Assembly (NCBI GenBank): GCA_013822425.1
Contig: PNKL01000003.1
Span: 62,001-126,000, forward strand
Reading direction: 5' to 3'
Length of the DNA: 64,000 bases
From: Gemmatimonas sp.
Lineage (GTDB): Bacteria > Gemmatimonadota > Gemmatimonadetes > Gemmatimonadales > Gemmatimonadaceae
Each line of letters starts with the position of its first letter. The first letter of the stretch is position 1. Below are positions 1 to 64,000 of the stretch, in pieces. Position numbers and translations under genes: made by a program. Under the pieces are notes generated by a model. The model was not told the origin of the DNA. It did not search any database and saw nothing but the letters and a program-made list of their open reading frames with translations.

Positions 1-326
1 TGGCGCAGGCCTCGCAAGATGTCGCCGAGGAAGGTACCTACCTTCGACTCCTGCACATGCGCGATCATCTCGAACTCGCCGGCGTCGAGCCACACGCCCT
101 TGCATTGCTCGCAGACGTCGACCTTGACGTGCTGGATCGTCGTCTCCCTCAGCGAGCCGCGGCACTTGGGGCATTTCCACGGGTGCTCCAACTCGATCTG
201 CTTCCGCTCGGCATCCAGCCGGGCGCGATGTGCCTTGATCAACTCGGCGTCGAGCTTGAGGAAGTACTCGTCTTCGTTGCGGGACTTCTTGAACTCATCG
301 GGGCGGGGCGGCTTGAAATCGTCCAT
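1..326 (-). CDS. TFIIB-type zinc-ribbon protein (partial, 3' end outside window)
   Basis: The reading frame starts at an ATG at 326 and runs off the left edge, giving about 108 residues. It begins [12 protein letters not shown], continues with a charged helical stretch, and then has a zinc ribbon of two CxxC pairs, CPKC about 30 residues before CEQC followed by GVWLDAGE. This is the pattern of the zf-TFIIB family of small bacterial proteins, whose function is mostly unknown. The four cysteines should bind one zinc ion. It lies 68 bp downstream of the BamE-like gene on the same strand and may belong to that transcription unit. The family is recognised; the role is not. Confidence 0.75.
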
Positions 327-394
327 GGCAGTATTCGGTGGAGGGGTCGGTACTTCGGAGGAGCACCGTGCAACGGGCGACGGCGCGAACGGGA

Positions 395-784
395 TTATGG
401 CGAGGCCGACTCCGGCTTGCGGCCCTTGAGCTCGATGGTGATGGGTCCGTCCGGCTTCTGCTCCGGACGCGTTGCCTTGGCCTTGATGGCTTCGGCGGGC
501 GGGATCATGCGCGGCGAGGAGCTGGTGCCGCTGTAGCGGCGCTTCGTGGAACGAAAGACCGCGTCCACGACGACTCCCTTCTCCAGCACGACGAGGTCGT
601 TCATTCCGCACCGGCGCTCGCAGCCATTCGTGAAGTAGAGGAAGGTGGCGTCCCCCGTGGTGCGCTCGATGGCGGGTGTGCCGAGGCGCGCCACGACCTG
701 ATCCTTCGGCATTCCGGGATCGATCACCACCTGGGCCGAGAGGGGCAGAGCGCCGGCGAACAGGAGGACGAAGAGGCGTCGCAT
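395..784 (-). CDS. Secreted BamE/SmpA-fold protein
   Basis: This is a 129-residue protein with an N-terminal signal peptide ([18 protein letters not shown]). It is followed by the element [15 protein letters not shown], typical of the SmpA/OmlA/BamE fold, in which a G-(M/K)-x-x-x-x-V-x-x-x-LG-x-P helix starts the domain. Two cysteines (CERRC) lie near the middle and may form a disulfide. The C-terminal 50 residues are basic, proline-containing and probably disordered. BamE-fold proteins are periplasmic or outer-membrane associated, but this one has no lipobox and is not BamE itself. It starts 11 bp after purQ, so it is probably the last coupled gene of the long minus-strand operon. Confidence 0.6.
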
Positions 785-795
785 GGCAGCTCCGG

Positions 796-1484
<689 letters not shown>

Positions 1485-1488
<4 letters not shown>

Positions 1489-1742
1489 GTGGCGGTCACC
1501 CCGGCGATCTCGAAGTCCTCCGTCACCGGATTGGCGAGCAGGCGAGCGCACATGTCGCGCACCGCGAACTCGGCGGCGGCCGCATCGGTGGCGGCGGTGT
1601 CGATGACGAGGTGGCGGCCGACGTGAACCTCGCTCACCGCCTGGAACCCGAGGGTGTGCAGGGCATCGGCGACGGCCTTGCCCTGCGGATCGAGGAGTCC
1701 CTTGCGGGGGACGATGTGGACGCTGACGCGGAATGACTTCAC
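1485..1742 (-). CDS. purS: Phosphoribosylformylglycinamidine synthase subunit PurS
   Basis: An 85-residue protein of the PurS family. It starts with GTG (residues MKSFRVSVHIVPRKGLLDPQ) and contains the typical segment KAVADALHTLGF. PurS dimers hold PurQ and PurL together in bacteria with the small form of PurL. The GTG overlaps the pssA stop as GTGA and the gene's own stop overlaps purQ as ATGA. Length and sequence are normal for the family. Confidence 0.95.
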
Positions 1743-2650
1743 GGAGTGGGGCCCTCGGGAGCGCCCTGGTCGGGGCCGCCGCGATCCCGGCGGGTGCGGT
1801 GGCGGCGGCGGCGGTGATGGTCGTCAGGACGGCGGTCTGCTGCCGGGGCGGTGGCGAATGCCGCGGCCGGCCCTTCGTCATCCTCATACTCGTCGTCTTC
1901 CTCCGACGTGAATGGCGACGGCATATCGAACAGCCCGCGCACGATGGCGACGACGATACCCGTCGCGACGTAGAGGACACCGAGCGGGAAGAAGAACTCC
2001 TTCGGCAGGAAGAACATGCCCACGATCACGGCGACGAAGACCAGCACGCCGAAGGCCCCGTACCAATTGCGCAGCGAGAAGCGCGGCCAGGCCGGGTAGG
2101 GCACGGGGCTGATCATCAGGAACGCCAGCGCGACCATCAAGAAGCGCAGGATCGACTGCCACGGCAGGTCGCCGATGGCCGTCTGCTGGTAGAGTTCGGT
2201 CTGGGAGAACCAGTAGTAGGTGGCGAGCGTGCCACCTGCCGCTGGGCTCGGGAGTCCCTGGAAGAAGACCTTGGACTTCCCGGCCTGCTCGACATTGAAG
2301 CGCGCGAGGCGCATCACGGCACAGGCGACAAACAGCCAGACGAAGATCCAGTCCCACCCCGTGCGGTTGAGTTCGGCGAAGTACATCATCAGCGCCGGCG
2401 CCACGCCGAAGGAAATGGCGTCCACCAGCGAGTCGAGCTCCTCGCCGAACCGGCTGCCCGTGTTGGTGGCGCGGGCAATGCGGCCGTCGAACATGTCGAG
2501 GAAGCCGGCCGTGACGATGTACCACCCGGCGCGCACGTGTTCGCCGCGCGAGGCGGCGACGATGGCAAAGATGCCGAAGAACAGGCTGCCCAGCGTGAAG
2601 CCGTTGGGCAGCATCACGAGCGACGGGCGGGGAAGCCGGGGGCGTCGCAT
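1739..2650 (-). CDS. pssA: CDP-diacylglycerol--serine O-phosphatidyltransferase
   Basis: This 303-residue membrane protein makes phosphatidylserine from CDP-diacylglycerol and serine. The CDP-alcohol phosphotransferase signature DGxxARx8GxxxDxxxD is complete, beginning at DGRIARAT and ending at the second aspartate of EELDSLVD. Several hydrophobic helices follow, for example near FVWLFVACAVM and GVLVFVAVIVGMFFL. The last 60 residues are acidic, then very basic (HHRRRRHRTRR), and probably cytosolic; this tail is longer than usual. It is coupled to psd upstream (ATGA) and purS downstream (GTGA). With psd it forms the two-step route to phosphatidylethanolamine. Confidence 0.93.
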   Translation of the reverse strand: MRRPRLPRPSLVMLPNGFTLGSLFFGIFAIVAASRGEHVRAGWYIVTAGFLDMFDGRIARATNTGSRFGEELDSLVDAISFGVAPALMMYFAELNRTGWDWIFVWLFVACAVMRLARFNVEQAGKSKVFFQGLPSPAAGGTLATYYWFSQTELYQQTAIGDLPWQSILRFLMVALAFLMISPVPYPAWPRFSLRNWYGAFGVLVFVAVIVGMFFLPKEFFFPLGVLYVATGIVVAIVRGLFDMPSPFTSEEDDEYEDDEGPAAAFATAPAADRRPDDHHRRRRHRTRRDRGGPDQGAPEGPTP

Positions 2651-3297
2651 CAGCGGAGCTCCGCGATGACGGTGGTGCCGGCCGACGTGTGCTCGCCGAC
2701 GCGCACGCGGGGCATGCTGCCGGCCGGCAGGTAGACATCCACGCGCGAGCCGAACCGGATGATGCCGAAGCGCTCCCCCTGGTCCGCTTGGTCCCCCGGC
2801 CGGCTGTACGTCACGATGCGGCGCGCCACGAGCCCGGCGATCTGGCGCACGAGCACCCGGTGCGGGCCGCTCTCGATGCCAACAGAGGACTGCTCGTTCT
2901 CGAGCGAGGCCTTGTCCACCGCGGCGTTGAGGAACTTGCCCGGGTTGTAGTGCGTGTACGTGACGCGCCCGCTCACCGGGTACCGGTTCACGTGCACGCT
3001 GAAGACGTTCATGAAGATTGCGATCCGGATGGCGCGGCCGTGCATGAAGGCGGGCTCGTCTACCTCCACCACCTGCACCACCTTGCCGTCGGCCGGGGCG
3101 ATGACCAGGCCGGGGCCGCGTTCGCCGTGCCGTTCCGGGTCCCGGAAGAAGTACGCCACCCAGACCGCGAGCAGGACGCACACGCCGGCGGCCGCCGTCA
3201 GCAGCGGTTTGGGCCAGCGATACGCCGCGGTGCCGACGGACAGCGCAATCACGACTGCGGCCCACATGAAGGGCAGGCCTTCCCGCGCGAATCTCAT
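2650..3297 (-). CDS. psd: Phosphatidylserine decarboxylase
   Basis: A 215-residue decarboxylase of the short form, related to archaeal-type PSD. It converts phosphatidylserine to phosphatidylethanolamine at the membrane. Two N-terminal hydrophobic segments (about residues 10-27 and 30-50) are followed by the conserved FFRDPER element and a histidine-rich HVNRYP motif. The C-terminal GS in [13 protein letters not shown] is the expected self-cleavage site, where the serine becomes the pyruvoyl cofactor. It overlaps purC upstream and pssA downstream by ATGA junctions. Confidence 0.93.
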
Positions 3298-4226
3298 TGC
3301 AGCACGCTCGTATCAAGGGGAATGCCGGTGATCCGGCGGAATGCAGCGAGGTAGCGCTCGCTCGTGGCAGACACCACGGACTCGGGCAGTGTCGGTGGCG
3401 GGGCGTTGCCGTCCCAGCGGCCGGCACGCCGCTCGGCGTCGAGCCAGTCGCGCAGGGGCTGCTTGTCGAAGCTCGGCTGCGACCGGCCGGGCCTGTACTG
3501 GTCGGCGGGCCAGAAGCGCGAGCTGTCGGGGGTCATGACTTCGTCGATGAGCAGGATCCGCCCGTCGGGGGCGCGGCCGAACTCGAACTTGGTGTCGGCG
3601 ATGATGATGCCGCGCGTCGCGGCGATGTCGCGGCCGCGCTCGTAGACGCGGCGCGCGAGCCCCTCGAGGGTGGCGGCGTCGGCCGCGCCCACGACACCGC
3701 GCATCCGCTCCACCGTGATGTTCTCGTCATGCCCCGACTCCGCCTTCGTGGCGGGCGAAAAGACGGGGCGGGGGAACGGCGAGCTCTCCAGCAGGCCCGC
3801 GGGAAGCGCCTCGCCGGCGAGCGTGCCGGAGGCCTGGTATTCCTTCCACGCCGACCCGCTGATGTAGCCGCGAATCACGCACTCGATCGGGAAGACCTCG
3901 GTGCGCGTGCAGAGCATCGCGCGGCCGCGAAGTTCGCGGAGGAACGGGAAGAGGGCGGGGGACAGCGCGACAATCTCGTCCGCCTCCACGCCGATCATGT
4001 GATGCGCGATTTCGTTCTCGAAGTGGCGCAGCCACCAGGCGGTGAGTTGCGTCAGCACCGCTCCCTTGTACGGCACGAGCTCGCGCATCACCACGTCGAA
4101 CGCGCTGACGCGGTCGCTGGCCACGAGCAGCAGGCGGTCGTCCCCTACGGCGTACACGTCACGCACCTTGCCGCGCCGGATGCACGGCAGCGGGAGGTGG
4201 GTGGTGCCCACCATCGTCGGGCTCAT
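3294..4226 (-). CDS. purC: Phosphoribosylaminoimidazole-succinocarboxamide synthase
   Basis: SAICAR synthase, which joins CAIR and aspartate with ATP in purine synthesis. The 310-residue length fits the longer class of PurC. Visible signatures are [20 protein letters not shown] near the N-terminus, [18 protein letters not shown] in the middle, SGHDENIT and [15 protein letters not shown]. The product feeds the next enzyme, PurB, encoded directly upstream and coupled by ATGA. There is no sign of damage. Confidence 0.96.
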
Positions 4227-5659
4227 ACCCGCACCTCCTCGCGGCTCGCTTCGGTGCCGCCGGCCGCCTCGAGCAGCGGACGCACCACCTCGTCGAGGAA
4301 CTCGCGCACCTGCTGCGCCGACCGTCCGGTGAACCGGGCGGGATCAAGCGCGTCCTGCAGATCGGCGATCGCCACGGGGTACGCGGAATCGGCCGCCAGT
4401 CGCTCCAGCATGTCGTTGGGTCCGCCGTCGTCCTTCATCGCGCGCGCCGCGGCGATGCTGTGCCCGCGAATCACCTCGTGCACCGCCTGCCGGTCGGCGC
4501 CGGCGCGCACCGCGCGCACGATCAGTTCCTCCGTGGCCATGAAAGGCAGTTCGTCGGCCAGGCGGCGGCGAATCCGCGCCGGGTGCACCTCGAGGCCGCA
4601 GGCGACGTTCTCCATGAGGATGAGGAGCGCCTCAGTGGCGAGGAACGCCTCGGGGATCGCCAGCCGCCGGTTCGCCGAGTCGTCGAGCGTGCGCTCGAAG
4701 TACTGCACGCTGTGCGTCTGGTTGGCGTTTGGCGTGAGCGACAGCACGAACCGGCTCAGCGAGTTGATACGCTCGCTGCGCATCGGGTTGCGCTTGTACG
4801 CCATCGCCGAGGAACCGATCTGCTCCCTCTCGAACGGCTCCTCGATCTCACCGAACGCCTGGAGCATGCGCATGTCGCCGGCGAACTTCGCGGCCGAGGC
4901 CGCGAGTCCGGCGAGCACGTCCAGCACGTGGGCGTCGAGCTTGCGCGTGTACGTCTGGCCGGTCACCGGCAGCGACGCGCCGAACCCCATGGCGAGAGTG
5001 ACGCGGGCATCGAGCTCGCGCACCTTCGCGTGGTCGCCGCCGAAGAGCGAGAGAAAGCTCGCCTGCGTGCCGGTGGTGCCCTTGACGCCGCGGAGCGGCA
5101 GCGTCGCGATGCGATGGTCCAGGTCGGCGAGGTCAAGCACGAGGTCCTGCATCCACAGCGTGGCGCGCTTGCCGACGGTGGTCGGCTGGGCGGGCTGGAG
5201 GTGGGTGTAGCCGAGGGCCGGCTCATCCTTCCAGCGGTCGGCAAAGCCGGCCAGCGTGCGGAGCAGCGCCACCACGCGGGCGCGCAGCAGTTCAAGGCCG
5301 CGCCGCATCAGCATGAGGTCGGCGTTGTCGGTCACGAACGCCGACGTGGCGCCGAGGTGGATGACCCCGCGGGCGGCCGGCGCGACGTCGCCGAACGCGT
5401 GCACGTGCGCCATGACATCGTGCCGGAACCGCTTCTCGTAGCCGGCCACGGCGGCGAAGTCGATGTCGTCAAGGTGCGCACGCATCTCCGTGAGCGCGGC
5501 CTCGGGGATGTCAACGCCGAGGTCGCGCTCCGACTCCGCCAGCGCGAGCCACAGGCGCCGCCACAAGCCGTAGCGTGACGCGGGCGACCACAGGCGCAGC
5601 ATCGCCGCCGAGGCGTAGCGCTCGGCCAGCGGGGAACTCCAGGTCGCCGGATCGGTCAT
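4223..5659 (-). CDS. purB: Adenylosuccinate lyase
   Basis: This 478-residue enzyme of the fumarase/aspartase superfamily acts twice in purine synthesis, cleaving SAICAR and adenylosuccinate to release fumarate. The superfamily signature [11 protein letters not shown] is present near residue 290, with the conserved [10 protein letters not shown] and the histidine of [12 protein letters not shown] earlier in the chain. Its length is slightly above the usual 430-460. The stop overlaps purC (ATGA) and the start overlaps the protease gene (ATGA). Confidence 0.96.
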
Positions 5660-7056
5660 CGGATCTGGAAGTCGATGGGATAGAGGAAGCCGCCACGCTC
5701 GATGAGCATGCGAATCGGGCCGCGTCCCGTGAGCGACTCGAGCAGCAGCCCCGCCTGCTGCGCGTCGGTGACGGCGGACCGGTTGACCTGCACGATCACG
5801 TCGCCGGCCTGCACGCCCAGTTCCTCCGTGACGCGCGAGGAGACCCGGTAGACGACGGCGCCCTGGCTGGCGCGCACGCCGCGCTCGGCGCGGATGGCCG
5901 GCGTCAGCGTGACGAGCTCGATCTCCTTGAGCACGGAGACCTTCTGCGCCGCCACCTCAGGCAGGTCGGCGATGCGCACCCGCACCATGCGTTCACGGCT
6001 TCCGCGGCGGACGCGCACTTCGGCATCTTCGCCCACGCGCATCTCGAGCAGCTCGGCTTCCCAGTCGTACGCGTTGCGCACGACGCGATCGCGCGACTGC
6101 ACGATGACATCGCCGGCCTGGAGGCCGGCCGCCGCCGCCGGCGAGCCCGGTGTCACGGTGCGGATCACCGCGCCGCCGCGCAGCGCGTCGCGGTTGTTCT
6201 GCTGCGGGAGCTCGAGCTTCACGCCGATCCATGGGCGCCGCACGGTGCCATGCGCGAGCAGGTCCTCGGTGACGCGCTTGGCGCGGTCGATCGGAATCGC
6301 AAAGCCCAGCCCCACCGAGCCGCCCGTCGGCGTGTAGATGGAGCTGTTGACGCCGATCACCTCGCCCGCGGCGTTCACGAGCGGGCCGCCCGAGTTGCCC
6401 GGGTTGATGGAGGCGTCGGTCTGGATCATGTCCACGTACACGCCCTGGCCATCGCTCTGGCCCACGAGGTTGCGGCCGGTCGCGCTGATCACGCCGGCCG
6501 TCACCGAGGGCTCCGAGTTGCCGAGGAGGAAGCCGTACGGGTTGCCAATGGCGATCGCCCACTCGCCGATGAGCAGGTCGCGGGAACTGCCGAGCGGCGC
6601 CGTCGGCAGGTTGCGCGCCTCGATCTTCAGCACGGCGAGGTCATTCATCTCGTCGATGCCGACGACCTTGGCCGGATAGGTGGTGCCGTCGCGCAGGGCC
6701 ACGCTCACGTTGGACGTGCCGGCCACCACGTGCGCGTTGGTCACGATCACGCCGTTGGGCTGTACGATGAACCCCGACCCGATGCCCGGCCGCGTCTGCG
6801 TGCCGCCTTCGCGGTTGCCGAAGAAGAAGGCGAACGGGTCCACCGGCGTGCGGAAGACCGTTTCGGTTTGCACGGTGACGACGGCCGGCGCGACGCGCGC
6901 CACGGCGTCGGTGATGGCCGACCGGCGCGACTGCGCAATCTGGACGTTGGCCTCGCGGCGCGCGGTCACGCCCTGGGCCGCGGTGCGCGACGGGGAGGCG
7001 CCCTCACAGGCCAGCAGGAGGGCGAAGCACAACGGGGTGAGGCGCGTCATGGTCAT
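5656..7056 (-). CDS. HtrA/DegP-family serine protease with two PDZ domains
   Basis: A 466-residue periplasmic serine protease. The N-terminus has a signal with a lipobox-like LLLAC (Cys17), so it may be lipid-anchored. The trypsin-like domain carries His109 in TNAHVV, Asp139 in MNDLAV and Ser222 in GNSGGPL, so the catalytic triad is complete. PDZ domain 1 covers roughly residues 265-345 and PDZ domain 2 roughly 370-460. Such proteins clear misfolded envelope proteins and can trigger stress signalling. ATG codons at 7056 and 7050 are both usable; the first overlaps the transaldolase-like gene as ATGA. Its place between housekeeping biosynthetic genes is unexplained. Confidence 0.92.
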   Translation of the reverse strand: MTMTRLTPLCFALLLACEGASPSRTAAQGVTARREANVQIAQSRRSAITDAVARVAPAVVTVQTETVFRTPVDPFAFFFGNREGGTQTRPGIGSGFIVQPNGVIVTNAHVVAGTSNVSVALRDGTTYPAKVVGIDEMNDLAVLKIEARNLPTAPLGSSRDLLIGEWAIAIGNPYGFLLGNSEPSVTAGVISATGRNLVGQSDGQGVYVDMIQTDASINPGNSGGPLVNAAGEVIGVNSSIYTPTGGSVGLGFAIPIDRAKRVTEDLLAHGTVRRPWIGVKLELPQQNNRDALRGGAVIRTVTPGSPAAAAGLQAGDVIVQSRDRVVRNAYDWEAELLEMRVGEDAEVRVRRGSRERMVRVRIADLPEVAAQKVSVLKEIELVTLTPAIRAERGVRASQGAVVYRVSSRVTEELGVQAGDVIVQVNRSAVTDAQQAGLLLESLTGRGPIRMLIERGGFLYPIDFQIR

Positions 7057-7718
7057 CGCGGGCGCCGGGGCTTCGGGCGACGGCTGATCTCGCCGAGGAA
7101 GCGGTCGAAGCCGCGATCCGTGAGCGGGTGCTGCAGCAGCGCCTTGAGCACGTCGGTGGTGACCACCGCGCCGTCGGCGCCGGCCGCCATGGCGTCAATG
7201 AAGGCGCGGGAGCTGGACGGGCCCGCCGCGATGAGGTCGCACTCGAAGTCGAACCGGTCGAAGATCACGCGCGACTCGGCGATTGCGAGGGTCGGGTCGT
7301 CGCCGACATGCGCCGACGCGTCCACCGCGATCGTCACGAATGCGGCGCCCGCCTTGGCGGCGAGTGCGGCCTGCGCCGCGTTGTGCACGAGCGTTGCCGC
7401 CACCCGCACGCCCTCGGCGCTGAGCCGCTTGATGGCGGGCAGGGCGTCCTCCACGAGCGGCACGGCGACGATGACCTGCTCGGCGAGGCGCGCGAGTTCG
7501 CGCGCGCCCTTGTAGAGTTCATCGCGATTGACGGCGCGCACCGAGGCGATGACGGGCAGCGGCACCGCCGACGAGAGTTCCTGCACGAGCTCGCGCGGGT
7601 CGGCATTCGGCAGTTGCGACGCGATGACAGCCGGCGTGGCGACGATGCCGTCGATCAGGCCGGCGGCAAACGCCCAGCGGACTTCATCGAGGGCGACGGA
7701 AGCGTGGTAGATGCGCAT
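7053..7718 (-). CDS. Transaldolase/fructose-6-phosphate aldolase-like protein, catalytic residues missing
   Basis: A 221-residue TIM-barrel protein related to TalC/FsaA. The family pattern is clear in the C-terminal half: ALPAIKRLSAEGV, QAALAAKAGAAFV and LLQHPLTDRGFDRFL. The active-site lysine, normally in a V-K-(I/V)-P motif, is replaced by alanine (VIVAVPL). The N-terminal aspartate (normally in F-I-D-T) and the asparagine of TTNPS (here VATPA) are also absent. The fold is therefore supported but aldolase activity is not. It is coupled to truA upstream and the HtrA gene downstream. It could be a pseudoenzyme or act on another substrate. Confidence 0.75.
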   Translation of the reverse strand: MRIYHASVALDEVRWAFAAGLIDGIVATPAVIASQLPNADPRELVQELSSAVPLPVIASVRAVNRDELYKGARELARLAEQVIVAVPLVEDALPAIKRLSAEGVRVAATLVHNAAQAALAAKAGAAFVTIAVDASAHVGDDPTLAIAESRVIFDRFDFECDLIAAGPSSSRAFIDAMAAGADGAVVTTDVLKALLQHPLTDRGFDRFLGEISRRPKPRRPR

Positions 7719-8491
7719 CAGGAGGTAAGATACAGGGCGGCGGGATAAGTGACCTGCTCGAGGCAGAGACCGCCGGCGGGGGCCGGCGGCGACACCTCGT
7801 CATTGGCATCGGCGACGAGCAGCGCGGCGAACTCCTCGCGCCGGCGCTGGTGCGAGGCCACCTCGATCATCGTGCCGACGAGGAACCGCACCATGTGGTG
7901 CAGGAATCGGTTGGCCTCGACATCGAAGACCAGACCGCCCGGCACCACGCGCCAGCGCGCGAAACGAATCTCGCAGCGATGGTCGTCATCGTCCGGCGCC
8001 GTGCCGCGCACCGCAAACCCGAAGAACTGATGCTCCCCGAGCAGCGCGGCCGCGCACCACGCCAGCGCGTCGCCATCCAGGGATTTCCCGACCGGCCATT
8101 CCCAGCGTCGCCGGAATGGCGAGCGGGCGGCCTCGTCGAGCCCCACGGCATAGCTGTACCGCCGGCTGGTCGCGCTGTACCGCGCGTGAAACTCCGGTTG
8201 CATCGCATGCACCGCCGCGACGAAGACGTCGTCAGGAAGCTGTGCGTTGAGCACGTGCCTCAGGCGATCCGGCGTCCAGTGCGACGGCACTTCCACGCTG
8301 GCCGCCTGGCCGCGGGCATGCACACCCGCATCCGTTCGACCGGCGCCCGTGACCCGGACCGGCCCGCCGCACAGGCGCGCCAGAGCCGATTCGAGGGTAC
8401 CCTGCACGGTTCGCGTCTCCGGCTGCACCTGCCAGCCGGAAAAGTCGGTGCCGTCATAGTGCAACACGAGCTGAAACACGCGTCCCGCCAT
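7718..8491 (-). CDS. truA: tRNA pseudouridine(38-40) synthase TruA
   Basis: The enzyme isomerises uridines 38-40 in the tRNA anticodon arm. The 257-residue protein is read from the ATG at 8491, giving MAGRVFQLVLHYDGTDFSGW. An upstream in-frame start would add 16 residues without family support. The catalytic aspartate is Asp54 in GAGRTDAGVHARGQ, and FLHHMVRFLVGTM near the C-terminus is also conserved. It is the first gene of the minus-strand run; its stop shares one base with the next start (TGATG). Confidence 0.95.
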   Translation of the reverse strand: MAGRVFQLVLHYDGTDFSGWQVQPETRTVQGTLESALARLCGGPVRVTGAGRTDAGVHARGQAASVEVPSHWTPDRLRHVLNAQLPDDVFVAAVHAMQPEFHARYSATSRRYSYAVGLDEAARSPFRRRWEWPVGKSLDGDALAWCAAALLGEHQFFGFAVRGTAPDDDDHRCEIRFARWRVVPGGLVFDVEANRFLHHMVRFLVGTMIEVASHQRRREEFAALLVADANDEVSPPAPAGGLCLEQVTYPAALYLTS

Positions 8492-8653
8492 TGCAGGGAA
8501 AATAGCCCTTGGCGCGTGCCCGATCAAGCAAAGGCGCATCGCCCAACCGATTGACAGGGCATGACGTAGGCCTCACGTTCCCGCAGGTGGCCGCGTCGGC
8601 CGCCCGGGGCGCCGTGCTGCGCGCTCCGCACGCCCTTCTTGCCTCTCCGCTGG
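8492..8653. promoter_or_regulatory. Divergent intergenic region truA / GAF gene
   Basis: This 162-bp gap separates truA and its nine-gene operon (leftward) from the GAF-trpD unit (rightward). It should hold at least two promoters. I see no pair of hexamers close enough to the sigma-70 consensus to name, and no strong dyad. Confidence 0.4.
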
Positions 8654-9985
8654 ATGCCTGACTCCACCCTCGCTTCGCTGGCCCACGCGCTCGCCGCCGC
8701 TCCGCGCCTGGACGCGGCGTTCGTTGCGTTGGCCGAGGGGATGGCCGAAGTCGACCGGGCCGTGGTGGTGGCCTACCTCCCGTTCGATGCGCGAGACGGG
8801 AAGCTCATCGAGTGCGTGACGTGGGACCGCGGCACCGTGGCCCGGACGCCGATCGAAGTCGCGCTGCGCCAGTTCTCGACCGACGTGGTGCAGCGGGTGC
8901 ACCGCGGGGGGGCGTTCGTCGATGTCGGGGAGGAGTCCGACACGTTCGCGCGCATGCTCCAGCTGCCGCCGCTCGGTGAACCCGGCGATCTCGCGCTGCG
9001 CGGCATCCGTTTTGACGGAGAGCTGGCGGCCGTGCTCGCGTTGCATGAACCCCGTCGCATCTTCGGCGCGCGGGTCACCCAGCAGGCGAGCGCGCTCGCC
9101 GCGCTGTTCGACCTGGCGCACGACCGGTTCGCGGAACGGGAGGCGCGGGTGGAGGCGGCGCGCACCCTCGAGGACGTCACGCAGCGGGTGCACGGCGAGT
9201 ATCTCACGCGCCTGGCGGAACTGGAGCAGCAGCTGACACAGGCGCGCGGCGCGGCCGGCGCGGCCGACGCGGCGCGCGCCGGGCAGACGGTGCAGCAGGC
9301 CCGTGAATTGGCGCGCGGCGCAGAGGACGCGCGGCGCGCCGCCTCGCGGCTTCGTGCGCTTGAGCATCAGGTGACCGCGGCGGTCGGCCAGCTCGAGCAG
9401 GCGCACATCGAGCTGCATCGTCGCAGCGAAGGACTGCGCCAGCGCACGCGCACCATCTACCTGCTGGATCGCGTTCTCGACCTCGCGGCCCACCACGTGG
9501 ACCCCAAGCGCCTTGCGGAAGGGCTGCTCGCGCTCGTCGGCGACGACATGCAGGCGATGCGCTGCTCGCTCTTCCTGCGCGCGCCGGAGCCCGAGACGCT
9601 GTATCTCGCGGCCTCGCGCGGCCTCGCGCCGCACGTGCACGAAGGGGCGCGCATCACCGTGGGGCAGGGCGTCGCCGGACGCGTCGCCGCCAGCCGCCAA
9701 CCGCTGCTGGTGGTGGACGCGTCCGACGCGCAGGCCCAGCCGCTCCTGCGCGATGAGTACCTCACGACGGGCTCCTTCATTTCGTTTCCGCTGGTGATCC
9801 GCGACGAATTGATCGGCGTGGTGAACCTCACGAATCGTGCGCAGCGGGGGCTCTTTGTGGAGGAGGATGTGGAGCGCGTGCGCCTGCTCGGTCTCGTCAT
9901 CTCCCTGATCGCACGTGAGGCCCGCCTGCCGGAACAGTTGCTCGACCGGATCCCGGAACAGTTGCTCGACCGGATCAATGAATAG
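8654..9985 (+). CDS. GAF-domain protein with central coiled coil
   Basis: A 443-residue cytosolic protein with no signal peptide. An N-terminal globular region (about 1-165) is followed by an Ala/Arg/Glu/Gln-rich coiled coil (about 165-275) and a C-terminal GAF domain (about 285-430), which includes LYLAASRGLAPHVHEG, GQGVAGRVAASRQPLLV and FPLVIRDELIGVVNLTN. No output domain is fused, so it may sense a small molecule or act as a scaffold. The start at 8654 follows the family-like PDSTLAS; a more upstream ATG at 8639 is possible. The C-terminus carries an exact 8-residue duplication, PEQLLDRI twice. It overlaps trpD by 8 bp. Confidence 0.8.
   Translation: MPDSTLASLAHALAAAPRLDAAFVALAEGMAEVDRAVVVAYLPFDARDGKLIECVTWDRGTVARTPIEVALRQFSTDVVQRVHRGGAFVDVGEESDTFARMLQLPPLGEPGDLALRGIRFDGELAAVLALHEPRRIFGARVTQQASALAALFDLAHDRFAEREARVEAARTLEDVTQRVHGEYLTRLAELEQQLTQARGAAGAADAARAGQTVQQARELARGAEDARRAASRLRALEHQVTAAVGQLEQAHIELHRRSEGLRQRTRTIYLLDRVLDLAAHHVDPKRLAEGLLALVGDDMQAMRCSLFLRAPEPETLYLAASRGLAPHVHEGARITVGQGVAGRVAASRQPLLVVDASDAQAQPLLRDEYLTTGSFISFPLVIRDELIGVVNLTNRAQRGLFVEEDVERVRLLGLVISLIAREARLPEQLLDRIPEQLLDRINE
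9929..9976 (+). repeat. 24-bp tandem duplication at the 3' end of the GAF gene
   Basis: Two perfect copies of a 24-bp unit (9929-9952 and 9953-9976) encode PEQLLDRI twice in frame. They end two codons before the GAF stop and one base before the trpD start codon. Confidence 0.95.
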
Positions 9986-11021
9986 CGGTCCGCTGCACGC
10001 CGCGATCCGCCGCCTCGCGGCCGGAGAACCGCTCACGCGTGACGAGGCCGCAGGTGCCTTTGGGTGCATCATGCGCGGCGAGGGCACGGAGGTGCAGGTG
10101 TCGGCCCTGCTCATGGGGCTGCGCGTCAAGGGCGAGACCCCAGAGGAACTGGCCGGCGCCGCGACGGCGCTGCGAGAAGCGATGACCGTCCTGCCCGCCG
10201 ACGCGCCTGAACAGCTCGTGGACACGTGCGGCACCGGCGGAGGGGCCGTCACCACGTTCAATATCTCCACCGCGGCCGCCCTCCTTGCCGCGGGCACCGG
10301 GGTTCGGGTCGCCAAGCACGGCAACCGGTCGTTCACCTCGCGGTCCGGAAGCGCGGACGTGCTCGAAGCGCTCGGCGTGCGCATCGACATTCCGGTCGAG
10401 CGAATGGGTGATGTGCTCAACGGGGCGGGCATTGTCTTCATGTTTGCGCCGACGATGCATCCTGCCATGCGGCACGTCGGCCCGGTGCGGCGCGAACTCG
10501 CGATTCAAACGGTGATGAACCTCGTCGGCCCGCTGGCCAATCCGGCGCGCGCCGGCCGGCAGGTCATCGGCGTGGCCGATGCCCGGCGCCTCGGTCTCCT
10601 TGGCGGCGCCCTGCAGGCGCTGGGCACGACGCACAGCCTGATTGTGCACGGAGAGCCGGGCCTCGACGAGATCTCGCCGCTCGGGAGCACCAAGGTGCTG
10701 GAGCTCGTGGACGGCGAGGCGCGGTCGTGGACCCTGGAGCCGCAGCGGCACGGGGTGCCGAGCGTGGCGGAGAGCGATCTCATCGGCGCCGAGCCCGCCG
10801 ACAACGCGCGCATCGTGGAGGAGGTGCTCGCGGGTCGCGGACGCCCCGGCGCGGTGGCGGCAGTCACGCTGAATGCGGCCGCGGCCATCTACGTGTCAGG
10901 CCTCGCCGGCGATTTCACGGCCGCGCTCGCGCTCGCTCGGGAGGCCCTGCGCGACGGAGCGGGGCGCGCGGCGCTCGAGAAATTGCGCACAGTCTCGAGC
11001 CGCGCGGCGGCCAAGGGCTGA
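9978..11021 (+). CDS. trpD: Anthranilate phosphoribosyltransferase
   Basis: This is step 2 of tryptophan synthesis, joining anthranilate and PRPP. The 347-residue protein carries the PRPP-binding glycine-rich motif DTCGTGGGAVTTFNIST, followed by KHGNRSFTSRSGSADVLEALG and the conserved NLVGPLANPA. The ATG at 9978 lies inside the end of the GAF gene, an 8-bp overlap. Neither trpE nor trpG is in the window; the other trp genes start after lexA. Confidence 0.96.
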   Translation: MNSGPLHAAIRRLAAGEPLTRDEAAGAFGCIMRGEGTEVQVSALLMGLRVKGETPEELAGAATALREAMTVLPADAPEQLVDTCGTGGGAVTTFNISTAAALLAAGTGVRVAKHGNRSFTSRSGSADVLEALGVRIDIPVERMGDVLNGAGIVFMFAPTMHPAMRHVGPVRRELAIQTVMNLVGPLANPARAGRQVIGVADARRLGLLGGALQALGTTHSLIVHGEPGLDEISPLGSTKVLELVDGEARSWTLEPQRHGVPSVAESDLIGAEPADNARIVEEVLAGRGRPGAVAAVTLNAAAAIYVSGLAGDFTAALALAREALRDGAGRAALEKLRTVSSRAAAKG

Positions 11022-11078
11022 TCGGCCGATCACCGCCTGCCGTCCGTCGTCCATCGTGCGACGAGCAACGCCCGCGGT

Positions 11079-11690
11079 TCAGAACTTCCGCATCACGCCC
11101 ACCACCACGCCTTCGATACGGATGTCGTCCGTCCGGTCGAAGTACATCGGCGCCAGCGCCTCGTTGGCGGGCTGCAGCCGCACGCGGCCGTCGCGTTCAC
11201 GATAGTACCGCTTGACCGTGGCGGTGGCGCCGTTGAGCATCGCGATGACCATCTCGCCGTTGTCGGCCGTCTGGCGCTGATTGACCACCACCAGGTCGCC
11301 ATCGGTGATGTGGTCTTCGATCATGGAGTTGCCGCGCACGCGCAGCACGTAGTGGGCACCGCCGCGACGCACGAAGTCGTCCGGCACGGCCACCGTCTCG
11401 CCGCTCGTCGAGTGCTCGATTGCGGTGCCGGCCGCCACCGCACCGAGCAGGGGGAGCTCAATGGACTGGCGGAACGCCTCCGAGGGCAGGATCTCGATGG
11501 CGCGGCTTTCATTGTAGCTGCGCTTGATGTAGCCCTTGCGCTCGAGATTGGTGAGGTGTTCGTGCACCGTCGCCAGCGAGTTATAGTTGAAGTGCGCGGC
11601 GATCTCCTCGAAGCTCGGGGCGTACCCGTGGTCGCCCTGGTACCCTTGCAGGTAGTCGAGAATCTGGCGCTGGCGCTTGGTGAGCGGCAT
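11079..11690 (-). CDS. lexA: SOS repressor LexA
   Basis: A 203-residue repressor and autoprotease that controls DNA-damage genes. The N-terminal winged helix (MPLTKRQRQILDYL... NSLATVHEHLTNLERKGYI) binds operators. The self-cleavage bond is Ala87-Gly88 in AVAAGTA, with catalytic Ser122 in RGNSMIEDHITDGD and Lys160 in ATVKRYY. All residues needed for RecA-stimulated cleavage are present. It is transcribed away from trpC across an 88-bp gap that holds a dyad, a possible autoregulatory operator. Confidence 0.96.
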   Translation of the reverse strand: MPLTKRQRQILDYLQGYQGDHGYAPSFEEIAAHFNYNSLATVHEHLTNLERKGYIKRSYNESRAIEILPSEAFRQSIELPLLGAVAAGTAIEHSTSGETVAVPDDFVRRGGAHYVLRVRGNSMIEDHITDGDLVVVNQRQTADNGEMVIAMLNGATATVKRYYRERDGRVRLQPANEALAPMYFDRTDDIRIEGVVVGVMRKF

Positions 11691-11735
11691 GGCGACGGTA
11701 CCGGATGTAGTGTGGCAGACTCTGGATGATGCGTC

Positions 11736-11756
11736 GGTTTGACGAGCGAACAAACC
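11736..11756. promoter_or_regulatory. Candidate operator dyad between lexA and trpC
   Basis: GGTTTG and CAAACC form a perfect 6-bp inverted repeat separated by 9 bp, 46 bp upstream of the lexA start. LexA usually represses its own gene, so this is a candidate SOS box. It does not match the E. coli (CTGT-N8-ACAG) or Bacillus (GAAC-N4-GTTC) consensus, so the assignment is inference. Confidence 0.3.
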
Positions 11757-11778
11757 CCGAAGTAACGGTAGCCGAACA

Positions 11779-12603
11779 TTGACCGAAGTGCAACAGGGCG
11801 TCTGGACGCCACCCACGGGGCCGCTGGGCCGACTGACCGAGAAAGCAGTTACGCGCGCCGAGCGGTCGCGGGCCGACGTGCGCGCCATGGAACGACGGGT
11901 AGCCGAGGTGACGGCCGTGCCTTCGTTCAGCGGAGCACTGCAACGGCCGGACGTGGCGGTCATTGCCGAAGTGAAGCGCCGATCGCCAAGCAAGGGCGTC
12001 CTCGATGAATCCCTCGATGCCGGCGTGCGTGCCGCCGAGTATGCCGTCGGAGGCGCTGCAGCGCTTTCGATCCTCACCGAACCGACGGAGTTTGGCGGTT
12101 CGCTTGATGATCTCGCTGCGGCTCGGCGGGCCGTGGGAATTCCGCTGTTGCGCAAGGACTTCATCGTGGACGAGGTCCAGTTGCTCGAGGCCCGGCTCGC
12201 GGGTGCGAGCGCGGTGTTGCTGATTGCGCGAGCGCTTCCTGCCGACCGGTTCTTCGCGCTGGCCGCCGCCGCCCGCTCCATTGGCCTCGACGTCCTGCTC
12301 GAAGTTCGCGACGAAGCCGAACTCGAGCGTGCACTCGGCGTGCCGGACGGCATCGTCGGCGTGAACAACCGGGACCTCGAGACGCTTGTCATCGACGACC
12401 GCGTGTCGGAGCGGCTGCTGCGCCTCGTGCCGCCCGGTCGCACGGCGGTGTACGAGAGCGGCGTCAACGATGCGGAGGGCGTGCGCCGCGCCGCGACGCT
12501 CGGGGCTGACGCCGTGCTCGTGGGTTCTGCGCTCTCTGTCGTGTCGTCGCCCGCCGAGGCGGTGCGCCGTCTGACGGGGGTCCCCCGGAGCGCGCGTGGC
12601 TGA
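11779..12603 (+). CDS. trpC: Indole-3-glycerol phosphate synthase
   Basis: This 274-residue TIM barrel closes the indole ring in tryptophan synthesis. Family residues are intact: Glu/Lys in AEVKRRSPSKG, the catalytic lysine in LLRKDFIVDE, the glutamate in VLLEVRDEAE, the asparagine in VGVNNRDL and the glutamate-serine in VYESGV. The start is a TTG at 11779 (MTEVQQGVW). It overlaps trpF by 8 bp. Confidence 0.95.
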   Translation: MTEVQQGVWTPPTGPLGRLTEKAVTRAERSRADVRAMERRVAEVTAVPSFSGALQRPDVAVIAEVKRRSPSKGVLDESLDAGVRAAEYAVGGAAALSILTEPTEFGGSLDDLAAARRAVGIPLLRKDFIVDEVQLLEARLAGASAVLLIARALPADRFFALAAAARSIGLDVLLEVRDEAELERALGVPDGIVGVNNRDLETLVIDDRVSERLLRLVPPGRTAVYESGVNDAEGVRRAATLGADAVLVGSALSVVSSPAEAVRRLTGVPRSARG

Positions 12604-13246
12604 GGTGAAGTTCTGCGGACTCACGCGGGCCGTTGATGCGCAGGCGGGCGGCGTGCTGGGGGCGGCCTACCTCGGCGTGGTCTTCGCCGACGGCCCGCGC
12701 CGGCTGGATGCGGCGGCGGCTCGCGTCGTGCTGGATGGTGCGCGCGGACACGGAACCGCACGCCGCGTGGGGGTGTTCGGTGCACAGCCGGTGGAGGAGA
12801 TCGCGGCCGATGCCGCCGCGGCCAGCCTCGACATCGTGCAGCTTCACGGCACGTCGGACGCCACGCTTGTGGATGCGCTGCGGCAGCGGTTTGACGGTGC
12901 GATCTGGCGTGTGGTGCGCCTGCCGGATCTTGCGGTTGTCGCGGCGCTGCGCGGGGCCGAGGATGGCGTGGATGCCGTCCTCATTGACGCGCACGTGCCC
13001 GGGGCGCTTGGCGGGACCGGGACCGCGGTGGACTGGGAACGACTCGCGTCGGCGCTCGACAGCGGCGGGCGTCCGCGGCGGCTCGTGCTCGCGGGCGGAC
13101 TTCGGCCCGAGAACGTGGAACGCGCGATCGGACTGGTCGCGCCGGATGTCGTGGATGTATCCTCAGGGGTCGAATCGACGACGGGAATCAAGGATCATGC
13201 ACTGATGCGCGCCTTCGCCGAGTCGGCGGCGCGCGGAGGGCGGTGA
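12596..13246 (+). CDS. trpF: Phosphoribosylanthranilate isomerase
   Basis: A 216-residue TIM barrel that performs the Amadori rearrangement between the TrpD and TrpC steps. It starts with GTG ([15 protein letters not shown]). The catalytic cysteine of K-F-C-G-L-T and the C-terminal phosphate-binding loops ([11 protein letters not shown] and [14 protein letters not shown]) are present. The start overlaps trpC by 8 bp and the stop is one base before trpB. Confidence 0.95.
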
Positions 13247-13247
13247 G

Positions 13248-14438
13248 ATGCAGACGCTGGGCGTGACGGACGGGCGATTCGGGGCCTTCGGCGGGCGTTA
13301 CGTGCCGGAGACGCTCGTGCCGGCGCTGGACGAACTCGCAGTGGCCCTCGAGGCCGCGCTGGCCGACCCGGCCTTCCACGCCGACCTCGACGGACTGCTG
13401 CAGCACTACGTGGGGCGGCCCTCACCACTCAGCGACGCGCCGCGTTTCTCGGCCCTCGTCGGCGCCCCGGTCTGGTTGAAGCGCGAAGACCTGAACCACA
13501 CGGGCGCACACAAGATCAACAATGCGCTCGCGCAGGCGCTGCTCGCGTGCCGCATGGGCAAGCGCCGCATCATCGCCGAGACCGGAGCCGGCCAGCACGG
13601 GGTCGCCACTGCCACGGTGTGCGCGCGCCTCGGCCTTGAGTGCGTGGTGTACATGGGCGAGGAGGACATGCGGCGGCAGCAGCTCAACGTGTACCGGATG
13701 CGCTTGATGGGCGCGACCGTCGTGCCCGTGACGGCCGGCACGCGCACGCTGAAGGACGCCACCACCGAGGCCATTCGTGACTGGGTGACCACCTGCCCGA
13801 CAAGCCACTACATCATCGGCTCCGTCGTGGGGCCGGCCCCGTATCCCCGCATGGTGCGCGATTTCCAGGCCATCATCGGCCGCGAGGCGCGCCGCCAGAT
13901 GCTCGAACGTGCGGGACGCCTGCCGCGCACGGTCGTCGCCTGCGTCGGCGGCGGCTCAAACGCGATGGGCATCTTCCATCCGTTCGTGGACGACGCGGAG
14001 GTCGAGCTGGTGGGAGTGGAGGCGGCCGGGCACGGTCTCGACAGCGGGGCGCACTCGGCGAGCCTGACGCGCGGCACGCCCGGCGTGCTGCATGGCGCAC
14101 TGAGCTACCTGTTGCAGGATGCGCACGGGCAGGTGCATCCGGCGCATTCCATTTCGGCCGGGCTCGATTATCCGGGCGTGGGCCCGGAGCATTCGCACCT
14201 GAAGGACTCTGGCCGCGCGACGTACGTGTCGGTGACCGACGACGAGGCGCTCGAGGGCTTCGCGCTCCTTGGCCGGCTTGAGGGGATCATCCCGGCGCTC
14301 GAGACGGCGCACGCCGTCTCGTGGATTGCGTCGCACCGGGGACGTTGGACCGCCGACCAGCCGGTATTGCTCTGCGTGAGCGGCCGGGGCGACAAGGATG
14401 TCGCGCAGGTCAGCGAGCTCGCCCACGCGCCAGGGTGA
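13248..14438 (+). CDS. trpB: Tryptophan synthase beta subunit
   Basis: A 396-residue PLP enzyme that condenses indole and serine. The PLP lysine is in [14 protein letters not shown] and the phosphate loop in [12 protein letters not shown]. The N-terminal [15 protein letters not shown] and the catalytic glutamate region AETGAGQHG are typical of TrpB1, the form that pairs with TrpA. The partner gene trpA is 3.3 kb downstream, separated by the HEAT and HD-GYP genes, although the two subunits form one complex and are normally adjacent. Confidence 0.97.
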
Positions 14439-14440
14439 CC

Positions 14441-14469
14441 GTGACGTTTGCTCGCGATGCCCGTATGTT
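14441..14469 (+). promoter_or_regulatory. Candidate promoter before the HEAT gene
   Basis: GTGACG (14441-14446) and TATGTT (14464-14469) are separated by 17 bp, matching the sigma-70 hexamers at 4 of 6 positions each. The -10 ends 6 bases before the ATG at 14476, so a transcript from here would be nearly leaderless. It could let the HEAT - HD-GYP - trpA segment be expressed apart from trpCFB. Confidence 0.35.
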
Positions 14470-14475
14470 GTGTAG

Positions 14476-16242
14476 ATGACCGCGACCACGGCCACCGTCC
14501 CGGATCACGGACCCGAGGATATCGAGCCGCCTTTTTCGCCGCAGCTCGTGGCGGAGATGCTGCGCCAGCTCGACAAGACCATTCGGGCACACCTGCTGTA
14601 CCTGAACAACCACAACAATCCCAGCTATGTCCGGTCGCTGGAACAGGCGCGCGCGGTCTTCACGCCGCTGTGGGAGGAGACCGAGTCGGTGCGGCTGACC
14701 GTATCGGAGACCGCACTGGAGTGGTTCGGGCACAAGGTCCTCGAGGAGCCGACGAAGGCCGGTGACTCGCTGCCGTGGACGCTGTTCAAGGACGGCCTGC
14801 GCGAACTGACCCTGAAGAAGGGCTTCGAGGAAAAGGAACTGGTCGATTTCCTCAACATCATTCCGAAGCTGCGCCACGCGCTTCCCAGCTCGGATGACCT
14901 GCTGACGCTGCTGTGGGAGAACGAGTTCACGACCCTGCAGTACCGCTACGTGGATGTTGCTGATGTATCGGCTCCGATCGAGGCATCGCCCGAACCGGGA
15001 CGCTGGCCCAGGCGGAGCGGCGGGGACGCCGACGATCCCCGCGAGGCGGTGCAGGAGGCCAGGAACGAGGCGGCCTCCGGGACGTCCAGCGGCTCCTCCG
15101 AGTCGCAGGGGCGGCCGGGCATTGTCAGCATGGAGGACTTCGACACCACGCTCTACTTCCTGGACGAGAAGGAGGTGGAATACCTTCGCCAGGAAACGGA
15201 GCGCGAGTACGCCACGGACCTGCGGCGCGCGGCGCTCGATTCGCTGCTCGACCTCTTCGAGTTCCAGGTGGACCCGCTCGTGCGCGCCGAGGTGCTGTCG
15301 GACATCGAGGCGCTGATGCTGCACCTGCTCTCCGCCGGTCAGTTCGCGGCGGTGGCGTATCTCCTGCGCGAAGCCGCCGCCACGCTCGAACGCGCGCGGG
15401 ACGTGCAGCCGGAGACGCAAGAGCGCCTGGGCTCGCTGACGGTCCGCCTGAGCGAACCAGCGGCGTTGTCCCAGCTGCTCGAGGCGATGGATGCGGCCCC
15501 CATGCTGCCGTCGTCCGCCGACCTGAACGACCTGTTCGGCCAGCTTCGGCCGACGGCGCTCTCCACGATCTTCGCCTGGCTGCCGCGCGCCCAGAATGTC
15601 GGCCTGCGCCCGCTGCTCGAGTCGGCCGCAACGCGCATCGCCGAGTCGGCGACCGGCGAGCTCGTGAAGCTCATCTCCGATCCCGCGCGCGATGTGGCGC
15701 TCGAGGCGATCCGGCGCTGCGGCGCCATGCGGACGGCCGCCGGCGTGCCGGCGATGGCGAAGGTGCTCGAACAGGGCGACCGGGAGTTGCGCCTTGCGGC
15801 CCTCTCGTCGCTGGGCGACATCGGCTCCCCGGGGGCCCTGCAGGCGGTGGAACGCGCCCTGGGTGACGCCGATCGCGACCTGCGCGTCCAGGCGGCCCGC
15901 ACGCTGACGTCGCGGCAATACCGCCCGGCGCTGCAGCGCGCGGAGGCCGCCGTGAAGGGCAAGGAACTGCGCGACGCCGACCGGACGGAGCGCTTGACCT
16001 TCTTCGAACTCTATGGCTCGCTCTGCGGCGATGGCGGCGTGGCCTACCTCGACGGCCTGCTGAACGCCAAGGGCGGCCTGTTCGCGCGCAAGGAAGACCC
16101 CGAACTGCGCGCCTGCGCTGCGGTGGCCCTCGGCCGCATCGGCACGGCGTCGGCGCGCGAGGCGCTCCAGCGCGCCGATGGCGACAAGGACGTCGTGGTG
16201 CGCAACGCCGTGACCCGCGCCCTTCGCGGAGGGGCCCAGTGA
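14476..16242 (+). CDS. HEAT-repeat protein
   Basis: A 588-residue cytosolic protein of unknown function. The N-terminal domain (about 25-165) is helical and contains TIRAHLLYLNN, which resembles the N-terminus of the HD-GYP protein next door (TIRNLRLYP). A low-complexity Ser/Gly/Glu linker (about 175-225) follows. The C-terminal half (about 370-588) is built of HEAT-type helical repeats, for example ELRLAALSSLGDIGSPGALQAVERAL and RACAAVALGRIGTASAREALQRA (quoted in part as 20-residue pieces: ELRLAALSSLGDIGSPGALQ, RACAAVALGRIGTASAREAL). Such repeats bind proteins. The stop overlaps the HD-GYP start as GTGA, so the two are made together. Its position between trpB and trpA is unusual. Confidence 0.8.
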   Translation: MTATTATVPDHGPEDIEPPFSPQLVAEMLRQLDKTIRAHLLYLNNHNNPSYVRSLEQARAVFTPLWEETESVRLTVSETALEWFGHKVLEEPTKAGDSLPWTLFKDGLRELTLKKGFEEKELVDFLNIIPKLRHALPSSDDLLTLLWENEFTTLQYRYVDVADVSAPIEASPEPGRWPRRSGGDADDPREAVQEARNEAASGTSSGSSESQGRPGIVSMEDFDTTLYFLDEKEVEYLRQETEREYATDLRRAALDSLLDLFEFQVDPLVRAEVLSDIEALMLHLLSAGQFAAVAYLLREAAATLERARDVQPETQERLGSLTVRLSEPAALSQLLEAMDAAPMLPSSADLNDLFGQLRPTALSTIFAWLPRAQNVGLRPLLESAATRIAESATGELVKLISDPARDVALEAIRRCGAMRTAAGVPAMAKVLEQGDRELRLAALSSLGDIGSPGALQAVERALGDADRDLRVQAARTLTSRQYRPALQRAEAAVKGKELRDADRTERLTFFELYGSLCGDGGVAYLDGLLNAKGGLFARKEDPELRACAAVALGRIGTASAREALQRADGDKDVVVRNAVTRALRGGAQ

Positions 16243-17732
16243 CCTCCCCGTCGCGTCCGTCCGCCGCGATGCGCGGCTCCGTCGCCATGCCGGCAACAGG
16301 GGAGATCGCTGACGAGGCGTATGTGCGCGTGGCCAGCCGCGCCTTCATTATGGCGTTCTACGGGACGATCCGGAATCTCCGGCTGTATCCGCTCGAGAAC
16401 GCCGTCGTCCAGCAGTCGCTGCAAGACCTGTCGCAGATCACGAACGACCTGTTGACGCGCGAGAAGGAGTGTGAGTTCCGCATTGCGGGCGAGTTCATCT
16501 TCGTGAACAGCACGCGCCTGCGCCTCGACCTCGAGAACTACTCGAGCTTCAGCGCGCTGCTGAACCAGTTCCGGCAGAACGGCATCGGCACGCTGCGCAT
16601 GCTGCGCGCCCCCGCCATGCGCGACTGGACGGTACTCCTCGGCTACCTGATGAATCCGCAGGGGACCGACGCCGTGGAGCGGTTCGAGGCGCTCCTGCAG
16701 CGGCTGTCGGACACGAGCATCACGGCGTTCGAGCTCGCCCCGCTGGTCGAGTCGGACGATGATCACGGCGGCGAACGGCTGGAGTCCAAGGAGAAGGCCA
16801 AGCGCACCTACGCGAAGTCGGTCTCCGCGACAAAGGAAGTCATCAACTCTGTTCGGATGGGACAGAGCGCGAACATCAAGAAGATCAAGCGCGTGGTGCA
16901 GGGCATCGTGGACCAGATCCTCGCCGACGAGACGTCGCTCGTCGGGCTCACCACTATTCGCGACTACGACGACTACACGTTCACGCACTCGGTGAACGTC
17001 TGCATCTTCTCTATTGCCCTCGGCCGCCGGCTCGCGCTCACCCGCCTGCAGCTGTACGACCTGGGCATGGCGGCGCTCCTCCACGACATCGGCAAGGCGC
17101 GCGTCCCGGCCGAGATCATCAACAAGTCCGACGTCCTGACCGACGAGGAATGGCGCGCCGTCGCCTCGCACCCGTGGTTGGGCGTGCTGGCCCTCTTCTC
17201 GGTGAAGGACCAGCGGGAGTTCCCGTACCGCTCCATGCTCGTCGCGTTCCAGCACCACATGAAGCGCGACCTGACGGGCTATCCGCGCAGCCTCCGCACC
17301 AAGGACATGATGTTCTACTCCAAGATCGTGGCGGTGGCAGACGGCTTCGATGCGGCCACGTCGCGCCGGTCGTACCAGACGACGCCCATGGCGCCCTCGG
17401 CGGTGCTGCAGGAAATGCGCGACAACGCGCGCCGCGGCATGGACCCGGTGATCGTGAAGGCCTTCATCAACCTGCTCGGCATCTATCCGGTGGGGACCTT
17501 CCTGGTGCTCGACACGTTTGAACTCGCCATCGTGCACGCCGCGAACCCCGATCCCGAGATGCTGTCGCGTCCACTCGTGCGCATCGTGAGCGACGACATG
17601 GGCAACGTGCAGTACCCGGGCACGGTGGTGGACCTGACCGAGCGCACGGAGGCCGGCGACTATCGCCGCACCATCATCAAGACCGCCGATCCCGACAAGT
17701 ACGGCATTCGCGTCGGCGACTACTTCGTCTGA
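16239..17732 (+). CDS. HD-GYP domain phosphohydrolase
   Basis: A 497-residue protein starting with GTG. The N-terminal sensor-like domain (about 25-190) shares the TIRxxxLY motif with the HEAT protein. The HD-GYP domain (about 215-420) has the metal-binding HD in ALLHDIGKARVPAEI, a further histidine in ASHPWLG, the histidine pair in FQHHMKRDLTGYP and the GYP motif itself. HD-GYP proteins hydrolyse cyclic dinucleotides, mostly c-di-GMP to GMP. No receiver or membrane domain is attached, so the HEAT partner may supply the input. It ends 7 bp before trpA. Confidence 0.88.
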   Translation: MTSPSRPSAAMRGSVAMPATGEIADEAYVRVASRAFIMAFYGTIRNLRLYPLENAVVQQSLQDLSQITNDLLTREKECEFRIAGEFIFVNSTRLRLDLENYSSFSALLNQFRQNGIGTLRMLRAPAMRDWTVLLGYLMNPQGTDAVERFEALLQRLSDTSITAFELAPLVESDDDHGGERLESKEKAKRTYAKSVSATKEVINSVRMGQSANIKKIKRVVQGIVDQILADETSLVGLTTIRDYDDYTFTHSVNVCIFSIALGRRLALTRLQLYDLGMAALLHDIGKARVPAEIINKSDVLTDEEWRAVASHPWLGVLALFSVKDQREFPYRSMLVAFQHHMKRDLTGYPRSLRTKDMMFYSKIVAVADGFDAATSRRSYQTTPMAPSAVLQEMRDNARRGMDPVIVKAFINLLGIYPVGTFLVLDTFELAIVHAANPDPEMLSRPLVRIVSDDMGNVQYPGTVVDLTERTEAGDYRRTIIKTADPDKYGIRVGDYFV

Positions 17733-17739
17733 GACGCTC

Positions 17740-18513
17740 GTGCTGACTGCTCGCTTTGACGCGCTCCGCGCCCGGGGACGCCGCGCCCTCGTCTGCTACG
17801 CCACCGCCGGCCATCCCGATCCCGAGCGGAGCATCGCCCTCTGGCAGGGGCTCGAGGCCGCCGGCGCCGACGTGCTGGAGGTCGGCGTGCCGTTCTCCGA
17901 CCCCATGGCGGACGGGCCGGTGATCCAGGCCAGTTCGCAGACGGCGTTGTCGCACGGCGTCACGCTGGAGGCCGCGCTCGACCTCGTCAGCCGCGCCCGG
18001 CTCGGTATTCCCGTCGTGCTGTTCAGCTACCTCAATCCGCTGATCGCCGCCGGCCCCGGTGTACTCCGGCGCGCCGCCGAGGCCGGGGTGCACGGTGTGC
18101 TTCTCACCGATCTGCCGGTCGGCAGCGACCCGGCGCGCGAAGCATGGCTGGGCGCAGGGCCGCTTGCGTTCGTGCGCCTCGTGGCGCCGACCACGCCGCC
18201 CCAGCGCATGGCGGAGATTGCGCGGCACGGCCGCGGTTTCGTGTACCTCATCTCGCGGCTCGGCGTGACCGGCGTGAGTGCGCAATTGCCGACGGACCTA
18301 CCGGAGACCATCGCGTCGCTGCGCGCGGTGTGCGCCCTGCCGATCTGCGTCGGATTCGGCATCTCGCGTCCGGAGCAGGCGCGATTGCTGGGGGCGCACG
18401 CCGACGGCATCGTCGTCGGCAGCGCCATCGTGCGCGCCGCCGGCGAATCGGTGGACGCCGCCGTGGCACTCGCGCGCGAGCTCCGGGGCGCGCTCGACGA
18501 CCGCGCGTCATGA
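17740..18513 (+). CDS. trpA: Tryptophan synthase alpha subunit
   Basis: This 257-residue TIM barrel cleaves indole-3-glycerol phosphate and passes indole to TrpB. It starts with GTG. The catalytic glutamate and aspartate lie in ADVLEVGVPFSDPMADGPVIQ (split as ADVLEVGVPFSDP and MADGPVIQ); the phosphate-binding loop is FGISRPEQ and the last strand HADGIVVGSAIV. It overlaps the YqeK-like gene by ATGA. Confidence 0.95.
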   Translation: MLTARFDALRARGRRALVCYATAGHPDPERSIALWQGLEAAGADVLEVGVPFSDPMADGPVIQASSQTALSHGVTLEAALDLVSRARLGIPVVLFSYLNPLIAAGPGVLRRAAEAGVHGVLLTDLPVGSDPAREAWLGAGPLAFVRLVAPTTPPQRMAEIARHGRGFVYLISRLGVTGVSAQLPTDLPETIASLRAVCALPICVGFGISRPEQARLLGAHADGIVVGSAIVRAAGESVDAAVALARELRGALDDRAS

Positions 18514-19046
18514 CGCCGCCCGTCCTGCCCGAGTGGGCGGTGGTCAGCGAGAGGCGACGGGGGCACATCGCACGCGTGACGGCGCTGCTCGACGACTGGG
18601 CAGCGCGCATGCGACTCGACGCCGCCGAGGCGCAGGCGTGGCACGACGCGGGCCGCTGGCACGACGCGCTGCGCGACGCGACGCCCGCGGCGCTGCGCGG
18701 CATCATCACCGGGTCCGACCTCCCCGACGGCATCCTGCACGGACCGGCCGCAGCCGCGATGCTCGAGCGGGAGGGCGAGTCGCGTCCGAGCGTGCTGGAG
18801 GCGGTGCGCTGGCACACCGTAGGGCACCCCGACTGGGATCGCACCGGTCGCGCGCTGTTCATGGCCGACTTTCTCGAACCCGGACGCGGCTTCATGCACG
18901 CCGACCGTGCCTTCCTCGCCGCGCAGCTGCCGCACAACTTCGACGGCGTCTTCCGGCAGGCCGTCCGCATGCGGCTCGAGTGGACCCTGCGCGAAGGCAA
19001 CCGGATCTTCGAGGGGACGGTCACGCTGTGGAATTCCGTCCGCTGA
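18510..19046 (+). CDS. YqeK-like HD-domain hydrolase
   Basis: A 178-residue HD-superfamily protein. Metal ligands appear as His-Asp in RWHDAL, a further histidine in GILHGPAAA, His-Thr in RWHTVGHPDWD and the final aspartate in FMADFLEPGR. This order matches YqeK, which hydrolyses diadenosine tetraphosphate symmetrically and usually lies beside nadD, a LytR_C gene and rsfS. Here only the LytR_C neighbour is present. The ATG overlaps the trpA stop. Function by family: nucleotide hydrolysis, probably Ap4A. Confidence 0.75.
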   Translation: MTPPVLPEWAVVSERRRGHIARVTALLDDWAARMRLDAAEAQAWHDAGRWHDALRDATPAALRGIITGSDLPDGILHGPAAAAMLEREGESRPSVLEAVRWHTVGHPDWDRTGRALFMADFLEPGRGFMHADRAFLAAQLPHNFDGVFRQAVRMRLEWTLREGNRIFEGTVTLWNSVR

Positions 19047-19537
19047 ACGCCCCGCCCGCGGTGGCCGCGGTGGCCGCGGCGGCGCGTCGTCGCCGGCGCC
19101 GCGTCGCCCTGATCGTCCTGCTGGCGGCGATCGCCGGCGGTGTGTTCCGCCAGCGAGGACCGCGAACCGACGCCGCGGGTGCCGGCGACGCCACAGCCGC
19201 GCCGGCCGTTCGTCCGGCGCGCGTCGTGCCGGACTCGGTGCGCATCAAGGTCGAGGTGATCAACGCGACGTCCACGCGCGGACTCGGCCGCCTCGCCACG
19301 GCCTGGCTGCGCGACCAGGGGTTTGACGTGGTTGGGACCGGCACCGCACCGTCAGCGGATCGGCGCGACAGCACGCTGGTGCTCGATCGCTCGGGGCATC
19401 CCGACTGGGCGAGGCTCGCCGCGGCGGCGCTGGGCGGCGCGCGCGTCGAGGCGCGCGCCGACTCGCTACGCTACGTCGACCTCACCGTGCTGATCGGCCG
19501 GTCGTGGCGGCCGCCGCCGCAGTCGCTCTACCCGTAG
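19028..19537 (+). CDS. LytR C-terminal-domain protein, membrane-anchored
   Basis: About 169 residues from a GTG at 19028, the only start that keeps the N-terminal segment; it overlaps the YqeK-like gene by 19 bp. A basic stretch (ARRRRRRVAL) and one hydrophobic helix (IVLLAAIAGGVF) anchor a periplasmic LytR_C domain, seen in VRIKVEVINATSTRGLGR and the following ATAWLRDQGFDVVG. LytR_C domains occur in envelope proteins of unclear function. The 3' end overlaps rlmN tail to tail by 72 bp. Confidence 0.75.
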   Translation: MEFRPLNAPPAVAAVAAAARRRRRRVALIVLLAAIAGGVFRQRGPRTDAAGAGDATAAPAVRPARVVPDSVRIKVEVINATSTRGLGRLATAWLRDQGFDVVGTGTAPSADRRDSTLVLDRSGHPDWARLAAAALGGARVEARADSLRYVDLTVLIGRSWRPPPQSLYP

Positions 19538-20557
19538 CTGCCCGCACGCCGCAGCGATGTCCGTGCCGCGGCTCTTTCGCACCGCGACCTCCACCCCGTG
19601 CCGCGCGAGCGCCGCCGCGAAGCGCGTGATTCCCTCAGGCGAGGTCGGCGTGTACGCGCCGGCTCCGCCGGGGTGCAGCGGAATGAGGTTCACGAACGCC
19701 CCGCAGCGCCTGGCGAGACGTGCCAACTCGGTGGCGTGTCCGGGCTGGTCGTTGACGCCACCCAGCATGACGTACTCGAATGTCACGCGCCGGCTGAACG
19801 AGGCCGCCGCGTCGATGACTTTCTCGAGCGGGAACTTGATGTTCACCGGCATCAGCATGCGGCGCAACTCGTCCGTCGGCGCGTGCACGGAGATAGCCAG
19901 GCGGAACTGCTCGGGACGCTGGGCCATGGCCTCGATGCCCGGCAGCACGCCGACGGTGGAGACCGTGATGTGGCGGGCACCGATGCCGCACCCCTTCGGG
20001 TCGTTGAGGATCGTCAGGGCGATGTTCACCGCCTTCCAGTTCATCATCGGCTCGCCCATGCCCATGAACACGATGTTCGTCGGCTTCACGGGCTCGGGCA
20101 GGAGCGCCAGTTCGCGCACCTGGCCGGCGATCTCCGACGGCACCAGGTTGCGGTAGAATCCCATCAACCCGGTGGCGCAGAAGGAGCACTGCAGGGCGCA
20201 TCCGGCCTGCGACGAGATGCAGAGCGTCACGCGATCGCCGTCGGGAATCGCCACCGTCTCGATGGTCTGCCCGTCGTGCAGGCGAAAGAGGAACTTGCGC
20301 GTGCCGTCCTTGGACCGCTGCTCGTCGGCGAGTGCGAGCCGCGGCATGCAGAACGCCTGCGCCAGCGCCGCGCGGAACGGCAGCGGCAGGTCGCTCATCG
20401 CCTGAAAGTCCGGGGCTGGCGCCGCCCAGAGGTGGCGTACCGCCTGGCTGCCGCGATAGGCGCCGACGCCACGAGCCGTCGCGAAGTCGCGCAGGCGCTG
20501 CTCGGCCTCTGCCGGCGTCAGGTCGAGCACGTTCACGGCCGTACTGCGCTCGTTCAC
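19466..20557 (-). CDS. rlmN: 23S rRNA (adenine(2503)-C(2))-methyltransferase RlmN
   Basis: A 363-residue radical SAM enzyme that methylates A2503 of 23S rRNA and A37 of some tRNAs. The [4Fe-4S] motif is CALQCSFC and the SAM site includes FMGMGEPMMN. The catalytic cysteine that forms the methylated-protein intermediate is in the C-terminal IAAACGQLR. About 20 extra residues follow, encoded antisense to the LytR_C gene; this tail is basic and proline-containing. The start overlaps the upstream membrane-protein gene by ATGA. Confidence 0.95.
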   Translation of the reverse strand: MNERSTAVNVLDLTPAEAEQRLRDFATARGVGAYRGSQAVRHLWAAPAPDFQAMSDLPLPFRAALAQAFCMPRLALADEQRSKDGTRKFLFRLHDGQTIETVAIPDGDRVTLCISSQAGCALQCSFCATGLMGFYRNLVPSEIAGQVRELALLPEPVKPTNIVFMGMGEPMMNWKAVNIALTILNDPKGCGIGARHITVSTVGVLPGIEAMAQRPEQFRLAISVHAPTDELRRMLMPVNIKFPLEKVIDAAASFSRRVTFEYVMLGGVNDQPGHATELARLARRCGAFVNLIPLHPGGAGAYTPTSPEGITRFAAALARHGVEVAVRKSRGTDIAAACGQLRVERLRRRPPRPADQHGEVDVA

Positions 20558-21453
20558 TTGACGACGGAACTGAGCGTGAACTGATAGGTGGCCGAGAGGT
20601 TGCCGCCACCCTCCTCGCGGGCCACGCCGATCACGTAGCCGCGATGGTGAAAGGCGACGCCCAGGCGGCCGCGCCAGTTCGCATGGCCGAACGCCTCGGT
20701 TCGCGCGCCGCCGATCCGTCCCTCGAGTCGCGCCCAGCGCGCGGTGGCGTACGCAAAGGCCTCGCGTGCGAGGCCGTCGACTGCCGTGTAGCTGGCGCCG
20801 ATGCGGCTCGTGCGCAGCGAGTCGCTGCCTGCGAGCCGGGCGTCGATGGCGGTGAGCATCTGGACCCGCTCGCGCCCCTGGGCGAAGGCGCTCGCGAGGA
20901 ATGTGGATGCGGCGAGCCGGACGTCGCGCGAACCCAGCCCGCGTGAGATCACGCCGACGTCCATCGAAAGCGCATGGCGCGAGATGTTGTCCGCCCGGCC
21001 ACTGCGGACGCGCACGGCGGCGCCGAGCGTCACCGGTCCCACGGCCCGTGCCGCCATCAGCGAGACAAGGGTGGTCGCGTATGGAATCTCGTCGCCGATG
21101 GACTGCGGGTCGGAGTCGGTGCGGAGCAGGTCATTCACCGAGGCATGCGCCAGTCCGATCGCGACCGTGGTGCCGTCGCGCCAGCGCGCGGCCGCGGTCG
21201 CAACCTGCGCCGTGACGGCCACGTCCACCGGGGCGTTCATCGTTCCCACGGCGAGCCGCAGCCGGCTTCCCTCGGGGACCAGGACGCTCGCCGGATTCCA
21301 CAGTCCGAACCCCGCGGTCGTGCCCAGCGCCGGCGCTTCGGTCGTGAGACCCAGCGGAAAGGTGAGCAGGTCTCGCCCGGGCACCGGCTGTGCCGCCAGC
21401 GCGTCCGGCAGGAGGATGCTGCCGAGCAACAGGAGAAGGGCGGATCGGTGCAT
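20554..21453 (-). CDS. Putative outer-membrane beta-barrel protein
   Basis: A 299-residue exported protein. The signal peptide ends near LAAQPVPGR. The mature part is rich in alternating hydrophobic and polar residues with short turns (RLRLAVGTM, VTLGAAVRVRSG, RLGVAFHHRGYVIGVA) and ends in a strand, ATYQFTLSSV. This fits an outer-membrane barrel of the PorV/UPF0164 kind. I cannot name a specific family. It is co-transcribed with rlmN. Confidence 0.55.
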   Translation of the reverse strand: MHRSALLLLLGSILLPDALAAQPVPGRDLLTFPLGLTTEAPALGTTAGFGLWNPASVLVPEGSRLRLAVGTMNAPVDVAVTAQVATAAARWRDGTTVAIGLAHASVNDLLRTDSDPQSIGDEIPYATTLVSLMAARAVGPVTLGAAVRVRSGRADNISRHALSMDVGVISRGLGSRDVRLAASTFLASAFAQGRERVQMLTAIDARLAGSDSLRTSRIGASYTAVDGLAREAFAYATARWARLEGRIGGARTEAFGHANWRGRLGVAFHHRGYVIGVAREEGGGNLSATYQFTLSSVVK

Positions 21454-21559
21454 CAGGGCAGGATACCCGCGCCGCCGGACACGGTCAAGCGCCCGGTTGC
21501 TACCACCAAGTGCCTTTCTCCGTTAGTTTTACACTGCTTATACCCCTGCGGAGAACCGG

Positions 21560-22015
21560 TTGCTCAGCGCACTGCTCCCCCCGGAGCGCATTCGCGTTCC
21601 GTTGGGCAGCCATTCACGACACGCCCTGTTCCGCGAACTCGCGGAACTCGCGCTGCCCGATGCCGCTCCAGCGACGCTGGAGGCGGTCTTTCAGGGGGTG
21701 CTTTCGCGTGAGGCCATCGCGAGCACGGCCATCGGGGACGGACTGGCCGTGCCGCACGGACGCACGAATGCCGTGGATGGCATCTGCATGTCGGCTGGCA
21801 TCGTGGAAGGGGTGGAGGACTATCAGGCGCCGGACGGCGTGCCGGTGCGCGTCTGCGTCCTGGTCGTGACGTCGGAAGGGGGAGCGGGGATGCACCTGAA
21901 GGTGCTGGCACGGTTGGCGCGCCTGATGCGCAACGACGAGTTGAAGGCCGCGCTGTCCGAGGCGACCGATGCGAACGCCTTCGCCGCCGTGCTCGCGCGC
22001 GCGGAGACGCCATGA
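21560..22015 (+). CDS. PTS EIIA-type (PtsN-like) domain protein
   Basis: A 151-residue EIIA domain of the fructose/mannitol type, starting with TTG. The phosphorylatable histidine is in GDGLAVPHGR and a second conserved histidine in GAGMHLKVLARLARL. Stand-alone proteins of this type act as regulators (nitrogen PTS) rather than in sugar uptake. No EI, HPr or EIIBC gene is in the window. It is followed by the VanZ-like gene with an ATGA overlap. Confidence 0.85.
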   Translation: MLSALLPPERIRVPLGSHSRHALFRELAELALPDAAPATLEAVFQGVLSREAIASTAIGDGLAVPHGRTNAVDGICMSAGIVEGVEDYQAPDGVPVRVCVLVVTSEGGAGMHLKVLARLARLMRNDELKAALSEATDANAFAAVLARAETP

Positions 22016-22377
22016 TCCGCAGGCGCTGGTCGTGGGTGGTGGGATGGGCGTTGTTGATCGAGGTGCTCATGCTGTGGCCGTCCCCGCCGGACGTGCCAGG
22101 GTTGCCGTGGAAGGTCGGGCTCGACAAGGTCGCGCACGCCGCGCTCTTCGGGGTGCTGGCGGTGCTCGGCGCGTGGGCGCTGGAGGAGCGCGGGCGCTCG
22201 TGGTGGCCGGCGCTGGTGGGCGCGGTTGCGTTCGGCGCCCTGACCGAGGTGCAGCAGCAGCTGATTCCCAGTCGCGCGATGGAGATGGGAGACATTCTGG
22301 CGGACGCCGCCGGGGCCGTCATCGGTCTGGCGATGTTTGCCGTGTTGGCGCCAACGCGCCGGGAGCTACGCAGTTGA
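22012..22377 (+). CDS. VanZ-like membrane protein
   Basis: A 121-residue protein with about four hydrophobic helices. Family residues DKVAHAALFGVLAV, the glutamate in TEVQQQLIPSR and GDILADAAGAVIG match the VanZ-like family. Related proteins are linked to glycopeptide resistance or envelope lipids, but most have no known function. It overlaps aspS by TTGA. Confidence 0.8.
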   Translation: MIRRRWSWVVGWALLIEVLMLWPSPPDVPGLPWKVGLDKVAHAALFGVLAVLGAWALEERGRSWWPALVGAVAFGALTEVQQQLIPSRAMEMGDILADAAGAVIGLAMFAVLAPTRRELRS

Positions 22378-24167
22378 CCGAAGGGAACGTATTCAGCACG
22401 TCGCAGCGCACACACCGGTGCGGTGACCTTCGCGCGGAGCATGCGGCCGCGGCCGTGACGCTGGGCGGGTGGGTGCACCGTTCGCGCGACCTGGGCGGAC
22501 TCGTCTTCATGGACCTGCGCGACCGCGCGGGGCTCGTGCAGGTGAGCTTCAATCCGGATTGGACGAGTGCAGCGGTGATCGCGGAGGCCGCCGCGGTGGG
22601 CGTCGAGTCGGTCGTCATCGTCGAGGGCATCGTGGAGCCGCGCCCGGCGGAGATGCGCAACCCGCAGCTCGACACGGGCGAGATCGAGGTGCGCGCGACG
22701 TCCCTCCGCGTCGTCGGCCCGGCGGTGACCCCCGCCATTCCCGTGGCGCGCGGCAAGAACGACAAGCTTCCGGCGGAAGAGCTGCGGCTTCGGCACCGCT
22801 CCCTCGACCTGCGCCGCCCGGAACTGCAGGCCAACCTGATCCTCCGGCACCGGCTGCTGCAAGTCACGCGGCAGCATCTCAGCGCGCGCGGCTTCCTCGA
22901 GCTGGAAACGCCCATCCTGACGAAGCCGACACCCGAGGGCGCGCGCGACTATCTCGTGCCGAGTCGCGTGCATCCCGGCGAGTTCTACGCGCTGCCGCAG
23001 TCGCCGCAGATCTACAAGCAGCTGTTCATGTGCAGCGGGTTCGACCGCTACTTCCAGATCGCGCGCTGCTTCCGCGACGAGGACCTGCGGCAGGACCGTC
23101 AGCCGGAGTTCACGCAGATCGACATCGAGGCGTCCTTCATCGGACGCGACGACATCATGGCGCTCTCGGAGGGCCTGATTGCCGCCCTCTGGCTCGAGGC
23201 GGGCCACGACATCGCCACGCCGTTCGAGCGCATGTCGTACGCGGATGCCATGGAGCGCTATGGCTGCGACCGGCCGGACCTTCGGTACGGACTGGAAATC
23301 GATGATTTCACCGCAGCATTCGCTCCGCTCGATTTTGTCGTGACGAAGTCGGCGATCGAGGCCGGCGGACGGGTGCGCGGCCTTCGCGTCCCCGGCGGGG
23401 CCGCGTGGAGCCGCAAGCAGGTGGATGAACTGGAGGCCGTGGCCAAGGGGGCGGGAGCCGGCGGCCTGCTGCGCATCAAGAAGTCCGACGGCAAGCTCGA
23501 CGGACCGGTGGCGAAGTTCCTGACGCCGGAGGCGGCGGAGGCGCTGGCACTGCAGGACGGCGAGCTCGCGCTCTTCGTCGCCGCAAGCGACCGGATCAGC
23601 AGTCCGGCACTGGATCGTGTCCGCCAGGAATGCGCGCGCCGGCTTGGCATCGTGGACGAGAACGCGCGGCGATTCCTCTGGGTCACGGACTTCCCGATGT
23701 TCGACCGGGATCCGGCCAGCGGCGCGCTCGCGGCGGTGCACCATCCGTTCACCGCGGCCAATCCCGACGACATGGCCGCGCATCCCGACGTGCCGGAGCA
23801 ATGGCGGGCGCTGGCGTACGACTGCGTGCTGGACGGCCTCGAACTCGGCGGCGGCTCCATCCGCACGTCCGATCCGCGCGTGCAGTCGCGGATGTTCACG
23901 CTGCTCGGCATCGGTGACGAATCCGAGCAGGAACGCCGGTTCGGCTTCCTGCTCGAGGGGCTTCGCGCCGGCGCGCCGCCGCATGGCGGCATCGCGTTCG
24001 GGTTCGACCGCATCGCGATGCTGCTTTCCAACGGCACCTCGCTGCGCGATGTGATCGCCTTTCCCAAGACGACGGCGGCGCGGGCGCTGTTCGAGAACGC
24101 GCCGAGCACCGTGCCGTCGGACGACCTGCGCCAACTGCACCTGCGGTCCACCGTGGAGGGGGAGTGA
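22374..24167 (+). CDS. aspS: Aspartyl-tRNA synthetase
   Basis: A 597-residue class IIb synthetase of the bacterial type. The TTG start lies in the VanZ stop. The N-terminal OB anticodon domain holds GGWVHRSRDLGGLVFMDLRD; motif 2 is FRDEDLRQDRQPEFTQID; the inserted GAD domain spans roughly residues 295-420; motif 3 is GGIAFGFDRIAML. The leucine in RDLGG, where enzymes that also charge tRNA-Asn usually have histidine, suggests an Asp-specific enzyme, but this is a weak inference. Confidence 0.96.
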   Translation: MTEGNVFSTSQRTHRCGDLRAEHAAAAVTLGGWVHRSRDLGGLVFMDLRDRAGLVQVSFNPDWTSAAVIAEAAAVGVESVVIVEGIVEPRPAEMRNPQLDTGEIEVRATSLRVVGPAVTPAIPVARGKNDKLPAEELRLRHRSLDLRRPELQANLILRHRLLQVTRQHLSARGFLELETPILTKPTPEGARDYLVPSRVHPGEFYALPQSPQIYKQLFMCSGFDRYFQIARCFRDEDLRQDRQPEFTQIDIEASFIGRDDIMALSEGLIAALWLEAGHDIATPFERMSYADAMERYGCDRPDLRYGLEIDDFTAAFAPLDFVVTKSAIEAGGRVRGLRVPGGAAWSRKQVDELEAVAKGAGAGGLLRIKKSDGKLDGPVAKFLTPEAAEALALQDGELALFVAASDRISSPALDRVRQECARRLGIVDENARRFLWVTDFPMFDRDPASGALAAVHHPFTAANPDDMAAHPDVPEQWRALAYDCVLDGLELGGGSIRTSDPRVQSRMFTLLGIGDESEQERRFGFLLEGLRAGAPPHGGIAFGFDRIAMLLSNGTSLRDVIAFPKTTAARALFENAPSTVPSDDLRQLHLRSTVEGE

Positions 24168-25150
24168 CGGACACGGCGGCGCGCGGGGCGACGACAGACG
24201 CGGTGGAAGCGCAGACGCGGCGGCTCTCCACTGAGGGGGCTGACCTGCTGCTGCTGGCCGGCGTGGGAGACGCCAACCTGGCGGAACTGCAGCGCATCTA
24301 CCCGGTGCGCGTGACACTGCGCGGAGACGCGATGACCATTGCGGGACCCGCCGAGGCCGTGGAGAAGGCGGCGGCCGTGGCGCAGCGCATGCTGGACGCG
24401 GCGAGGCAGCGCACCGCGCTCGACCCCGATGACGTGCTGCGCTTCTCGATGGAGGGACCGGCGACTGGAGAGGGTGCGCCGGAGCGGCTGGTGCTGCCCG
24501 GCGTGCGCAAGATCATCCAGCCGAAGACGGCGGGTCAGGCGCAGTACCTGCGCGCGCTGTTCGAGAGCGACATCGTGGTCGGCATCGGCCCGGCCGGCAC
24601 GGGCAAGACGTATCTCGCCGTCGCCGCCGCCGTGGACATGCTCTCGCGCAAGCGCGTGCGGCGCATCGTCCTGGCGCGGCCGGCCGTCGAAGCGGGCGAG
24701 TCGCTGGGCTTCCTCCCCGGCGACATGCAGGCGAAGGTGGATCCGTACCTGCGTCCGCTGTACGACGCCCTGGAAGACATGATGCCGCCGGAGCGGATGC
24801 AGCGCGCGCTCGAGACGCGCGTCATCGAGATCGCGCCGCTGGCGTACATGCGCGGCCGCACGCTGGGCGACGCATTCGTCATTCTCGACGAGGCGCAGAA
24901 CGCCACCAGCCTGCAGATGAAGATGTTTCTCACCCGGCTCGGGGTGAACTCGCGCGCGGTGATCACCGGCGACAAGACGCAGATCGACCTGCCGAACAAG
25001 GCGGACAGCGGACTCACTCAGGTGGAGCGTATCCTGCCCGGGATCGACGGCATCGCGTTCCACTATTTCACGGATGCCGACGTCATCCGGCACCGCCTCG
25101 TGCGCGAGATCGTCAAGGCGTACGCCGCCGACGCGGAGAAGGACGCGTGA
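24164..25150 (+). CDS. PhoH family ATPase
   Basis: A 328-residue PhoH-like protein starting with GTG. The N-terminal 90 residues look like a KH-type domain. The P-loop is GPAGTGKT (residues 142-149), the DEAD-like Walker B AFVILDEAQNAT and the sensor region VITGDKTQIDLP. PhoH proteins are RNA-linked ATPases. The phoH-ybeY pair is conserved in many bacteria and points to ribosome or RNA quality control. Overlaps are GTGA on both sides. Confidence 0.93.
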   Translation: MTDTAARGATTDAVEAQTRRLSTEGADLLLLAGVGDANLAELQRIYPVRVTLRGDAMTIAGPAEAVEKAAAVAQRMLDAARQRTALDPDDVLRFSMEGPATGEGAPERLVLPGVRKIIQPKTAGQAQYLRALFESDIVVGIGPAGTGKTYLAVAAAVDMLSRKRVRRIVLARPAVEAGESLGFLPGDMQAKVDPYLRPLYDALEDMMPPERMQRALETRVIEIAPLAYMRGRTLGDAFVILDEAQNATSLQMKMFLTRLGVNSRAVITGDKTQIDLPNKADSGLTQVERILPGIDGIAFHYFTDADVIRHRLVREIVKAYAADAEKDA

Positions 25151-25626
25151 AGGCTGCGCCGCGTCCTGCCGTCGTTGCGCTCCATGTCGGCGTGGCGTGC
25201 GAGGGACTGCGCCCGCCCGTCGCGGCGCGGCGCATCGCCGACGCGGCGCGCCGGGTCCTGCGCGCCGAGGGGGTGCGCGCGGCCATGCTCTCCGTCACGC
25301 TCGTCTCGCCGTCGGCCATGGCCCGGCTGAATCGCCGCCATCTGGGCCACGCGGGTGCCACGGACGTGATCTCGTTCGGCTTCACGCCGACGCCGGGCGC
25401 CGGCGTGGTGGGTGATGTCTACATCTGCCCCGACGTCGCGCGCGCCAACGCGCGAGCGGCGGGGTGCGGGGTGCGCGAAGAACTTCTTCGACTGGTGGTG
25501 CACGGGACGCTGCACGTGCTCGGCCGGGATCATCCGGCGGACCGCGCGCGGGAGTCTTCGCCCATGTGGCGCCGGCAGGAAGTCCTGCTCGCTGGCGTCC
25601 TGCGCCGTCGGGTCCGCCCCGCATGA
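25147..25626 (+). CDS. ybeY: rRNA maturation endoribonuclease YbeY
   Basis: A 159-residue metalloendoribonuclease for 16S rRNA 3'-end maturation and ribosome quality control. The zinc site is complete in VVHGTLHVLGRDHP. Preceding family residues include LNRRHLGHAGATDVISFGF. It starts with GTG overlapping the phoH stop and overlaps the CNNM gene by ATGA. The order phoH-ybeY-CNNM is widely conserved. Confidence 0.95.
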   Translation: MKAAPRPAVVALHVGVACEGLRPPVAARRIADAARRVLRAEGVRAAMLSVTLVSPSAMARLNRRHLGHAGATDVISFGFTPTPGAGVVGDVYICPDVARANARAAGCGVREELLRLVVHGTLHVLGRDHPADRARESSPMWRRQEVLLAGVLRRRVRPA

Positions 25627-26855
25627 TCGCGGCGGCCATGGCCGGACTGCTGGTGCTGGGCGCGGCGCTCTGCGCCGCAGCCGATGGCGCGCTGCTGACC
25701 ATTGACCTGGGCGAGGTGCCGGCGGACGAGCCCGTGCGCGGCATACTGGTTGACCGCGAGGCGACGCATCGCGCGCTCGCCTTTGCCCGCATTCTCATGC
25801 AGCTCGGCGCCGGCGCCGCTCTGGCCGTCTCACTGGGACCCGATGCGAACGTGGTGCTGGCGGTGGTGCTCGCCGCGGTCACGGTGACCGTGTCCGAGAG
25901 CGGCGCGCGTGCGCTTGGCGACCTGCTGGCGCTTCGCGCTCTGCGCCGCCTGTCGCCCGTGGCGCGTGCGGTGTCGGCGCTGCTTCGCCCCGTCGTCGCC
26001 TTCGGCGCGTGGTGCGACGGTGTGTTGGCGCACCTGATGCCGCGCCGGCCCGACGCCGATGCCCGCGACGCCGATGTCGAGCGCTTCCGCGAGGTGGTCG
26101 CCGCGGAGGTGGCGGACGGCAGCGCCGGGGATGCCGGACAGCGGCTGCTCACGGGGGTCTTCGCCCTTGGTGACACGCAGGTGAGGGAGATCATGGTGCC
26201 GCGGGTCGACATCGTCGGCGTCGAGCGTGATGCCCCGTGGTCCGAGGTGGTGGCGCGCGTTCGCAGTTCGCGGCACTCCCGGCTCGTGGTGTATGGTGAG
26301 GATCTCGACGAGGTCGAGGGGGTGCTGTACGCCAAGGACCTGCTGGACGCGGTGCTCGACGACGAGGAGCCGGCCGGCGGATGGCGAACGCTGGTGCGGC
26401 CGGCCTGGTTCATTCCGCACACCAACACGGTGGACGCACAGCTGCGCGACTTCCGGCTGAACCACCGCCATATCGCGCTCGTGGTCGATGAGTTCGGTGG
26501 CATCGCGGGGCTGGTGACCCTCGAGGACGTGCTCGAGGTGATCGTCGGCGACATCCGCGACGAAACCGATTCGGAGGACGAGGACCAGATCAAGCGCGAG
26601 GGGCGCGACAAGTTCTGGATTCCCGCGCACGTCAGCCTCGACACGCTCTCCGCGCTCACGAACCACGATTTCCACCACGAGGACGTGACTACCGTAGGCG
26701 GGCTCGCGTATGAACTGTTCGATGGCGTGCCGGAGCCCGGTGAGGACCTGGAGGTGCAGGGCTTCCGCGTCGTCGTCGAGCAGATGCGGGGCCGCCGCAT
26801 TGAACGCGTCTACTTCGAGCGCCTGCCCGAGGCGTCTGCCGGGGTGGATGAATGA
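25623..26855 (+). CDS. CNNM/CorC-family protein with CBS pair
   Basis: A 410-residue membrane protein. The N-terminal 150 residues form a degenerate CNNM (DUF21) transmembrane domain. A CBS pair follows (REIMVPRVDIVGVERDAPW and LVVDEFGGIAGLVTLEDVL), then a C-terminal CorC/HlyC domain (HEDVTTVGGLAYELFDGVP). Family members are linked to Mg2+/Co2+ efflux or resistance. It overlaps the next, related gene by ATGA. Confidence 0.88.
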   Translation: MIAAAMAGLLVLGAALCAAADGALLTIDLGEVPADEPVRGILVDREATHRALAFARILMQLGAGAALAVSLGPDANVVLAVVLAAVTVTVSESGARALGDLLALRALRRLSPVARAVSALLRPVVAFGAWCDGVLAHLMPRRPDADARDADVERFREVVAAEVADGSAGDAGQRLLTGVFALGDTQVREIMVPRVDIVGVERDAPWSEVVARVRSSRHSRLVVYGEDLDEVEGVLYAKDLLDAVLDDEEPAGGWRTLVRPAWFIPHTNTVDAQLRDFRLNHRHIALVVDEFGGIAGLVTLEDVLEVIVGDIRDETDSEDEDQIKREGRDKFWIPAHVSLDTLSALTNHDFHHEDVTTVGGLAYELFDGVPEPGEDLEVQGFRVVVEQMRGRRIERVYFERLPEASAGVDE

Positions 26856-27811
26856 GCCCGCTCATCCTCTTCCTCGTCTTTCTCGTGGCGTGGCTGACGG
26901 CCGCCGCCACCGCGGTGCGGTCGGTGAGCCGCATCTGGCTGCGTCACTGGGTGGAGCGCAAGCTCGCCGGCATCGCGTCGGCGGAAATCTTCGTCGCGCG
27001 GCCGCCGCGGCTCCTGCTGGCCGCGGGAACCGGGATTGCGGCGCTGACGATGACGATCGGCGTGACGGCCGTCGCCGAGGCGGAATCGGGCCTCGGGCTC
27101 GCGCGCACGCTCTTCGCCGCCGCGCTCCTGCTGCTCGTATTCGGACAATCGGTGCCGCGCGCCATCGCGCGGCGGTGGGGGATGGAACTCGTTCCCCTCC
27201 TGTTGCCGGTGCTCCACGCGCTCGGGATGCTCGTCTCGCCCGTACTGGCGCTGGCGGAGTGGGCGGCGCGCGCGCTGGCCCGTCCGGCGCCGGTCGCCCC
27301 GGATGACCCGCGCGATGCACTCGAGGACCTGCTGCGCGAGGGCGAACTCGAGGGCGTGGGTGAGGCGGACGAAAGCGCCATCATCAGCGGCGTGGTGGAG
27401 TTCGGCGTCACGCGGGTGCGCGACGTCATGACGCCGCGTGAGCGGATCATCGCGGTGGACCGGGCGCTTCCCGACGCGGACATCGCCCGCCTCGTGGCCC
27501 GCACGGCGCTGTCGCGCATTCCGGTCATCGACGGCGACCTCGACCGCGTGATCGGCATCATCCACTCATTCGACGTGCTCGAGCGTCCGTCGGCGCCGGT
27601 GGCGCGCATTCGCCGCGTGACGTTCGCCGCGCCCGACCTGCCGTGCCTCGACCTGCTGCGCACGATGCTGCGCGAGCGCCGGCACCTGGCCATCGTGCGT
27701 GATGCGTCGGGGCGCACCCTCGGCCTCGCCACGCTCGAGGATCTCGTGGAGGAGCTCGTGGGCGACATTCACGACGAGCACGACGCCGCCGCCGAGGGTG
27801 AGGGCGCATGA
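26852..27811 (+). CDS. Second CNNM/CBS-domain protein, lacking a CorC domain
   Basis: A 319-residue paralogue of the preceding gene. It has an N-terminal transmembrane part (three or four helices) and a CBS pair (VRDVMTPRERIIAVDRALP and LGLATLEDLVEELVGDIHDE). The chain stops right after the second CBS motif, so the CorC/HlyC domain of its neighbour is missing. The two probably work together, but this is inference. It overlaps meaB by ATGA. Confidence 0.82.
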   Translation: MSPLILFLVFLVAWLTAAATAVRSVSRIWLRHWVERKLAGIASAEIFVARPPRLLLAAGTGIAALTMTIGVTAVAEAESGLGLARTLFAAALLLLVFGQSVPRAIARRWGMELVPLLLPVLHALGMLVSPVLALAEWAARALARPAPVAPDDPRDALEDLLREGELEGVGEADESAIISGVVEFGVTRVRDVMTPRERIIAVDRALPDADIARLVARTALSRIPVIDGDLDRVIGIIHSFDVLERPSAPVARIRRVTFAAPDLPCLDLLRTMLRERRHLAIVRDASGRTLGLATLEDLVEELVGDIHDEHDAAAEGEGA

Positions 27812-28902
27812 GCGCGCCGCAGCTTCCCGCCGGCGCGCCGCGCGCGCTGCAGCTGCTGCTCGCGGACTTCAGCGCGGGCCGCAAGGCGGCGCTCGCTCGT
27901 GCCGTCTCGGTGGTCGAGAACGGGCGGCCGGGAGCTGACCTGCTGCTCGCGGCCATGCACTCGCGCGTCGGACGGGCTCGGAGGATCGGGCTCACCGGAC
28001 CGCCCGGGGCGGGCAAGAGCACCATTACCACGCGGCTCGCGGCGGCCATGCGCGAGCAGGGACTCACCGTCGGCATTGTCGCCGTGGACCCGACGTCCCC
28101 CTTCTCCGGCGGCGCGCTGCTCGGCGACCGCGTGCGCATGGAGGCCGTGGCGCTCGACCCGGGCGTCTTCATCCGCTCGATGGCCACCCGCGGCTCGCTC
28201 GGCGGGCTCGCCGGGACGACGCGTGAAGTGTGCGACGTGCTGGATGCGTTCGGACTGGACCGCATCATCATCGAGACGGTTGGCGTCGGGCAGAGCGAAC
28301 TGGACATCGCCCGCACGGCCGACACGTCCCTGCTGGTGCTCGTGCCCGAGGCGGGCGACTCCATCCAGACGCTGAAAGCCGGCCTGATGGAAATCGCGGA
28401 CGTCTTCGTCGTGAACAAGGCGGACCGCCCGGGCGCCGACCGCCTGCGCAACGACATCGAGCTCATGCTCGGCCTCCGCGGCGGGCAGGCGATGAAGGAC
28501 GTGCCGGCACACCACGGAGTGAACCTCCGCGCGCGCTCGGCGGCCCGCGAGGGCGAAGCGCATCCGGTGGCGGACGGTGCCGAGCGCTGGAGCCAGCCCG
28601 TGCTGCGCGCCGTGGGCACCACGGGGGAAGGACTGCCGGAGATGCTGGCCGCGCTCGAGGCGCATCATGCGTATCTTGAGCGCAGCGGCGAGCTGGACGT
28701 GCGACGTCGTGCGCGGTTGCGCGAGCGGGTCAAGGACGTCGTCCTTCAGCGGCTGGCCCGCCGGCTCTGGACCGACGCCGACACGAATGCCTGGATTGAC
28801 GCGCAGGTCGCCGACCTCGCGGCGGGACGCGCCACGCCGTACGCCGTGGCGGACGCGCTGCTCCTGCGGAGCGGCCCCCTGATGACCGGAGAGCACCGAT
28901 GA
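27808..28902 (+). CDS. meaB: MeaB/ArgK GTPase, chaperone of B12-dependent mutase
   Basis: A 364-residue G3E GTPase that guards cofactor loading of adenosylcobalamin-dependent acyl-CoA mutases. The Walker A motif is GPPGAGKST (residues 64-72), followed by [17 protein letters not shown], the switch ETVGVGQSE and the base-recognition motif VNKAD. It overlaps the mutase large subunit gene by ATGA, which supports a dedicated chaperone role. Confidence 0.94.
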
Positions 28903-30590
28903 CACCACCCCCCGACCTCGACCCGACGCTCGATGCAATGCGTGCGGAGCTGGAGCATCTCCGTGCCGAACTGGCCCGGTGGCGGGCACGGTACGTCACC
29001 GGCGACAAGCGCAGCCTCGCCTGGACCAACTCGGCGCGGGAGGTCGAGCCGCTCTACACGGCGCTCGACCTCGAAGGATCCGCCGGCACGGCGTTCGAGG
29101 TGCCGGGTGAGTTTCCGTTCACCCGCGGCATCCATCCCACCGGCTACCGCGGCAAGCTCTGGACGATGCGGCAGTTCGCCGGCTTCGGCTCGGCGCACGA
29201 GACCAACGAACGCTACAAGTTCCTGCTCGATCGCGGCACGACGGGCCTCTCGGTGGCCTTCGATTTCCCGACGCTGATGGGCTACGACTCCGACCACCCG
29301 CGGTCGGAGGGCGAGGTGGGGAAGTGCGGCGTCGCCATCAGTTCGCTGGCCGACATGGAGACGCTGTTCGACGGCATCCCGCTCGACCAGGTCTCGACGT
29401 CGATGACCATCAACGGGCCGGCGATCATCCTGTGGTGCTTTTACATCGCCGCCGCCGAGAAGCAGGGCGTGCCCTCGGAGAAGCTGCGCGGCACCATCCA
29501 GAATGACATCCTCAAGGAGTACATGGCGCAGCATGCCTGGTGCTTCCCCATCGAGCCCGCGCTGCGCCTCATCGTGGACTGCTTCGAGTGGGGCGCCAGG
29601 CACGCGCCGCAGTGGAACACCGTTTCCATCTCGGGCTATCATATCCGCGAAGCGGGGGCGACGGCGGCCCAGGAACTGGCCTTCACGCTCGCCGACGGAT
29701 TCACCTACGTCGAGCACGGCATCGCCCGCGGCCTCGACATCGACGAGTTCGCGCCGCGCCTGTCGTTCTTCTGGGACATTCACAACGATTTCTTCGAGGA
29801 GATCGCCAAGCTGCGCGTCGCCCGGCGCATCTGGGCGCGCCACATGCGCGCCCGCTTCGGCGCCAGGAACCCGCGCAGCTGGATCATGCGCTTCCATTCG
29901 CAGACGGCGGGGGTGACGCTCACGGCGCAGCAGCCGATGAACAACGTGGTGCGCGTCGCGTATCAGGCGCTGGCCGCGGTGCTCGGCGGCACGCAGTCGC
30001 TGCACACCAACTCGATGGACGAGACGCTGGCCCTTCCCACCGAGCACGCGGTGGAAGTGGCGTTGCGCACGCAGCAGGTGCTCGCCTACGAAACCGGCGT
30101 CGCCTCGGTGCTCGACCCGCTGGGCGGGTCGTACTACGTGGAGAAGCTGACCGACGACATGGAGCGAGAGGCCGAGCATCTGTTCGAGCAGATCCACGAC
30201 CAGGGCGGTGTGGTGCGCGGTCTCGAGGACGGCTGGTTCCAGAAGCGCATCGCCGAGAGCGCCGCGCGCCAGCAGTGGGAGATCGAGCAGCGGCGCAAGC
30301 TCGTGGTCGGCGTCAACGAGTTCGCCACGGACGAGACGCTCACCATTCCCCTGCTGAAGCTCGACGAGGCGGCCGCCGAGGAGCAGACGGCCCGGCTCCG
30401 CGCCCTGCGCACGACGCGCGACACTGTGCTCGTGCAGCAGCGGCTCGATGCGCTGCGATCCGCCGCGCGCGGCCCGGAGAACCTGGTGCCGTACATCCTG
30501 GACTGTGCGCGGGCGTACGCGACGTTATACGAGATTCGTGCCGCTCTTGAAGACGTGTTTGGAGCGTATCGGGAGCCGGTGTTTTTCTGA
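28899..30590 (+). CDS. B12-dependent acyl-CoA mutase, large (substrate-binding) subunit
   Basis: A 563-residue TIM-barrel subunit of the methylmalonyl-CoA / isobutyryl-CoA mutase family, without its own B12 domain; that domain is a separate gene at 36822. Key family stretches are [34 protein letters not shown] and SFHIR-type [15 protein letters not shown]. The position of Arg207 in Propionibacterium methylmalonyl-CoA mutase (in MVRNTYI) is glutamine here (YMAQHAW), as reported for isobutyryl- and 2-hydroxyisobutyryl-CoA mutases, while the Tyr89 position is still tyrosine. The substrate is therefore uncertain. A minisatellite begins at the last base of its stop codon. Confidence 0.88.
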
Positions 30591-30677
30591 GAGAGACAAC
30601 AGAGAGACAACAGAGAGACAACAGAGAGACAACAGAGAGACAACAGAGAGACAACAGAGAGACAACAGAGAGACAAC
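30590..30677. repeat. Minisatellite: 8 copies of an 11-bp unit
   Basis: Eight perfect copies of AGAGAGACAAC run from 30590 to 30677, starting on the last base of the mutase stop codon and ending 16 bp before the likely GTG start of the methyltransferase gene. The array is purine-rich on the plus strand and has much lower GC than its surroundings. Copy-number change would alter the spacing to the downstream gene. Confidence 0.97.
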
Positions 30678-30693
30678 AGAGCACACCGGACCA

Positions 30694-31476
30694 GTGGCCA
30701 AGCGATTCCGCGTAACGCAGCAGACGGCGCCCTCTGACTGGTGGGCATCGTATTTCGACGCCGGTTACCTGCGCGAGTACGAGCCGCTCTTCAGTCTCGA
30801 GGAAGACCGCCGCCAGGTGGCGCGGCTCATCGAGCTGCTCGGCCTGCCATCGGGCGCCCGCGTGCTCGATTGCCCGTGCGGGCAGGGGCGGCATGCGCAC
30901 CTGCTCGCCGAGGCCGGGTTCGACGTGGACGGCGTGGACCTGTCGGCACCGTTGCTGGCGAAGGCGCGCGCGCGGGGCACTGGTCGCACGCTCCGCTATC
31001 GCCGCGGGGACATGCGGCACCTGCCGCCGGCCTGGTCGGGGCGCTTCGATGCGGTGCTCAACCTTTTCACCAGTTTCGGTTTCTTCGCCGACCCTCGTGA
31101 CGACGCGAGGGTGGTGCGCGAGTTCGTGCGTGTCCTCGCGCCGGGTGGCGTGCTCATCTGGCACGGCGGAGACCGCGATGGCGTGATGGCCAAGTTCGTC
31201 GCGCGCGACTGGTGGACCACCGCCGACGGCACCGTGGTGGCGCAGGAGCGGCGCTTCGATCCGCTCTCCGGATTCCTGACGGTCGAGTCGTGCTGGCGGG
31301 GCCCGCAGGTGAAGGAGGATCGCACGCATCGCATCCGGCTGTACACGCCGACGCAGCTGGCCGACCTGATGCGCGATGCGGGCCTCGTGGTGGAGCAGGC
31401 ATTCGATGGGTTCACCGACAAGCCACTGGGCCGCCGGACGAGCGAGATGCTGCTGGTGGCCCGCAAGGATGCCTGA
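30694..31476 (+). CDS. Class I SAM-dependent methyltransferase
   Basis: About 260 residues from a GTG at 30694. The SAM-binding Rossmann motif is ARVLDCPCGQGRHAHLLAE, followed by the acidic loop DVDGVDLS and the post-motif region RFDAVLNLFTSFGFF. The C-terminal part (RLYTPTQLADLMRDAGL) is common in small-molecule methyltransferases. The substrate cannot be read from sequence. The frame stays open upstream through the minisatellite, so a longer start is possible, but those residues would be pure repeat ([11 protein letters not shown]). Confidence 0.8.
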   Translation: MAKRFRVTQQTAPSDWWASYFDAGYLREYEPLFSLEEDRRQVARLIELLGLPSGARVLDCPCGQGRHAHLLAEAGFDVDGVDLSAPLLAKARARGTGRTLRYRRGDMRHLPPAWSGRFDAVLNLFTSFGFFADPRDDARVVREFVRVLAPGGVLIWHGGDRDGVMAKFVARDWWTTADGTVVAQERRFDPLSGFLTVESCWRGPQVKEDRTHRIRLYTPTQLADLMRDAGLVVEQAFDGFTDKPLGRRTSEMLLVARKDA

Positions 31477-31484
31477 GGTGCGCC

Positions 31485-31938
31485 ATCGCCAATCGTGACC
31501 CCCGTATCGACGCGTACATCGCCAAGTCGGCCGAGTTCGCGAAGCCCATCCTCGAGCACCTGCGCGCCGTGGTGCACGCCGCCTGCCCGGATGTCGAGGA
31601 GACAATGAAGTGGAGCATGCCGCACTTCGACGAAAAAGGCCCTCGTCGGCTACGTGCGGAAGGCGATGGCGCTGAACGATGCCGGCATCACGCTGAGGCG
31701 TCCCAGGAAGCACCCGAAAGCTGCGCCGGCCATGCCGGCCGACCTCGCCGCCGCGCTCAAGAAGTCCAAGGGAGCATGGGCCCAGTGGCAGGCGTTCTCT
31801 CCCGGTCACCGCCGCGAGTACCTGGCGTGGATTCTCGAGGCGAAGCAGGACGCCACGCGCGCACGCCGGATCGCCGCCACGGTGTCGCAGGTGGCGGAAG
31901 GAAAGGCGCAGAACTGGAAGTACGAGCGCCGGCGCTGA
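31485..31938 (+). pseudogene. Broken YdeI/DUF1801-family gene (internal deletion, frameshift, lost start)
   Basis: The first segment (31485 to about 31636) encodes ANRDPRIDAYIAKSAEFAKP, then HLRAVVHAACPDVEETMKWS and MPHFDEK, the N-terminal part of YdeI/DUF1801 proteins. The second segment (from about 31632, another frame) encodes KKALVGYVRKAMALNDAG and the usual C-terminus FSPGHRREYLAWILEAK ... NWKYERRR. The middle of the domain (roughly 40 residues in relatives) is missing and the frame changes at a run of five A at 31633-31637. The expected ATG is ATC (31485-31487). Not functional as read. Confidence 0.8.
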
Positions 31939-31940
31939 CG

Positions 31941-32384
31941 CTACGGCGTGCGCACCGCGGCCGAGACCACGACTGTCTGGTTGCCCGCGAACGACAGCAT
32001 GAGCGGCAGGGAATCGCCCGCCGCCAGCCGGCGGCGCAGTCCCGTCATCATGAGGTGCTTGGCCCCCTCCGCCAGCACCAGGCTGTCATTGGACGCGATG
32101 ACCTGCGCCGAGTCCAGCGGCATCATGTGCACCATGCCGCCCATCTCCATGGTCTCGTGCAGGGACACCGACTCGGCCAGCGGCGACGCCGCACCGATGA
32201 ACGTCACGGGCGCGGTGTCGCGGTTGATGATGACGAGGTAGGCGGCGCTCACGAGGCCGGAGTCAGCCGGCCGTACCCACGCGCCCTGGACGTCGAGCGG
32301 GCGCACGGCCACGGCCGGGGTGTCGGGCCCGCCGCAGGCGGCAAGCGCCATGAACGAAACGAGGACGATCGGACGGAGTGTCAT
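31941..32384 (-). CDS. PCuAC-type periplasmic copper chaperone (lipoprotein)
   Basis: A 147-residue lipoprotein, with signal MTLRPIVLVSFMALAACGG and lipobox cysteine. The copper(I) ligands of the PCuAC family are present in order: His and Met in LHETMEMGGMVHMMPL and His-x-Met in GAKHLMMTGL. These chaperones deliver copper to the CuA site of cytochrome oxidase. The heme-copper oxidase genes are not in the window. The neighbouring cytochrome module suggests a respiratory setting. Confidence 0.88.
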   Translation of the reverse strand: MTLRPIVLVSFMALAACGGPDTPAVAVRPLDVQGAWVRPADSGLVSAAYLVIINRDTAPVTFIGAASPLAESVSLHETMEMGGMVHMMPLDSAQVIASNDSLVLAEGAKHLMMTGLRRRLAAGDSLPLMLSFAGNQTVVVSAAVRTP

Positions 32385-32503
32385 GGGAGAACCCCTGCGG
32401 GCGCGACGGCGGACGCGCCGCCGAAAAAGCGGGTGAACGGCGGGCCGGGCGCACGCGACACTGCATGCGCACCGGCCCTCCTGTGCTGCGGTCACCAGCA
32501 AAA

Positions 32504-33268
32504 CTACTTGGCTGAGCCGCCCAGCGCCGTGTTGAGCCCGCCCAGCAGGTCCATCGTCACCGGGACGATCGTGCCGTTGCCGTTGCCGGTCATTTCGGTG
32601 AGCGTCTGCAGGTAGCGCAGTTGCAGCGCCGGCGGGTTGTTGCGGATGATCACCGCCGCCTTGCCGAGCGTCTCGGCGGCGAGGAACTCGCCGTCCGCGC
32701 GGATGACCTTGGCGCGCTTCTCGCGCTCGGCCTCCGCCTGCGCCGCCATCGAACGCTGCATCGTCTCGGGCAGGAGCACATCCTTGACCTCGACCACCGA
32801 CACCTTGACGCCCCACGGCTCGGTGTGCTGGTCGATGATCTGCGCCAGCTTCTGGTTGATCTTGTCGCGCTGGGCCAGCAGTTCGTCCAGTTCCGACTGG
32901 CCGAGCACGCTCCGCAGCGTCGTCAGCGCGATCTGCGACGTGGCCCGGGCGTAGTGCTCCACCTGGATGAGTGCCTTGGCGCAGTCGACGACCTGGAAGT
33001 ACACCACGGCGTCCACCTTGATGGTGACGTTGTCGCGCGTGATGAGTTCCTGCGGTTCGACCGTCAGCGTCACCACGCGGGTGTCGATCTTGAACATGCG
33101 GTCAACCAGCGGGATGATGAAGTTCAGGCCGGGTGCGCGCACCCCGACCAACCGGCCGAAGCGCAGCATCACGCCGCCCTCGTACTGCTTCACGATCCGC
33201 ACGCCGTACTTGAACAGGAAGATGGCGACGGCGGCGGCGATGAGGTACTTCACAGTGGTGGCGTCCAT
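32504..33268 (-). CDS. Slipin/stomatin-like SPFH protein
   Basis: A 254-residue protein with one N-terminal transmembrane helix (VKYLIAAAVAIFLFKYG) and an SPFH/band-7 domain. Family stretches include GLNFIIPLVDRMFKIDTRV and LLPETMQRSMAAQAEAERE (coiled region). Slipins form ring-like oligomers on membranes, often with an NfeD protease, but no nfeD gene is adjacent here. Its role next to the NrfD module is unknown; it lies 35 bp downstream of that gene on the same strand. Confidence 0.92.
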   Translation of the reverse strand: MDATTVKYLIAAAVAIFLFKYGVRIVKQYEGGVMLRFGRLVGVRAPGLNFIIPLVDRMFKIDTRVVTLTVEPQELITRDNVTIKVDAVVYFQVVDCAKALIQVEHYARATSQIALTTLRSVLGQSELDELLAQRDKINQKLAQIIDQHTEPWGVKVSVVEVKDVLLPETMQRSMAAQAEAEREKRAKVIRADGEFLAAETLGKAAVIIRNNPPALQLRYLQTLTEMTGNGNGTIVPVTMDLLGGLNTALGGSAK

Positions 33269-33303
33269 TCCAGCATCTCCGGATTGTTAGTCACGACCAG
33301 CGT

Positions 33304-34545
33304 CTACGACGTGAACTTCGAGTATCCCTTCAGCGGCTGCCGTACCGGCGGCCGTTCCTTCATCCATTCCTTCGGGAACGTCTCCACCGAGCCCCAGAGG
33401 GGGAGGAGGCGCGAGAACACATAGATCACCACGAACGGCAGGCAGAGAATGACGGCGGCGGCGATCAGCCCTTCGCGCCCGTAGATGTCGATCTCGAAAT
33501 TCAGGAAGCCGCGCAGGCTCTTGGAGAACATCTGCCCGCCCATCACGACGTTCCAGCGCATGGCGCCGACCTGGGCCAGCAGCAGCACGCCGCAGACGAC
33601 CCCGATTACGTTGCGCACGGCGGCCGGGGCGCGCTGCTTGAAGACCACGACGGCCCCCATGGCGAGGAAGGGCACCACCGAGCCGAGCAGGATCTGGATG
33701 ACGAACATGCTGACGAAGAGCTTGCCGGTGACGAGCTCCTTCAGGATGATCCAGTCCTCGTTGGCCATGTAGGCGTGGTTGATGAGTTCCAGCAGCTCGA
33801 GCGTAACGTCGATGATCAGGAAATACCACGCCGTCTCGATGAGCGCGGTCACGCACTCGCCGTTGATCTCGCGTCCCTTCACCCAGTGGATGACGATGTA
33901 GCAGATCATCACCATCGCCACGCCCGACACGATGGCGCTGAGGAGGAAGATCACGGGCATCAGCGGGCTGGCCCACCACGGGTTGGCCTTGATGGCGCCG
34001 AAGATGAAGCCCACGTACCCGTGCAGGCCGCACGCCGCCGGGATGCCGATGGCGGCCAGGACCACCATCACCCGGCGGTCCAGCGCCTTGGCTTCCTCCG
34101 AGATGTCGAGCACGCCCAGTGCCAGCAGCCAGTACACCGGCTTCAGGGCGGGGTACTTCGTTTCATTGTAGAGGTGGACGATGTCCGTCCGATAGACGAG
34201 CCAGATCTCCACCGCGAGGATGAACAGGTAGGCGGAGTAGATGAACCCGAACCCGGCCATCGCCGACGTCACGTTGGGCGTGAACATGATGTTCAGCGCG
34301 CGCTCGGGATGCCCCAGATGGTTGAGGAGCGGCAGCGTCGCGAACAGCAGGAAGGCGAAGGCCATCACCATCGCGAAGCGGCTCACCGGTTTCAACTCGT
34401 CCTTGTCGAACACGTGGTGCAGCGACGAAATGATGAACGCGCCGGCCACGATTCCCGTGATGTAGGGGTACAGGACGATCATCGACGTCCAGTAGATGTG
34501 CGCCTGGTTCGGGAGGACGTACCCCTCGGTGATGTAGTGATGCAT
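33304..34545 (-). CDS. NrfD/PsrC-family integral membrane quinone-binding subunit
   Basis: A 413-residue protein with about ten hydrophobic helices. It has the NrfD/PsrC pattern, for example HIYWTSMIVLYPYITGIVAG near the N-terminus, FATLPLLNHLGHPERALNIM and LLELINHAY. NrfD proteins exchange electrons with (mena)quinone and have no cofactors of their own. The start codon directly follows the stop of the Fe-S subunit gene (TAG then ATG, no gap). It forms a module with that subunit and the tetraheme cytochrome. There is no molybdopterin subunit nearby. Confidence 0.92.
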   Translation of the reverse strand: MHHYITEGYVLPNQAHIYWTSMIVLYPYITGIVAGAFIISSLHHVFDKDELKPVSRFAMVMAFAFLLFATLPLLNHLGHPERALNIMFTPNVTSAMAGFGFIYSAYLFILAVEIWLVYRTDIVHLYNETKYPALKPVYWLLALGVLDISEEAKALDRRVMVVLAAIGIPAACGLHGYVGFIFGAIKANPWWASPLMPVIFLLSAIVSGVAMVMICYIVIHWVKGREINGECVTALIETAWYFLIIDVTLELLELINHAYMANEDWIILKELVTGKLFVSMFVIQILLGSVVPFLAMGAVVVFKQRAPAAVRNVIGVVCGVLLLAQVGAMRWNVVMGGQMFSKSLRGFLNFEIDIYGREGLIAAAVILCLPFVVIYVFSRLLPLWGSVETFPKEWMKERPPVRQPLKGYSKFTS

Positions 34546-35367
34546 CTAGATCACCTCGGAGTCGAGCCCGATGTAGCGCGTCCGCGGACGTGTGCCGAGG
34601 TACGACTTCAGCACCTGCACCCGGTTGGTCGCGAGGATCCGGCTGATGGTGCTCTCCGGGTCGCTCACGTTGCCGAAGATGCGTGCGTCGGCCGGGCACG
34701 AGACCACGCAGGCGGGGAGCAGACCCTTCGTGACCCGATGGTGGCACCACGTGCACTTGCCTGCCGTGTGCGAACGCGGGTCGATGAAGCGCGACCCGAA
34801 CGGGCAGGCCTGCACGCAGTAGCCGCAGCCGACGCAGCGCTCGTGGTCCACCAGCACCACGCCCTCGTCCGTCTTGAACGACGCCCCCACCGGGCAGACC
34901 TGGATGCACGGCGTGTCGATGCAGTGATTGCAGAGCTTGGGCACGAAGAAGCCGCGCATCGGCGCCTGTTCGGCGCCGCTTGGCCTGTTGCGCGTCGGCA
35001 GCGCCTCAGCGAAGCCATCCTCGCCGCCGTTCGGCGAGTTCACGAAGACCTCACCGTCGGGATAGAACGTGTACTGCTCCACCCACGTGCGGTTGTATCC
35101 GTCGGGCACGTTGTTCTCGGCACGGCAGGCACGCACGCACGAGCCGCACCCGATGCACTTGGTGGTGTCCACCACGAAGCCGTAGATCACGCCCTTGCCG
35201 ATCTCGGCTTCGGCGCGGGATTTGGCATCGGCGCCGGCCTGCGGCAGCTTCAGCAGGGCCGTGTTGACGAAGAGCGAACCGAACAGGAAGCTCTGGCCGC
35301 CGGACTTGGCGACCGTCTCCAGGAACCGCCGGCGGGACATGTCGTCCGGATGTTGGGCGCTGGTCAC
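34546..35367 (-). CDS. Tat-exported ferredoxin-like subunit with four [4Fe-4S] clusters
   Basis: A 273-residue protein from a GTG at 35367, which overlaps the tetraheme gene stop (GTGA); an internal ATG at 35340 is the alternative. It carries a twin-arginine signal SRRRFLETVAKSGG. Four cysteine groups follow: CIGCGSCVRACR, CNHCIDTPCIQVCP, CVGCGYCVQACPFG and CTWC with a later CVVSCP. This is the NrfC/PsrB/DmsB type that carries electrons between the membrane subunit and a periplasmic partner. Confidence 0.92.
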   Translation of the reverse strand: MTSAQHPDDMSRRRFLETVAKSGGQSFLFGSLFVNTALLKLPQAGADAKSRAEAEIGKGVIYGFVVDTTKCIGCGSCVRACRAENNVPDGYNRTWVEQYTFYPDGEVFVNSPNGGEDGFAEALPTRNRPSGAEQAPMRGFFVPKLCNHCIDTPCIQVCPVGASFKTDEGVVLVDHERCVGCGYCVQACPFGSRFIDPRSHTAGKCTWCHHRVTKGLLPACVVSCPADARIFGNVSDPESTISRILATNRVQVLKSYLGTRPRTRYIGLDSEVI

Positions 35368-35885
35368 TTGGCGATCGCCGTATGCGGGTTGTGACAGTCG
35401 GTGCACTTCGTGTCGGGAGTGAACGTTCCCTTGCGGAGTGCGATGTGCTTCTCGACGCTGGCGATGGACTTGAGCGTGCTGGGCCGCTCGAAGGTCTTGA
35501 GGTGGCACCACCGGCACTCGTGGATGCCCGTGCCGCGATTGATTGCGTTCTCGTACTGCGTCAGGATCTTGTCCGGATAGCCCGCCGTCGAATCGTCGCT
35601 GACCTTCTTGACGTGCATCAGGCCGGGGCCATGGCAGTTCTCGCACTGCGGTGTCGTGTGCTTTCCAGCGGTCCATTCGGCGGCGATGTCGTCATGGCAC
35701 TCGGCGCACGCTTCGCTGCCAAGGTGCCGCGGCTCGCGCGCGGCCTCGTCGGAGACCGCCGAGAGGCGGTAGTGGCCTTTCACGCCAAAGTCCTTCGGAA
35801 TCACCTGCGAGCGCACGAAGAGGAACCCGACCGCCGCGATGGCGACGAGGGCGAGCAGCCGCACGAAGTGCCCCGCATGCCGCAT
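35364..35885 (-). CDS. Membrane-anchored tetraheme cytochrome c
   Basis: A 173-residue protein with one N-terminal helix (LLALVAIAAVGFLFVRS) and four CxxCH motifs: CAECH, CENCH, CRWCH and CTDCH. The anchor is probably uncleaved, leaving the heme domain in the periplasm. It resembles small multiheme partners of NrfCD/Qrc complexes. It is first in the tight block cytochrome - Fe-S - NrfD. Confidence 0.9.
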   Translation of the reverse strand: MRHAGHFVRLLALVAIAAVGFLFVRSQVIPKDFGVKGHYRLSAVSDEAAREPRHLGSEACAECHDDIAAEWTAGKHTTPQCENCHGPGLMHVKKVSDDSTAGYPDKILTQYENAINRGTGIHECRWCHLKTFERPSTLKSIASVEKHIALRKGTFTPDTKCTDCHNPHTAIAK

Positions 35886-35968
35886 GGACGCACCCCATCA
35901 GGAGGGTTGCGGGGCGGGGCCTCACCGTGGGCCCGCCCGGGAGAAACGATCCGTGATGCGCGGTTCGG

Positions 35969-36283
35969 CTACGGCTTGAGCGTGCGAATGTATTTCGCGA
36001 CCGCGGCCATTTCGTCGGGCTTCAGCTTCTCGTTGAAAGGCTTCATCTTGCCCTTGCCCTCGCCGATGCCCTTGATGAGGTCGGCGTCCGTGCGCTTCGC
36101 GAAGAACGCCGCGTCGAACGTCTCGATCTTGGGGTTCATCTTCTTGATGCCATCCGACGGCTTGCCGGTCGCGCCGTGGCATTTCCTGCAATGCTGCTCG
36201 TAGAGCGCCTTGCCATCCGCGCCCTGCGCGGCGGCGGTGGAGGCGGCAAGGGTCAGGGCGCCGAGAAGGAAGAACGAACGCAT
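35969..36283 (-). CDS. Class I monoheme cytochrome c
   Basis: A 104-residue periplasmic cytochrome with a clear signal (MRSFFLLGALTLAASTAAAQ) and one heme site CRKCH. The methionine ligand is probably in GKGKMKPF and the C-terminal helix is [12 protein letters not shown]. It lies 83 bp upstream of the tetraheme gene and may be the soluble acceptor or donor of that module. A decayed relative lies upstream at 36623-36738. Confidence 0.9.
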   Translation of the reverse strand: MRSFFLLGALTLAASTAAAQGADGKALYEQHCRKCHGATGKPSDGIKKMNPKIETFDAAFFAKRTDADLIKGIGEGKGKMKPFNEKLKPDEMAAVAKYIRTLKP

Positions 36284-36622
36284 CGCGCAACTCCGTGGAG
36301 AAAGTAAGATTCCGACGAGCCCAGCAACGTTCTGTGCAGCCTCGTGACTACGATCGCGACGGTCCGGGCTGCCCCAACGACGCCTGCCCGGACTCGGCGA
36401 TTCCCCTACGCGTGATGAGATGTTGGAGTATACGCGCCGTCCGGAAGTTGGAAGTGGGGCGATAGCCGGAACGTGTATCCGTGTGTTCCCCTACACGCGG
36501 GACGGAGTTTGGCCGATACGCGGATGCGCGTGCTCGGACGCGCGTGGGCCCTGCGCGCATACGAAAAGGACACCGTGCCGACTGAGGCGCCGCGCCCTCG
36601 TGGCCGGCGGGACGCGCGCTGC
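36284..36622. other. Intergenic stretch without recognisable gene
   Basis: About 340 bp upstream of the monoheme cytochrome gene. Reading frames here have no family resemblance and no signal peptide. It must contain the cytochrome promoter on the minus strand, but I cannot point to convincing hexamers. It may be residue of decayed genes, since the next stretch holds a pseudogene. Confidence 0.5.
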
Positions 36623-36738
36623 CTACGGCGCCAGCGTCCGGATGTACTTGGCGACGGCGAGCATCTCCTCCGGCTCGTGGCGCCGTGGCACTTCTTGCAG
36701 TGTACCTCGTAGAGCGCCTTGCCGTCGGGGTCCTGCAC
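36623..36738 (-). pseudogene. Remnant of a monoheme cytochrome c gene
   Basis: Reading leftward from 36738, the frame encodes [20 protein letters not shown], matching the start of the intact cytochrome at 35969 (GADGKALYEQHCRKCHGAT). After about 36680 the match continues in another frame as [17 protein letters not shown] and a stop (36623-36625), matching its C-terminal helix. The roughly 50 residues between, including the methionine ligand, are gone, and no signal peptide is left. Confidence 0.8.
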
Positions 36739-36821
36739 GGGACCGCGAACGGACAGGGCGGCGGTGGTTTCCCAGCGCCTTCTATTGCCGCCACGCGCCG
36801 CTGCGGTTTATTTCCCTCGCT

Positions 36822-37231
36822 ATGGACAGACCCATCCGAGTGCTCGTCGCAAAACCCGGACTCGACGGCCATGACCGCGGGGCCAAGGTGGTTGCCGCCG
36901 CCCTGCGGGACGCCGGCATGGAGGTCATCTATACGGGCCTCCACCAGACGCCCGAGATGATCGCCAGCGCCGCGGTGCAGGAGGATGTCGACGTCGTCGG
37001 CCTCTCCATCCTTTCCGGCGCGCACATGACGCTCTTCCCCCGCGTTCGCGAGCTCTTGGCAGAGCAGGGACGCGACGACATCCTGGTGACCGGGGGCGGC
37101 ATCATCCCCAAGGAAGACATGGACCGACTCGCGGCGCTCGGCGTCGGTCGCCTGTTCGGGCCCGGCACGCCGACCACCGAGCTCATCGCGTACATCCGCG
37201 CCTGGTACGCCGAGCGCCAGGCGCAGGACGC

Positions 37232-37235
<4 letters not shown>
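36822..37235 (+). CDS. B12-binding small subunit of acyl-CoA mutase
   Basis: A 137-residue cobalamin-binding domain. The base-off motif DxHxxG is present in [11 protein letters not shown], with the later conserved GLSILSGAH and VTGGGIIP. It completes the large subunit at 28899, giving a two-subunit mutase of the MCM/ICM/HCM type with genes 6 kb apart. It overlaps the carboxyltransferase gene by GTGA. Confidence 0.92.
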
Positions 37236-38844
<1,609 letters not shown>

Positions 38845-38848
<4 letters not shown>

Positions 38849-40206
38849 GCCGGACGGTGCGGGTGGCTGGCGGGCAGGGATTCTGGGGCGACTGGCCCGA
38901 GGCGCCGCGGCGGCAGGTCGAGGGTGGTCCGGTGGACTACCTGATGCTCGACTACCTCGCCGAAGTGACGATGTCCATTCTTCAGAAGCAGAAGGAGCGC
39001 GATCCCGCCATGGGGTACGCTCGGGATTTCGTCGGCGCGATGGAGAGCGTCCTTTTGGCCGTGGCCGAACGGGGCGTGAAGGTGATCGCCAATGCCGGCG
39101 GCGTGAACCCGGAGGCCTGCGCGGCGGCGGTGCAGGCGATGGCGGCGTCCAACGGCCGCGACGGGGCGCTCCGCATCGGTGTCGTGACCGGCGACAACCT
39201 CCTGCCGCGCATCGACGAATTGCTCGCCGCGGGACACGAGCTGCGCAACATGGACACCGGCGAGCCGCTCTCGGTGGTGCGGGATCGCGTGATTGCGGCC
39301 AATGCCTACCTCGGCTCCACGCCGATCGTCGAGGCGCTGGCCAAGGGTGCCAACGTCGTCATCACCGGTCGCTCCACCGACACGGCGCTGACCATGGCGC
39401 CGTTGCGCCACGAGTTCGGCTGGGGCGCCAACGAGTGGGACAAGCTCGCCGCGGGCATCATCGCCGGTCATATCATCGAGTGCGGCGCGCAGTCCTCCGG
39501 CGGCAACTGCCTGCACGACTGGCGCAACATCCCGCATCTCGCGGACGTCGGCTATCCCATCATCGAGGGGTTGGCCGACGGCACGTTCGTCGTGACCAAG
39601 CACCCGGGCACCGGCGGGCGCGTCAGCGTCCCCACGGTCACGGAGCAGTTGGTCTACGAAATGGGCGACCCCCACGCCTACATCACGCCGGACGTGGTCG
39701 CCGATTTCACCTCCATCCAGCTCGAGGACGCCGGCGCCGATCGCGTGCGCGTCTTCGGCATCCGCGGCGCACCCGCCACCGACAAGCTGAAGGTCTCCAT
39801 CGCCTACAAGTCCGGCTTCAAGGCGGTGGGTTCGCTCGTCTATGCATGGCCCGACGCGCTGGAGAAGGCGCAGGTGGCCGACCGCGTGCTGCGCGAACGT
39901 CTCGATCGCCTCGGCCTGAAGTTCGAGAAGGTCCTCGGCGAGTTCGTGGGCGCGTCGGCGACGCACGGACCGCTCGCCGGCAACGCCGGCGCCAACGCGC
40001 CGGAAGTGCAGTATCGCATCGGCGTGCGCGACGCAGACCGCAGGAAGGTGGAGCGGTTCACCCGAGAGATCGTGCCACTCGTGCTCAACGGCCCGCCCAG
40101 CGTCACGGGGTTCGCCGGCGGACGGCCGAAGGTGGAGGAAATCGTGGCGTACTGGCCGGCCCTGGTGGACAAAACGGTGGTCCAGACCCGCGTGGAGGTG
40201 CGCTGA
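38845..40206 (+). CDS. AtuA-family protein (DUF1446), N-terminal part
   Basis: A 453-residue protein of the AtuA/DUF1446 family, named from the acyclic terpene utilisation cluster of Pseudomonas. It contains the typical [29 protein letters not shown] and [15 protein letters not shown]. The biochemical role is not established; it may be a hydratase acting near the carboxylase step. In Pseudomonas the C-terminal domain is fused; here it is a separate gene directly downstream (TGATG junction). Confidence 0.88.
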
Positions 40207-40601
40207 TGCGCGTACGCCTGCTGGACATCGCACACGCACGCTCGGGAGACAAGGGCGACACGGCCAACGTCGGCATCATCGCGCTGCGCCCGGAGTGGTA
40301 CGCCATCCTCGAGCGACACCTCACACGGGATCGCGTGGCGCATCATTTCTCCGGAATCATCGAAGGCGGCGTGGACCGGTACGAGCTGCCCAACCTCAGG
40401 GCGCTGAACTTCCTGCTGCACGGCGCCTTGGACGGCGGCGGCACGCTGTCGCTCAAGACCGACGCACAAGGCAAGGTCTTCTCCACCGCGCTCCTGCGCA
40501 TGGAACTCGACGTCCCCGACGCCGAGGCGCGGGCGGCCCAGCTCCCGACGAACGCCAAGGCGCGCGCGGCGGAAATCGCGCCGCCCGGCCAGAAGTCCTG
40601 A
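40206..40601 (+). CDS. AtuA C-terminal-domain protein
   Basis: A 131-residue protein matching the C-terminal domain that is fused to AtuA in other bacteria. The core is LLDIAHARSGDKGDTANVGI, followed by LPNLRALNFLLHGALDGGG. It shares one base with the end of the main AtuA gene, so the two products are probably made in equal amounts and form one complex. Confidence 0.85.
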   Translation: MRVRLLDIAHARSGDKGDTANVGIIALRPEWYAILERHLTRDRVAHHFSGIIEGGVDRYELPNLRALNFLLHGALDGGGTLSLKTDAQGKVFSTALLRMELDVPDAEARAAQLPTNAKARAAEIAPPGQKS

Positions 40602-40614
40602 GGCGCGGTCTCTC

Positions 40615-41658
40615 GTGGTGATCATCTACGGCGCCACCGGCTACACGGGGCAGCTCATCGTGGACGAGTGCCTGTCGCAGGGAATGCGGCCACTCCTCGC
40701 CGGGCGCGACGCTACGGGCGTGCGCGCGCTCGCGGATCGCCACGGGCTCAACTGGCGCGCGGCGTCGCTGGAGGATGCAGCGGGACTCGACCGCGTGCTC
40801 GCGGGCGCCAGGGTCGTCATTCACTGCGCGGGGCCGTTTGCGCGCACCTCGCGGCAGATGGCGGATGCCTGCCTCCGCGATCATTTACACTATCTCGACA
40901 TCACGGGCGAGATCGCTGTCTTCGAAGCGCTGGCCGCTCGTGACGCCGAAGCGCGCGCCGCGGGCGTCATGCTGCTCCCGGGAGCGGGGTTCGATGTGGT
41001 GCCCACCGACTGCCTTGCGGCGCATCTCAAGCGGCGTCTCCCCTCAGCAACGTCGCTGGCACTGGCCTTTCACGGCGGGAGCGGGCTGTCGCGCGGCACG
41101 GCCACCACGATGGCGGAGAACGCTGGTGGGCCGGGCGCCGTGCGGCGCGGCGGTCGCATCGTGCCGGTGCCCCCCGCCTGGCGAACGCGGCGCATTGACT
41201 TCGGGGACAGGGAACGGCTGACCGCCACGATTCCATGGGGCGATGTCTCCACGGCGTATCATAGCACGGGCATTCCCGACATCGAGGTATACGTCGCCAT
41301 GCCGCCCTCGGCCGTGCGGTCGCTGCGCCTGTCTCGCTGGATTGCGCCTCTGTTGCGCACGGCGTGGGTGCGCGGGCGACTCATGGCCGCCATCCGTCGT
41401 CGCCCGCCCGGCCCGTCACCCGACGAGCGCGCACGGGCGACGGCGGCAGTCTGGGGCGAGGTGCGCGACGACGCAGGCACGACCGTGGTGTCGCGCCTGC
41501 GGACTCCAGACGGCTACACCCTGACGGCGAAGACGGCGGCGCTGGCGGCGCGCCGTGTCGTCGAGGGCGGCGCGGTCCCCGGATTCCAGACGCCATCGCG
41601 CGCCTTCGGTGCCGACTTCATTCTTCAGGTCCCCGGTTGCACGCGCACCGACCAGTGA
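40615..41658 (+). CDS. Saccharopine dehydrogenase-like / trans-acting enoyl reductase-like oxidoreductase
   Basis: A 347-residue protein starting with GTG. The N-terminal Rossmann motif is VIIYGATGYTGQLIVDE, followed by VVIHCAGPFARTS and LLPGAGFDVVPTDCLA, typical of saccharopine dehydrogenase-like NAD(P)-binding proteins and the trans-acting enoyl reductase family. The real substrate is unknown. It follows AtuA by 13 bp and may belong to the acyl-CoA pathway. Confidence 0.8.
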   Translation: MVIIYGATGYTGQLIVDECLSQGMRPLLAGRDATGVRALADRHGLNWRAASLEDAAGLDRVLAGARVVIHCAGPFARTSRQMADACLRDHLHYLDITGEIAVFEALAARDAEARAAGVMLLPGAGFDVVPTDCLAAHLKRRLPSATSLALAFHGGSGLSRGTATTMAENAGGPGAVRRGGRIVPVPPAWRTRRIDFGDRERLTATIPWGDVSTAYHSTGIPDIEVYVAMPPSAVRSLRLSRWIAPLLRTAWVRGRLMAAIRRRPPGPSPDERARATAAVWGEVRDDAGTTVVSRLRTPDGYTLTAKTAALAARRVVEGGAVPGFQTPSRAFGADFILQVPGCTRTDQ

Positions 41659-41680
41659 CCCGCCGCCCGGAGGACCCGGC

Positions 41681-41780
41681 ATGACTTCGCGCACGACCAT
41701 CAAGATCGCGCTGTCGCTCGCTGGCATTGCGCTGTTCGGCGTGGGCATCCGCTTCAATGCGGACGCACTTCGCTGCCGTC
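41681..41780 (+). pseudogene. Truncated small membrane protein gene (possible)
   Basis: An ATG at 41681, preceded by a good ribosome-binding site (GGAGG), starts MTSRTTIKIALSLAGIALFG and VGIRFNADALR, a single hydrophobic helix. The sequence then runs into the convergent gene at 41779 and reads non-hydrophobic, unlikely residues. The end of a small membrane protein seems to be missing. It may also be a real but unusual short gene. Confidence 0.35.
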
Positions 41781-42081
41781 ACGCGTGCAACTCGTACCGC
41801 CCCTCGCGAATGTCCTTCGTCCCGGCCCGGACGCCCAGTCCCACGCTCGCGCCCAGCGCGATCGCGGCGCCGCCGCCGAGGTGGATGAGCGGCAGGATGG
41901 ATACCACATTCACGATGGGCAGCGCCACGAGGAAGGCTGCCACGCCGACCACGATGGGGATCGCCGGCTTGTGCGCGCTGTCCACGTAGCGCAGGCGGTC
42001 GCGGACGAATCGGCGTGAAGTGCCAAAGCCGATAACGGCGCCAGCCAGGACGATCGCGGTGGAAATGAGGAACTCGATCAT
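41779..42081 (-). CDS. Small two- or three-helix membrane protein
   Basis: A 100-residue protein with hydrophobic helices near residues 5-22 (LISTAIVLAGAVIGFG), 42-58 (AIPIVVGVAAFLVALP) and 60-85 (VVSILPLIHLGGGAAIALG). No family is recognised and there is no signal peptide. It is divergent from the U32 peptidase gene and convergent with the preceding short frame. Confidence 0.6.
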   Translation of the reverse strand: MIEFLISTAIVLAGAVIGFGTSRRFVRDRLRYVDSAHKPAIPIVVGVAAFLVALPIVNVVSILPLIHLGGGAAIALGASVGLGVRAGTKDIREGRYELHA

Positions 42082-42176
42082 GGGTCTCCTCCGGTTGCCC
42101 TCCTTACGCGCCAGTGCGTCGCATGGTTTCAGAAGTCCGCACCGGCGCCTGGGCCAAACCCGCTATCTTTCCTGGG

Positions 42177-44729
42177 ATGCCTTTCGCCCCCGAACTCCTC
42201 GCCCCCGCCGGGAGTGTTGACGCCGTCCGCGCCGCCGTCGCCAACGGAGCCAACTCCGTCTACCTGGGCGCGTCGAAGTTCAACGCCCGCGACGAAGGCG
42301 CCCAGCTGACGCTCGACGACCTCGCGGTGGCCTGCCAGATCGCGCACGCGCACGGCGTGCGCGTGTACATGACGCTCAACACGCTCGTCAAGCCCGCCGA
42401 GCTCGAGGACTGCCTCGCCTACCTGGGGGAGTGCATTGATCGGGGCATCGACGCCGCCATCGTGCAGGATATCGGCCTCGTGCGCCTCATTCAGGCGGTC
42501 TACCCGGGGTTCGAGATTCACGGTTCCACCCAGATGACGGTGCATGACGCCAGCGGGGCGCGGGTCATGCAGCGGTTGGGCGTCGGGCGGGTCGTCCTCG
42601 CGCGGGAGAACACGCTCGACGATATCCGCGCCATCCACGCCGAGGTGCCGGAGCTGGGCCTCGAGAGCTTCGTGCACGGCGCGCTCTGCATTTCCTACAG
42701 CGGCCAGTGCTTCATGTCGGGCATGATTTCCGAGCGCAGCGCCAATCGCGGCTCGTGCGCGCAGAGCTGCCGCAAGGACTACGTGCTCACCGATCGTGAC
42801 ACGGGGATGGAACTTGACCGCGGCTACCTGATCTCCGCCAAGGACCTCGGCGCGTTCGAGCATCTGGGCGCCATCGCCGCGGCGGGGATTGTGTGCCTCA
42901 AGGTGGAGGGGCGCAAGAAGAAGCCCGAGTACGTGGCCACCGTCACCAAGGGCTACCGCACTTGGCTTGACCGCGTGGCGACGGGGGATTTCTCACCGCC
43001 CGAGTTCGAGGAGATGCGTCCGCTCGTCCAGATCTTCAGCCGGGGGTTCACCGGCGGGATGTACGGCGGCCGGGTGGGGCGCGAGTACGTCACGCGCACG
43101 CAGCCCGACAACCGCGGGCTTGAACTCGGCGTGGTCGTGGACTGCGTGGACGGCGAACTCATCGTGGATGTCCGCACGCCGATCGCGCTGGGCGACGGCC
43201 TCGGCTTCGAGCCGGACGCGGGCGGCCACGTCGAGTCCGTCGGCTTCGGCGTGGACGACGTGCGCACGGTGCAGGAGCGGGACGGCCGGTGGCGACAGGC
43301 CATTCGCACTCGCGTGCGGGTCTCACCGGGATGGCGGGTCTTCCGCACGAGCGACGGGAAACTGCTGGGCGCCGCACGCGCGTCGTTCGCGGCGCTCGCA
43401 GGTGAGGGGCGCGCACGCCGCATCCGGCTGGATGTGCGGGTGTTCGGTTCCGCCGGCGCCCCGCTGAAGGCGGTGCTCACGGCCGATGGCGAGACGCTCA
43501 CCGAACACTCCGACGCCACGCTTGCCCCCGCCTCCAAGCGCGTGCTCGACACGGCGCAACTGCGGGAACAGTTCGGCCGCCTGGGTGACACGCCGTTTGT
43601 GCTGGGTGATCTCGATGCGTCGGGCCTTGCCACGGGCCTGTTCCTGCCGGTGTCCGAGCTCAATCGGATGCGCCAGCGGGCCACCGAGGAACTCGCGCAG
43701 CGCCGCGACTGGGCGCATTCGGCCGTCCTCGCCGAACGAGCGGAGCGCATCGCGAGCGCGATCCGCGTCGAACCATCCGCTGCGGCGAGGCCGCACGAGA
43801 TGTCGGCGCACGCGGCGCAGCGTCCTGAGGCTTCGTCCCGCGACCAGCGGTCGTCCGAGGCTCCGTCGGCGGCGTTCCACCTCTGCGCCGAAGTCTTCGA
43901 CCTCGACGATGCGCGTGCCGCGGCGCGGGCCGGGGCCACCGAGGTTGTGCTCGATCCGTTCCTCCGCCATCCGGCGCCCTCGCGCGCGAAGGTGACGGCG
44001 CTGGTGACGGAACTGGCGGAGCAGGGCGCGAGCCTGCGACTGCGCACCCCGAGCGTCGTGCGTCCCGAGGAGCGTCGCACCCTGCAGCAGTGGCTCGACC
44101 TCGGCCTGCCGCTGCTCAGCGGGCATCTCGGCCTCGTCGCCGAACTGGGAGGTGAGGGGCGCGATATCGTGGCGGACTATGCGGTGAACTGCTTCAACGC
44201 CCACACCGCGCGCGAGATCTTTGCCATGGGCGCGCGCCGCATCACCGCCTCCGTGGAGCTCACCGCCGACGAGATCGTCCAGCTCGTGTCGCCGTGGCAC
44301 GGCGCCGGCTTCGAAGTGTTCCTCTACGGACGCCCGGAGGGAATGAACATGGAGCACTGCGTCCTCTCGGCGGCGTTCGACCGCGAGCCGGCGACGTGCC
44401 GCGACCTCTGCGTGCAGAAGCACCCCAACGTCGAGCTCACCGATCCCACCGGCTACTCCTTTCCGCTGGCCACGGACAGCGCGTGCCGCAACCGGCTGCT
44501 GCATTCGCGTCCGGTGGACGGATCGCAGTACGCACCGCGGCTGTGGCGGGCCGGGGTGCGCAGCTATCGCGCGGTGTTCAACGTGCGCGGTGAACACGTG
44601 GCCGAGATCATGGGCGCCTACCGCCAGATGTTTGACGCGCTCGCGGCCGGCGAGGCGCCCAGCCCTGACGCGGTGCGTGGCATCCTCGGCGACCGATACA
44701 CGCGGGGGCACTTCGCGCGCGCGGTGTAG
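42177..44729 (+). CDS. Peptidase U32 family protein (YdcP/RlhA-like, with DUF3656-type middle domain)
   Basis: An 850-residue protein. The N-terminal U32 barrel (about 1-330) has PELLAPAGSVDAVRAAVANG and the U32 signature ESFVHGALCISYSGQCFMS, followed by the cysteines of GSCAQSCRKDY. A middle domain (about 340-560) and a second barrel-like domain (about 590-850) follow, the latter with cysteines in MEHCVLSA, TCRDLCVQKH and SACRNRLL. In E. coli RlhA (YdcP), this architecture takes part in 23S rRNA hydroxylation; other U32 proteins act in tRNA or ubiquinone hydroxylation. Peptidase activity is unlikely. The stop codon lies in a 13-bp tandem repeat. Confidence 0.9.
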   Translation: MPFAPELLAPAGSVDAVRAAVANGANSVYLGASKFNARDEGAQLTLDDLAVACQIAHAHGVRVYMTLNTLVKPAELEDCLAYLGECIDRGIDAAIVQDIGLVRLIQAVYPGFEIHGSTQMTVHDASGARVMQRLGVGRVVLARENTLDDIRAIHAEVPELGLESFVHGALCISYSGQCFMSGMISERSANRGSCAQSCRKDYVLTDRDTGMELDRGYLISAKDLGAFEHLGAIAAAGIVCLKVEGRKKKPEYVATVTKGYRTWLDRVATGDFSPPEFEEMRPLVQIFSRGFTGGMYGGRVGREYVTRTQPDNRGLELGVVVDCVDGELIVDVRTPIALGDGLGFEPDAGGHVESVGFGVDDVRTVQERDGRWRQAIRTRVRVSPGWRVFRTSDGKLLGAARASFAALAGEGRARRIRLDVRVFGSAGAPLKAVLTADGETLTEHSDATLAPASKRVLDTAQLREQFGRLGDTPFVLGDLDASGLATGLFLPVSELNRMRQRATEELAQRRDWAHSAVLAERAERIASAIRVEPSAAARPHEMSAHAAQRPEASSRDQRSSEAPSAAFHLCAEVFDLDDARAAARAGATEVVLDPFLRHPAPSRAKVTALVTELAEQGASLRLRTPSVVRPEERRTLQQWLDLGLPLLSGHLGLVAELGGEGRDIVADYAVNCFNAHTAREIFAMGARRITASVELTADEIVQLVSPWHGAGFEVFLYGRPEGMNMEHCVLSAAFDREPATCRDLCVQKHPNVELTDPTGYSFPLATDSACRNRLLHSRPVDGSQYAPRLWRAGVRSYRAVFNVRGEHVAEIMGAYRQMFDALAAGEAPSPDAVRGILGDRYTRGHFARAV

Positions 44730-44755
44730 GCGCGCGGTGTAGGCGCGCGGTGTAG
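44717..44755. repeat. Three tandem 13-bp units spanning a stop codon
   Basis: GCGCGCGGTGTAG occurs three times in a row (44717-44729, 44730-44742, 44743-44755). The first copy contains the TAG stop of the U32 gene; the two further copies lie just downstream. Confidence 0.95.
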
Positions 44756-44856
44756 GAACCCCACGCCGCCCTTGCTATCTTGAAAGGACGCCGCGGATGA
44801 CCGCGAGAATGCCGTCCGCTCCACGCTTGCCTGTCAACGCTCGGGACCGGTTGCCC

Positions 44857-46074
44857 ATGGACGATTCGCTCTACTTCAACGAACAGCATCTCGCCGTGCG
44901 CGAGATGGTCCGAGAGTTTGCGCGCGCGGAGGTGGCCCCCATCGCCGCGCGCCACGACGAGTCCCAGGAGTTCCCGTGGGAGACCGTCAAGCGGATGGGG
45001 GAGCTCGGCCTTCTCGGCATTCCGTGGGCGGAAGAACTAGGCGGCGCCGGCTTCGACACGCTCGCGTATACCGTCGCCATTCACGAGATGGCCAAGGTCT
45101 GCGCCTCGCACGCCATCACCATTTCGGCGCACACGACGCTCGGCACGTCGCCCATCGTGCATTTCGGTACGCCCGCCCAGCGGGAGCGGTACGTCCCGCT
45201 GCTCGCGTCGGGCGCCGTGCTGGGCGGGTTCGGGCTCACGGAGCCGGGCGCCGGCAGCGATGCCGGCGGTACGCGCACCACGGCCGAGCGGAAGAACGGC
45301 TACTACGTGCTCAACGGCTCGAAGCGGTTCATCACGCATGGCGGGGTGGGCGAGATCTTCCTCGTCACGGCGGTCACCAATCCGGGGCGCGGCACCAAGG
45401 GGATCAGTTCATTCATCCTGACCAAGGAGACGTGCGATCTCGAGGCCGCCAAGCGCGTCGGCGTCGGTCACAACGCCGACCTTCCGGTGATGCGGGGGTT
45501 CCGCTCGGGCAAGAAGGAGGACAAGCTCGGCTGGCGCGCCTCCGACACGCGTGAGCTGATCTTCGAGGATGTCGAGGTGCCGGTGGAGAACCGGCTCGGC
45601 GAAGAGGGCGCCGGCTTCGTCAACTTCATGCAGACGCTCGACGCGGGGCGCGTTGGCGTCGCCGCGTTGTCGCTTGGCCTCGCCGAGGGAGCGCTGGAGC
45701 AGGCGCTGAAGTACAGCACGGAGCGCCGGCAGTTCGGGCAGCCGATTGCGCACTTCCAGGGCGTGTCGTTCCAGCTGGCCGACATGGCCACGGAGGTGGA
45801 GGCCGGAAAGCACCTCACCTACCACGCCGCCTGGCTCGCCGAGCACGGCAAGCCGTACCGGAAGGAAGCCGCCATGGCCAAGCTGTACTGTTCGGAACTG
45901 GCCATGCGCTGCACCATCAAGGCAGTGCAGGTGCACGGCGGGTACGGCTACACCAAGGACTATCCCGTCGAGCGCATGATGCGCGACGCCAAGGTCTGTG
46001 AGATTGGCGAAGGGACGAGCGAGATCCAGCGGATCGTGATTTCACGGCAGATGCTGCGGGCACTCGGCGCGTAA
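44857..46074 (+). CDS. Acyl-CoA dehydrogenase
   Basis: About 405 residues from the ATG at 44857 (MDDSLYFNEQHLAVREMVRE), which fits the family start; an upstream ATG at 44797 would add 20 unlikely residues. Family signatures are GGFGLTEPGAGSDAGG, a flavin-contact region LGWRASDTRELIFEDV, and the C-terminal IGEGTSEIQRIVISRQ with the catalytic glutamate. It matches short/branched-chain enzymes such as butyryl- or isobutyryl-CoA dehydrogenase. It probably serves the same acyl-CoA catabolism as the mutase and carboxylase. Confidence 0.93.
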   Translation: MDDSLYFNEQHLAVREMVREFARAEVAPIAARHDESQEFPWETVKRMGELGLLGIPWAEELGGAGFDTLAYTVAIHEMAKVCASHAITISAHTTLGTSPIVHFGTPAQRERYVPLLASGAVLGGFGLTEPGAGSDAGGTRTTAERKNGYYVLNGSKRFITHGGVGEIFLVTAVTNPGRGTKGISSFILTKETCDLEAAKRVGVGHNADLPVMRGFRSGKKEDKLGWRASDTRELIFEDVEVPVENRLGEEGAGFVNFMQTLDAGRVGVAALSLGLAEGALEQALKYSTERRQFGQPIAHFQGVSFQLADMATEVEAGKHLTYHAAWLAEHGKPYRKEAAMAKLYCSELAMRCTIKAVQVHGGYGYTKDYPVERMMRDAKVCEIGEGTSEIQRIVISRQMLRALGA

Positions 46075-46124
46075 GGCCGGCGGCGACGCGCCGTCGCGAG
46101 TCGCCGTCCAACGGTCGGGCGCTG

Positions 46125-46152
46125 CCGTCCGCCGTCTGCCGTCTGCCGTCTG
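46125..46152. repeat. Heptanucleotide repeat CCGTCYG, four copies (site A)
   Basis: CCGTCCG followed by three perfect CCGTCTG units. The same heptamer family (CCRTCTR) appears at 48180-48263 and 49840-49936. No inverted partner is seen at this site. Confidence 0.85.
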
Positions 46153-46218
46153 CATCTCTCCCATTGAATCTTCGACGCCCGCAGGTTACCCATCCTGTGG
46201 CGGGTCGTCCCCGCTGCA

Positions 46219-46262
46219 GGACCCCCGGATCGGCGACCGCAGTCCGGGGGGCCTTCTCCCTT
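46219..46262 (+). terminator. Terminator-like hairpin after the acyl-CoA dehydrogenase gene
   Basis: Arms 46219-46229 and 46243-46253 pair over 11 bp with one mismatch (core CCCCCGGA / TCCGGGGG), followed by TTCTCCCTT. The T-tract is interrupted, so termination strength is uncertain. Confidence 0.45.
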
Positions 46263-46542
46263 CGGCGTTTGGCAATGACCATCGTGCCCGATCGCAGGCG
46301 AGGCCGTACTGTCCCGGACCGTGCCTTCATGCCGCTGCAGCTCGCAGCGGCCATGGGAAGTCATGTGCTCCTGGCGGCCGTCGCATGGACGATCGTGCGC
46401 CTCCGGGAATCGCAACCGACTGTTGTGCATCAGGGTGGGAGTGTCCGCGTGACGCCCGCCGCCTTGGGCCACGCCACCTTCTTGCCACGCCGACGGACGG
46501 CGCGAGTGCGGTCGCCCTCGCTCCGACGCGGCGCGTACACAC

Positions 46543-48156
46543 ATGAAACGCGAAATCCTCATCTCGGCGACGCAACGGGAAGTCCGCGTTGCCATCCTCG
46601 AGGACGACCAGCTCGTTGAGCTGCAGGTCGACCGTCCGGAAACGCGACGGATGGTCGGCGACATCTACTGGGGCAAGGTGGAGGCGGTGCTGCCTGGATT
46701 GCAGGCGGCATTCGTTGACATCGGCACCGACAAGAGCGCCTTCCTGCACAACTCCGACCTCGCCTACGACGAGGACGATGACGACGATGCCGACGACGAG
46801 CCGGAGGAGCCGGCCGACGTCGAGCAGCCCGACTCGCCGGACGTCGTCGAGGCCGACGCGCCGGTCGAGCCGCCGAAGCCGCGCGGAGGGCGCCGCCGCC
46901 GCAAGGAGCCGCCCCAGATCCAGGACGTGCTGAAGAAGGGCCAGGAGATCATCGTCCAGGTCTCCAAGGAGCCCATCTCCACCAAGGGGCCACGCGTCAC
47001 GGCGCAGGTCTCGATGGCGGGGCGCTTTCTCGTGTACATGCCTTTCGCGTCACGCGTCGGCGTCTCGCGGAAGATCGGCGACCGCGCCGAGCGCCAGCGG
47101 CTGCGCGGACAGGTGGAAGGCGTGATGCCCAAGAACTCCGGCGGCGTGATCGTGCGCACGGTGGGCGAGGACGTCACGCAGGAGACCTTCAAGCGCGAGC
47201 TCGACACGCTCATTGGGCAGTGGAACCGCATCAACAAGAAGACGCGGTTCGTCGGCAAGCCGCCCAAGCTGCTGCACCGCGAGACGTCGCTCACGCGCGG
47301 CATCATCCGCGACCTGTTCTCCACCAAGGTGGACCGCCTCACGGTGGACTCGCGACAGCTGCACAACGAGATCGTCGAGTACCTCCATGGCATCGCGCCC
47401 GAGCTCGTGGATCGCGTGCAGCTCTACGAGGACAAGAAGGGGCTGTTCGACCATTCCGGCGTCGAGACGGAGATCCGCGACCTGTTCAAGCGGCGCTGCG
47501 ACCTCCCGTCGGGCGGCTACCTGATCATCGAGCCCACCGAGGCGCTGGTGAGCATCGACGTCAACTCGGGGCGCTACACCGGCAAGAAGGATCCCGAAAA
47601 GACGATCCTGCGCACCAACCTCGAGGCGGCGCGCGAGGTGGCGCGCCAGATGCGCCTGCGCGACGTCGGCGGCATCATCGTGGCCGACTTCATCGACATG
47701 GAGTCGCGCCAGAACCGCGACAAGGTGCTGCAGGAACTGCGCACGCACCTCGGCCGCGACCGCGCCCGCACCAAGGCCTTCACGGTCAGCGACCTTGGCC
47801 TCATCGAGATGACGCGGCAGCGCGTGCGGCAAAGCCACCTGCAGTCCATGACCGAGCCCTGCCAGGTCTGCCATGGCACGGGGCGCGTGTTCACGGCGGA
47901 GACCATCGTGCGCCGCATGGAGCGCTCCGTGCGCCGCATGGCGGCCGAGGGGCGCCGCGACCACCTGCTGGTGCGCCTGCACCCGGACACGGCCACGTAC
48001 GTGCTGGAGCAGGAATCCGACCTGATGAAGAAGCTCGAGAAGGGGGTCGGCTTCAACGTCGAGATGCGCGACGACCCGCTGCTGCGTCCCGACGAGTTCA
48101 AGCTGGTGGTGAAGGGGGCGGGGCGCGACGTGACGCAGCAGTATGCTGTCGCTTAA
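46543..48156 (+). CDS. rng: Ribonuclease G/E family endoribonuclease
   Basis: A 537-residue endoribonuclease of the RNase E/G family that processes rRNA and degrades mRNA. The N-terminal S1 domain starts at VGDIYWGKVEAVLPGLQAAF and is interrupted at about residues 75-120 by an acidic, proline-rich insertion (DEDDDDDADDEPEEP) ending in basic GGRRRRKEPP. The catalytic aspartates are in VSIDVNSGRYTG and GIIVADFIDM, and the zinc-link cysteines in CQVCHGTG. There is no long C-terminal scaffold, so it is closer to RNase G in length. Confidence 0.94.
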   Translation: MKREILISATQREVRVAILEDDQLVELQVDRPETRRMVGDIYWGKVEAVLPGLQAAFVDIGTDKSAFLHNSDLAYDEDDDDDADDEPEEPADVEQPDSPDVVEADAPVEPPKPRGGRRRRKEPPQIQDVLKKGQEIIVQVSKEPISTKGPRVTAQVSMAGRFLVYMPFASRVGVSRKIGDRAERQRLRGQVEGVMPKNSGGVIVRTVGEDVTQETFKRELDTLIGQWNRINKKTRFVGKPPKLLHRETSLTRGIIRDLFSTKVDRLTVDSRQLHNEIVEYLHGIAPELVDRVQLYEDKKGLFDHSGVETEIRDLFKRRCDLPSGGYLIIEPTEALVSIDVNSGRYTGKKDPEKTILRTNLEAAREVARQMRLRDVGGIIVADFIDMESRQNRDKVLQELRTHLGRDRARTKAFTVSDLGLIEMTRQRVRQSHLQSMTEPCQVCHGTGRVFTAETIVRRMERSVRRMAAEGRRDHLLVRLHPDTATYVLEQESDLMKKLEKGVGFNVEMRDDPLLRPDEFKLVVKGAGRDVTQQYAVA

Positions 48157-48165
48157 GGGGGCTTC

Positions 48166-49053
48166 ATGGTGCGGACGGTGACGGCAGACGGCGGACGGCA
48201 GACGGCAGATGCGAGCCGTCGGCCGGCAGTGGGTCTGCCGTCTGCCGTCCGCCATCTGCCGTCAGTCGCCCTCGCTCTGCTCTCAGTCGCCGCGTGCAGA
48301 GCAGAACGCGCCGACCCGCCACGCCGCGTCCTCGGCGGTATGGTGACGCTGGTGCCGGCCACGCCGACGCCGCGCCCCGAGGCGGACACGGCGGTCTTCG
48401 CCGTGCCCGCCGATTCGCTGATCCCGCATGACGCCATGGGGGCCGCGATTCGCCGCGGCCGCGCCATCGCCATCGCCACGCGCGACTCGATGCGCCTCGA
48501 CAGGTCGGGGGCGCTGCGCTGCGTCAGCTGCCACCTGGACGCCGGGACGAAACGCGGCGCGCTCCCGTGGGTGGGCGCCTACGCCAGGTACCCGCGGGTG
48601 GACGCGCGGGGCGGCGTGCTGACCGTGCATGAGCGGGTGAACGTCTGCCTGCGGCTCAACCTGCGCGCGCCCACCCTGCGACCGGACCATCCGCAGATGG
48701 AGGCGCTCGTCGCCTACATCGCCTTCCTTTCACGCGGGGTCCGGCTGGGCGGGCAGGTCGAGGGGCAGGGCGATGACACGGTGACGGTGCGCGCGGGCGA
48801 CGCCAAGGAAGGCGCCAAGGCGTGGAAGGCGCACTGTGTCGCCTGCCACGGCACGAATGGGCAGGGTACGCCAAAGGGCGGGCCGGTGTGGGGACGGCGC
48901 AGCTTTACCGCCGCGTCGGAACTGGCCAGTTGGGCCACCTTCGCCGGTTTCCTGCGGGGTCATATGTCGGACGACGGGCGACGCAGCCTGCTGACCGATC
49001 AGGAGGTGGCCAACGTGACGAGCTACGTGCTCCGACAGGCGCGAATGAGGTAA
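48166..49053 (+). CDS. TsdA-like diheme cytochrome c (thiosulfate dehydrogenase family)
   Basis: Up to 295 residues with two heme sites, CVSCHLDAGT and CVACHGTNGQG. Between them, PWVGAYARYP and HERVNVCLRLN match TsdA enzymes, in which a cysteine at this position ligates heme 1. TsdA oxidises thiosulfate to tetrathionate, or the reverse, in the periplasm. The ATG at 48166 has a good ribosome-binding site (AAGGGGG), but the first 21 codons are repeat-derived. A GTG at 48229 would start directly at the signal peptide (MGLPSAVRHLPSVALALLSV, then AAC lipobox). The start is therefore undecided. The heptamer hairpin lies inside this region. Confidence 0.7.
   Translation: MVRTVTADGGRQTADASRRPAVGLPSAVRHLPSVALALLSVAACRAERADPPRRVLGGMVTLVPATPTPRPEADTAVFAVPADSLIPHDAMGAAIRRGRAIAIATRDSMRLDRSGALRCVSCHLDAGTKRGALPWVGAYARYPRVDARGGVLTVHERVNVCLRLNLRAPTLRPDHPQMEALVAYIAFLSRGVRLGGQVEGQGDDTVTVRAGDAKEGAKAWKAHCVACHGTNGQGTPKGGPVWGRRSFTAASELASWATFAGFLRGHMSDDGRRSLLTDQEVANVTSYVLRQARMR
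48180..48263. repeat. Long inverted repeat made of heptamers (site B)
   Basis: Arms 48180-48208 and 48235-48263 are 29 bp each, with 28 complementary positions, around a 26-base loop. The arms consist of (GGCAGAC)/(CCGTCTG)-type heptamers. The element lies in the 5' part of the diheme cytochrome gene and its right arm encodes the n-region of the signal peptide. Confidence 0.9.
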
Positions 49054-49094
49054 CAGGCGAGTGCAATTGTAGGGGGAAAACCGTTGTCACCCCC

Positions 49095-49123
49095 TTGACC
49101 CACAACCTCAAAGCCAATATCAT
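49095..49123 (+). promoter_or_regulatory. Sigma-70-type promoter of rplU-rpmA
   Basis: TTGACC (49095-49100) and TATCAT (49118-49123) are spaced by exactly 17 bp and match the consensus at 5 of 6 and 5 of 6 positions. Transcription would begin near 49130, leaving a leader of about 34 bases before rplU. This is the best promoter in the window. Confidence 0.75.
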
Positions 49124-49163
49124 TTTAGGCTCGCTCGCTTCTCCAGTTTTTCTGAGTCTTTCC

Positions 49164-49481
49164 ATGTCCTACGCAATCATCCGCACCGGCGGCAAGCAGT
49201 ACCGTGTCGAGCCGGGCAAGTCGCTGCGCATTCCGTCGCTTCCGGGCGATGTGGGAACGCACGTCGAGTTCAACGAGGTGCTGCTCGGTTCTGATGGCAG
49301 CACCGTCCGTACCGGCGTGCCCACCCTGACGGGTGCCAAGGTCACCGCCGACATCACGAAGCAGGGCCGCGGCGACAAGATCATCGTCTTCAAGTTCCGC
49401 CGCCGCAAGAACTACGCGCGCAAGCAGGGACATCGGCAGGGCTTCACCGAAATCAAGGTCCGCGACATCACCCTCGGGTGA
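49164..49481 (+). CDS. rplU: 50S ribosomal protein L21
   Basis: A 105-residue L21 protein. It starts MSYAIIRTGGKQYRVEPGKS and contains the RNA-binding FKFRRRKNYARKQGHRQ. Length and sequence are typical. It is co-transcribed with rpmA from the promoter at 49095. Confidence 0.98.
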   Translation: MSYAIIRTGGKQYRVEPGKSLRIPSLPGDVGTHVEFNEVLLGSDGSTVRTGVPTLTGAKVTADITKQGRGDKIIVFKFRRRKNYARKQGHRQGFTEIKVRDITLG

Positions 49482-49502
49482 GCCGCTTCTCGAGAGGATC
49501 AT

Positions 49503-49769
49503 ATGGCTCATAAGAAAGGCGTTGGCTCCTCCCGCAACGGCCGCGATTCGAATCCGAAGATGCGCGGCATCAAGAAGTACGGCGGCGAGCAGGTGGTGGC
49601 AGGCAACATCATCCTCCGCCAGTGCGGCACCAAGTGGCATCCCGGCAACAACGTCGGGCTGGGCACGGACTACACCATTTACGCCCTCATCGATGGCGTG
49701 GTGAAGTTCGAGCACAAGAGCAAGAGCCGCTACAAGGTGTCGGTGTATCCGGCGCCGGCTGCCGCGTAA
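49503..49769 (+). CDS. rpmA: 50S ribosomal protein L27
   Basis: An 88-residue L27 protein. The N-terminal [20 protein letters not shown] reaches the peptidyl-transferase centre and needs no pre-cleavage here, unlike in Firmicutes. The central [16 protein letters not shown] is typical. It is preceded by GAGAGGATC as ribosome-binding site and followed by a strong terminator. Confidence 0.98.
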
Positions 49770-49791
49770 GCGCAGTCCCCCGAAGTGCGAA

Positions 49792-49823
49792 GGGCCCGCC
49801 GGGATCGGCGGGTCCTTTTCTTT
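49792..49823 (+). terminator. Rho-independent terminator of rplU-rpmA
   Basis: Stem GGGCCCGCCG / CGGCGGGTCC (one G-T pair) with a 4-base loop, followed by TTTTCTTT. It lies 22 bp after the rpmA stop. Confidence 0.92.
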
Positions 49824-49839
49824 GCGAGGACGGTGACGG

Positions 49840-49936
49840 TAGATGGTGAAGGGTAGACGGTCGATGCAGGCGGACGGCCTGCTTCGCAGGTGCCCTATCC
49901 ACCATCTACCATCTACCATCTACCATCTACCGTCTA
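49840..49936. repeat. Heptanucleotide repeats in inverted orientation (site C)
   Basis: Left array 49840-49860 (TAGATGG, TGAAGGG, TAGACGG) and right array 49902-49936 (four CCATCTA and one CCGTCTA) are mutually complementary across a 41-base spacer, so a hairpin can form. The right array contains the stop codon and last codons of the convergent cation efflux gene. Confidence 0.9.
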
Positions 49937-50823
49937 CCCTCACTCAGCTTCCCCACAAATGGTTCCATGTGGACAAGCACGCCCCGCACGCGCGGCTGCG
50001 CCGCACGAATCGTGCTCTTCACGAGCCCGCCCAGCGCGTGCGATTCCGCGAGTGACATGGCGGGATCGGCCTGCACGTGGATCTCCACGTGGAACGAGAT
50101 GCCGGAGCGACGCACCAGCAGCTTCTCGATTGCCGACACGCCGGGCACGCCTTCGGCCACGCGACGCACCGGGGCGGTGATGTCCTCACCCGGATGGCGA
50201 TCCATCAGGTCGCGCAGCGAGGTGCGCAGCATGGCGATGCCGTTGTACGCGATCACAACGGAAGCAGCGAGCGCCGCCCAGTCGTCGGCCGCTTCCCACC
50301 CCGGCCCCTTCCAGACCGCGATGCTGATGCCGATGAAGGCCGCCGCGCTCGTGATCGCATCCGACTGATGATGCCAGGCGTCGGCCTTCACGGCGGTGCT
50401 CCCGACCGCCTTGCCGACGGCGCCGACCCTGCGCGCGAGCAGCGCCTTGACGATCACCACCGTCACGAGGACGATCAGCGTCCACGGGGCGGGGCTGTGG
50501 TGCGGCGTGATGATCTCCCGTATCGCCTCGACCGCGATGCCCACCGCCGCGCCCAGCAGCATCAGTGCCACGGTGAAGCTGGCCACCGTCTCCGCCTTGC
50601 CGTAGCCGAACGGATAGTCGTCGTCCGGATCGCGGCTCGCGATGCGCAGTCCGCCCCAGACGATGAGCGACGAGAAGATGTCGGCGGACGACTCCACCGC
50701 GTCGGCGATCAAGGCGTACGAGTGCCCGAAGACACCCGCGAGCAGCTTGACCAGTGCCAGGATGGCGTTCGTGATCATGCCGAGTTGCGCCGAGCGAACG
50801 CCGCGGTCGAAATCATTCCGCAT
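49927..50823 (-). CDS. Cation diffusion facilitator (CDF) transporter
   Basis: About 298 residues from the ATG at 50823 (MRNDFDRGVRSAQLGM). It has six transmembrane helices and a cytosolic C-terminal domain with RSGISFHVEIHVQADP. The metal site in helix 2 is ADAVESSADIFSS (Glu/Asp where many zinc CDFs have His/Asp) and in helix 5 DAWHHQSDAITS. It should export divalent metals such as Zn2+, Mn2+ or Fe2+ in exchange for protons. The last residues (EGRR) and the stop codon are encoded by the heptamer repeat of site C. Confidence 0.92.
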   Translation of the reverse strand: MRNDFDRGVRSAQLGMITNAILALVKLLAGVFGHSYALIADAVESSADIFSSLIVWGGLRIASRDPDDDYPFGYGKAETVASFTVALMLLGAAVGIAVEAIREIITPHHSPAPWTLIVLVTVVIVKALLARRVGAVGKAVGSTAVKADAWHHQSDAITSAAAFIGISIAVWKGPGWEAADDWAALAASVVIAYNGIAMLRTSLRDLMDRHPGEDITAPVRRVAEGVPGVSAIEKLLVRRSGISFHVEIHVQADPAMSLAESHALGGLVKSTIRAAQPRVRGVLVHMEPFVGKLSEGRR

Positions 50824-50924
50824 GCTCAAACTTACCCCCGCGGCGTGCCTCGAGCGACGATGCGGAAACATCCCCGTGTCCCTCGACGTACGGTCTTCAG
50901 ACACGGTTCACGCCGGGAGGATGT

Positions 50925-51335
50925 ATGAGTTTCTTGGACAAACTGCAGGTGGAGCTGAACCGGGCGGGACGCGCCGCGCAGGATGCCATTGATGAAGGGC
51001 GATTGCGCCTCGAGATCTTCCGCGTGCGCCAGCTTGCCGACAAGTCGGCCCAGGCCTTGGGATATGCGGTGTACCGCGCCAGGGCGAAGGGCGAGGAGCT
51101 TGACGCCGCCGCGTGGGACCGTCTGTCGGCGACCCTCAGGGAGCACGAGGCCGAGGCCTCGCGCCTCGACGCCGAGCTGACCAAGGTCAGGGAGCATGAA
51201 CCAGCCGCCGAGGCGCCGCCGACCAGCGACCCCCCGCCGGCTGAGCCGCCGGCTGAGCCGCCGGCAGCGGCGCCGACTGCGCCACCGGCTGCGCCACCGG
51301 CGGACAATCAGGCGCCTCCGGGCGGGCCCGGATAG
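50925..51335 (+). CDS. Small coiled-coil protein with Pro/Ala-rich tail
   Basis: A 136-residue cytosolic protein of unknown function with a good ribosome-binding site (GGGAGG). Residues 1-95 are helical and probably coiled coil (LQVELNRAGRAAQDAIDEGR ... LREHEAEASRLDAELTKV). The last 40 residues are low complexity (PPPAEPPAEPPAAAPTAPP), coded by short repeats. It resembles small phage-shock- or accessory-type helical proteins only in composition. Confidence 0.65.
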   Translation: MSFLDKLQVELNRAGRAAQDAIDEGRLRLEIFRVRQLADKSAQALGYAVYRARAKGEELDAAAWDRLSATLREHEAEASRLDAELTKVREHEPAAEAPPTSDPPPAEPPAEPPAAAPTAPPAAPPADNQAPPGGPG

Positions 51336-51352
51336 CGCGACGGGCAATCCGC

Positions 51353-52651
51353 TTAAGGCCGCCCCTTCACGGGCGCGTAGCGTCGGGTCAGTTCGTCCTG
51401 CCGCGACGCGCCCGTTTGCACGGCGCCGCGAATCAGCACGGTCTCGGCCCTGGTGGCGAACTCGAACGGGTCGCCATCCCAGATCACGATGTTCGCATCG
51501 CGCCCCGGGCGCAGTGAGCCGATCCGGTCGGCGACGCCGAACGCCTCGGCGGGTGCGAGCGTGATGGCGCGCAGCGCGTCGTCCCACGACATGCCGTAGG
51601 CCACGGCGTTCCCGGCCTCGTGCCGGATGTTCTGCACGTTGAAGTTCTGCGCGTCGTCGCTGCCGTTGCTGATCAGCACGACGGGGACGCCTGCCGCGCG
51701 CAGCAGTGACGCGTTCTCCTGACGGGCGCCGAGGACGTCGAAGCTCCCCGGAATATTGTTCATGGCTCCCACCATCACGGGCACCTTGGCCGCCGCAATG
51801 TCGGCGGCAACCTGCCACCCCTCGGCGGCGCCGAGCAGGATCAGCTTGAGCGGCAGCTTGTCGCGCCGCTTCAGGTCGAGCACGGCGCGGATGTCGGCGG
51901 CGCGATCCACCTCCACGACGAGCGGCAGCGTCGTGTCGATGACCGGCTGCAGCGCCTCGAGATCGGCGCGCGGCGCCGCGAAGCTGCGCGTCGCGTTGCG
52001 CTCGAAGGCGGCGCGGTTCACCCCGTACGCCTTGGCATCCTGCAGCACCTCGCGAAGGCGGCCCAGCAGTTCGCCGCGCGAGGCCGCGTCGGCCGCGCCC
52101 GCACTGAACGACGCCGACATCGCCACCGCCGGTCCGCCGCTCGCGCGCCGCACCAGCATGTCATCGAGGCGATCGCCGGCGAGGCTCAGCAGCGCGGCCT
52201 GGCCGCCGATCATCCCGCCCTCCGGGGCGATCATCACGGTGGTGACACCGCCTTGGCGCGCCGGCGTGATGAACGCGGACGCGGGATTGAATCCCTCCCA
52301 GGCCCGAAAGGCCGCGGCGACGCCGCGCGTGCCCTTGGCGCGCGTGTCGTTGTAGCCGCCGCTGAACTGCGGGCCGCCGCCCTCGGAGAGGCCGAGCTGC
52401 GTGTTCGCATTGATCAGTCCCGGCGTGACGAGCTTGCCGGTGGCGTCAATCACGCGCGCGCCGGCGGGAATCGCGACGTTGGTGCCGACCTCGGCGATCT
52501 TGCCATCGCGAACGAGCACGGTGCCGCGTTCGATCCGTGCGCCGCTCACTGGGTGGACGGTTCCGCCGGTGATGGCAATGACCTGGCCCTGCGCAGCCGC
52601 AGGCAGGGCGAGAAGCGCCGCGATCGCGGCGGTCTGCAGGCAGGCGCGCAT
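51353..52651 (-). CDS. Amidohydrolase-family protein lacking the HxH metal motif
   Basis: A 432-residue exported protein (signal ACLQTAAIAALLALPAAAQ) of the amidohydrolase/imidazolonepropionase-like group. The fold is clear from DGKIAEVGTNVAIPAGARVI, GGVTTVMIAPEGG and ADRIGSLRPGRDANIVIWDG. At the place of the metal-binding PGLxDxHxH motif it has PGLINANTQLGL, so both histidines are lost, and the other usual histidine ligands are not evident. It is coupled to an intact paralogue upstream (TGATG), suggesting a heteromer of active and inactive subunits. Confidence 0.85.
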   Translation of the reverse strand: MRACLQTAAIAALLALPAAAQGQVIAITGGTVHPVSGARIERGTVLVRDGKIAEVGTNVAIPAGARVIDATGKLVTPGLINANTQLGLSEGGGPQFSGGYNDTRAKGTRGVAAAFRAWEGFNPASAFITPARQGGVTTVMIAPEGGMIGGQAALLSLAGDRLDDMLVRRASGGPAVAMSASFSAGAADAASRGELLGRLREVLQDAKAYGVNRAAFERNATRSFAAPRADLEALQPVIDTTLPLVVEVDRAADIRAVLDLKRRDKLPLKLILLGAAEGWQVAADIAAAKVPVMVGAMNNIPGSFDVLGARQENASLLRAAGVPVVLISNGSDDAQNFNVQNIRHEAGNAVAYGMSWDDALRAITLAPAEAFGVADRIGSLRPGRDANIVIWDGDPFEFATRAETVLIRGAVQTGASRQDELTRRYAPVKGRP

Positions 52652-54105
52652 CAGCGGGTCCTCCCGTCGTTGGCCGGGACATAGCCGAGTTCAAAGTCGG
52701 TGCGCCAGCGTTGGGAGGTGTCGCTGCGGTCGAAGTAGACGGCGCCGTCAATCCACACCATGTCGGCGCGCGTGTACACGGAAAGCGGGTTGCCCGACCA
52801 GAGCACCACGTCGGCGTTCTTGCCGGGTTCCAGCGTGCCGATGCGGTCATCGAGCCCCAGGGTCCACGCCGGGTTGCGCGTGATCCACGTGATGGCGTCC
52901 TCGTCCGTCAGCGGAATGCCCGCCGCGCGTCCGGCCGCCAGCGCCTTGGCGGCGCCCTGGTTGAGTCGCTGCGAGCCGAGCGCGTCGTCCGAATGCAGGA
53001 CGGCGCGCGCGCCGGCGGCGTGCACGATGGCGATGTTCGCCCGGATTGCGTCGAGCGATTCCATCTTGAAGCCGCCCCAGTCAGCCCAGAGCGAGCCCGA
53101 GATATCCTCCTTCGCGAGTTGGTCGGCGATCTTGTACGCTTCCACGCCGTGATGGAACGAGCGGATCTTGTAGCCGAATTCACGCGCGATGTCGATCATC
53201 TGCATCATCTCGTCGGCCTGATAGCAGTGGTTCTGGACGAGGATGTGGCCGCGCAGCACCTCGGCAAGCGTCTCGAGGCCAAGGTCGCGCGTTGGCGGAT
53301 CGCCCTTGGGATTCGCGTTCCACGCATCCCATTTCCGCCGATAGGCCTCGGCCTGGATCCACGCGGCACGGTAGCCCGCCACGTTGGCCATGCGGGTGGC
53401 GGGCCCGCGGTTCGCGTACACTCGCTTGGGATTCTCGCCGCACGCCATTTTCAGGCCGTATTTGGCGCCGGGGAACTTCATTCCCTGCACGGAGGTCGAG
53501 GGGACGACCTTGAGGATCGCGGAGCGACCGCCAATCAGGTTGGCGGAACCCGGGAGGACCTGCACCGTCGTAACGCCGCCCGCGACGTCTCGCGGAAACT
53601 GCGGATCCTGCGGCCAGACCGAGTGTTCCGCCCAGACGTGCGCCGTCACCGGTGCCGTGGCCTCGTTGCCGTCGGAGTGGGCTGGCCCGCCGGGCGCTGG
53701 GTAAACGCCGAGGTGCGTGTGGGTATCCACGAGGCCGGGCGTCACGTACCGCCCGCCGCCATCGATGACCGTCGCATCGGGTGCCGCGGGCACGGTGGCA
53801 CCGACCGCCATGATCTTGCCGTCGCGCAGCAGGATGGCGCCCCCGCGGATGAGCGGGCCGGCGCCGGTGAAGATGTGCACGTTGCGGATCACCGTCGCCT
53901 TCGTTGTCCGGGCACGGTAGGTGCTGGGGAACGGATCGGCATTGGGGATCGAGAGCGCTCCGGCTCCAGGGGGCGTGGCCTTGTGTGCCGTGTCGGCGGC
54001 GGCGCCCGCGACAGCCTGCGAGTTCGCCGCGCAGGGCGCGACGGCAAGGGCCAGCGCCAGAAGGCGGGCCAAGGGGGCCAGGGGGGCCAGCGGGGCGAAC
54101 TTCAT
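52651..54105 (-). CDS. Amidohydrolase, exported
   Basis: A 484-residue exported metal-dependent hydrolase. The signal contains APLAPLAPLARLLALALAV and a possible lipobox (VAPC). Metal ligands are present: HxH in PGLVDTHTHLGVYP, a histidine in LVQNHCYQADEM, histidines in RSFHHGVEAYK and an aspartate in AVLHSDDALG. The C-terminal composite domain closes with RIGTLEPGKNADVVLWSG. Substrates may be cyclic amides or dipeptides; family members vary too much to say. Confidence 0.88.
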   Translation of the reverse strand: MKFAPLAPLAPLARLLALALAVAPCAANSQAVAGAAADTAHKATPPGAGALSIPNADPFPSTYRARTTKATVIRNVHIFTGAGPLIRGGAILLRDGKIMAVGATVPAAPDATVIDGGGRYVTPGLVDTHTHLGVYPAPGGPAHSDGNEATAPVTAHVWAEHSVWPQDPQFPRDVAGGVTTVQVLPGSANLIGGRSAILKVVPSTSVQGMKFPGAKYGLKMACGENPKRVYANRGPATRMANVAGYRAAWIQAEAYRRKWDAWNANPKGDPPTRDLGLETLAEVLRGHILVQNHCYQADEMMQMIDIAREFGYKIRSFHHGVEAYKIADQLAKEDISGSLWADWGGFKMESLDAIRANIAIVHAAGARAVLHSDDALGSQRLNQGAAKALAAGRAAGIPLTDEDAITWITRNPAWTLGLDDRIGTLEPGKNADVVLWSGNPLSVYTRADMVWIDGAVYFDRSDTSQRWRTDFELGYVPANDGRTR

Positions 54106-54172
54106 TGCTGGTGAGCTCCGGTCGGGTCGACCGGCAAACCTAGCGGTAACGCACCGAAAGCACGAGTCCCGG

Positions 54173-54862
54173 TTAGAGGCCGAGGACCTGCCGGGCCAGC
54201 GCGACGTCGTCGGTGCAAAGGGCATCCACGCCGCAGCTCGCGAGGCGCTCGATGGCATCGGGGCTGTTGGCCGTCCAGGCGATGACACGTCCACCGACGG
54301 CATGCATGGCGCGCACCAGGGGTTCATCCACGTGTTCCGCCAGTTGCCAGAGATCACGGGCCTCGACGCTGGCCGGAGCGTTGGTCGGATCCACGTGACG
54401 ACTCACCTCGAGCACGCCACGGGGAATCTCCGGAGCATACGCGGCCGCCTCAGCGACCATGCGGTGATCGAAGGAGTGTACGGCACAGGGGCCGCCGTAA
54501 CGCCGGAGCACCTTGAGGGCCGGTTCGGCGGTGCCGGCCCCCTTCAGCTCGCAGTACAGCGTGGCGCGGGCGCGAAGCAGCTGTGCCACCTCCTCAAGGG
54601 ACGGCACGGAGCCCCCGTCGGGGAGCCGAAACGACGCGACTTCCGCAGTCGTCAATGCCGCGATGGGGCGACCGGCGAGGGCCGGATCGGCGGGTTCACC
54701 GCGAAGCGCGGCGTCGTGGTGCACTAGGACGGTGCCATCGGCGGTGCAGTGCACATCGAGTTCCACTCCGTCGGCCCCGAGATCGAGCGCGCGCTGGAAG
54801 GCCGGAAGCGTATTCTCGAGGTGTTCGCGGGAGGCGCCGCGGTGGGCGATGAGCTCAATCAC
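54173..54862 (-). CDS. Glycerophosphodiester phosphodiesterase
   Basis: About 229 residues from a GTG at 54862 (MIELIAHRGASREHLENT); the upstream in-frame extension is proline-histidine low complexity. The catalytic residues of the GDPD barrel are visible: His-Arg in AHRGASRE, Glu-x-Asp in GVELDVHCTADG and the second histidine in VLVHHDAALRG. It splits glycerophosphodiesters into glycerol-3-phosphate and alcohol. No signal peptide is seen, so it is probably cytosolic. Confidence 0.9.
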   Translation of the reverse strand: MIELIAHRGASREHLENTLPAFQRALDLGADGVELDVHCTADGTVLVHHDAALRGEPADPALAGRPIAALTTAEVASFRLPDGGSVPSLEEVAQLLRARATLYCELKGAGTAEPALKVLRRYGGPCAVHSFDHRMVAEAAAYAPEIPRGVLEVSRHVDPTNAPASVEARDLWQLAEHVDEPLVRAMHAVGGRVIAWTANSPDAIERLASCGVDALCTDDVALARQVLGL

Positions 54863-55022
54863 TGTGGTCGGGCGGTGCAGGGTGGGGTGCAGGGGCACGG
54901 GCACGGTGGGGTGCGGGGGCAGGGGTACGACCCGCCGCTGCACCGGATGCTGGGTTCCCGGCGCAGATTCGTCAAGCGGCCATTAACACCGGCGGGGGGA
55001 TGGCGTCCAAGATGGTGAGCGC

Positions 55023-55595
55023 ATGAGTGAATCGAGCCGCGAAGGTGACGCCCAGGTGGATGTTGCGCTGATCACCCGATGGCAACGGGGTGATCAGCGG
55101 GCGGCGACCGAGATCGTGGAACGGCATGCCCAGGCGCTCGCCCGCTTCGCGGCCACGCACGGGGTGCGCGATGGCGTGGACGATCTGGTGCAGGACACGT
55201 TCGTGCGGGCGTTCCACTCGATCGACAATTTCCGGTCGGACAGTTCGCTGCGTACGTGGCTGTTCACCATCCTGAAGCGCCTCGTGCTCGACCGGCAACG
55301 CGCCGAGCGGCGCAGCAGGAACCAGGTGGAGCTGGATGAAGGACACGCGGTCCAGGAGTTTAACGCCCTCGATGGCATGGTGGCGGACGAAGCGTTGCTT
55401 CGCGTGCAGCAGGCGGTCGGTCGATTGTCCCCGTTGCAGCGCGAGGTGTTCACGCTGCGGGTGACGGAAGGGATGCCCTATTCGGAGATCGCGAAGATGG
55501 TGGACAGCACGGAGGGCGCGTGCCGCGTGCACTACCACAACGCGATGCGAGCAGTGAAGGAGTACCTGAGCGATGAAGGAGTACCTGAGCGATGA
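55023..55595 (+). CDS. ECF RNA polymerase sigma factor
   Basis: A 190-residue sigma factor with region 2 (VDDLVQDTFVRAFHSIDNF and RTWLFTILKRLVLDRQR) and region 4 (LSPLQREVFTLRVTEGMPYS with HTH EIAKMVDSTEGACRVHYHNA). It belongs to the RpoE-like ECF group and is followed by its anti-sigma factor with an ATGA overlap. The C-terminal VPER is the product of a 19-bp tandem duplication that shifts the frame; without it the protein would end EYLSDD. Confidence 0.93.
   Translation: MSESSREGDAQVDVALITRWQRGDQRAATEIVERHAQALARFAATHGVRDGVDDLVQDTFVRAFHSIDNFRSDSSLRTWLFTILKRLVLDRQRAERRSRNQVELDEGHAVQEFNALDGMVADEALLRVQQAVGRLSPLQREVFTLRVTEGMPYSEIAKMVDSTEGACRVHYHNAMRAVKEYLSDEGVPER
55555..55592. repeat. 19-bp tandem duplication at the sigma/anti-sigma junction
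   Basis: TGAAGGAGTACCTGAGCGA occurs twice (55555-55573 and 55574-55592). Each copy has the AAGGAG ribosome-binding site for the anti-sigma gene and the GCGA before its ATG. The unit length changes the sigma reading frame. Confidence 0.95.
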
Positions 55596-56170
55596 CTGAC
55601 TGTCCCAATGGACTGATGCGCGACCTGCTCCCTGAGTACGCCCGTGGCGTGCTTGGAGCCGACGACGCGGCACGGGTGGCCGAACACCTCGACGCCTGCG
55701 CGATGTGCCGCGCCGAGTTGGCGTTGCTTGGGCGCGTGCAGGACGGCCTCGCGCTCGGCGTGCCGCGCATGAACGTGGCGGCCATCGTCGGTGCGCTGCC
55801 AAAGCCGCAACCTGTCGTTCGCGTGATGCCGCGGCGCGGGGTGAGCCGACATGTCTGGCAGTACGCCGCGGCGGCAGGGCTGGTGCTCGCCGTGGGCGGC
55901 GGCATCGTCTGGCGGCGAGCGCCCGAAACCGGCGCAGTGCGAGTGGCGGATTCGTCGCACGTGGCCGCGGCGGCCGGCGCGGAATCGACGCAGTCGACGG
56001 CGTCGGTGCAGTCTGAGCACGGCATCACGTTCGGCGGCGGACTGTCGGACCTTTCGTTGAATGACCTGCAGGCTCTCTTGGGGCAGATGGATTCGGTCAG
56101 GACGCTGCCCAGCACGGATCCCGAGTCGATGACACCCGTCATCATGAATGAAGGAGGCAAGACCCTATGA
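55592..56170 (+). CDS. Anti-sigma factor with zf-HC2 domain
   Basis: A 192-residue membrane protein. The N-terminal zinc-binding anti-sigma domain has the pattern HxxxCxxC in HLDACAMC and a preceding cysteine in TDCPNG. A single transmembrane helix (VWQYAAAAGLVLAVGGGIVW) separates it from a periplasmic tail of about 80 residues rich in Ser/Ala/Thr. It should hold the sigma factor inactive until an envelope signal triggers release. It overlaps the Spy-like gene by ATGA. Confidence 0.88.
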   Translation: MTDCPNGLMRDLLPEYARGVLGADDAARVAEHLDACAMCRAELALLGRVQDGLALGVPRMNVAAIVGALPKPQPVVRVMPRRGVSRHVWQYAAAAGLVLAVGGGIVWRRAPETGAVRVADSSHVAAAAGAESTQSTASVQSEHGITFGGGLSDLSLNDLQALLGQMDSVRTLPSTDPESMTPVIMNEGGKTL

Positions 56171-56895
56171 AGCACATCGTTCGTGTTGGACTCGCGCTGG
56201 GCCTCGTGGCCGGATCAGCGATGGCGCAGAACCCGCCAGCGGCGCAACCGAAGGCGGCACCACCCCAGCCGCAGGTGCAGCCGGGCATGCAGGGGCAGAT
56301 GATGCGAGGACAGATGATGCACGGCCAGCCGCAGGACCGCGCCATGTTGGAGCAGCAGATCCGCGACCGCATCGGTACCCAGCTGAAGAACCAGCTGAAG
56401 CTCACCGATGACCAGTTCACGATGCTGCAGGCGACCAACAAGAAGTTCGAGGAGAAGCGGCGCCTGCTCGTGGAGCAGGAGCGCGACGCCCGCATGAGCA
56501 TGCGAGACCTGATGCTCGCCGGTGACACCACGAACCACGTGAAGGTCTCGGGGGCGCTCGACAAGATGCTGCAGATCCAGCGGCAGCGCTTTGAGCTGGT
56601 GGAGCAGGAGCAGAAGGAGCTCGCCGGCTATCTGTCGCCCATGCAGCGCGCGCGTTTCCTCGGGATGCAGGAGCAGATGCGGCGCCGGATGGACGAGTTC
56701 CGCGCACAGGCCGGACGCCGGAATCCGATGGGCGCGGGCCAGCCGATGGGCGCGGGGATGGGACAGGGGATGGGGCTTGGCGCCATGCAGCCCGGCGCCG
56801 GCCTCCGTCAGGGACAGCGGCCGGCGATTCGTCAGGGTGTGCGTCCGCCGAACGCGGCGCCGGTGGTGCCGCCGTTTGACGACATTATCCCGTAG
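56167..56895 (+). CDS. Spy/CpxP-like periplasmic protein, Met-rich
   Basis: A 242-residue periplasmic protein with signal KHIVRVGLALGLVAGSAMAQ. A helical domain (about 60-170) contains the LTxxQ-type motifs LKLTDDQFTML and YLSPMQRARFL typical of Spy/CpxP/ZraP chaperones. Both ends are rich in Met, Gln, Gly and Pro (GMQGQMMRGQMMHG; MGAGMGQGMGLGAM), which suggests metal, perhaps copper, binding. As last gene of the sigma operon it is a plausible sensor or effector of envelope or metal stress. Confidence 0.8.
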   Translation: MKHIVRVGLALGLVAGSAMAQNPPAAQPKAAPPQPQVQPGMQGQMMRGQMMHGQPQDRAMLEQQIRDRIGTQLKNQLKLTDDQFTMLQATNKKFEEKRRLLVEQERDARMSMRDLMLAGDTTNHVKVSGALDKMLQIQRQRFELVEQEQKELAGYLSPMQRARFLGMQEQMRRRMDEFRAQAGRRNPMGAGQPMGAGMGQGMGLGAMQPGAGLRQGQRPAIRQGVRPPNAAPVVPPFDDIIP

Positions 56896-57227
56896 CGACT
56901 GCTGATTGAGGATTTGGACTGAGGATCGCGATACAGGATATCGATTGAGGATTGCGATTGGCGATGCAACGACGAAGGCCGCCTGACTTGGGCGGCCTTC
57001 GTACGTCTGTTGGTGGGACCACGCGTGCACAGGTCAACAGCCGCCGTACGCGGAGGGACGCTGCAGCCGGCCGGTGTCGCCTCCACTCGTGGTCGGCGAG
57101 CGGGTCCGATAGATTCACTCCGCTATTGGCAAGGCCGCCCGTGATGCCGTAGCGTGTGGGCGAGGTTCGCCCGCTCGCCATGCCGTGGCACCCCGGCGAC
57201 CACCTCCCTCCCGCGCCAGCCCTCACG
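56896..57227. other. Intergenic region before the sensor kinase gene
   Basis: About 330 bp. GATTGAGGATT occurs at 56904-56914 and 56943-56953 with degenerate copies between, making an AT-richer repetitive patch. A perfect hairpin follows at 56974-57000. The rest is unremarkable; frames upstream of 57228 could extend the kinase by 24 residues (GTG at 57156) but lack family support. Confidence 0.5.
56974..57000 (+). terminator. Hairpin terminator after the sigma-factor operon
   Basis: A perfect 10-bp stem GAAGGCCGCC / GGCGGCCTTC with a 7-base loop (TGACTTG). The following bases are not a clean T-tract, so it may end transcription only partly. Confidence 0.6.
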
Positions 57228-60044
57228 ATGCAACCACCTGCCACGCCGACCACAGAGACCGCGCGAGTCGCGGTGTTACACGGACTTGCCGTTCTCGACA
57301 CGCCGGCGGAGGAGCGGTTCGACGCCATCACGCAGACCGTGCGCCAGTTGTTCGGCGTGCCGATCGCGCTGGTCTCGCTCGTAGACGTGAGCCGGCAGTG
57401 GTTCAAGTCGCGCCAAGGGCTCGACGCGTCGGAGACGCCGCGCGATGTCTCGTTCTGCGGCCATGCCATACTCGGCGACGAGGTGTTCGTCGTGGAGAAC
57501 GCGCTGGCCGATGCCCGGTTTCGTGACAACCCGCTCGTCACCGGCCCGCCGCACGTGGTGTTCTACGCCGGGATGCCGCTGTCCACGCCTGACGGGCACA
57601 AGGTTGGCACCCTGTGCATCATTGACCACGTTCCGCGTACGTTCACTGCATCGGAGGCCGGGCAACTGCGAGCCATCGCCCGGTGGGCCGAGCGGGAGCT
57701 GATGGTCACGCAGGAGCGCGCCGCAGTTGCGCAGGGACGGGAGATGCAGCGCTACCTGGAGGCGGTGCGGGACCACGTCATCGACGGCCTGATTACGATC
57801 ACCGAGCGGGGCATCGTCGAATACCTGAACCCCGCCGCGTCACGCATGTTCGGGTATTCGGCACCTGAAGTCATCGGGCAGAACGTACGCATGCTGATGC
57901 CCGAACCCTATCACTCGGAGCACGACGGCTATCTCCATCGCTTCGCGACGACGGGGGAGCGTCGGGTCATCGGCATCGGCCGCACCGTCGTCGGGCGGCG
58001 GAAGGATGGAACGACCTTCCCGATGGAGCTCGCCGTTAGCGAGGTGCCGGTTGCGTCCGGACGACGATATGCTGGAATCACCCGGGACATCAGCGAACGC
58101 AAGGCGACTGAGGAGCAGTTGCACCAGACGTTGTCCCTGCAGCGGGCCATCTTGGACGGCGCCGCCTACAGCATCATCTCCACCGATCCGCACGGCGAGA
58201 TACTGACGTTCAACCCGGCGGCGGAGCGAATGCTGGGGTACGCGGCTGACGAGATTGTGCGCAAGACGAGCCCCGCGATCTTCCACGATTCCGAGGAGGT
58301 TGCCGCCCGCGCGGCTGAACTGACCGCGGAGCTCGGGCGCCCGGTCGCACCGGGGTTCGAAGCCTTCGTCTCCAAGGCCGTACTTGGTCCACCCGACGAA
58401 CGCGAATGGACTTACATCCGCAAAGATGGGTCGCGCTTCCGCGTGCTGCTCTCCATCACGACTCTGCGGAACCGGGACGGTTCGGTCTTGGGGTTCCTTG
58501 GCATCGGATACGACCTGACGGAGCGAGAGTCACTCGAGCGCGCCAAAGAGGAGTTCATCTCCACGGTGAGCCATGAACTGCGCACGCCGCTCACGTCCAT
58601 CGTCGGCTCCCTGGGGCTTGTCACTGGCGGTGCAGCCGGCGAGCTGCCACCCAAGGCCACGACACTCCTCGACATCGCGCACAACAACGCCAAGCGCCTG
58701 GTGCGGCTGATCAACGACATGCTCGATCTCGACAAGGTCGCGTCAGGGCGGATGCGGTTCGAGCTGCGCTCCCACGCGCTGGCTCCGCTGCTCACGCAGG
58801 CGATCGAAGCGAACCGGGCGTATGCGGCGCCGCTCGGCGTCGAACTGGCGCTGGATCAGCGCGTCCCCGATGTGGAGGTCTCGGTCGATGCGGACCGTTT
58901 CCAGCAGGTGCTCTCAAACCTGTTGTCGAATGCCGCCAAGTTCTCGCCGGCGGGGTCGGTCGTATCGCTGACGGCGAGGTTTGCTGCGGGACGGCTAGCG
59001 GTGGCCGTACAGGATCGTGGCCGCGGCATTCCGGGCGAGTATCACGATCGTGTCTTCCAGAAGTTCTGGCAGGCCGACTCGTCGGATACACGCCAGAAGG
59101 GGGGGACGGGGCTCGGTCTCAGCATCACGAAAGCCCTGGTCGAAGGCATGCATGGCAACATCGAGTTTGAGTCGGTCCCCGGTGTGGGGACCACGTTCAC
59201 GTTCAGGCTGCCGGCCACTCCCGTAGCGAGAGGCCTCATGCCGGTCGTGGCGTCGCCGGCGCTGGGCGGACGCCCGCGCGTGCTCGTCTGCGAAGATGAC
59301 GTGGATGTGGCTCACCTCCTCCAGATGATGCTCGAGGAGGACGGGTACGCTGTTGCCGTCGCCTATGACGCGGAGCAGGCAGTGGAACGGCTCGCCACCG
59401 CGACGTATGACGCCGTCACCGTGGATATTGGACTCCCCGGGGGGCGTAGCGGCCTGGACCTCATCAGGGACATGCGGGCCAACCCTGCGACGACGGACGT
59501 GCCGGTCATCGTCGTATCGGCCAACGCCTCAAGCGGCCGTCTGGCGCTTAGTGGCGGATTCGTCATCGTGGACTGGATCGGCAAGCCCATTGACCGCGTG
59601 CGCCTGGCGGCAGCGCTGCGCCGGGCGACGGCGGAAATGGGAGGCCGGGCCCGCGTGCTCCACGTCGAGGACGACGACGACCTGCGCGAAGTCGTGCGCT
59701 CTCTGCTTGCGGACATCGCGAACGTGACGCCGGTCGCGACGCTCACGGAGGCGCAGGCGGCGCTGCGGCGCGAGCGGTTTGACCTCATCCTGCTCGATCT
59801 CGGCCTGCCAGACGGACCCGGCCAGGAGTTGCTGGCAACCGTGAACAGGCTCGTGCCGCCGCCTTCCGTGCTCGTGTTCGCAGGTACGGACATACCGGTG
59901 GACGTCGAGGCGATGGTGGCAGCAACGTTGGCGAAGGCGACGACGACGAACGATCAACTGCTGGCGACGATTCGCCGCCTTGCGTTCACGACATTTGGCG
60001 CGCCCGGGCAGGAACCCGGCGGCACCCTTTCCACGGGAGACTGA
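57228..60044 (+). CDS. Hybrid sensor histidine kinase: GAF-PAS-PAS-HisKA-HATPase-REC-REC
   Basis: About 938 residues from the ATG at 57228. A GAF domain (about 20-165; PIALVSLVDVSRQWFKSRQG), two PAS domains (EYLNPAASRMFGYSAPEVIG and TFNPAAERMLGYAADEIV), a HisKA domain with the phospho-acceptor histidine in FISTVSHELRTPL, and an ATPase domain (NLLSNAAKFSP, GTGLGLSITK) follow in order. Two receiver domains close the chain: VLVCEDDVDVAHLLQMM with VDIGLP, and VLHVEDDDDLREVV with LLDLGLP. No transmembrane helix is seen, so it senses a cytosolic signal. Confidence 0.92.
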   Translation: MQPPATPTTETARVAVLHGLAVLDTPAEERFDAITQTVRQLFGVPIALVSLVDVSRQWFKSRQGLDASETPRDVSFCGHAILGDEVFVVENALADARFRDNPLVTGPPHVVFYAGMPLSTPDGHKVGTLCIIDHVPRTFTASEAGQLRAIARWAERELMVTQERAAVAQGREMQRYLEAVRDHVIDGLITITERGIVEYLNPAASRMFGYSAPEVIGQNVRMLMPEPYHSEHDGYLHRFATTGERRVIGIGRTVVGRRKDGTTFPMELAVSEVPVASGRRYAGITRDISERKATEEQLHQTLSLQRAILDGAAYSIISTDPHGEILTFNPAAERMLGYAADEIVRKTSPAIFHDSEEVAARAAELTAELGRPVAPGFEAFVSKAVLGPPDEREWTYIRKDGSRFRVLLSITTLRNRDGSVLGFLGIGYDLTERESLERAKEEFISTVSHELRTPLTSIVGSLGLVTGGAAGELPPKATTLLDIAHNNAKRLVRLINDMLDLDKVASGRMRFELRSHALAPLLTQAIEANRAYAAPLGVELALDQRVPDVEVSVDADRFQQVLSNLLSNAAKFSPAGSVVSLTARFAAGRLAVAVQDRGRGIPGEYHDRVFQKFWQADSSDTRQKGGTGLGLSITKALVEGMHGNIEFESVPGVGTTFTFRLPATPVARGLMPVVASPALGGRPRVLVCEDDVDVAHLLQMMLEEDGYAVAVAYDAEQAVERLATATYDAVTVDIGLPGGRSGLDLIRDMRANPATTDVPVIVVSANASSGRLALSGGFVIVDWIGKPIDRVRLAAALRRATAEMGGRARVLHVEDDDDLREVVRSLLADIANVTPVATLTEAQAALRRERFDLILLDLGLPDGPGQELLATVNRLVPPPSVLVFAGTDIPVDVEAMVAATLAKATTTNDQLLATIRRLAFTTFGAPGQEPGGTLSTGD

Positions 60045-60046
60045 CG

Positions 60047-60442
60047 ATGTCGGATGGGCCACTCACACGGGTCCTGTACATCGAGGATGACCTCGACATC
60101 CAGGCCATCGCGACGCTTGCGCTTGAAACGGTCGGCGGACTGACGGTGCAGGTATGCAGTTCGGGGCATGATGCGGTGGCCGTCGCTACCGCGTTCGCCC
60201 CGGACTGCGTGCTGCTCGACGTGATGATGCCCGGCATGGACGGGCCAGCGACGCTCGAGGCCCTGCGCGCCGACGTGGCAACGGCCCGCCTCCCCGTCGT
60301 CTTCATGACGGCCAAGGTCCAGCCGGCCGAGGTCGAGCAGTTGCGCGCCCTAGGCGCGATTGGCGTGATTGCCAAGCCGTTCGATCCCATGTCGCTGGCG
60401 GCGGAGCTTCGAGCGATCTTTTCAGGATGGCAAGGAAGATGA
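60047..60442 (+). CDS. Single-domain response regulator
   Basis: A 131-residue stand-alone receiver domain. It has acidic residues in YIEDDLDIQA, the phosphorylation aspartate in VLLDVMMPGMDG, threonine in VFMTAK and lysine in VIAKPFDP. It has no output domain. It starts 3 bp after the hybrid kinase and overlaps the HPt/REC gene by ATGA, which suggests a phosphorelay made of these three proteins. Confidence 0.92.
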   Translation: MSDGPLTRVLYIEDDLDIQAIATLALETVGGLTVQVCSSGHDAVAVATAFAPDCVLLDVMMPGMDGPATLEALRADVATARLPVVFMTAKVQPAEVEQLRALGAIGVIAKPFDPMSLAAELRAIFSGWQGR

Positions 60443-62400
60443 CAACCCTCGGGAACCGTGACCCCTTCGCCGACGCCATGCGCGAGCTGCGCGCGCGCTA
60501 CAAGGACACGAACGAGGCCATGCTCGACACGTTTCGAGCGATGGCGCGGCGCCTGGATCAGGCGCCGGACGATGCCGCAACGCTCGAGTCGCTGCAACGG
60601 GAGCTGCATCGCATCCGGGGCACGGCGGGGAGCTTCGGCTTTCACGAGGCAAACCGCATTGCGAAGGCGCTGGAGGACCGCGCGATCCGTTGGTCCGCCG
60701 ACCCGCAGCTCGACGTCACCCGGCGTGCGGCGCTCGTCGCGAGTTTTGCCGAGGCATTGGGGCTTGCGCTCGAGGCGCCAGGCGATGTGAACGAGCCGGA
60801 CGGCATCTCCCGTCGCGTGATCGTGCTCGTGGACGATGACCCGGCCTTCGCGGCAGTGTTGGAGGAGGAGGCGACGCTCCGCGGCTACAGGATGATCACG
60901 ATTCCCGAGGGTGCCTGCGACGAACGCCGGGTGCGCAACCTCGGACCGCGCTTGATCCTGATCCGAGCGCCCGTGAATCCCGACGTCGCCGCCTGCGCCA
61001 CGAAGCTCGGGGTGCCGGTGCTTGCCCTCGAATCCCGGACACGGCTCGTGCGCGAATCGCGGGCCGCTGATGATGGCCTGCACGTCGTGGACATCGGCGA
61101 CGGCCTGGATTCCGCCTTCGAAGTCGGCGAGCGGCTGCTGTCACAGACCGGCTGGAGCGGAGCGACCGTGCTGGTGGTCGACGATGACCCCATGGTGGAG
61201 TGCCTCGTCCGCGGCGTCTTCGCTGACCCGGAGTTCAAGGTCGAGGCGCTCGACGACCCCGTGCGGCTGGTCGCGCGCCTCGACGAGTCATCGCCGTCGC
61301 TGGTCCTCATGGACATCTCCATGCCGGGAGTCACGGGAATCCAGCTGGTGAAGCTCGTGCGCGCCCAGCAACGGTACGCGGATATACCCGTGATCCTGAT
61401 GTCCGCCAATACCGACATGGAAACGCGCGAGGCAGCACTTCGTGCCGGCGCCGACGAGTTCCTGGGGAAACCGTTCGGTCCGGCCGAGCTCCGCGCCCGG
61501 GTGGCAGAACACCTCGAGCGGCGGCGCGCATCGTGGCTTGCGCAGGGGCTGCACCCGGCCACGGGACTGCCGGCCGCCAGGCGTTTCGAGCGCGACGCCG
61601 AACGCGCGCTGGCCTCCCTGACTTCGCGGCAGGTTGCCGCGTCGTTCATCGCCGTCCGCCGGTCGGGCGTGGAGGGCGGTGAGGGTGATCGCGCCGCCTG
61701 GTATCGCGAAACGGCGCGCATTGCCCGTGGGCTGGCCGTCGTATCGTGGGCGACCGGGTATATTGACACCGTGCTGTGCGCGGTGCTGGCGCTCGGACCC
61801 GACGAGACTGCCTCGCGACTCGCCCGGCTCGGATCGACGCCGCCCGAGGGCGCCCCGCCGTGGAAGGCGGGCATCGTTGCCGTCAATGATCTGCGCGCGA
61901 CGTCGCGCGACGTCGCGCGCTGCCGCCGCGCGGCCCTGGAGGCGGCCGACATGGCGCTCAGGGGCGGCGACAGCCTGACCCACCGGTGGGTTCGTGACGA
62001 CGAGCTGTCGGCCCCCGACGTCATCGTGGTGGAGGACGACCGCTCGCTGGTGGGCATGATCGAGTACGCCCTGCAGGCAAGCGGCATCACGTTTCGGGCG
62101 TTCACCAACGGCGTCGATGCGCTCGCGAACCTGCGCGCGTATCGAATCGAGGGGCGGCGTCCGGTGGTGCTGCTTGACGTCAACCTTCCGGGTATCGATG
62201 GCTGGACGCTGTACGAGCGCCTGCGTGCGGAGCGGCCCCACGACTATCACGTCGCGTTCGTCACGGTGCACGCGACGGAGGCCGACCAGGTGCGCGCCCT
62301 CACCGCGGGGGCGATGGACTACGTCACGAAACCCGTAAACCTGCGTGTCTTGATGGCGAAGGTGCAGGGCTGGCTGCAAATGGCGCGGCAGGGGGCGTGA
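60439..62400 (+). CDS. HPt - multi-REC protein with degenerate GGDEF-like domain
   Basis: About 653 residues from the ATG at 60439, chosen for its ATGA overlap; 60427 is the alternative. An HPt domain has the histidine in LHRIRGTAGSFGF. A degenerate receiver (about 130-240; VIVLVDDDPAFAAVL) lacks the phospho-aspartate region. An intact receiver (about 245-365; VLVVDDDPM, LVLMDISMPGVTG, FLGKPFGP) is followed by a GGDEF-like domain (about 380-530) that keeps HPATGLPAARRFERDA but has no GG(D/E)EF. A last receiver (VVEDDRS, VVLLDVNLPGIDG, YVTKPVN) ends the chain. It is a phosphorelay hub without obvious enzymatic output. Confidence 0.88.
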   Translation: MTTLGNRDPFADAMRELRARYKDTNEAMLDTFRAMARRLDQAPDDAATLESLQRELHRIRGTAGSFGFHEANRIAKALEDRAIRWSADPQLDVTRRAALVASFAEALGLALEAPGDVNEPDGISRRVIVLVDDDPAFAAVLEEEATLRGYRMITIPEGACDERRVRNLGPRLILIRAPVNPDVAACATKLGVPVLALESRTRLVRESRAADDGLHVVDIGDGLDSAFEVGERLLSQTGWSGATVLVVDDDPMVECLVRGVFADPEFKVEALDDPVRLVARLDESSPSLVLMDISMPGVTGIQLVKLVRAQQRYADIPVILMSANTDMETREAALRAGADEFLGKPFGPAELRARVAEHLERRRASWLAQGLHPATGLPAARRFERDAERALASLTSRQVAASFIAVRRSGVEGGEGDRAAWYRETARIARGLAVVSWATGYIDTVLCAVLALGPDETASRLARLGSTPPEGAPPWKAGIVAVNDLRATSRDVARCRRAALEAADMALRGGDSLTHRWVRDDELSAPDVIVVEDDRSLVGMIEYALQASGITFRAFTNGVDALANLRAYRIEGRRPVVLLDVNLPGIDGWTLYERLRAERPHDYHVAFVTVHATEADQVRALTAGAMDYVTKPVNLRVLMAKVQGWLQMARQGA

Positions 62401-62495
62401 CGCTTGTCGTCGTCCTCATCACGCTCGCTGTCGCGCAGACGGTCTTCCTGCTGCTGATCGTCGCCCTGCTCTTCATCAACCGCAATCGCTCGTGA
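62397..62495 (+). CDS. 32-residue single-helix membrane protein
   Basis: A GTG at 62397 inside the preceding stop (GTGA) opens a 32-residue frame, MTLVVVLITLAVAQTVFLLL followed by IVALLFINRNRS. It is one transmembrane helix with a short basic tail, and ends 3 bp before the glycosyltransferase start. The overlap, the hydrophobicity and the tight spacing support a real small gene. Its function is unknown; it could be an accessory subunit of the glycosyltransferase. Confidence 0.55.
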   Translation: MTLVVVLITLAVAQTVFLLLIVALLFINRNRS

Positions 62496-62498
62496 AGG

Positions 62499-63420
62499 AT
62501 GAGTGTCGTGACTGCGATTGCGGAGGCGGTGCGCGCGGTGATTCCAATCGCCGACGCGCTCATCCTGTGGTACTTCCTCGGCTTGAACAGCGTGTACGCG
62601 GTGCTGCTCCTGCTCTCCATTCCGAAACTATGGGAACACTGGCAGGTGGCTGTCGTTCCTGGCGCTGCAGTATCCGCGCCACGAGGTGATCGTCATCAAC
62701 GATGGCTCGCCCGACGGGACGCTGAAACGGCTGATCGAGGAGTACGATCTGTATCCGGTTCCGCCGACCGTGGAGGCGATCATCGCCACCAGGCCGGTGC
62801 GCGGGTACTACCGGTCGCGCCGATTCGCGAAGCTCTTCGTGATTGACAAGGAGAACGGGGGCAAGGCGGATTCACTGAATGTCGGCATCAACGCGTCGCG
62901 GTATCCCGACGTCCTGGCGGTAGACGCCGACACGCTTATCGAGCCCGACGCGCTGCAGCGCCTCACACGGCCCCTGCGACTCGGGCGCCGGGTGGCAGCG
63001 GTCGGCGGTACGATCCGGATCGTCAATGCCTGCAAAATCGAGTTCGGCCGCGTCGTCAAGGCCGCCGTTCCGGGCGCGTGGCTGCCCGGTGTGCAGACCG
63101 TGGAATACCTGCGCGCGTTCCTCTTTGGGCGCCTCGGATGGAACCGGCTTGGCGGCAACCTCATCATCTCAGGCGCGTTCGAACTGTTCCACCGGCACTA
63201 CGTCAGCGAGATCGGCGGCTACCGCACGAACGCGGTCGGCGAGGGCATGGACCTGGTCGTGCGCCTCCGTCGCTATCTCTACGACACCGGCAAACCCGAC
63301 ACGATCGAGTGCATGCCCGACCCGGTGGCTTGGACTGAGGTGCCGACGACCTTTCGGGTGCTGGGTCGGCAGCGCGAGCGGTGGCATCGCGGACTGATCG
63401 ACACCCTGTATCGTCGGCCG
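62499..63420 (+). pseudogene. Broken family-2 glycosyltransferase gene (polysaccharide synthase type)
   Basis: The start (62499) encodes MSVVTAIAEAVRAVIPIADA and a helix LILWYFLGLNSVYAVLLLLS up to about 62646 (WEHWQ). The gene continues in another frame from about 62650 with LSFLALQYPRHEVIVINDGS, then ENGGKADSLNVGIN, VLAVDADTLIEPDAL, NLIISGAFELFHR and the QxxRW motif GRQRERWHRG. These are the catalytic motifs of processive GT2 enzymes such as PgaC, BcsA or NodC. The usual first strand with VPAYNE is missing at the junction, and the C-terminal membrane helices are replaced by unrelated residues after about 63410. The end coordinate is approximate. Confidence 0.8.
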
Positions 63421-63570
63421 CCTAACTCCCCGTGGCGATGTCGTCGTCGCGGCATGATGTCGCGGCATGGTCCGGATGGCCGAACCGGCAGACGCACGGT
63501 ACGCCGAATCCCAAGAAGGCAACCTGATGCCCATTCTGGGCATTGCTTGTTGGGGAGAGAATTGACGAGC

Positions 63571-63588
63571 GGGGCGCCGAGGCGCCCC
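63571..63588. terminator. Bidirectional hairpin between glycosyltransferase remnant and icd
   Basis: GGGGCGC / GCGCCCC with a 4-base loop, followed by GCGTCGTTTT on the plus strand. It lies between convergent genes and may serve both. Confidence 0.55.
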
Positions 63589-63612
63589 GCGTCGTTTTCG
63601 GGCAGCCGGTCG

Positions 63613-64000
63613 CTACACGAGCGCGTCGATGATGGCGTTGAGCGTGGGGCTGGGCCGCATCGCCCGCGTCGTCTTGACGACGTCCGGCTGGTAGTACCCG
63701 CCCATGTCCACCGGCTTGCCCTGAGCCGCGAGCAGCTCGCGGTTTATCGTGGCTTCGTTGTCGCGCAACTGCCTGGCCACCGCCGCGAAACGCGCCTGCA
63801 CTGCTGCGTCCTTCGACTGCGCCGCCAACGCCTCGGCCCAGTACATCGCCAGGTAGAAGTGGCTGCCGCGATTGTCGATCTCGCCCACGCGACGCGCCGG
63901 CGACTTGTTGTTGTCGAGGAACTTGCCGATCGCCGTATCGAGCGTCTCGGCGAGGAGCGCGGCCCGTGCGTTGCCGAAGGTGGCGCCGACGTGCTCGAGC
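63613..64000 (-). CDS. icd: Monomeric NADP-dependent isocitrate dehydrogenase (C-terminal part)
   Basis: About 128 residues of the C-terminus; the 5' part lies beyond the right edge. The frame reads LEHVGATFGNARAALLAETL, FLDNNKSPARRVGEIDNRGS, HFYLAMYWAEALAAQ and ends in RPSPTLNAIIDALV. These are specific for the monomeric (about 740-residue) isocitrate dehydrogenase of the citric acid cycle, not the common dimeric form. The stop is TAG. Confidence 0.92.
   Translation of the reverse strand, partial: LEHVGATFGNARAALLAETLDTAIGKFLDNNKSPARRVGEIDNRGSHFYLAMYWAEALAAQSKDAAVQARFAAVARQLRDNEATINRELLAAQGKPVDMGGYYQPDVVKTTRAMRPSPTLNAIIDALV

Follow-up and report, generated by a model that had tools for sequence, protein, structure and literature searches.

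Neighbouring genes are routinely assumed to act together, trpB-trpA being a textbook example. In the 64,000-nucleotide stretch of a Gemmatimonas sp. contig analysed here (the window), a gene for a HEAT-repeat protein and a gene for an HD-GYP protein stand between these two genes, which raises the question of what such a pair does there and whether it is tied to tryptophan synthesis. The source genome (G000) is a 3.57-Mb draft that is 99% complete. The gene order is trpC-trpF-trpB-HEAT-HD-GYP-trpA, all on the + strand, and the locus comprises the following features:

11747-11787, + strand: fourfold CGAA repeat (CGAA-N7-CGAA-N11-CGAA-N7-CGAA) between the divergent lexA and trpC, a candidate operator
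11779-12603, + strand: trpC, first gene of the operon (PF00218, E 1e-67), its true start being uncertain because the annotated TTG start falls inside the CGAA repeat
12596-13246, + strand: trpF (PF00697, E 2.5e-38)
13248-14438, + strand: trpB (TIGR00263, E 7e-178)
14476-16242, + strand: HEAT-repeat gene, an open frame of 588 aa (PF13646, E 1e-17)
14527-14961, + strand: N-terminal domain of the HEAT protein, matched by HHalign to that of the HD-GYP protein, with the same order of secondary structure
16239-17732, + strand: HD-GYP gene, an open frame of 497 aa (PF13487, E 3e-20)
16302-16754, + strand: N-terminal domain of the HD-GYP protein, from profile comparisons
17740-18513, + strand: trpA, with a GTG start (PF00290, E 1e-74; TIGR00262, E 2e-65)
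18510-19046, + strand: yqeK-like HD-hydrolase gene overlapping the trpA stop, named by eye and without a Pfam match

The HEAT gene begins 37 bp after the end of trpB at 14438 and overlaps the HD-GYP gene by GTGA (16239-16242), with a GGAGGGG upstream of the overlap, while 7 bp separate the HD-GYP stop from the GTG start of trpA. The sequence-only reading of this DNA had described the pair between trpB and trpA, its GTGA coupling and the 7-bp gap, and its coordinates proved exact when the open reading frames were re-read. The yqeK-like gene is the right border of a frame conserved in relatives; there, a GAF-MCP gene and/or folB, folK, panB and panC lie between trpA and yqeK, none of which stands at this place in the window.

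One set of 249 genomes from the phylum was searched for both the HD-GYP protein and trpA. In all 100 genomes with both among the matches listed, the two genes share a strand, trpA beginning 2-100 bp after the end of the HD-GYP gene, a figure in which diverged trp clusters are under-represented, as the match lists are cut off by E-value. An arrangement that recurs in 100/100 such genomes is not due to chance. Loci read directly show trpB-HEAT-HD-GYP-trpA, or its HD-GYP-trpA end, in seven families (f1-f6 and f9), within a conserved frame that runs from a divergent lexA through trpC, (trpF), trpB, HEAT, HD-GYP and trpA to an optional GAF-MCP gene, an optional folB-folK-panB-panC block, yqeK, a LytR_C-like gene and a convergent rlmN. 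The position of the pair between trpB and trpA is a trait of most of the class Gemmatimonadetes, beyond this one genome, and the pair itself is ancient. The sequence-only reading had made its case depend on the pair recurring at the trp loci of relatives, and the survey of these neighbourhoods found it class-wide.

The same reading had proposed that the pair is linked to tryptophan supply, and on this point the relatives speak differently, as the pair and the trp genes come apart in both directions. At 18 loci the pair lies between lexA and yqeK with trpB and trpA gone or elsewhere (L052, L058, L060, L066, L071, L075, L084, L121-L126, L129-L132 and L134). One of these, L121, retains HEAT-HD-GYP-yqeK with the flanking trp genes gone on both sides, and a search for trpB and trpA in its genome, listed as 100% complete, found neither. 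Eleven genomes with such a locus carry a contiguous trp cluster elsewhere, in which trpB stands beside trpA and TrpB identity is 55-64%. Conversely, trpB adjoins trpA and the pair is gone at 16 loci. Two loci hold remnants of the pair, L095 with HD-GYP residues 330-497 only and L101 with an N-terminal part of the HEAT gene joined to a C-terminal piece of the HD-GYP gene. Across the 249 genomes, presence of the pair shows no association with that of trpA (155/74 vs 12/8, p=0.47, the count including 20/21 trpA-less genomes among those listed), so that the co-occurrence with trp genes expected of a tryptophan-pathway regulator or accessory factor was not found. Furthermore, paralogous pairs are located away from trp genes (L062-L065 and L067-L069).

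Losses in both directions refute an obligate tie to tryptophan synthesis; a mild benefit from co-expression of the pair with the trp genes is compatible with them. The proposed link to tryptophan supply therefore did not hold up, since the pair remains where trpB and trpA have been lost or have moved, is distributed independently of trpA and has been lost from intact trp operons. That the pair serves as a sensor or modulator of tryptophan supply, or as a link between c-di-GMP and tryptophan status, would agree with its strict slot wherever trpA is at the locus (100/100 listed), with the 7-bp coupling to trpA and with its spread over seven families, but the 18 pair loci without trpB and trpA, the L121 genome with neither gene, the 16 trp loci without the pair, the lack of association with trpA, the paralogous pairs and an Rfam scan without leader or riboswitch make it quite improbable. 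A role of the HEAT protein in assembling or scaffolding the TrpA-TrpB complex would agree with the position of its gene, yet the two gene sets are lost and kept independently (18 and 16 loci) and the N-terminal domain of the HEAT protein is common to HD-GYP and GGDEF proteins, not to Trp enzymes, so that we consider such a role very improbable. Rather, we take the pair for a probable signalling module, a lodger in the operon and not a regulator of tryptophan, because it stays where trp genes are lost. Against the reading as a lodger stands the observation that the pair is invariably beside trpA in the 100 genomes listed, a constancy that a pure lodger does not need.

The control elements at the locus bear on the same question. 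The fourfold CGAA repeat had no match in 100 shuffles of the window, and a stricter CCGAA form occurs once per genome in 6/13 genomes and twice in none, always in the lexA region and also at loci without trp genes. The Rfam scan of positions 8000-20600 returned no element, and predictions of sigma-70 promoters and intrinsic terminators were no better than those in shuffled sequence. The trp genes and the pair probably share transcription, and since the locus showed no conserved control element specific to trp, their co-expression would be coupled to growth, as a housekeeping supply, and would involve no tryptophan sensor.

What the module might do is best read from the HD-GYP protein, which consists of the N-terminal domain (22-170), an HD-GYP domain at about 210-410 and a C-terminal beta domain at about 420-497. 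It scores 72.9 bits against the HD_5 family (Pfam cut-off 27.2), a family that matches 63/63 aligned members. Across 74 sequences H250, H282, D283, H311, H339, H340 and D371 are conserved, G347, Y348 and P349 are kept at ≥97%, Y348 being the one that varies slightly, and K286 shows no variation and D244 next to none; the HDxGK motif with its metal ligands is thus present as H282-D283-I284-G285-K286. The GYP motif is a variant, HHMKRDLTGYP in place of HHExxDGxGYP, in which HH..D..GYP is kept and the E and the first G are replaced. In our positional alignment to the published motifs, D244 and K286 match D183 and K225 of PmGH, alanine mutants of which lose activity (PMC4159591), and all but one of the eight metal-ligand positions of PmGH are kept. 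The exception is E185, which precedes H189 by four residues in PmGH; Y246 takes its place in this alignment, so that a PmGH-like trinuclear site was not found and the protein falls in the HD-GYP subgroup with Y/F at the carboxylate-ligand position, which is predicted to be binuclear (PMC4159591). Profile matches in the PDB include 5z7c (E 2e-32) and 4mcw (E 2e-25); the top sequence match there is the cGAMP-specific V-cGAP3, and the top Foldseek match is the inactive Bd1817. Judged by these residues, the HD-GYP protein is a probable c-di-GMP-degrading enzyme, and the earlier proposal of a signalling unit made of a HEAT protein and a predicted cyclic-dinucleotide phosphodiesterase is borne out to the extent that metal and catalytic residues are conserved.

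The HEAT protein is likewise conserved class-wide and comprises the N-terminal domain (about 18-160), a disordered linker (about 163-228) and a helical HEAT region (about 231-588), with a HEAT_2 score of 64.7 bits (cut-off 27.7). Its C-terminal half is all-helical in the AlphaFold2 model and yields alpha-Rep matches with Foldseek. The trees of the two proteins are largely congruent, with a mirror-tree distance correlation of r 0.85 from which the species phylogeny is not factored out, and the second pairs of L062, L064 and L069 group together in one tree as in the other, as expected from joint duplication. Divergent HEAT/HD-GYP pairs with translational coupling may be present in genomes scored as pair-less (L155, L156 and L159); L159 has two in tandem, and that of L156 is followed by a GGDEF gene and has an upstream frame that is HEAT by resemblance, without a Pfam match. 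This joint recurrence elsewhere also bears on whether the pair is a neutral or selfish insertion carried by co-transcription without a function of its own. Repeated clean losses and the two remnants would be in keeping with such an insertion, and genes unrelated to trp at this position have been termed possible morons (PMC2395257), but a pair that is kept across seven families, has invariant catalytic residues and outlives its host operon makes this scarcely credible.

Both proteins carry a real, homologous N-terminal domain by profile comparison. When HEAT 15-165 and HD-GYP 22-170 were compared with HHalign, 106 columns aligned collinearly (E 3.7e-10, probability 96.7%) and none of eight controls gave a match; refined alignments brought the figure to E 1.2e-10 (97%, 110 columns). 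In a relative's whole genome the profile of the HD-GYP N-terminal domain detected HEAT proteins at E 9e-8 and 5e-6; in the fetched loci it marks 36/93 HEAT frames, and the HEAT profile marks 66/97 HD-GYP frames. Both AlphaFold2 models (pLDDT 84 for the HEAT protein and 86 for the HD-GYP protein) show the element order alpha-alpha-beta-beta-beta-alpha-beta-alpha-alpha-beta. BLASTP between the two N-termini gave no match, so profiles were needed. The domain similarity had been suspected from the short motifs TIRAHLLYLNN and TIRNLRLYP, which indeed align with each other, and both the profile match and the two-way cross-detection support it. No Pfam family covers residues 20-170 in the window proteins, DUF3391 touching residues 182-215 only, and the N-terminal profile found only weak partial matches among PDB sequences. 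The domain occurs twice (E 3e-10 and 2e-12) in a 1439-aa protein of a relative with the architecture GGDEF-AAA-[N]x2-HEAT (L158). Beyond this group, plasmid matches listed by tblastn start at residue 167 and are without the domain, a wider contig scan returned close relatives and HD-domain matches only, one Armatimonadota genome gave no match to the domain, and full-length searches of one Armatimonadota and one Clostridia genome gave HD-domain matches only; the domain may well occur in other phyla.

Possible partners are indicated by the company that the pair keeps. GGDEF proteins are encoded in 167/167 genomes with the pair, and the pair is found in 0/38 genomes without GGDEF proteins, for which the Fisher p of 3e-22 is overstated because the 38 genomes, as far as listed, belong mainly to two lineages. 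Among eight genera with mixed states, pair-less genomes have fewer GGDEF proteins in six (one tie, one opposite), fewer PilT-family proteins in seven (one tie) and smaller size in six, so that genome reduction is a confounder; the association of the pair with GGDEF proteins is confounded by phylogeny as well. There are 21 GGDEF-rich genomes without this pair, some with divergent pairs instead. A flagellar link was rejected, since FliG is missing from 17 pair genomes and present in 9 pair-less ones. Immediately downstream of trpA, or of the HD-GYP gene where trpA is absent, a GAF-MCP gene occurs at 25/51 pair loci and 0/18 pair-less loci (p=1e-4, from a hand count of read loci that ignores kinship); within family f1 alone the figures are 6/16 and 0/11 (p=0.05). 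The MCP gene is missing from 26/51 pair loci, that of the window included; the window's species lacks this MCP, and four near relatives have it (L037, L038, L039 and L042). The phosphodiesterase had been described as being without an input domain of its own, which needs correcting: both proteins have the N-terminal domain, and in many cases the adjoining gene encodes a GAF-MCP transducer.

A paralogous pair in L062 lies beside a prepilin-like gene. Together with the lower PilT-family counts, this is a hint at pili as an output of the pair. It would also suit the view of the HD-GYP protein as a receptor for cyclic dinucleotides, or an adaptor, instead of an active enzyme, with its GYP surface and N-terminal domain assembling partners in the manner of RpfG (PMC3749722), to which the variant HHM..DLTGYP motif and the fold match to inactive Bd1817 could be added. 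We regard this view as unlikely, as seven of the eight PmGH metal-ligand positions, the catalytic D/K pair and the GYP tyrosine that Bd1817 is missing are all present.

On balance, the pair is likely to be an ancestral, class-wide cyclic-dinucleotide signalling unit that resides in a lexA-divergent superoperon with trpC-F-B and trpA. In this unit the N-terminal domains would hold the HEAT and HD-GYP proteins together, perhaps along with GGDEF partners; the HEAT protein would act without enzymatic activity of its own, as scaffold or regulator for the phosphodiesterase, hydrolysis of c-di-GMP or 3'3'-cGAMP would fall to the HD-GYP protein, and an MCP-type transducer would provide the input where present, with the RpfG complex of Xanthomonas as a precedent (PMC3749722). 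More tentatively, the N-terminal domain could be an undescribed interaction (or ligand) domain uniting HD-GYP, HEAT and GGDEF proteins in one complex with GAF-MCP input, and the module would have held its place between trpB and trpA from an early point in the history of the class Gemmatimonadetes. A class-wide signalling pair thus splits trpB-trpA, and natural losses both ways indicate that each gene set is dispensable to the other. A non-Pfam domain in a probable c-di-GMP-degrading enzyme, its HEAT partner and a GGDEF fusion offers a testable lead on how such signalling proteins find their partners, in a poorly studied phylum.

Neither the HD-GYP and HEAT domains nor non-trp genes between trpB and trpA (PMC2395257) are new. 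A limited literature search for HD-GYP with the trp operon, or for Gemmatimonadetes with HD-GYP, found no relevant report, and within the limited literature and phyla covered no earlier record came to light of the pair, of the domain common to both proteins or of their placement across the class. With the HD-GYP phosphodiesterases PmGH, RpfG, PA4781 and V-cGAP3 the pair protein has HD_5, HDxxK, GYP and the metal-ligand His/Asp residues in common; it differs in the Y at the carboxylate-ligand position, in HHMKRDLTGYP, in a non-Pfam N-terminal domain in place of PAS, GAF or REC, and in a constant HEAT-gene neighbour with the same domain. Bd1817 of Bdellovibrio (3tm8), which is without the GYP tyrosine and inactive (PMC4159591), aligns over 343 columns with a different domain placement (rmsd 17 Å), whereas the pair protein keeps the tyrosine and its N-terminal profile has no sequence match to Bd1817. 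RpfG contacts GGDEF, PilZ and PilT/PilU proteins in Xanthomonas (PMC3749722), which is reminiscent of the GGDEF proteins in every pair genome, the higher PilT-family counts and the N-terminal domain in a GGDEF protein; unlike RpfG, the HD-GYP protein has a predicted HEAT partner and no receiver domain or RpfC. The HEAT protein resembles HEAT_2 and alpha-Rep-like proteins in its C-terminal region and is set apart from them by its N-terminal domain. Finally, the insertions described in Flavobacterium, Burkholderia and a Sargasso Sea contig (PMC2395257) occupy the same slot in scattered taxa and have no assigned function, whereas the insertion described here is a coupled pair that is class-wide and outlives the trp genes.

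Decaying remnants of the pair, the coupled HEAT-repeat and HD-GYP genes, lie between trpB and trpA at two loci from relatives, L095 (5868-6359) and L101 (5253-6311), one of them being an in-frame HEAT/HD-GYP remnant. A different arrangement is seen in the relatives represented by L108-L120, where the trp genes form a contiguous cluster at another site with a diverged TrpB (55-64%), while most of them still carry the pair at the old locus; the trp cluster of these relatives has apparently been replaced by that of another lineage.

Genomes without a pair at the trp locus contain divergent HEAT/HD-GYP pairs, one at L156:486-3677, where the HEAT member is assigned by resemblance and a GGDEF gene comes after the pair, the other at L159:2021-12517, where the pair is tandem and double. 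At L158 (2418-6737) a fusion protein of 1439 aa has the order GGDEF, AAA, two copies of the N-domain (the N-terminal domain common to both proteins of the pair) and HEAT, and by domain content combines cyclase, ATPase and scaffold in a single chain.

A chemoreceptor-like GAF-MCP gene is located immediately 3' of the HD-GYP gene or of trpA at L052, L058, L066, L123, L125, L130, L132 and other loci, a position it occupies only in loci holding the pair. Directly 5' of trpD in the window (8639-9985), a gene encodes a GAF domain and a long coiled-coil-like stretch, and it is kept there in several relatives of family f1 (L050, L087, L089-L091, L095 and L096).

The intergenic region upstream of trpC contains a repeat:

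11747-11787, fourfold CGAA repeat between the divergent lexA and trpC

The spacing inside each of its pairs is 11 bp. Of 13 genomes searched for the stricter CCGAA version of the repeat, 6 contain it, each a single time; it is also present in dozens of the retrieved loci, some of which lack trp genes. The repeat is a candidate operator resembling the direct-repeat type of LexA operator, and the operon in its entirety might be subject to SOS-type regulation through it.
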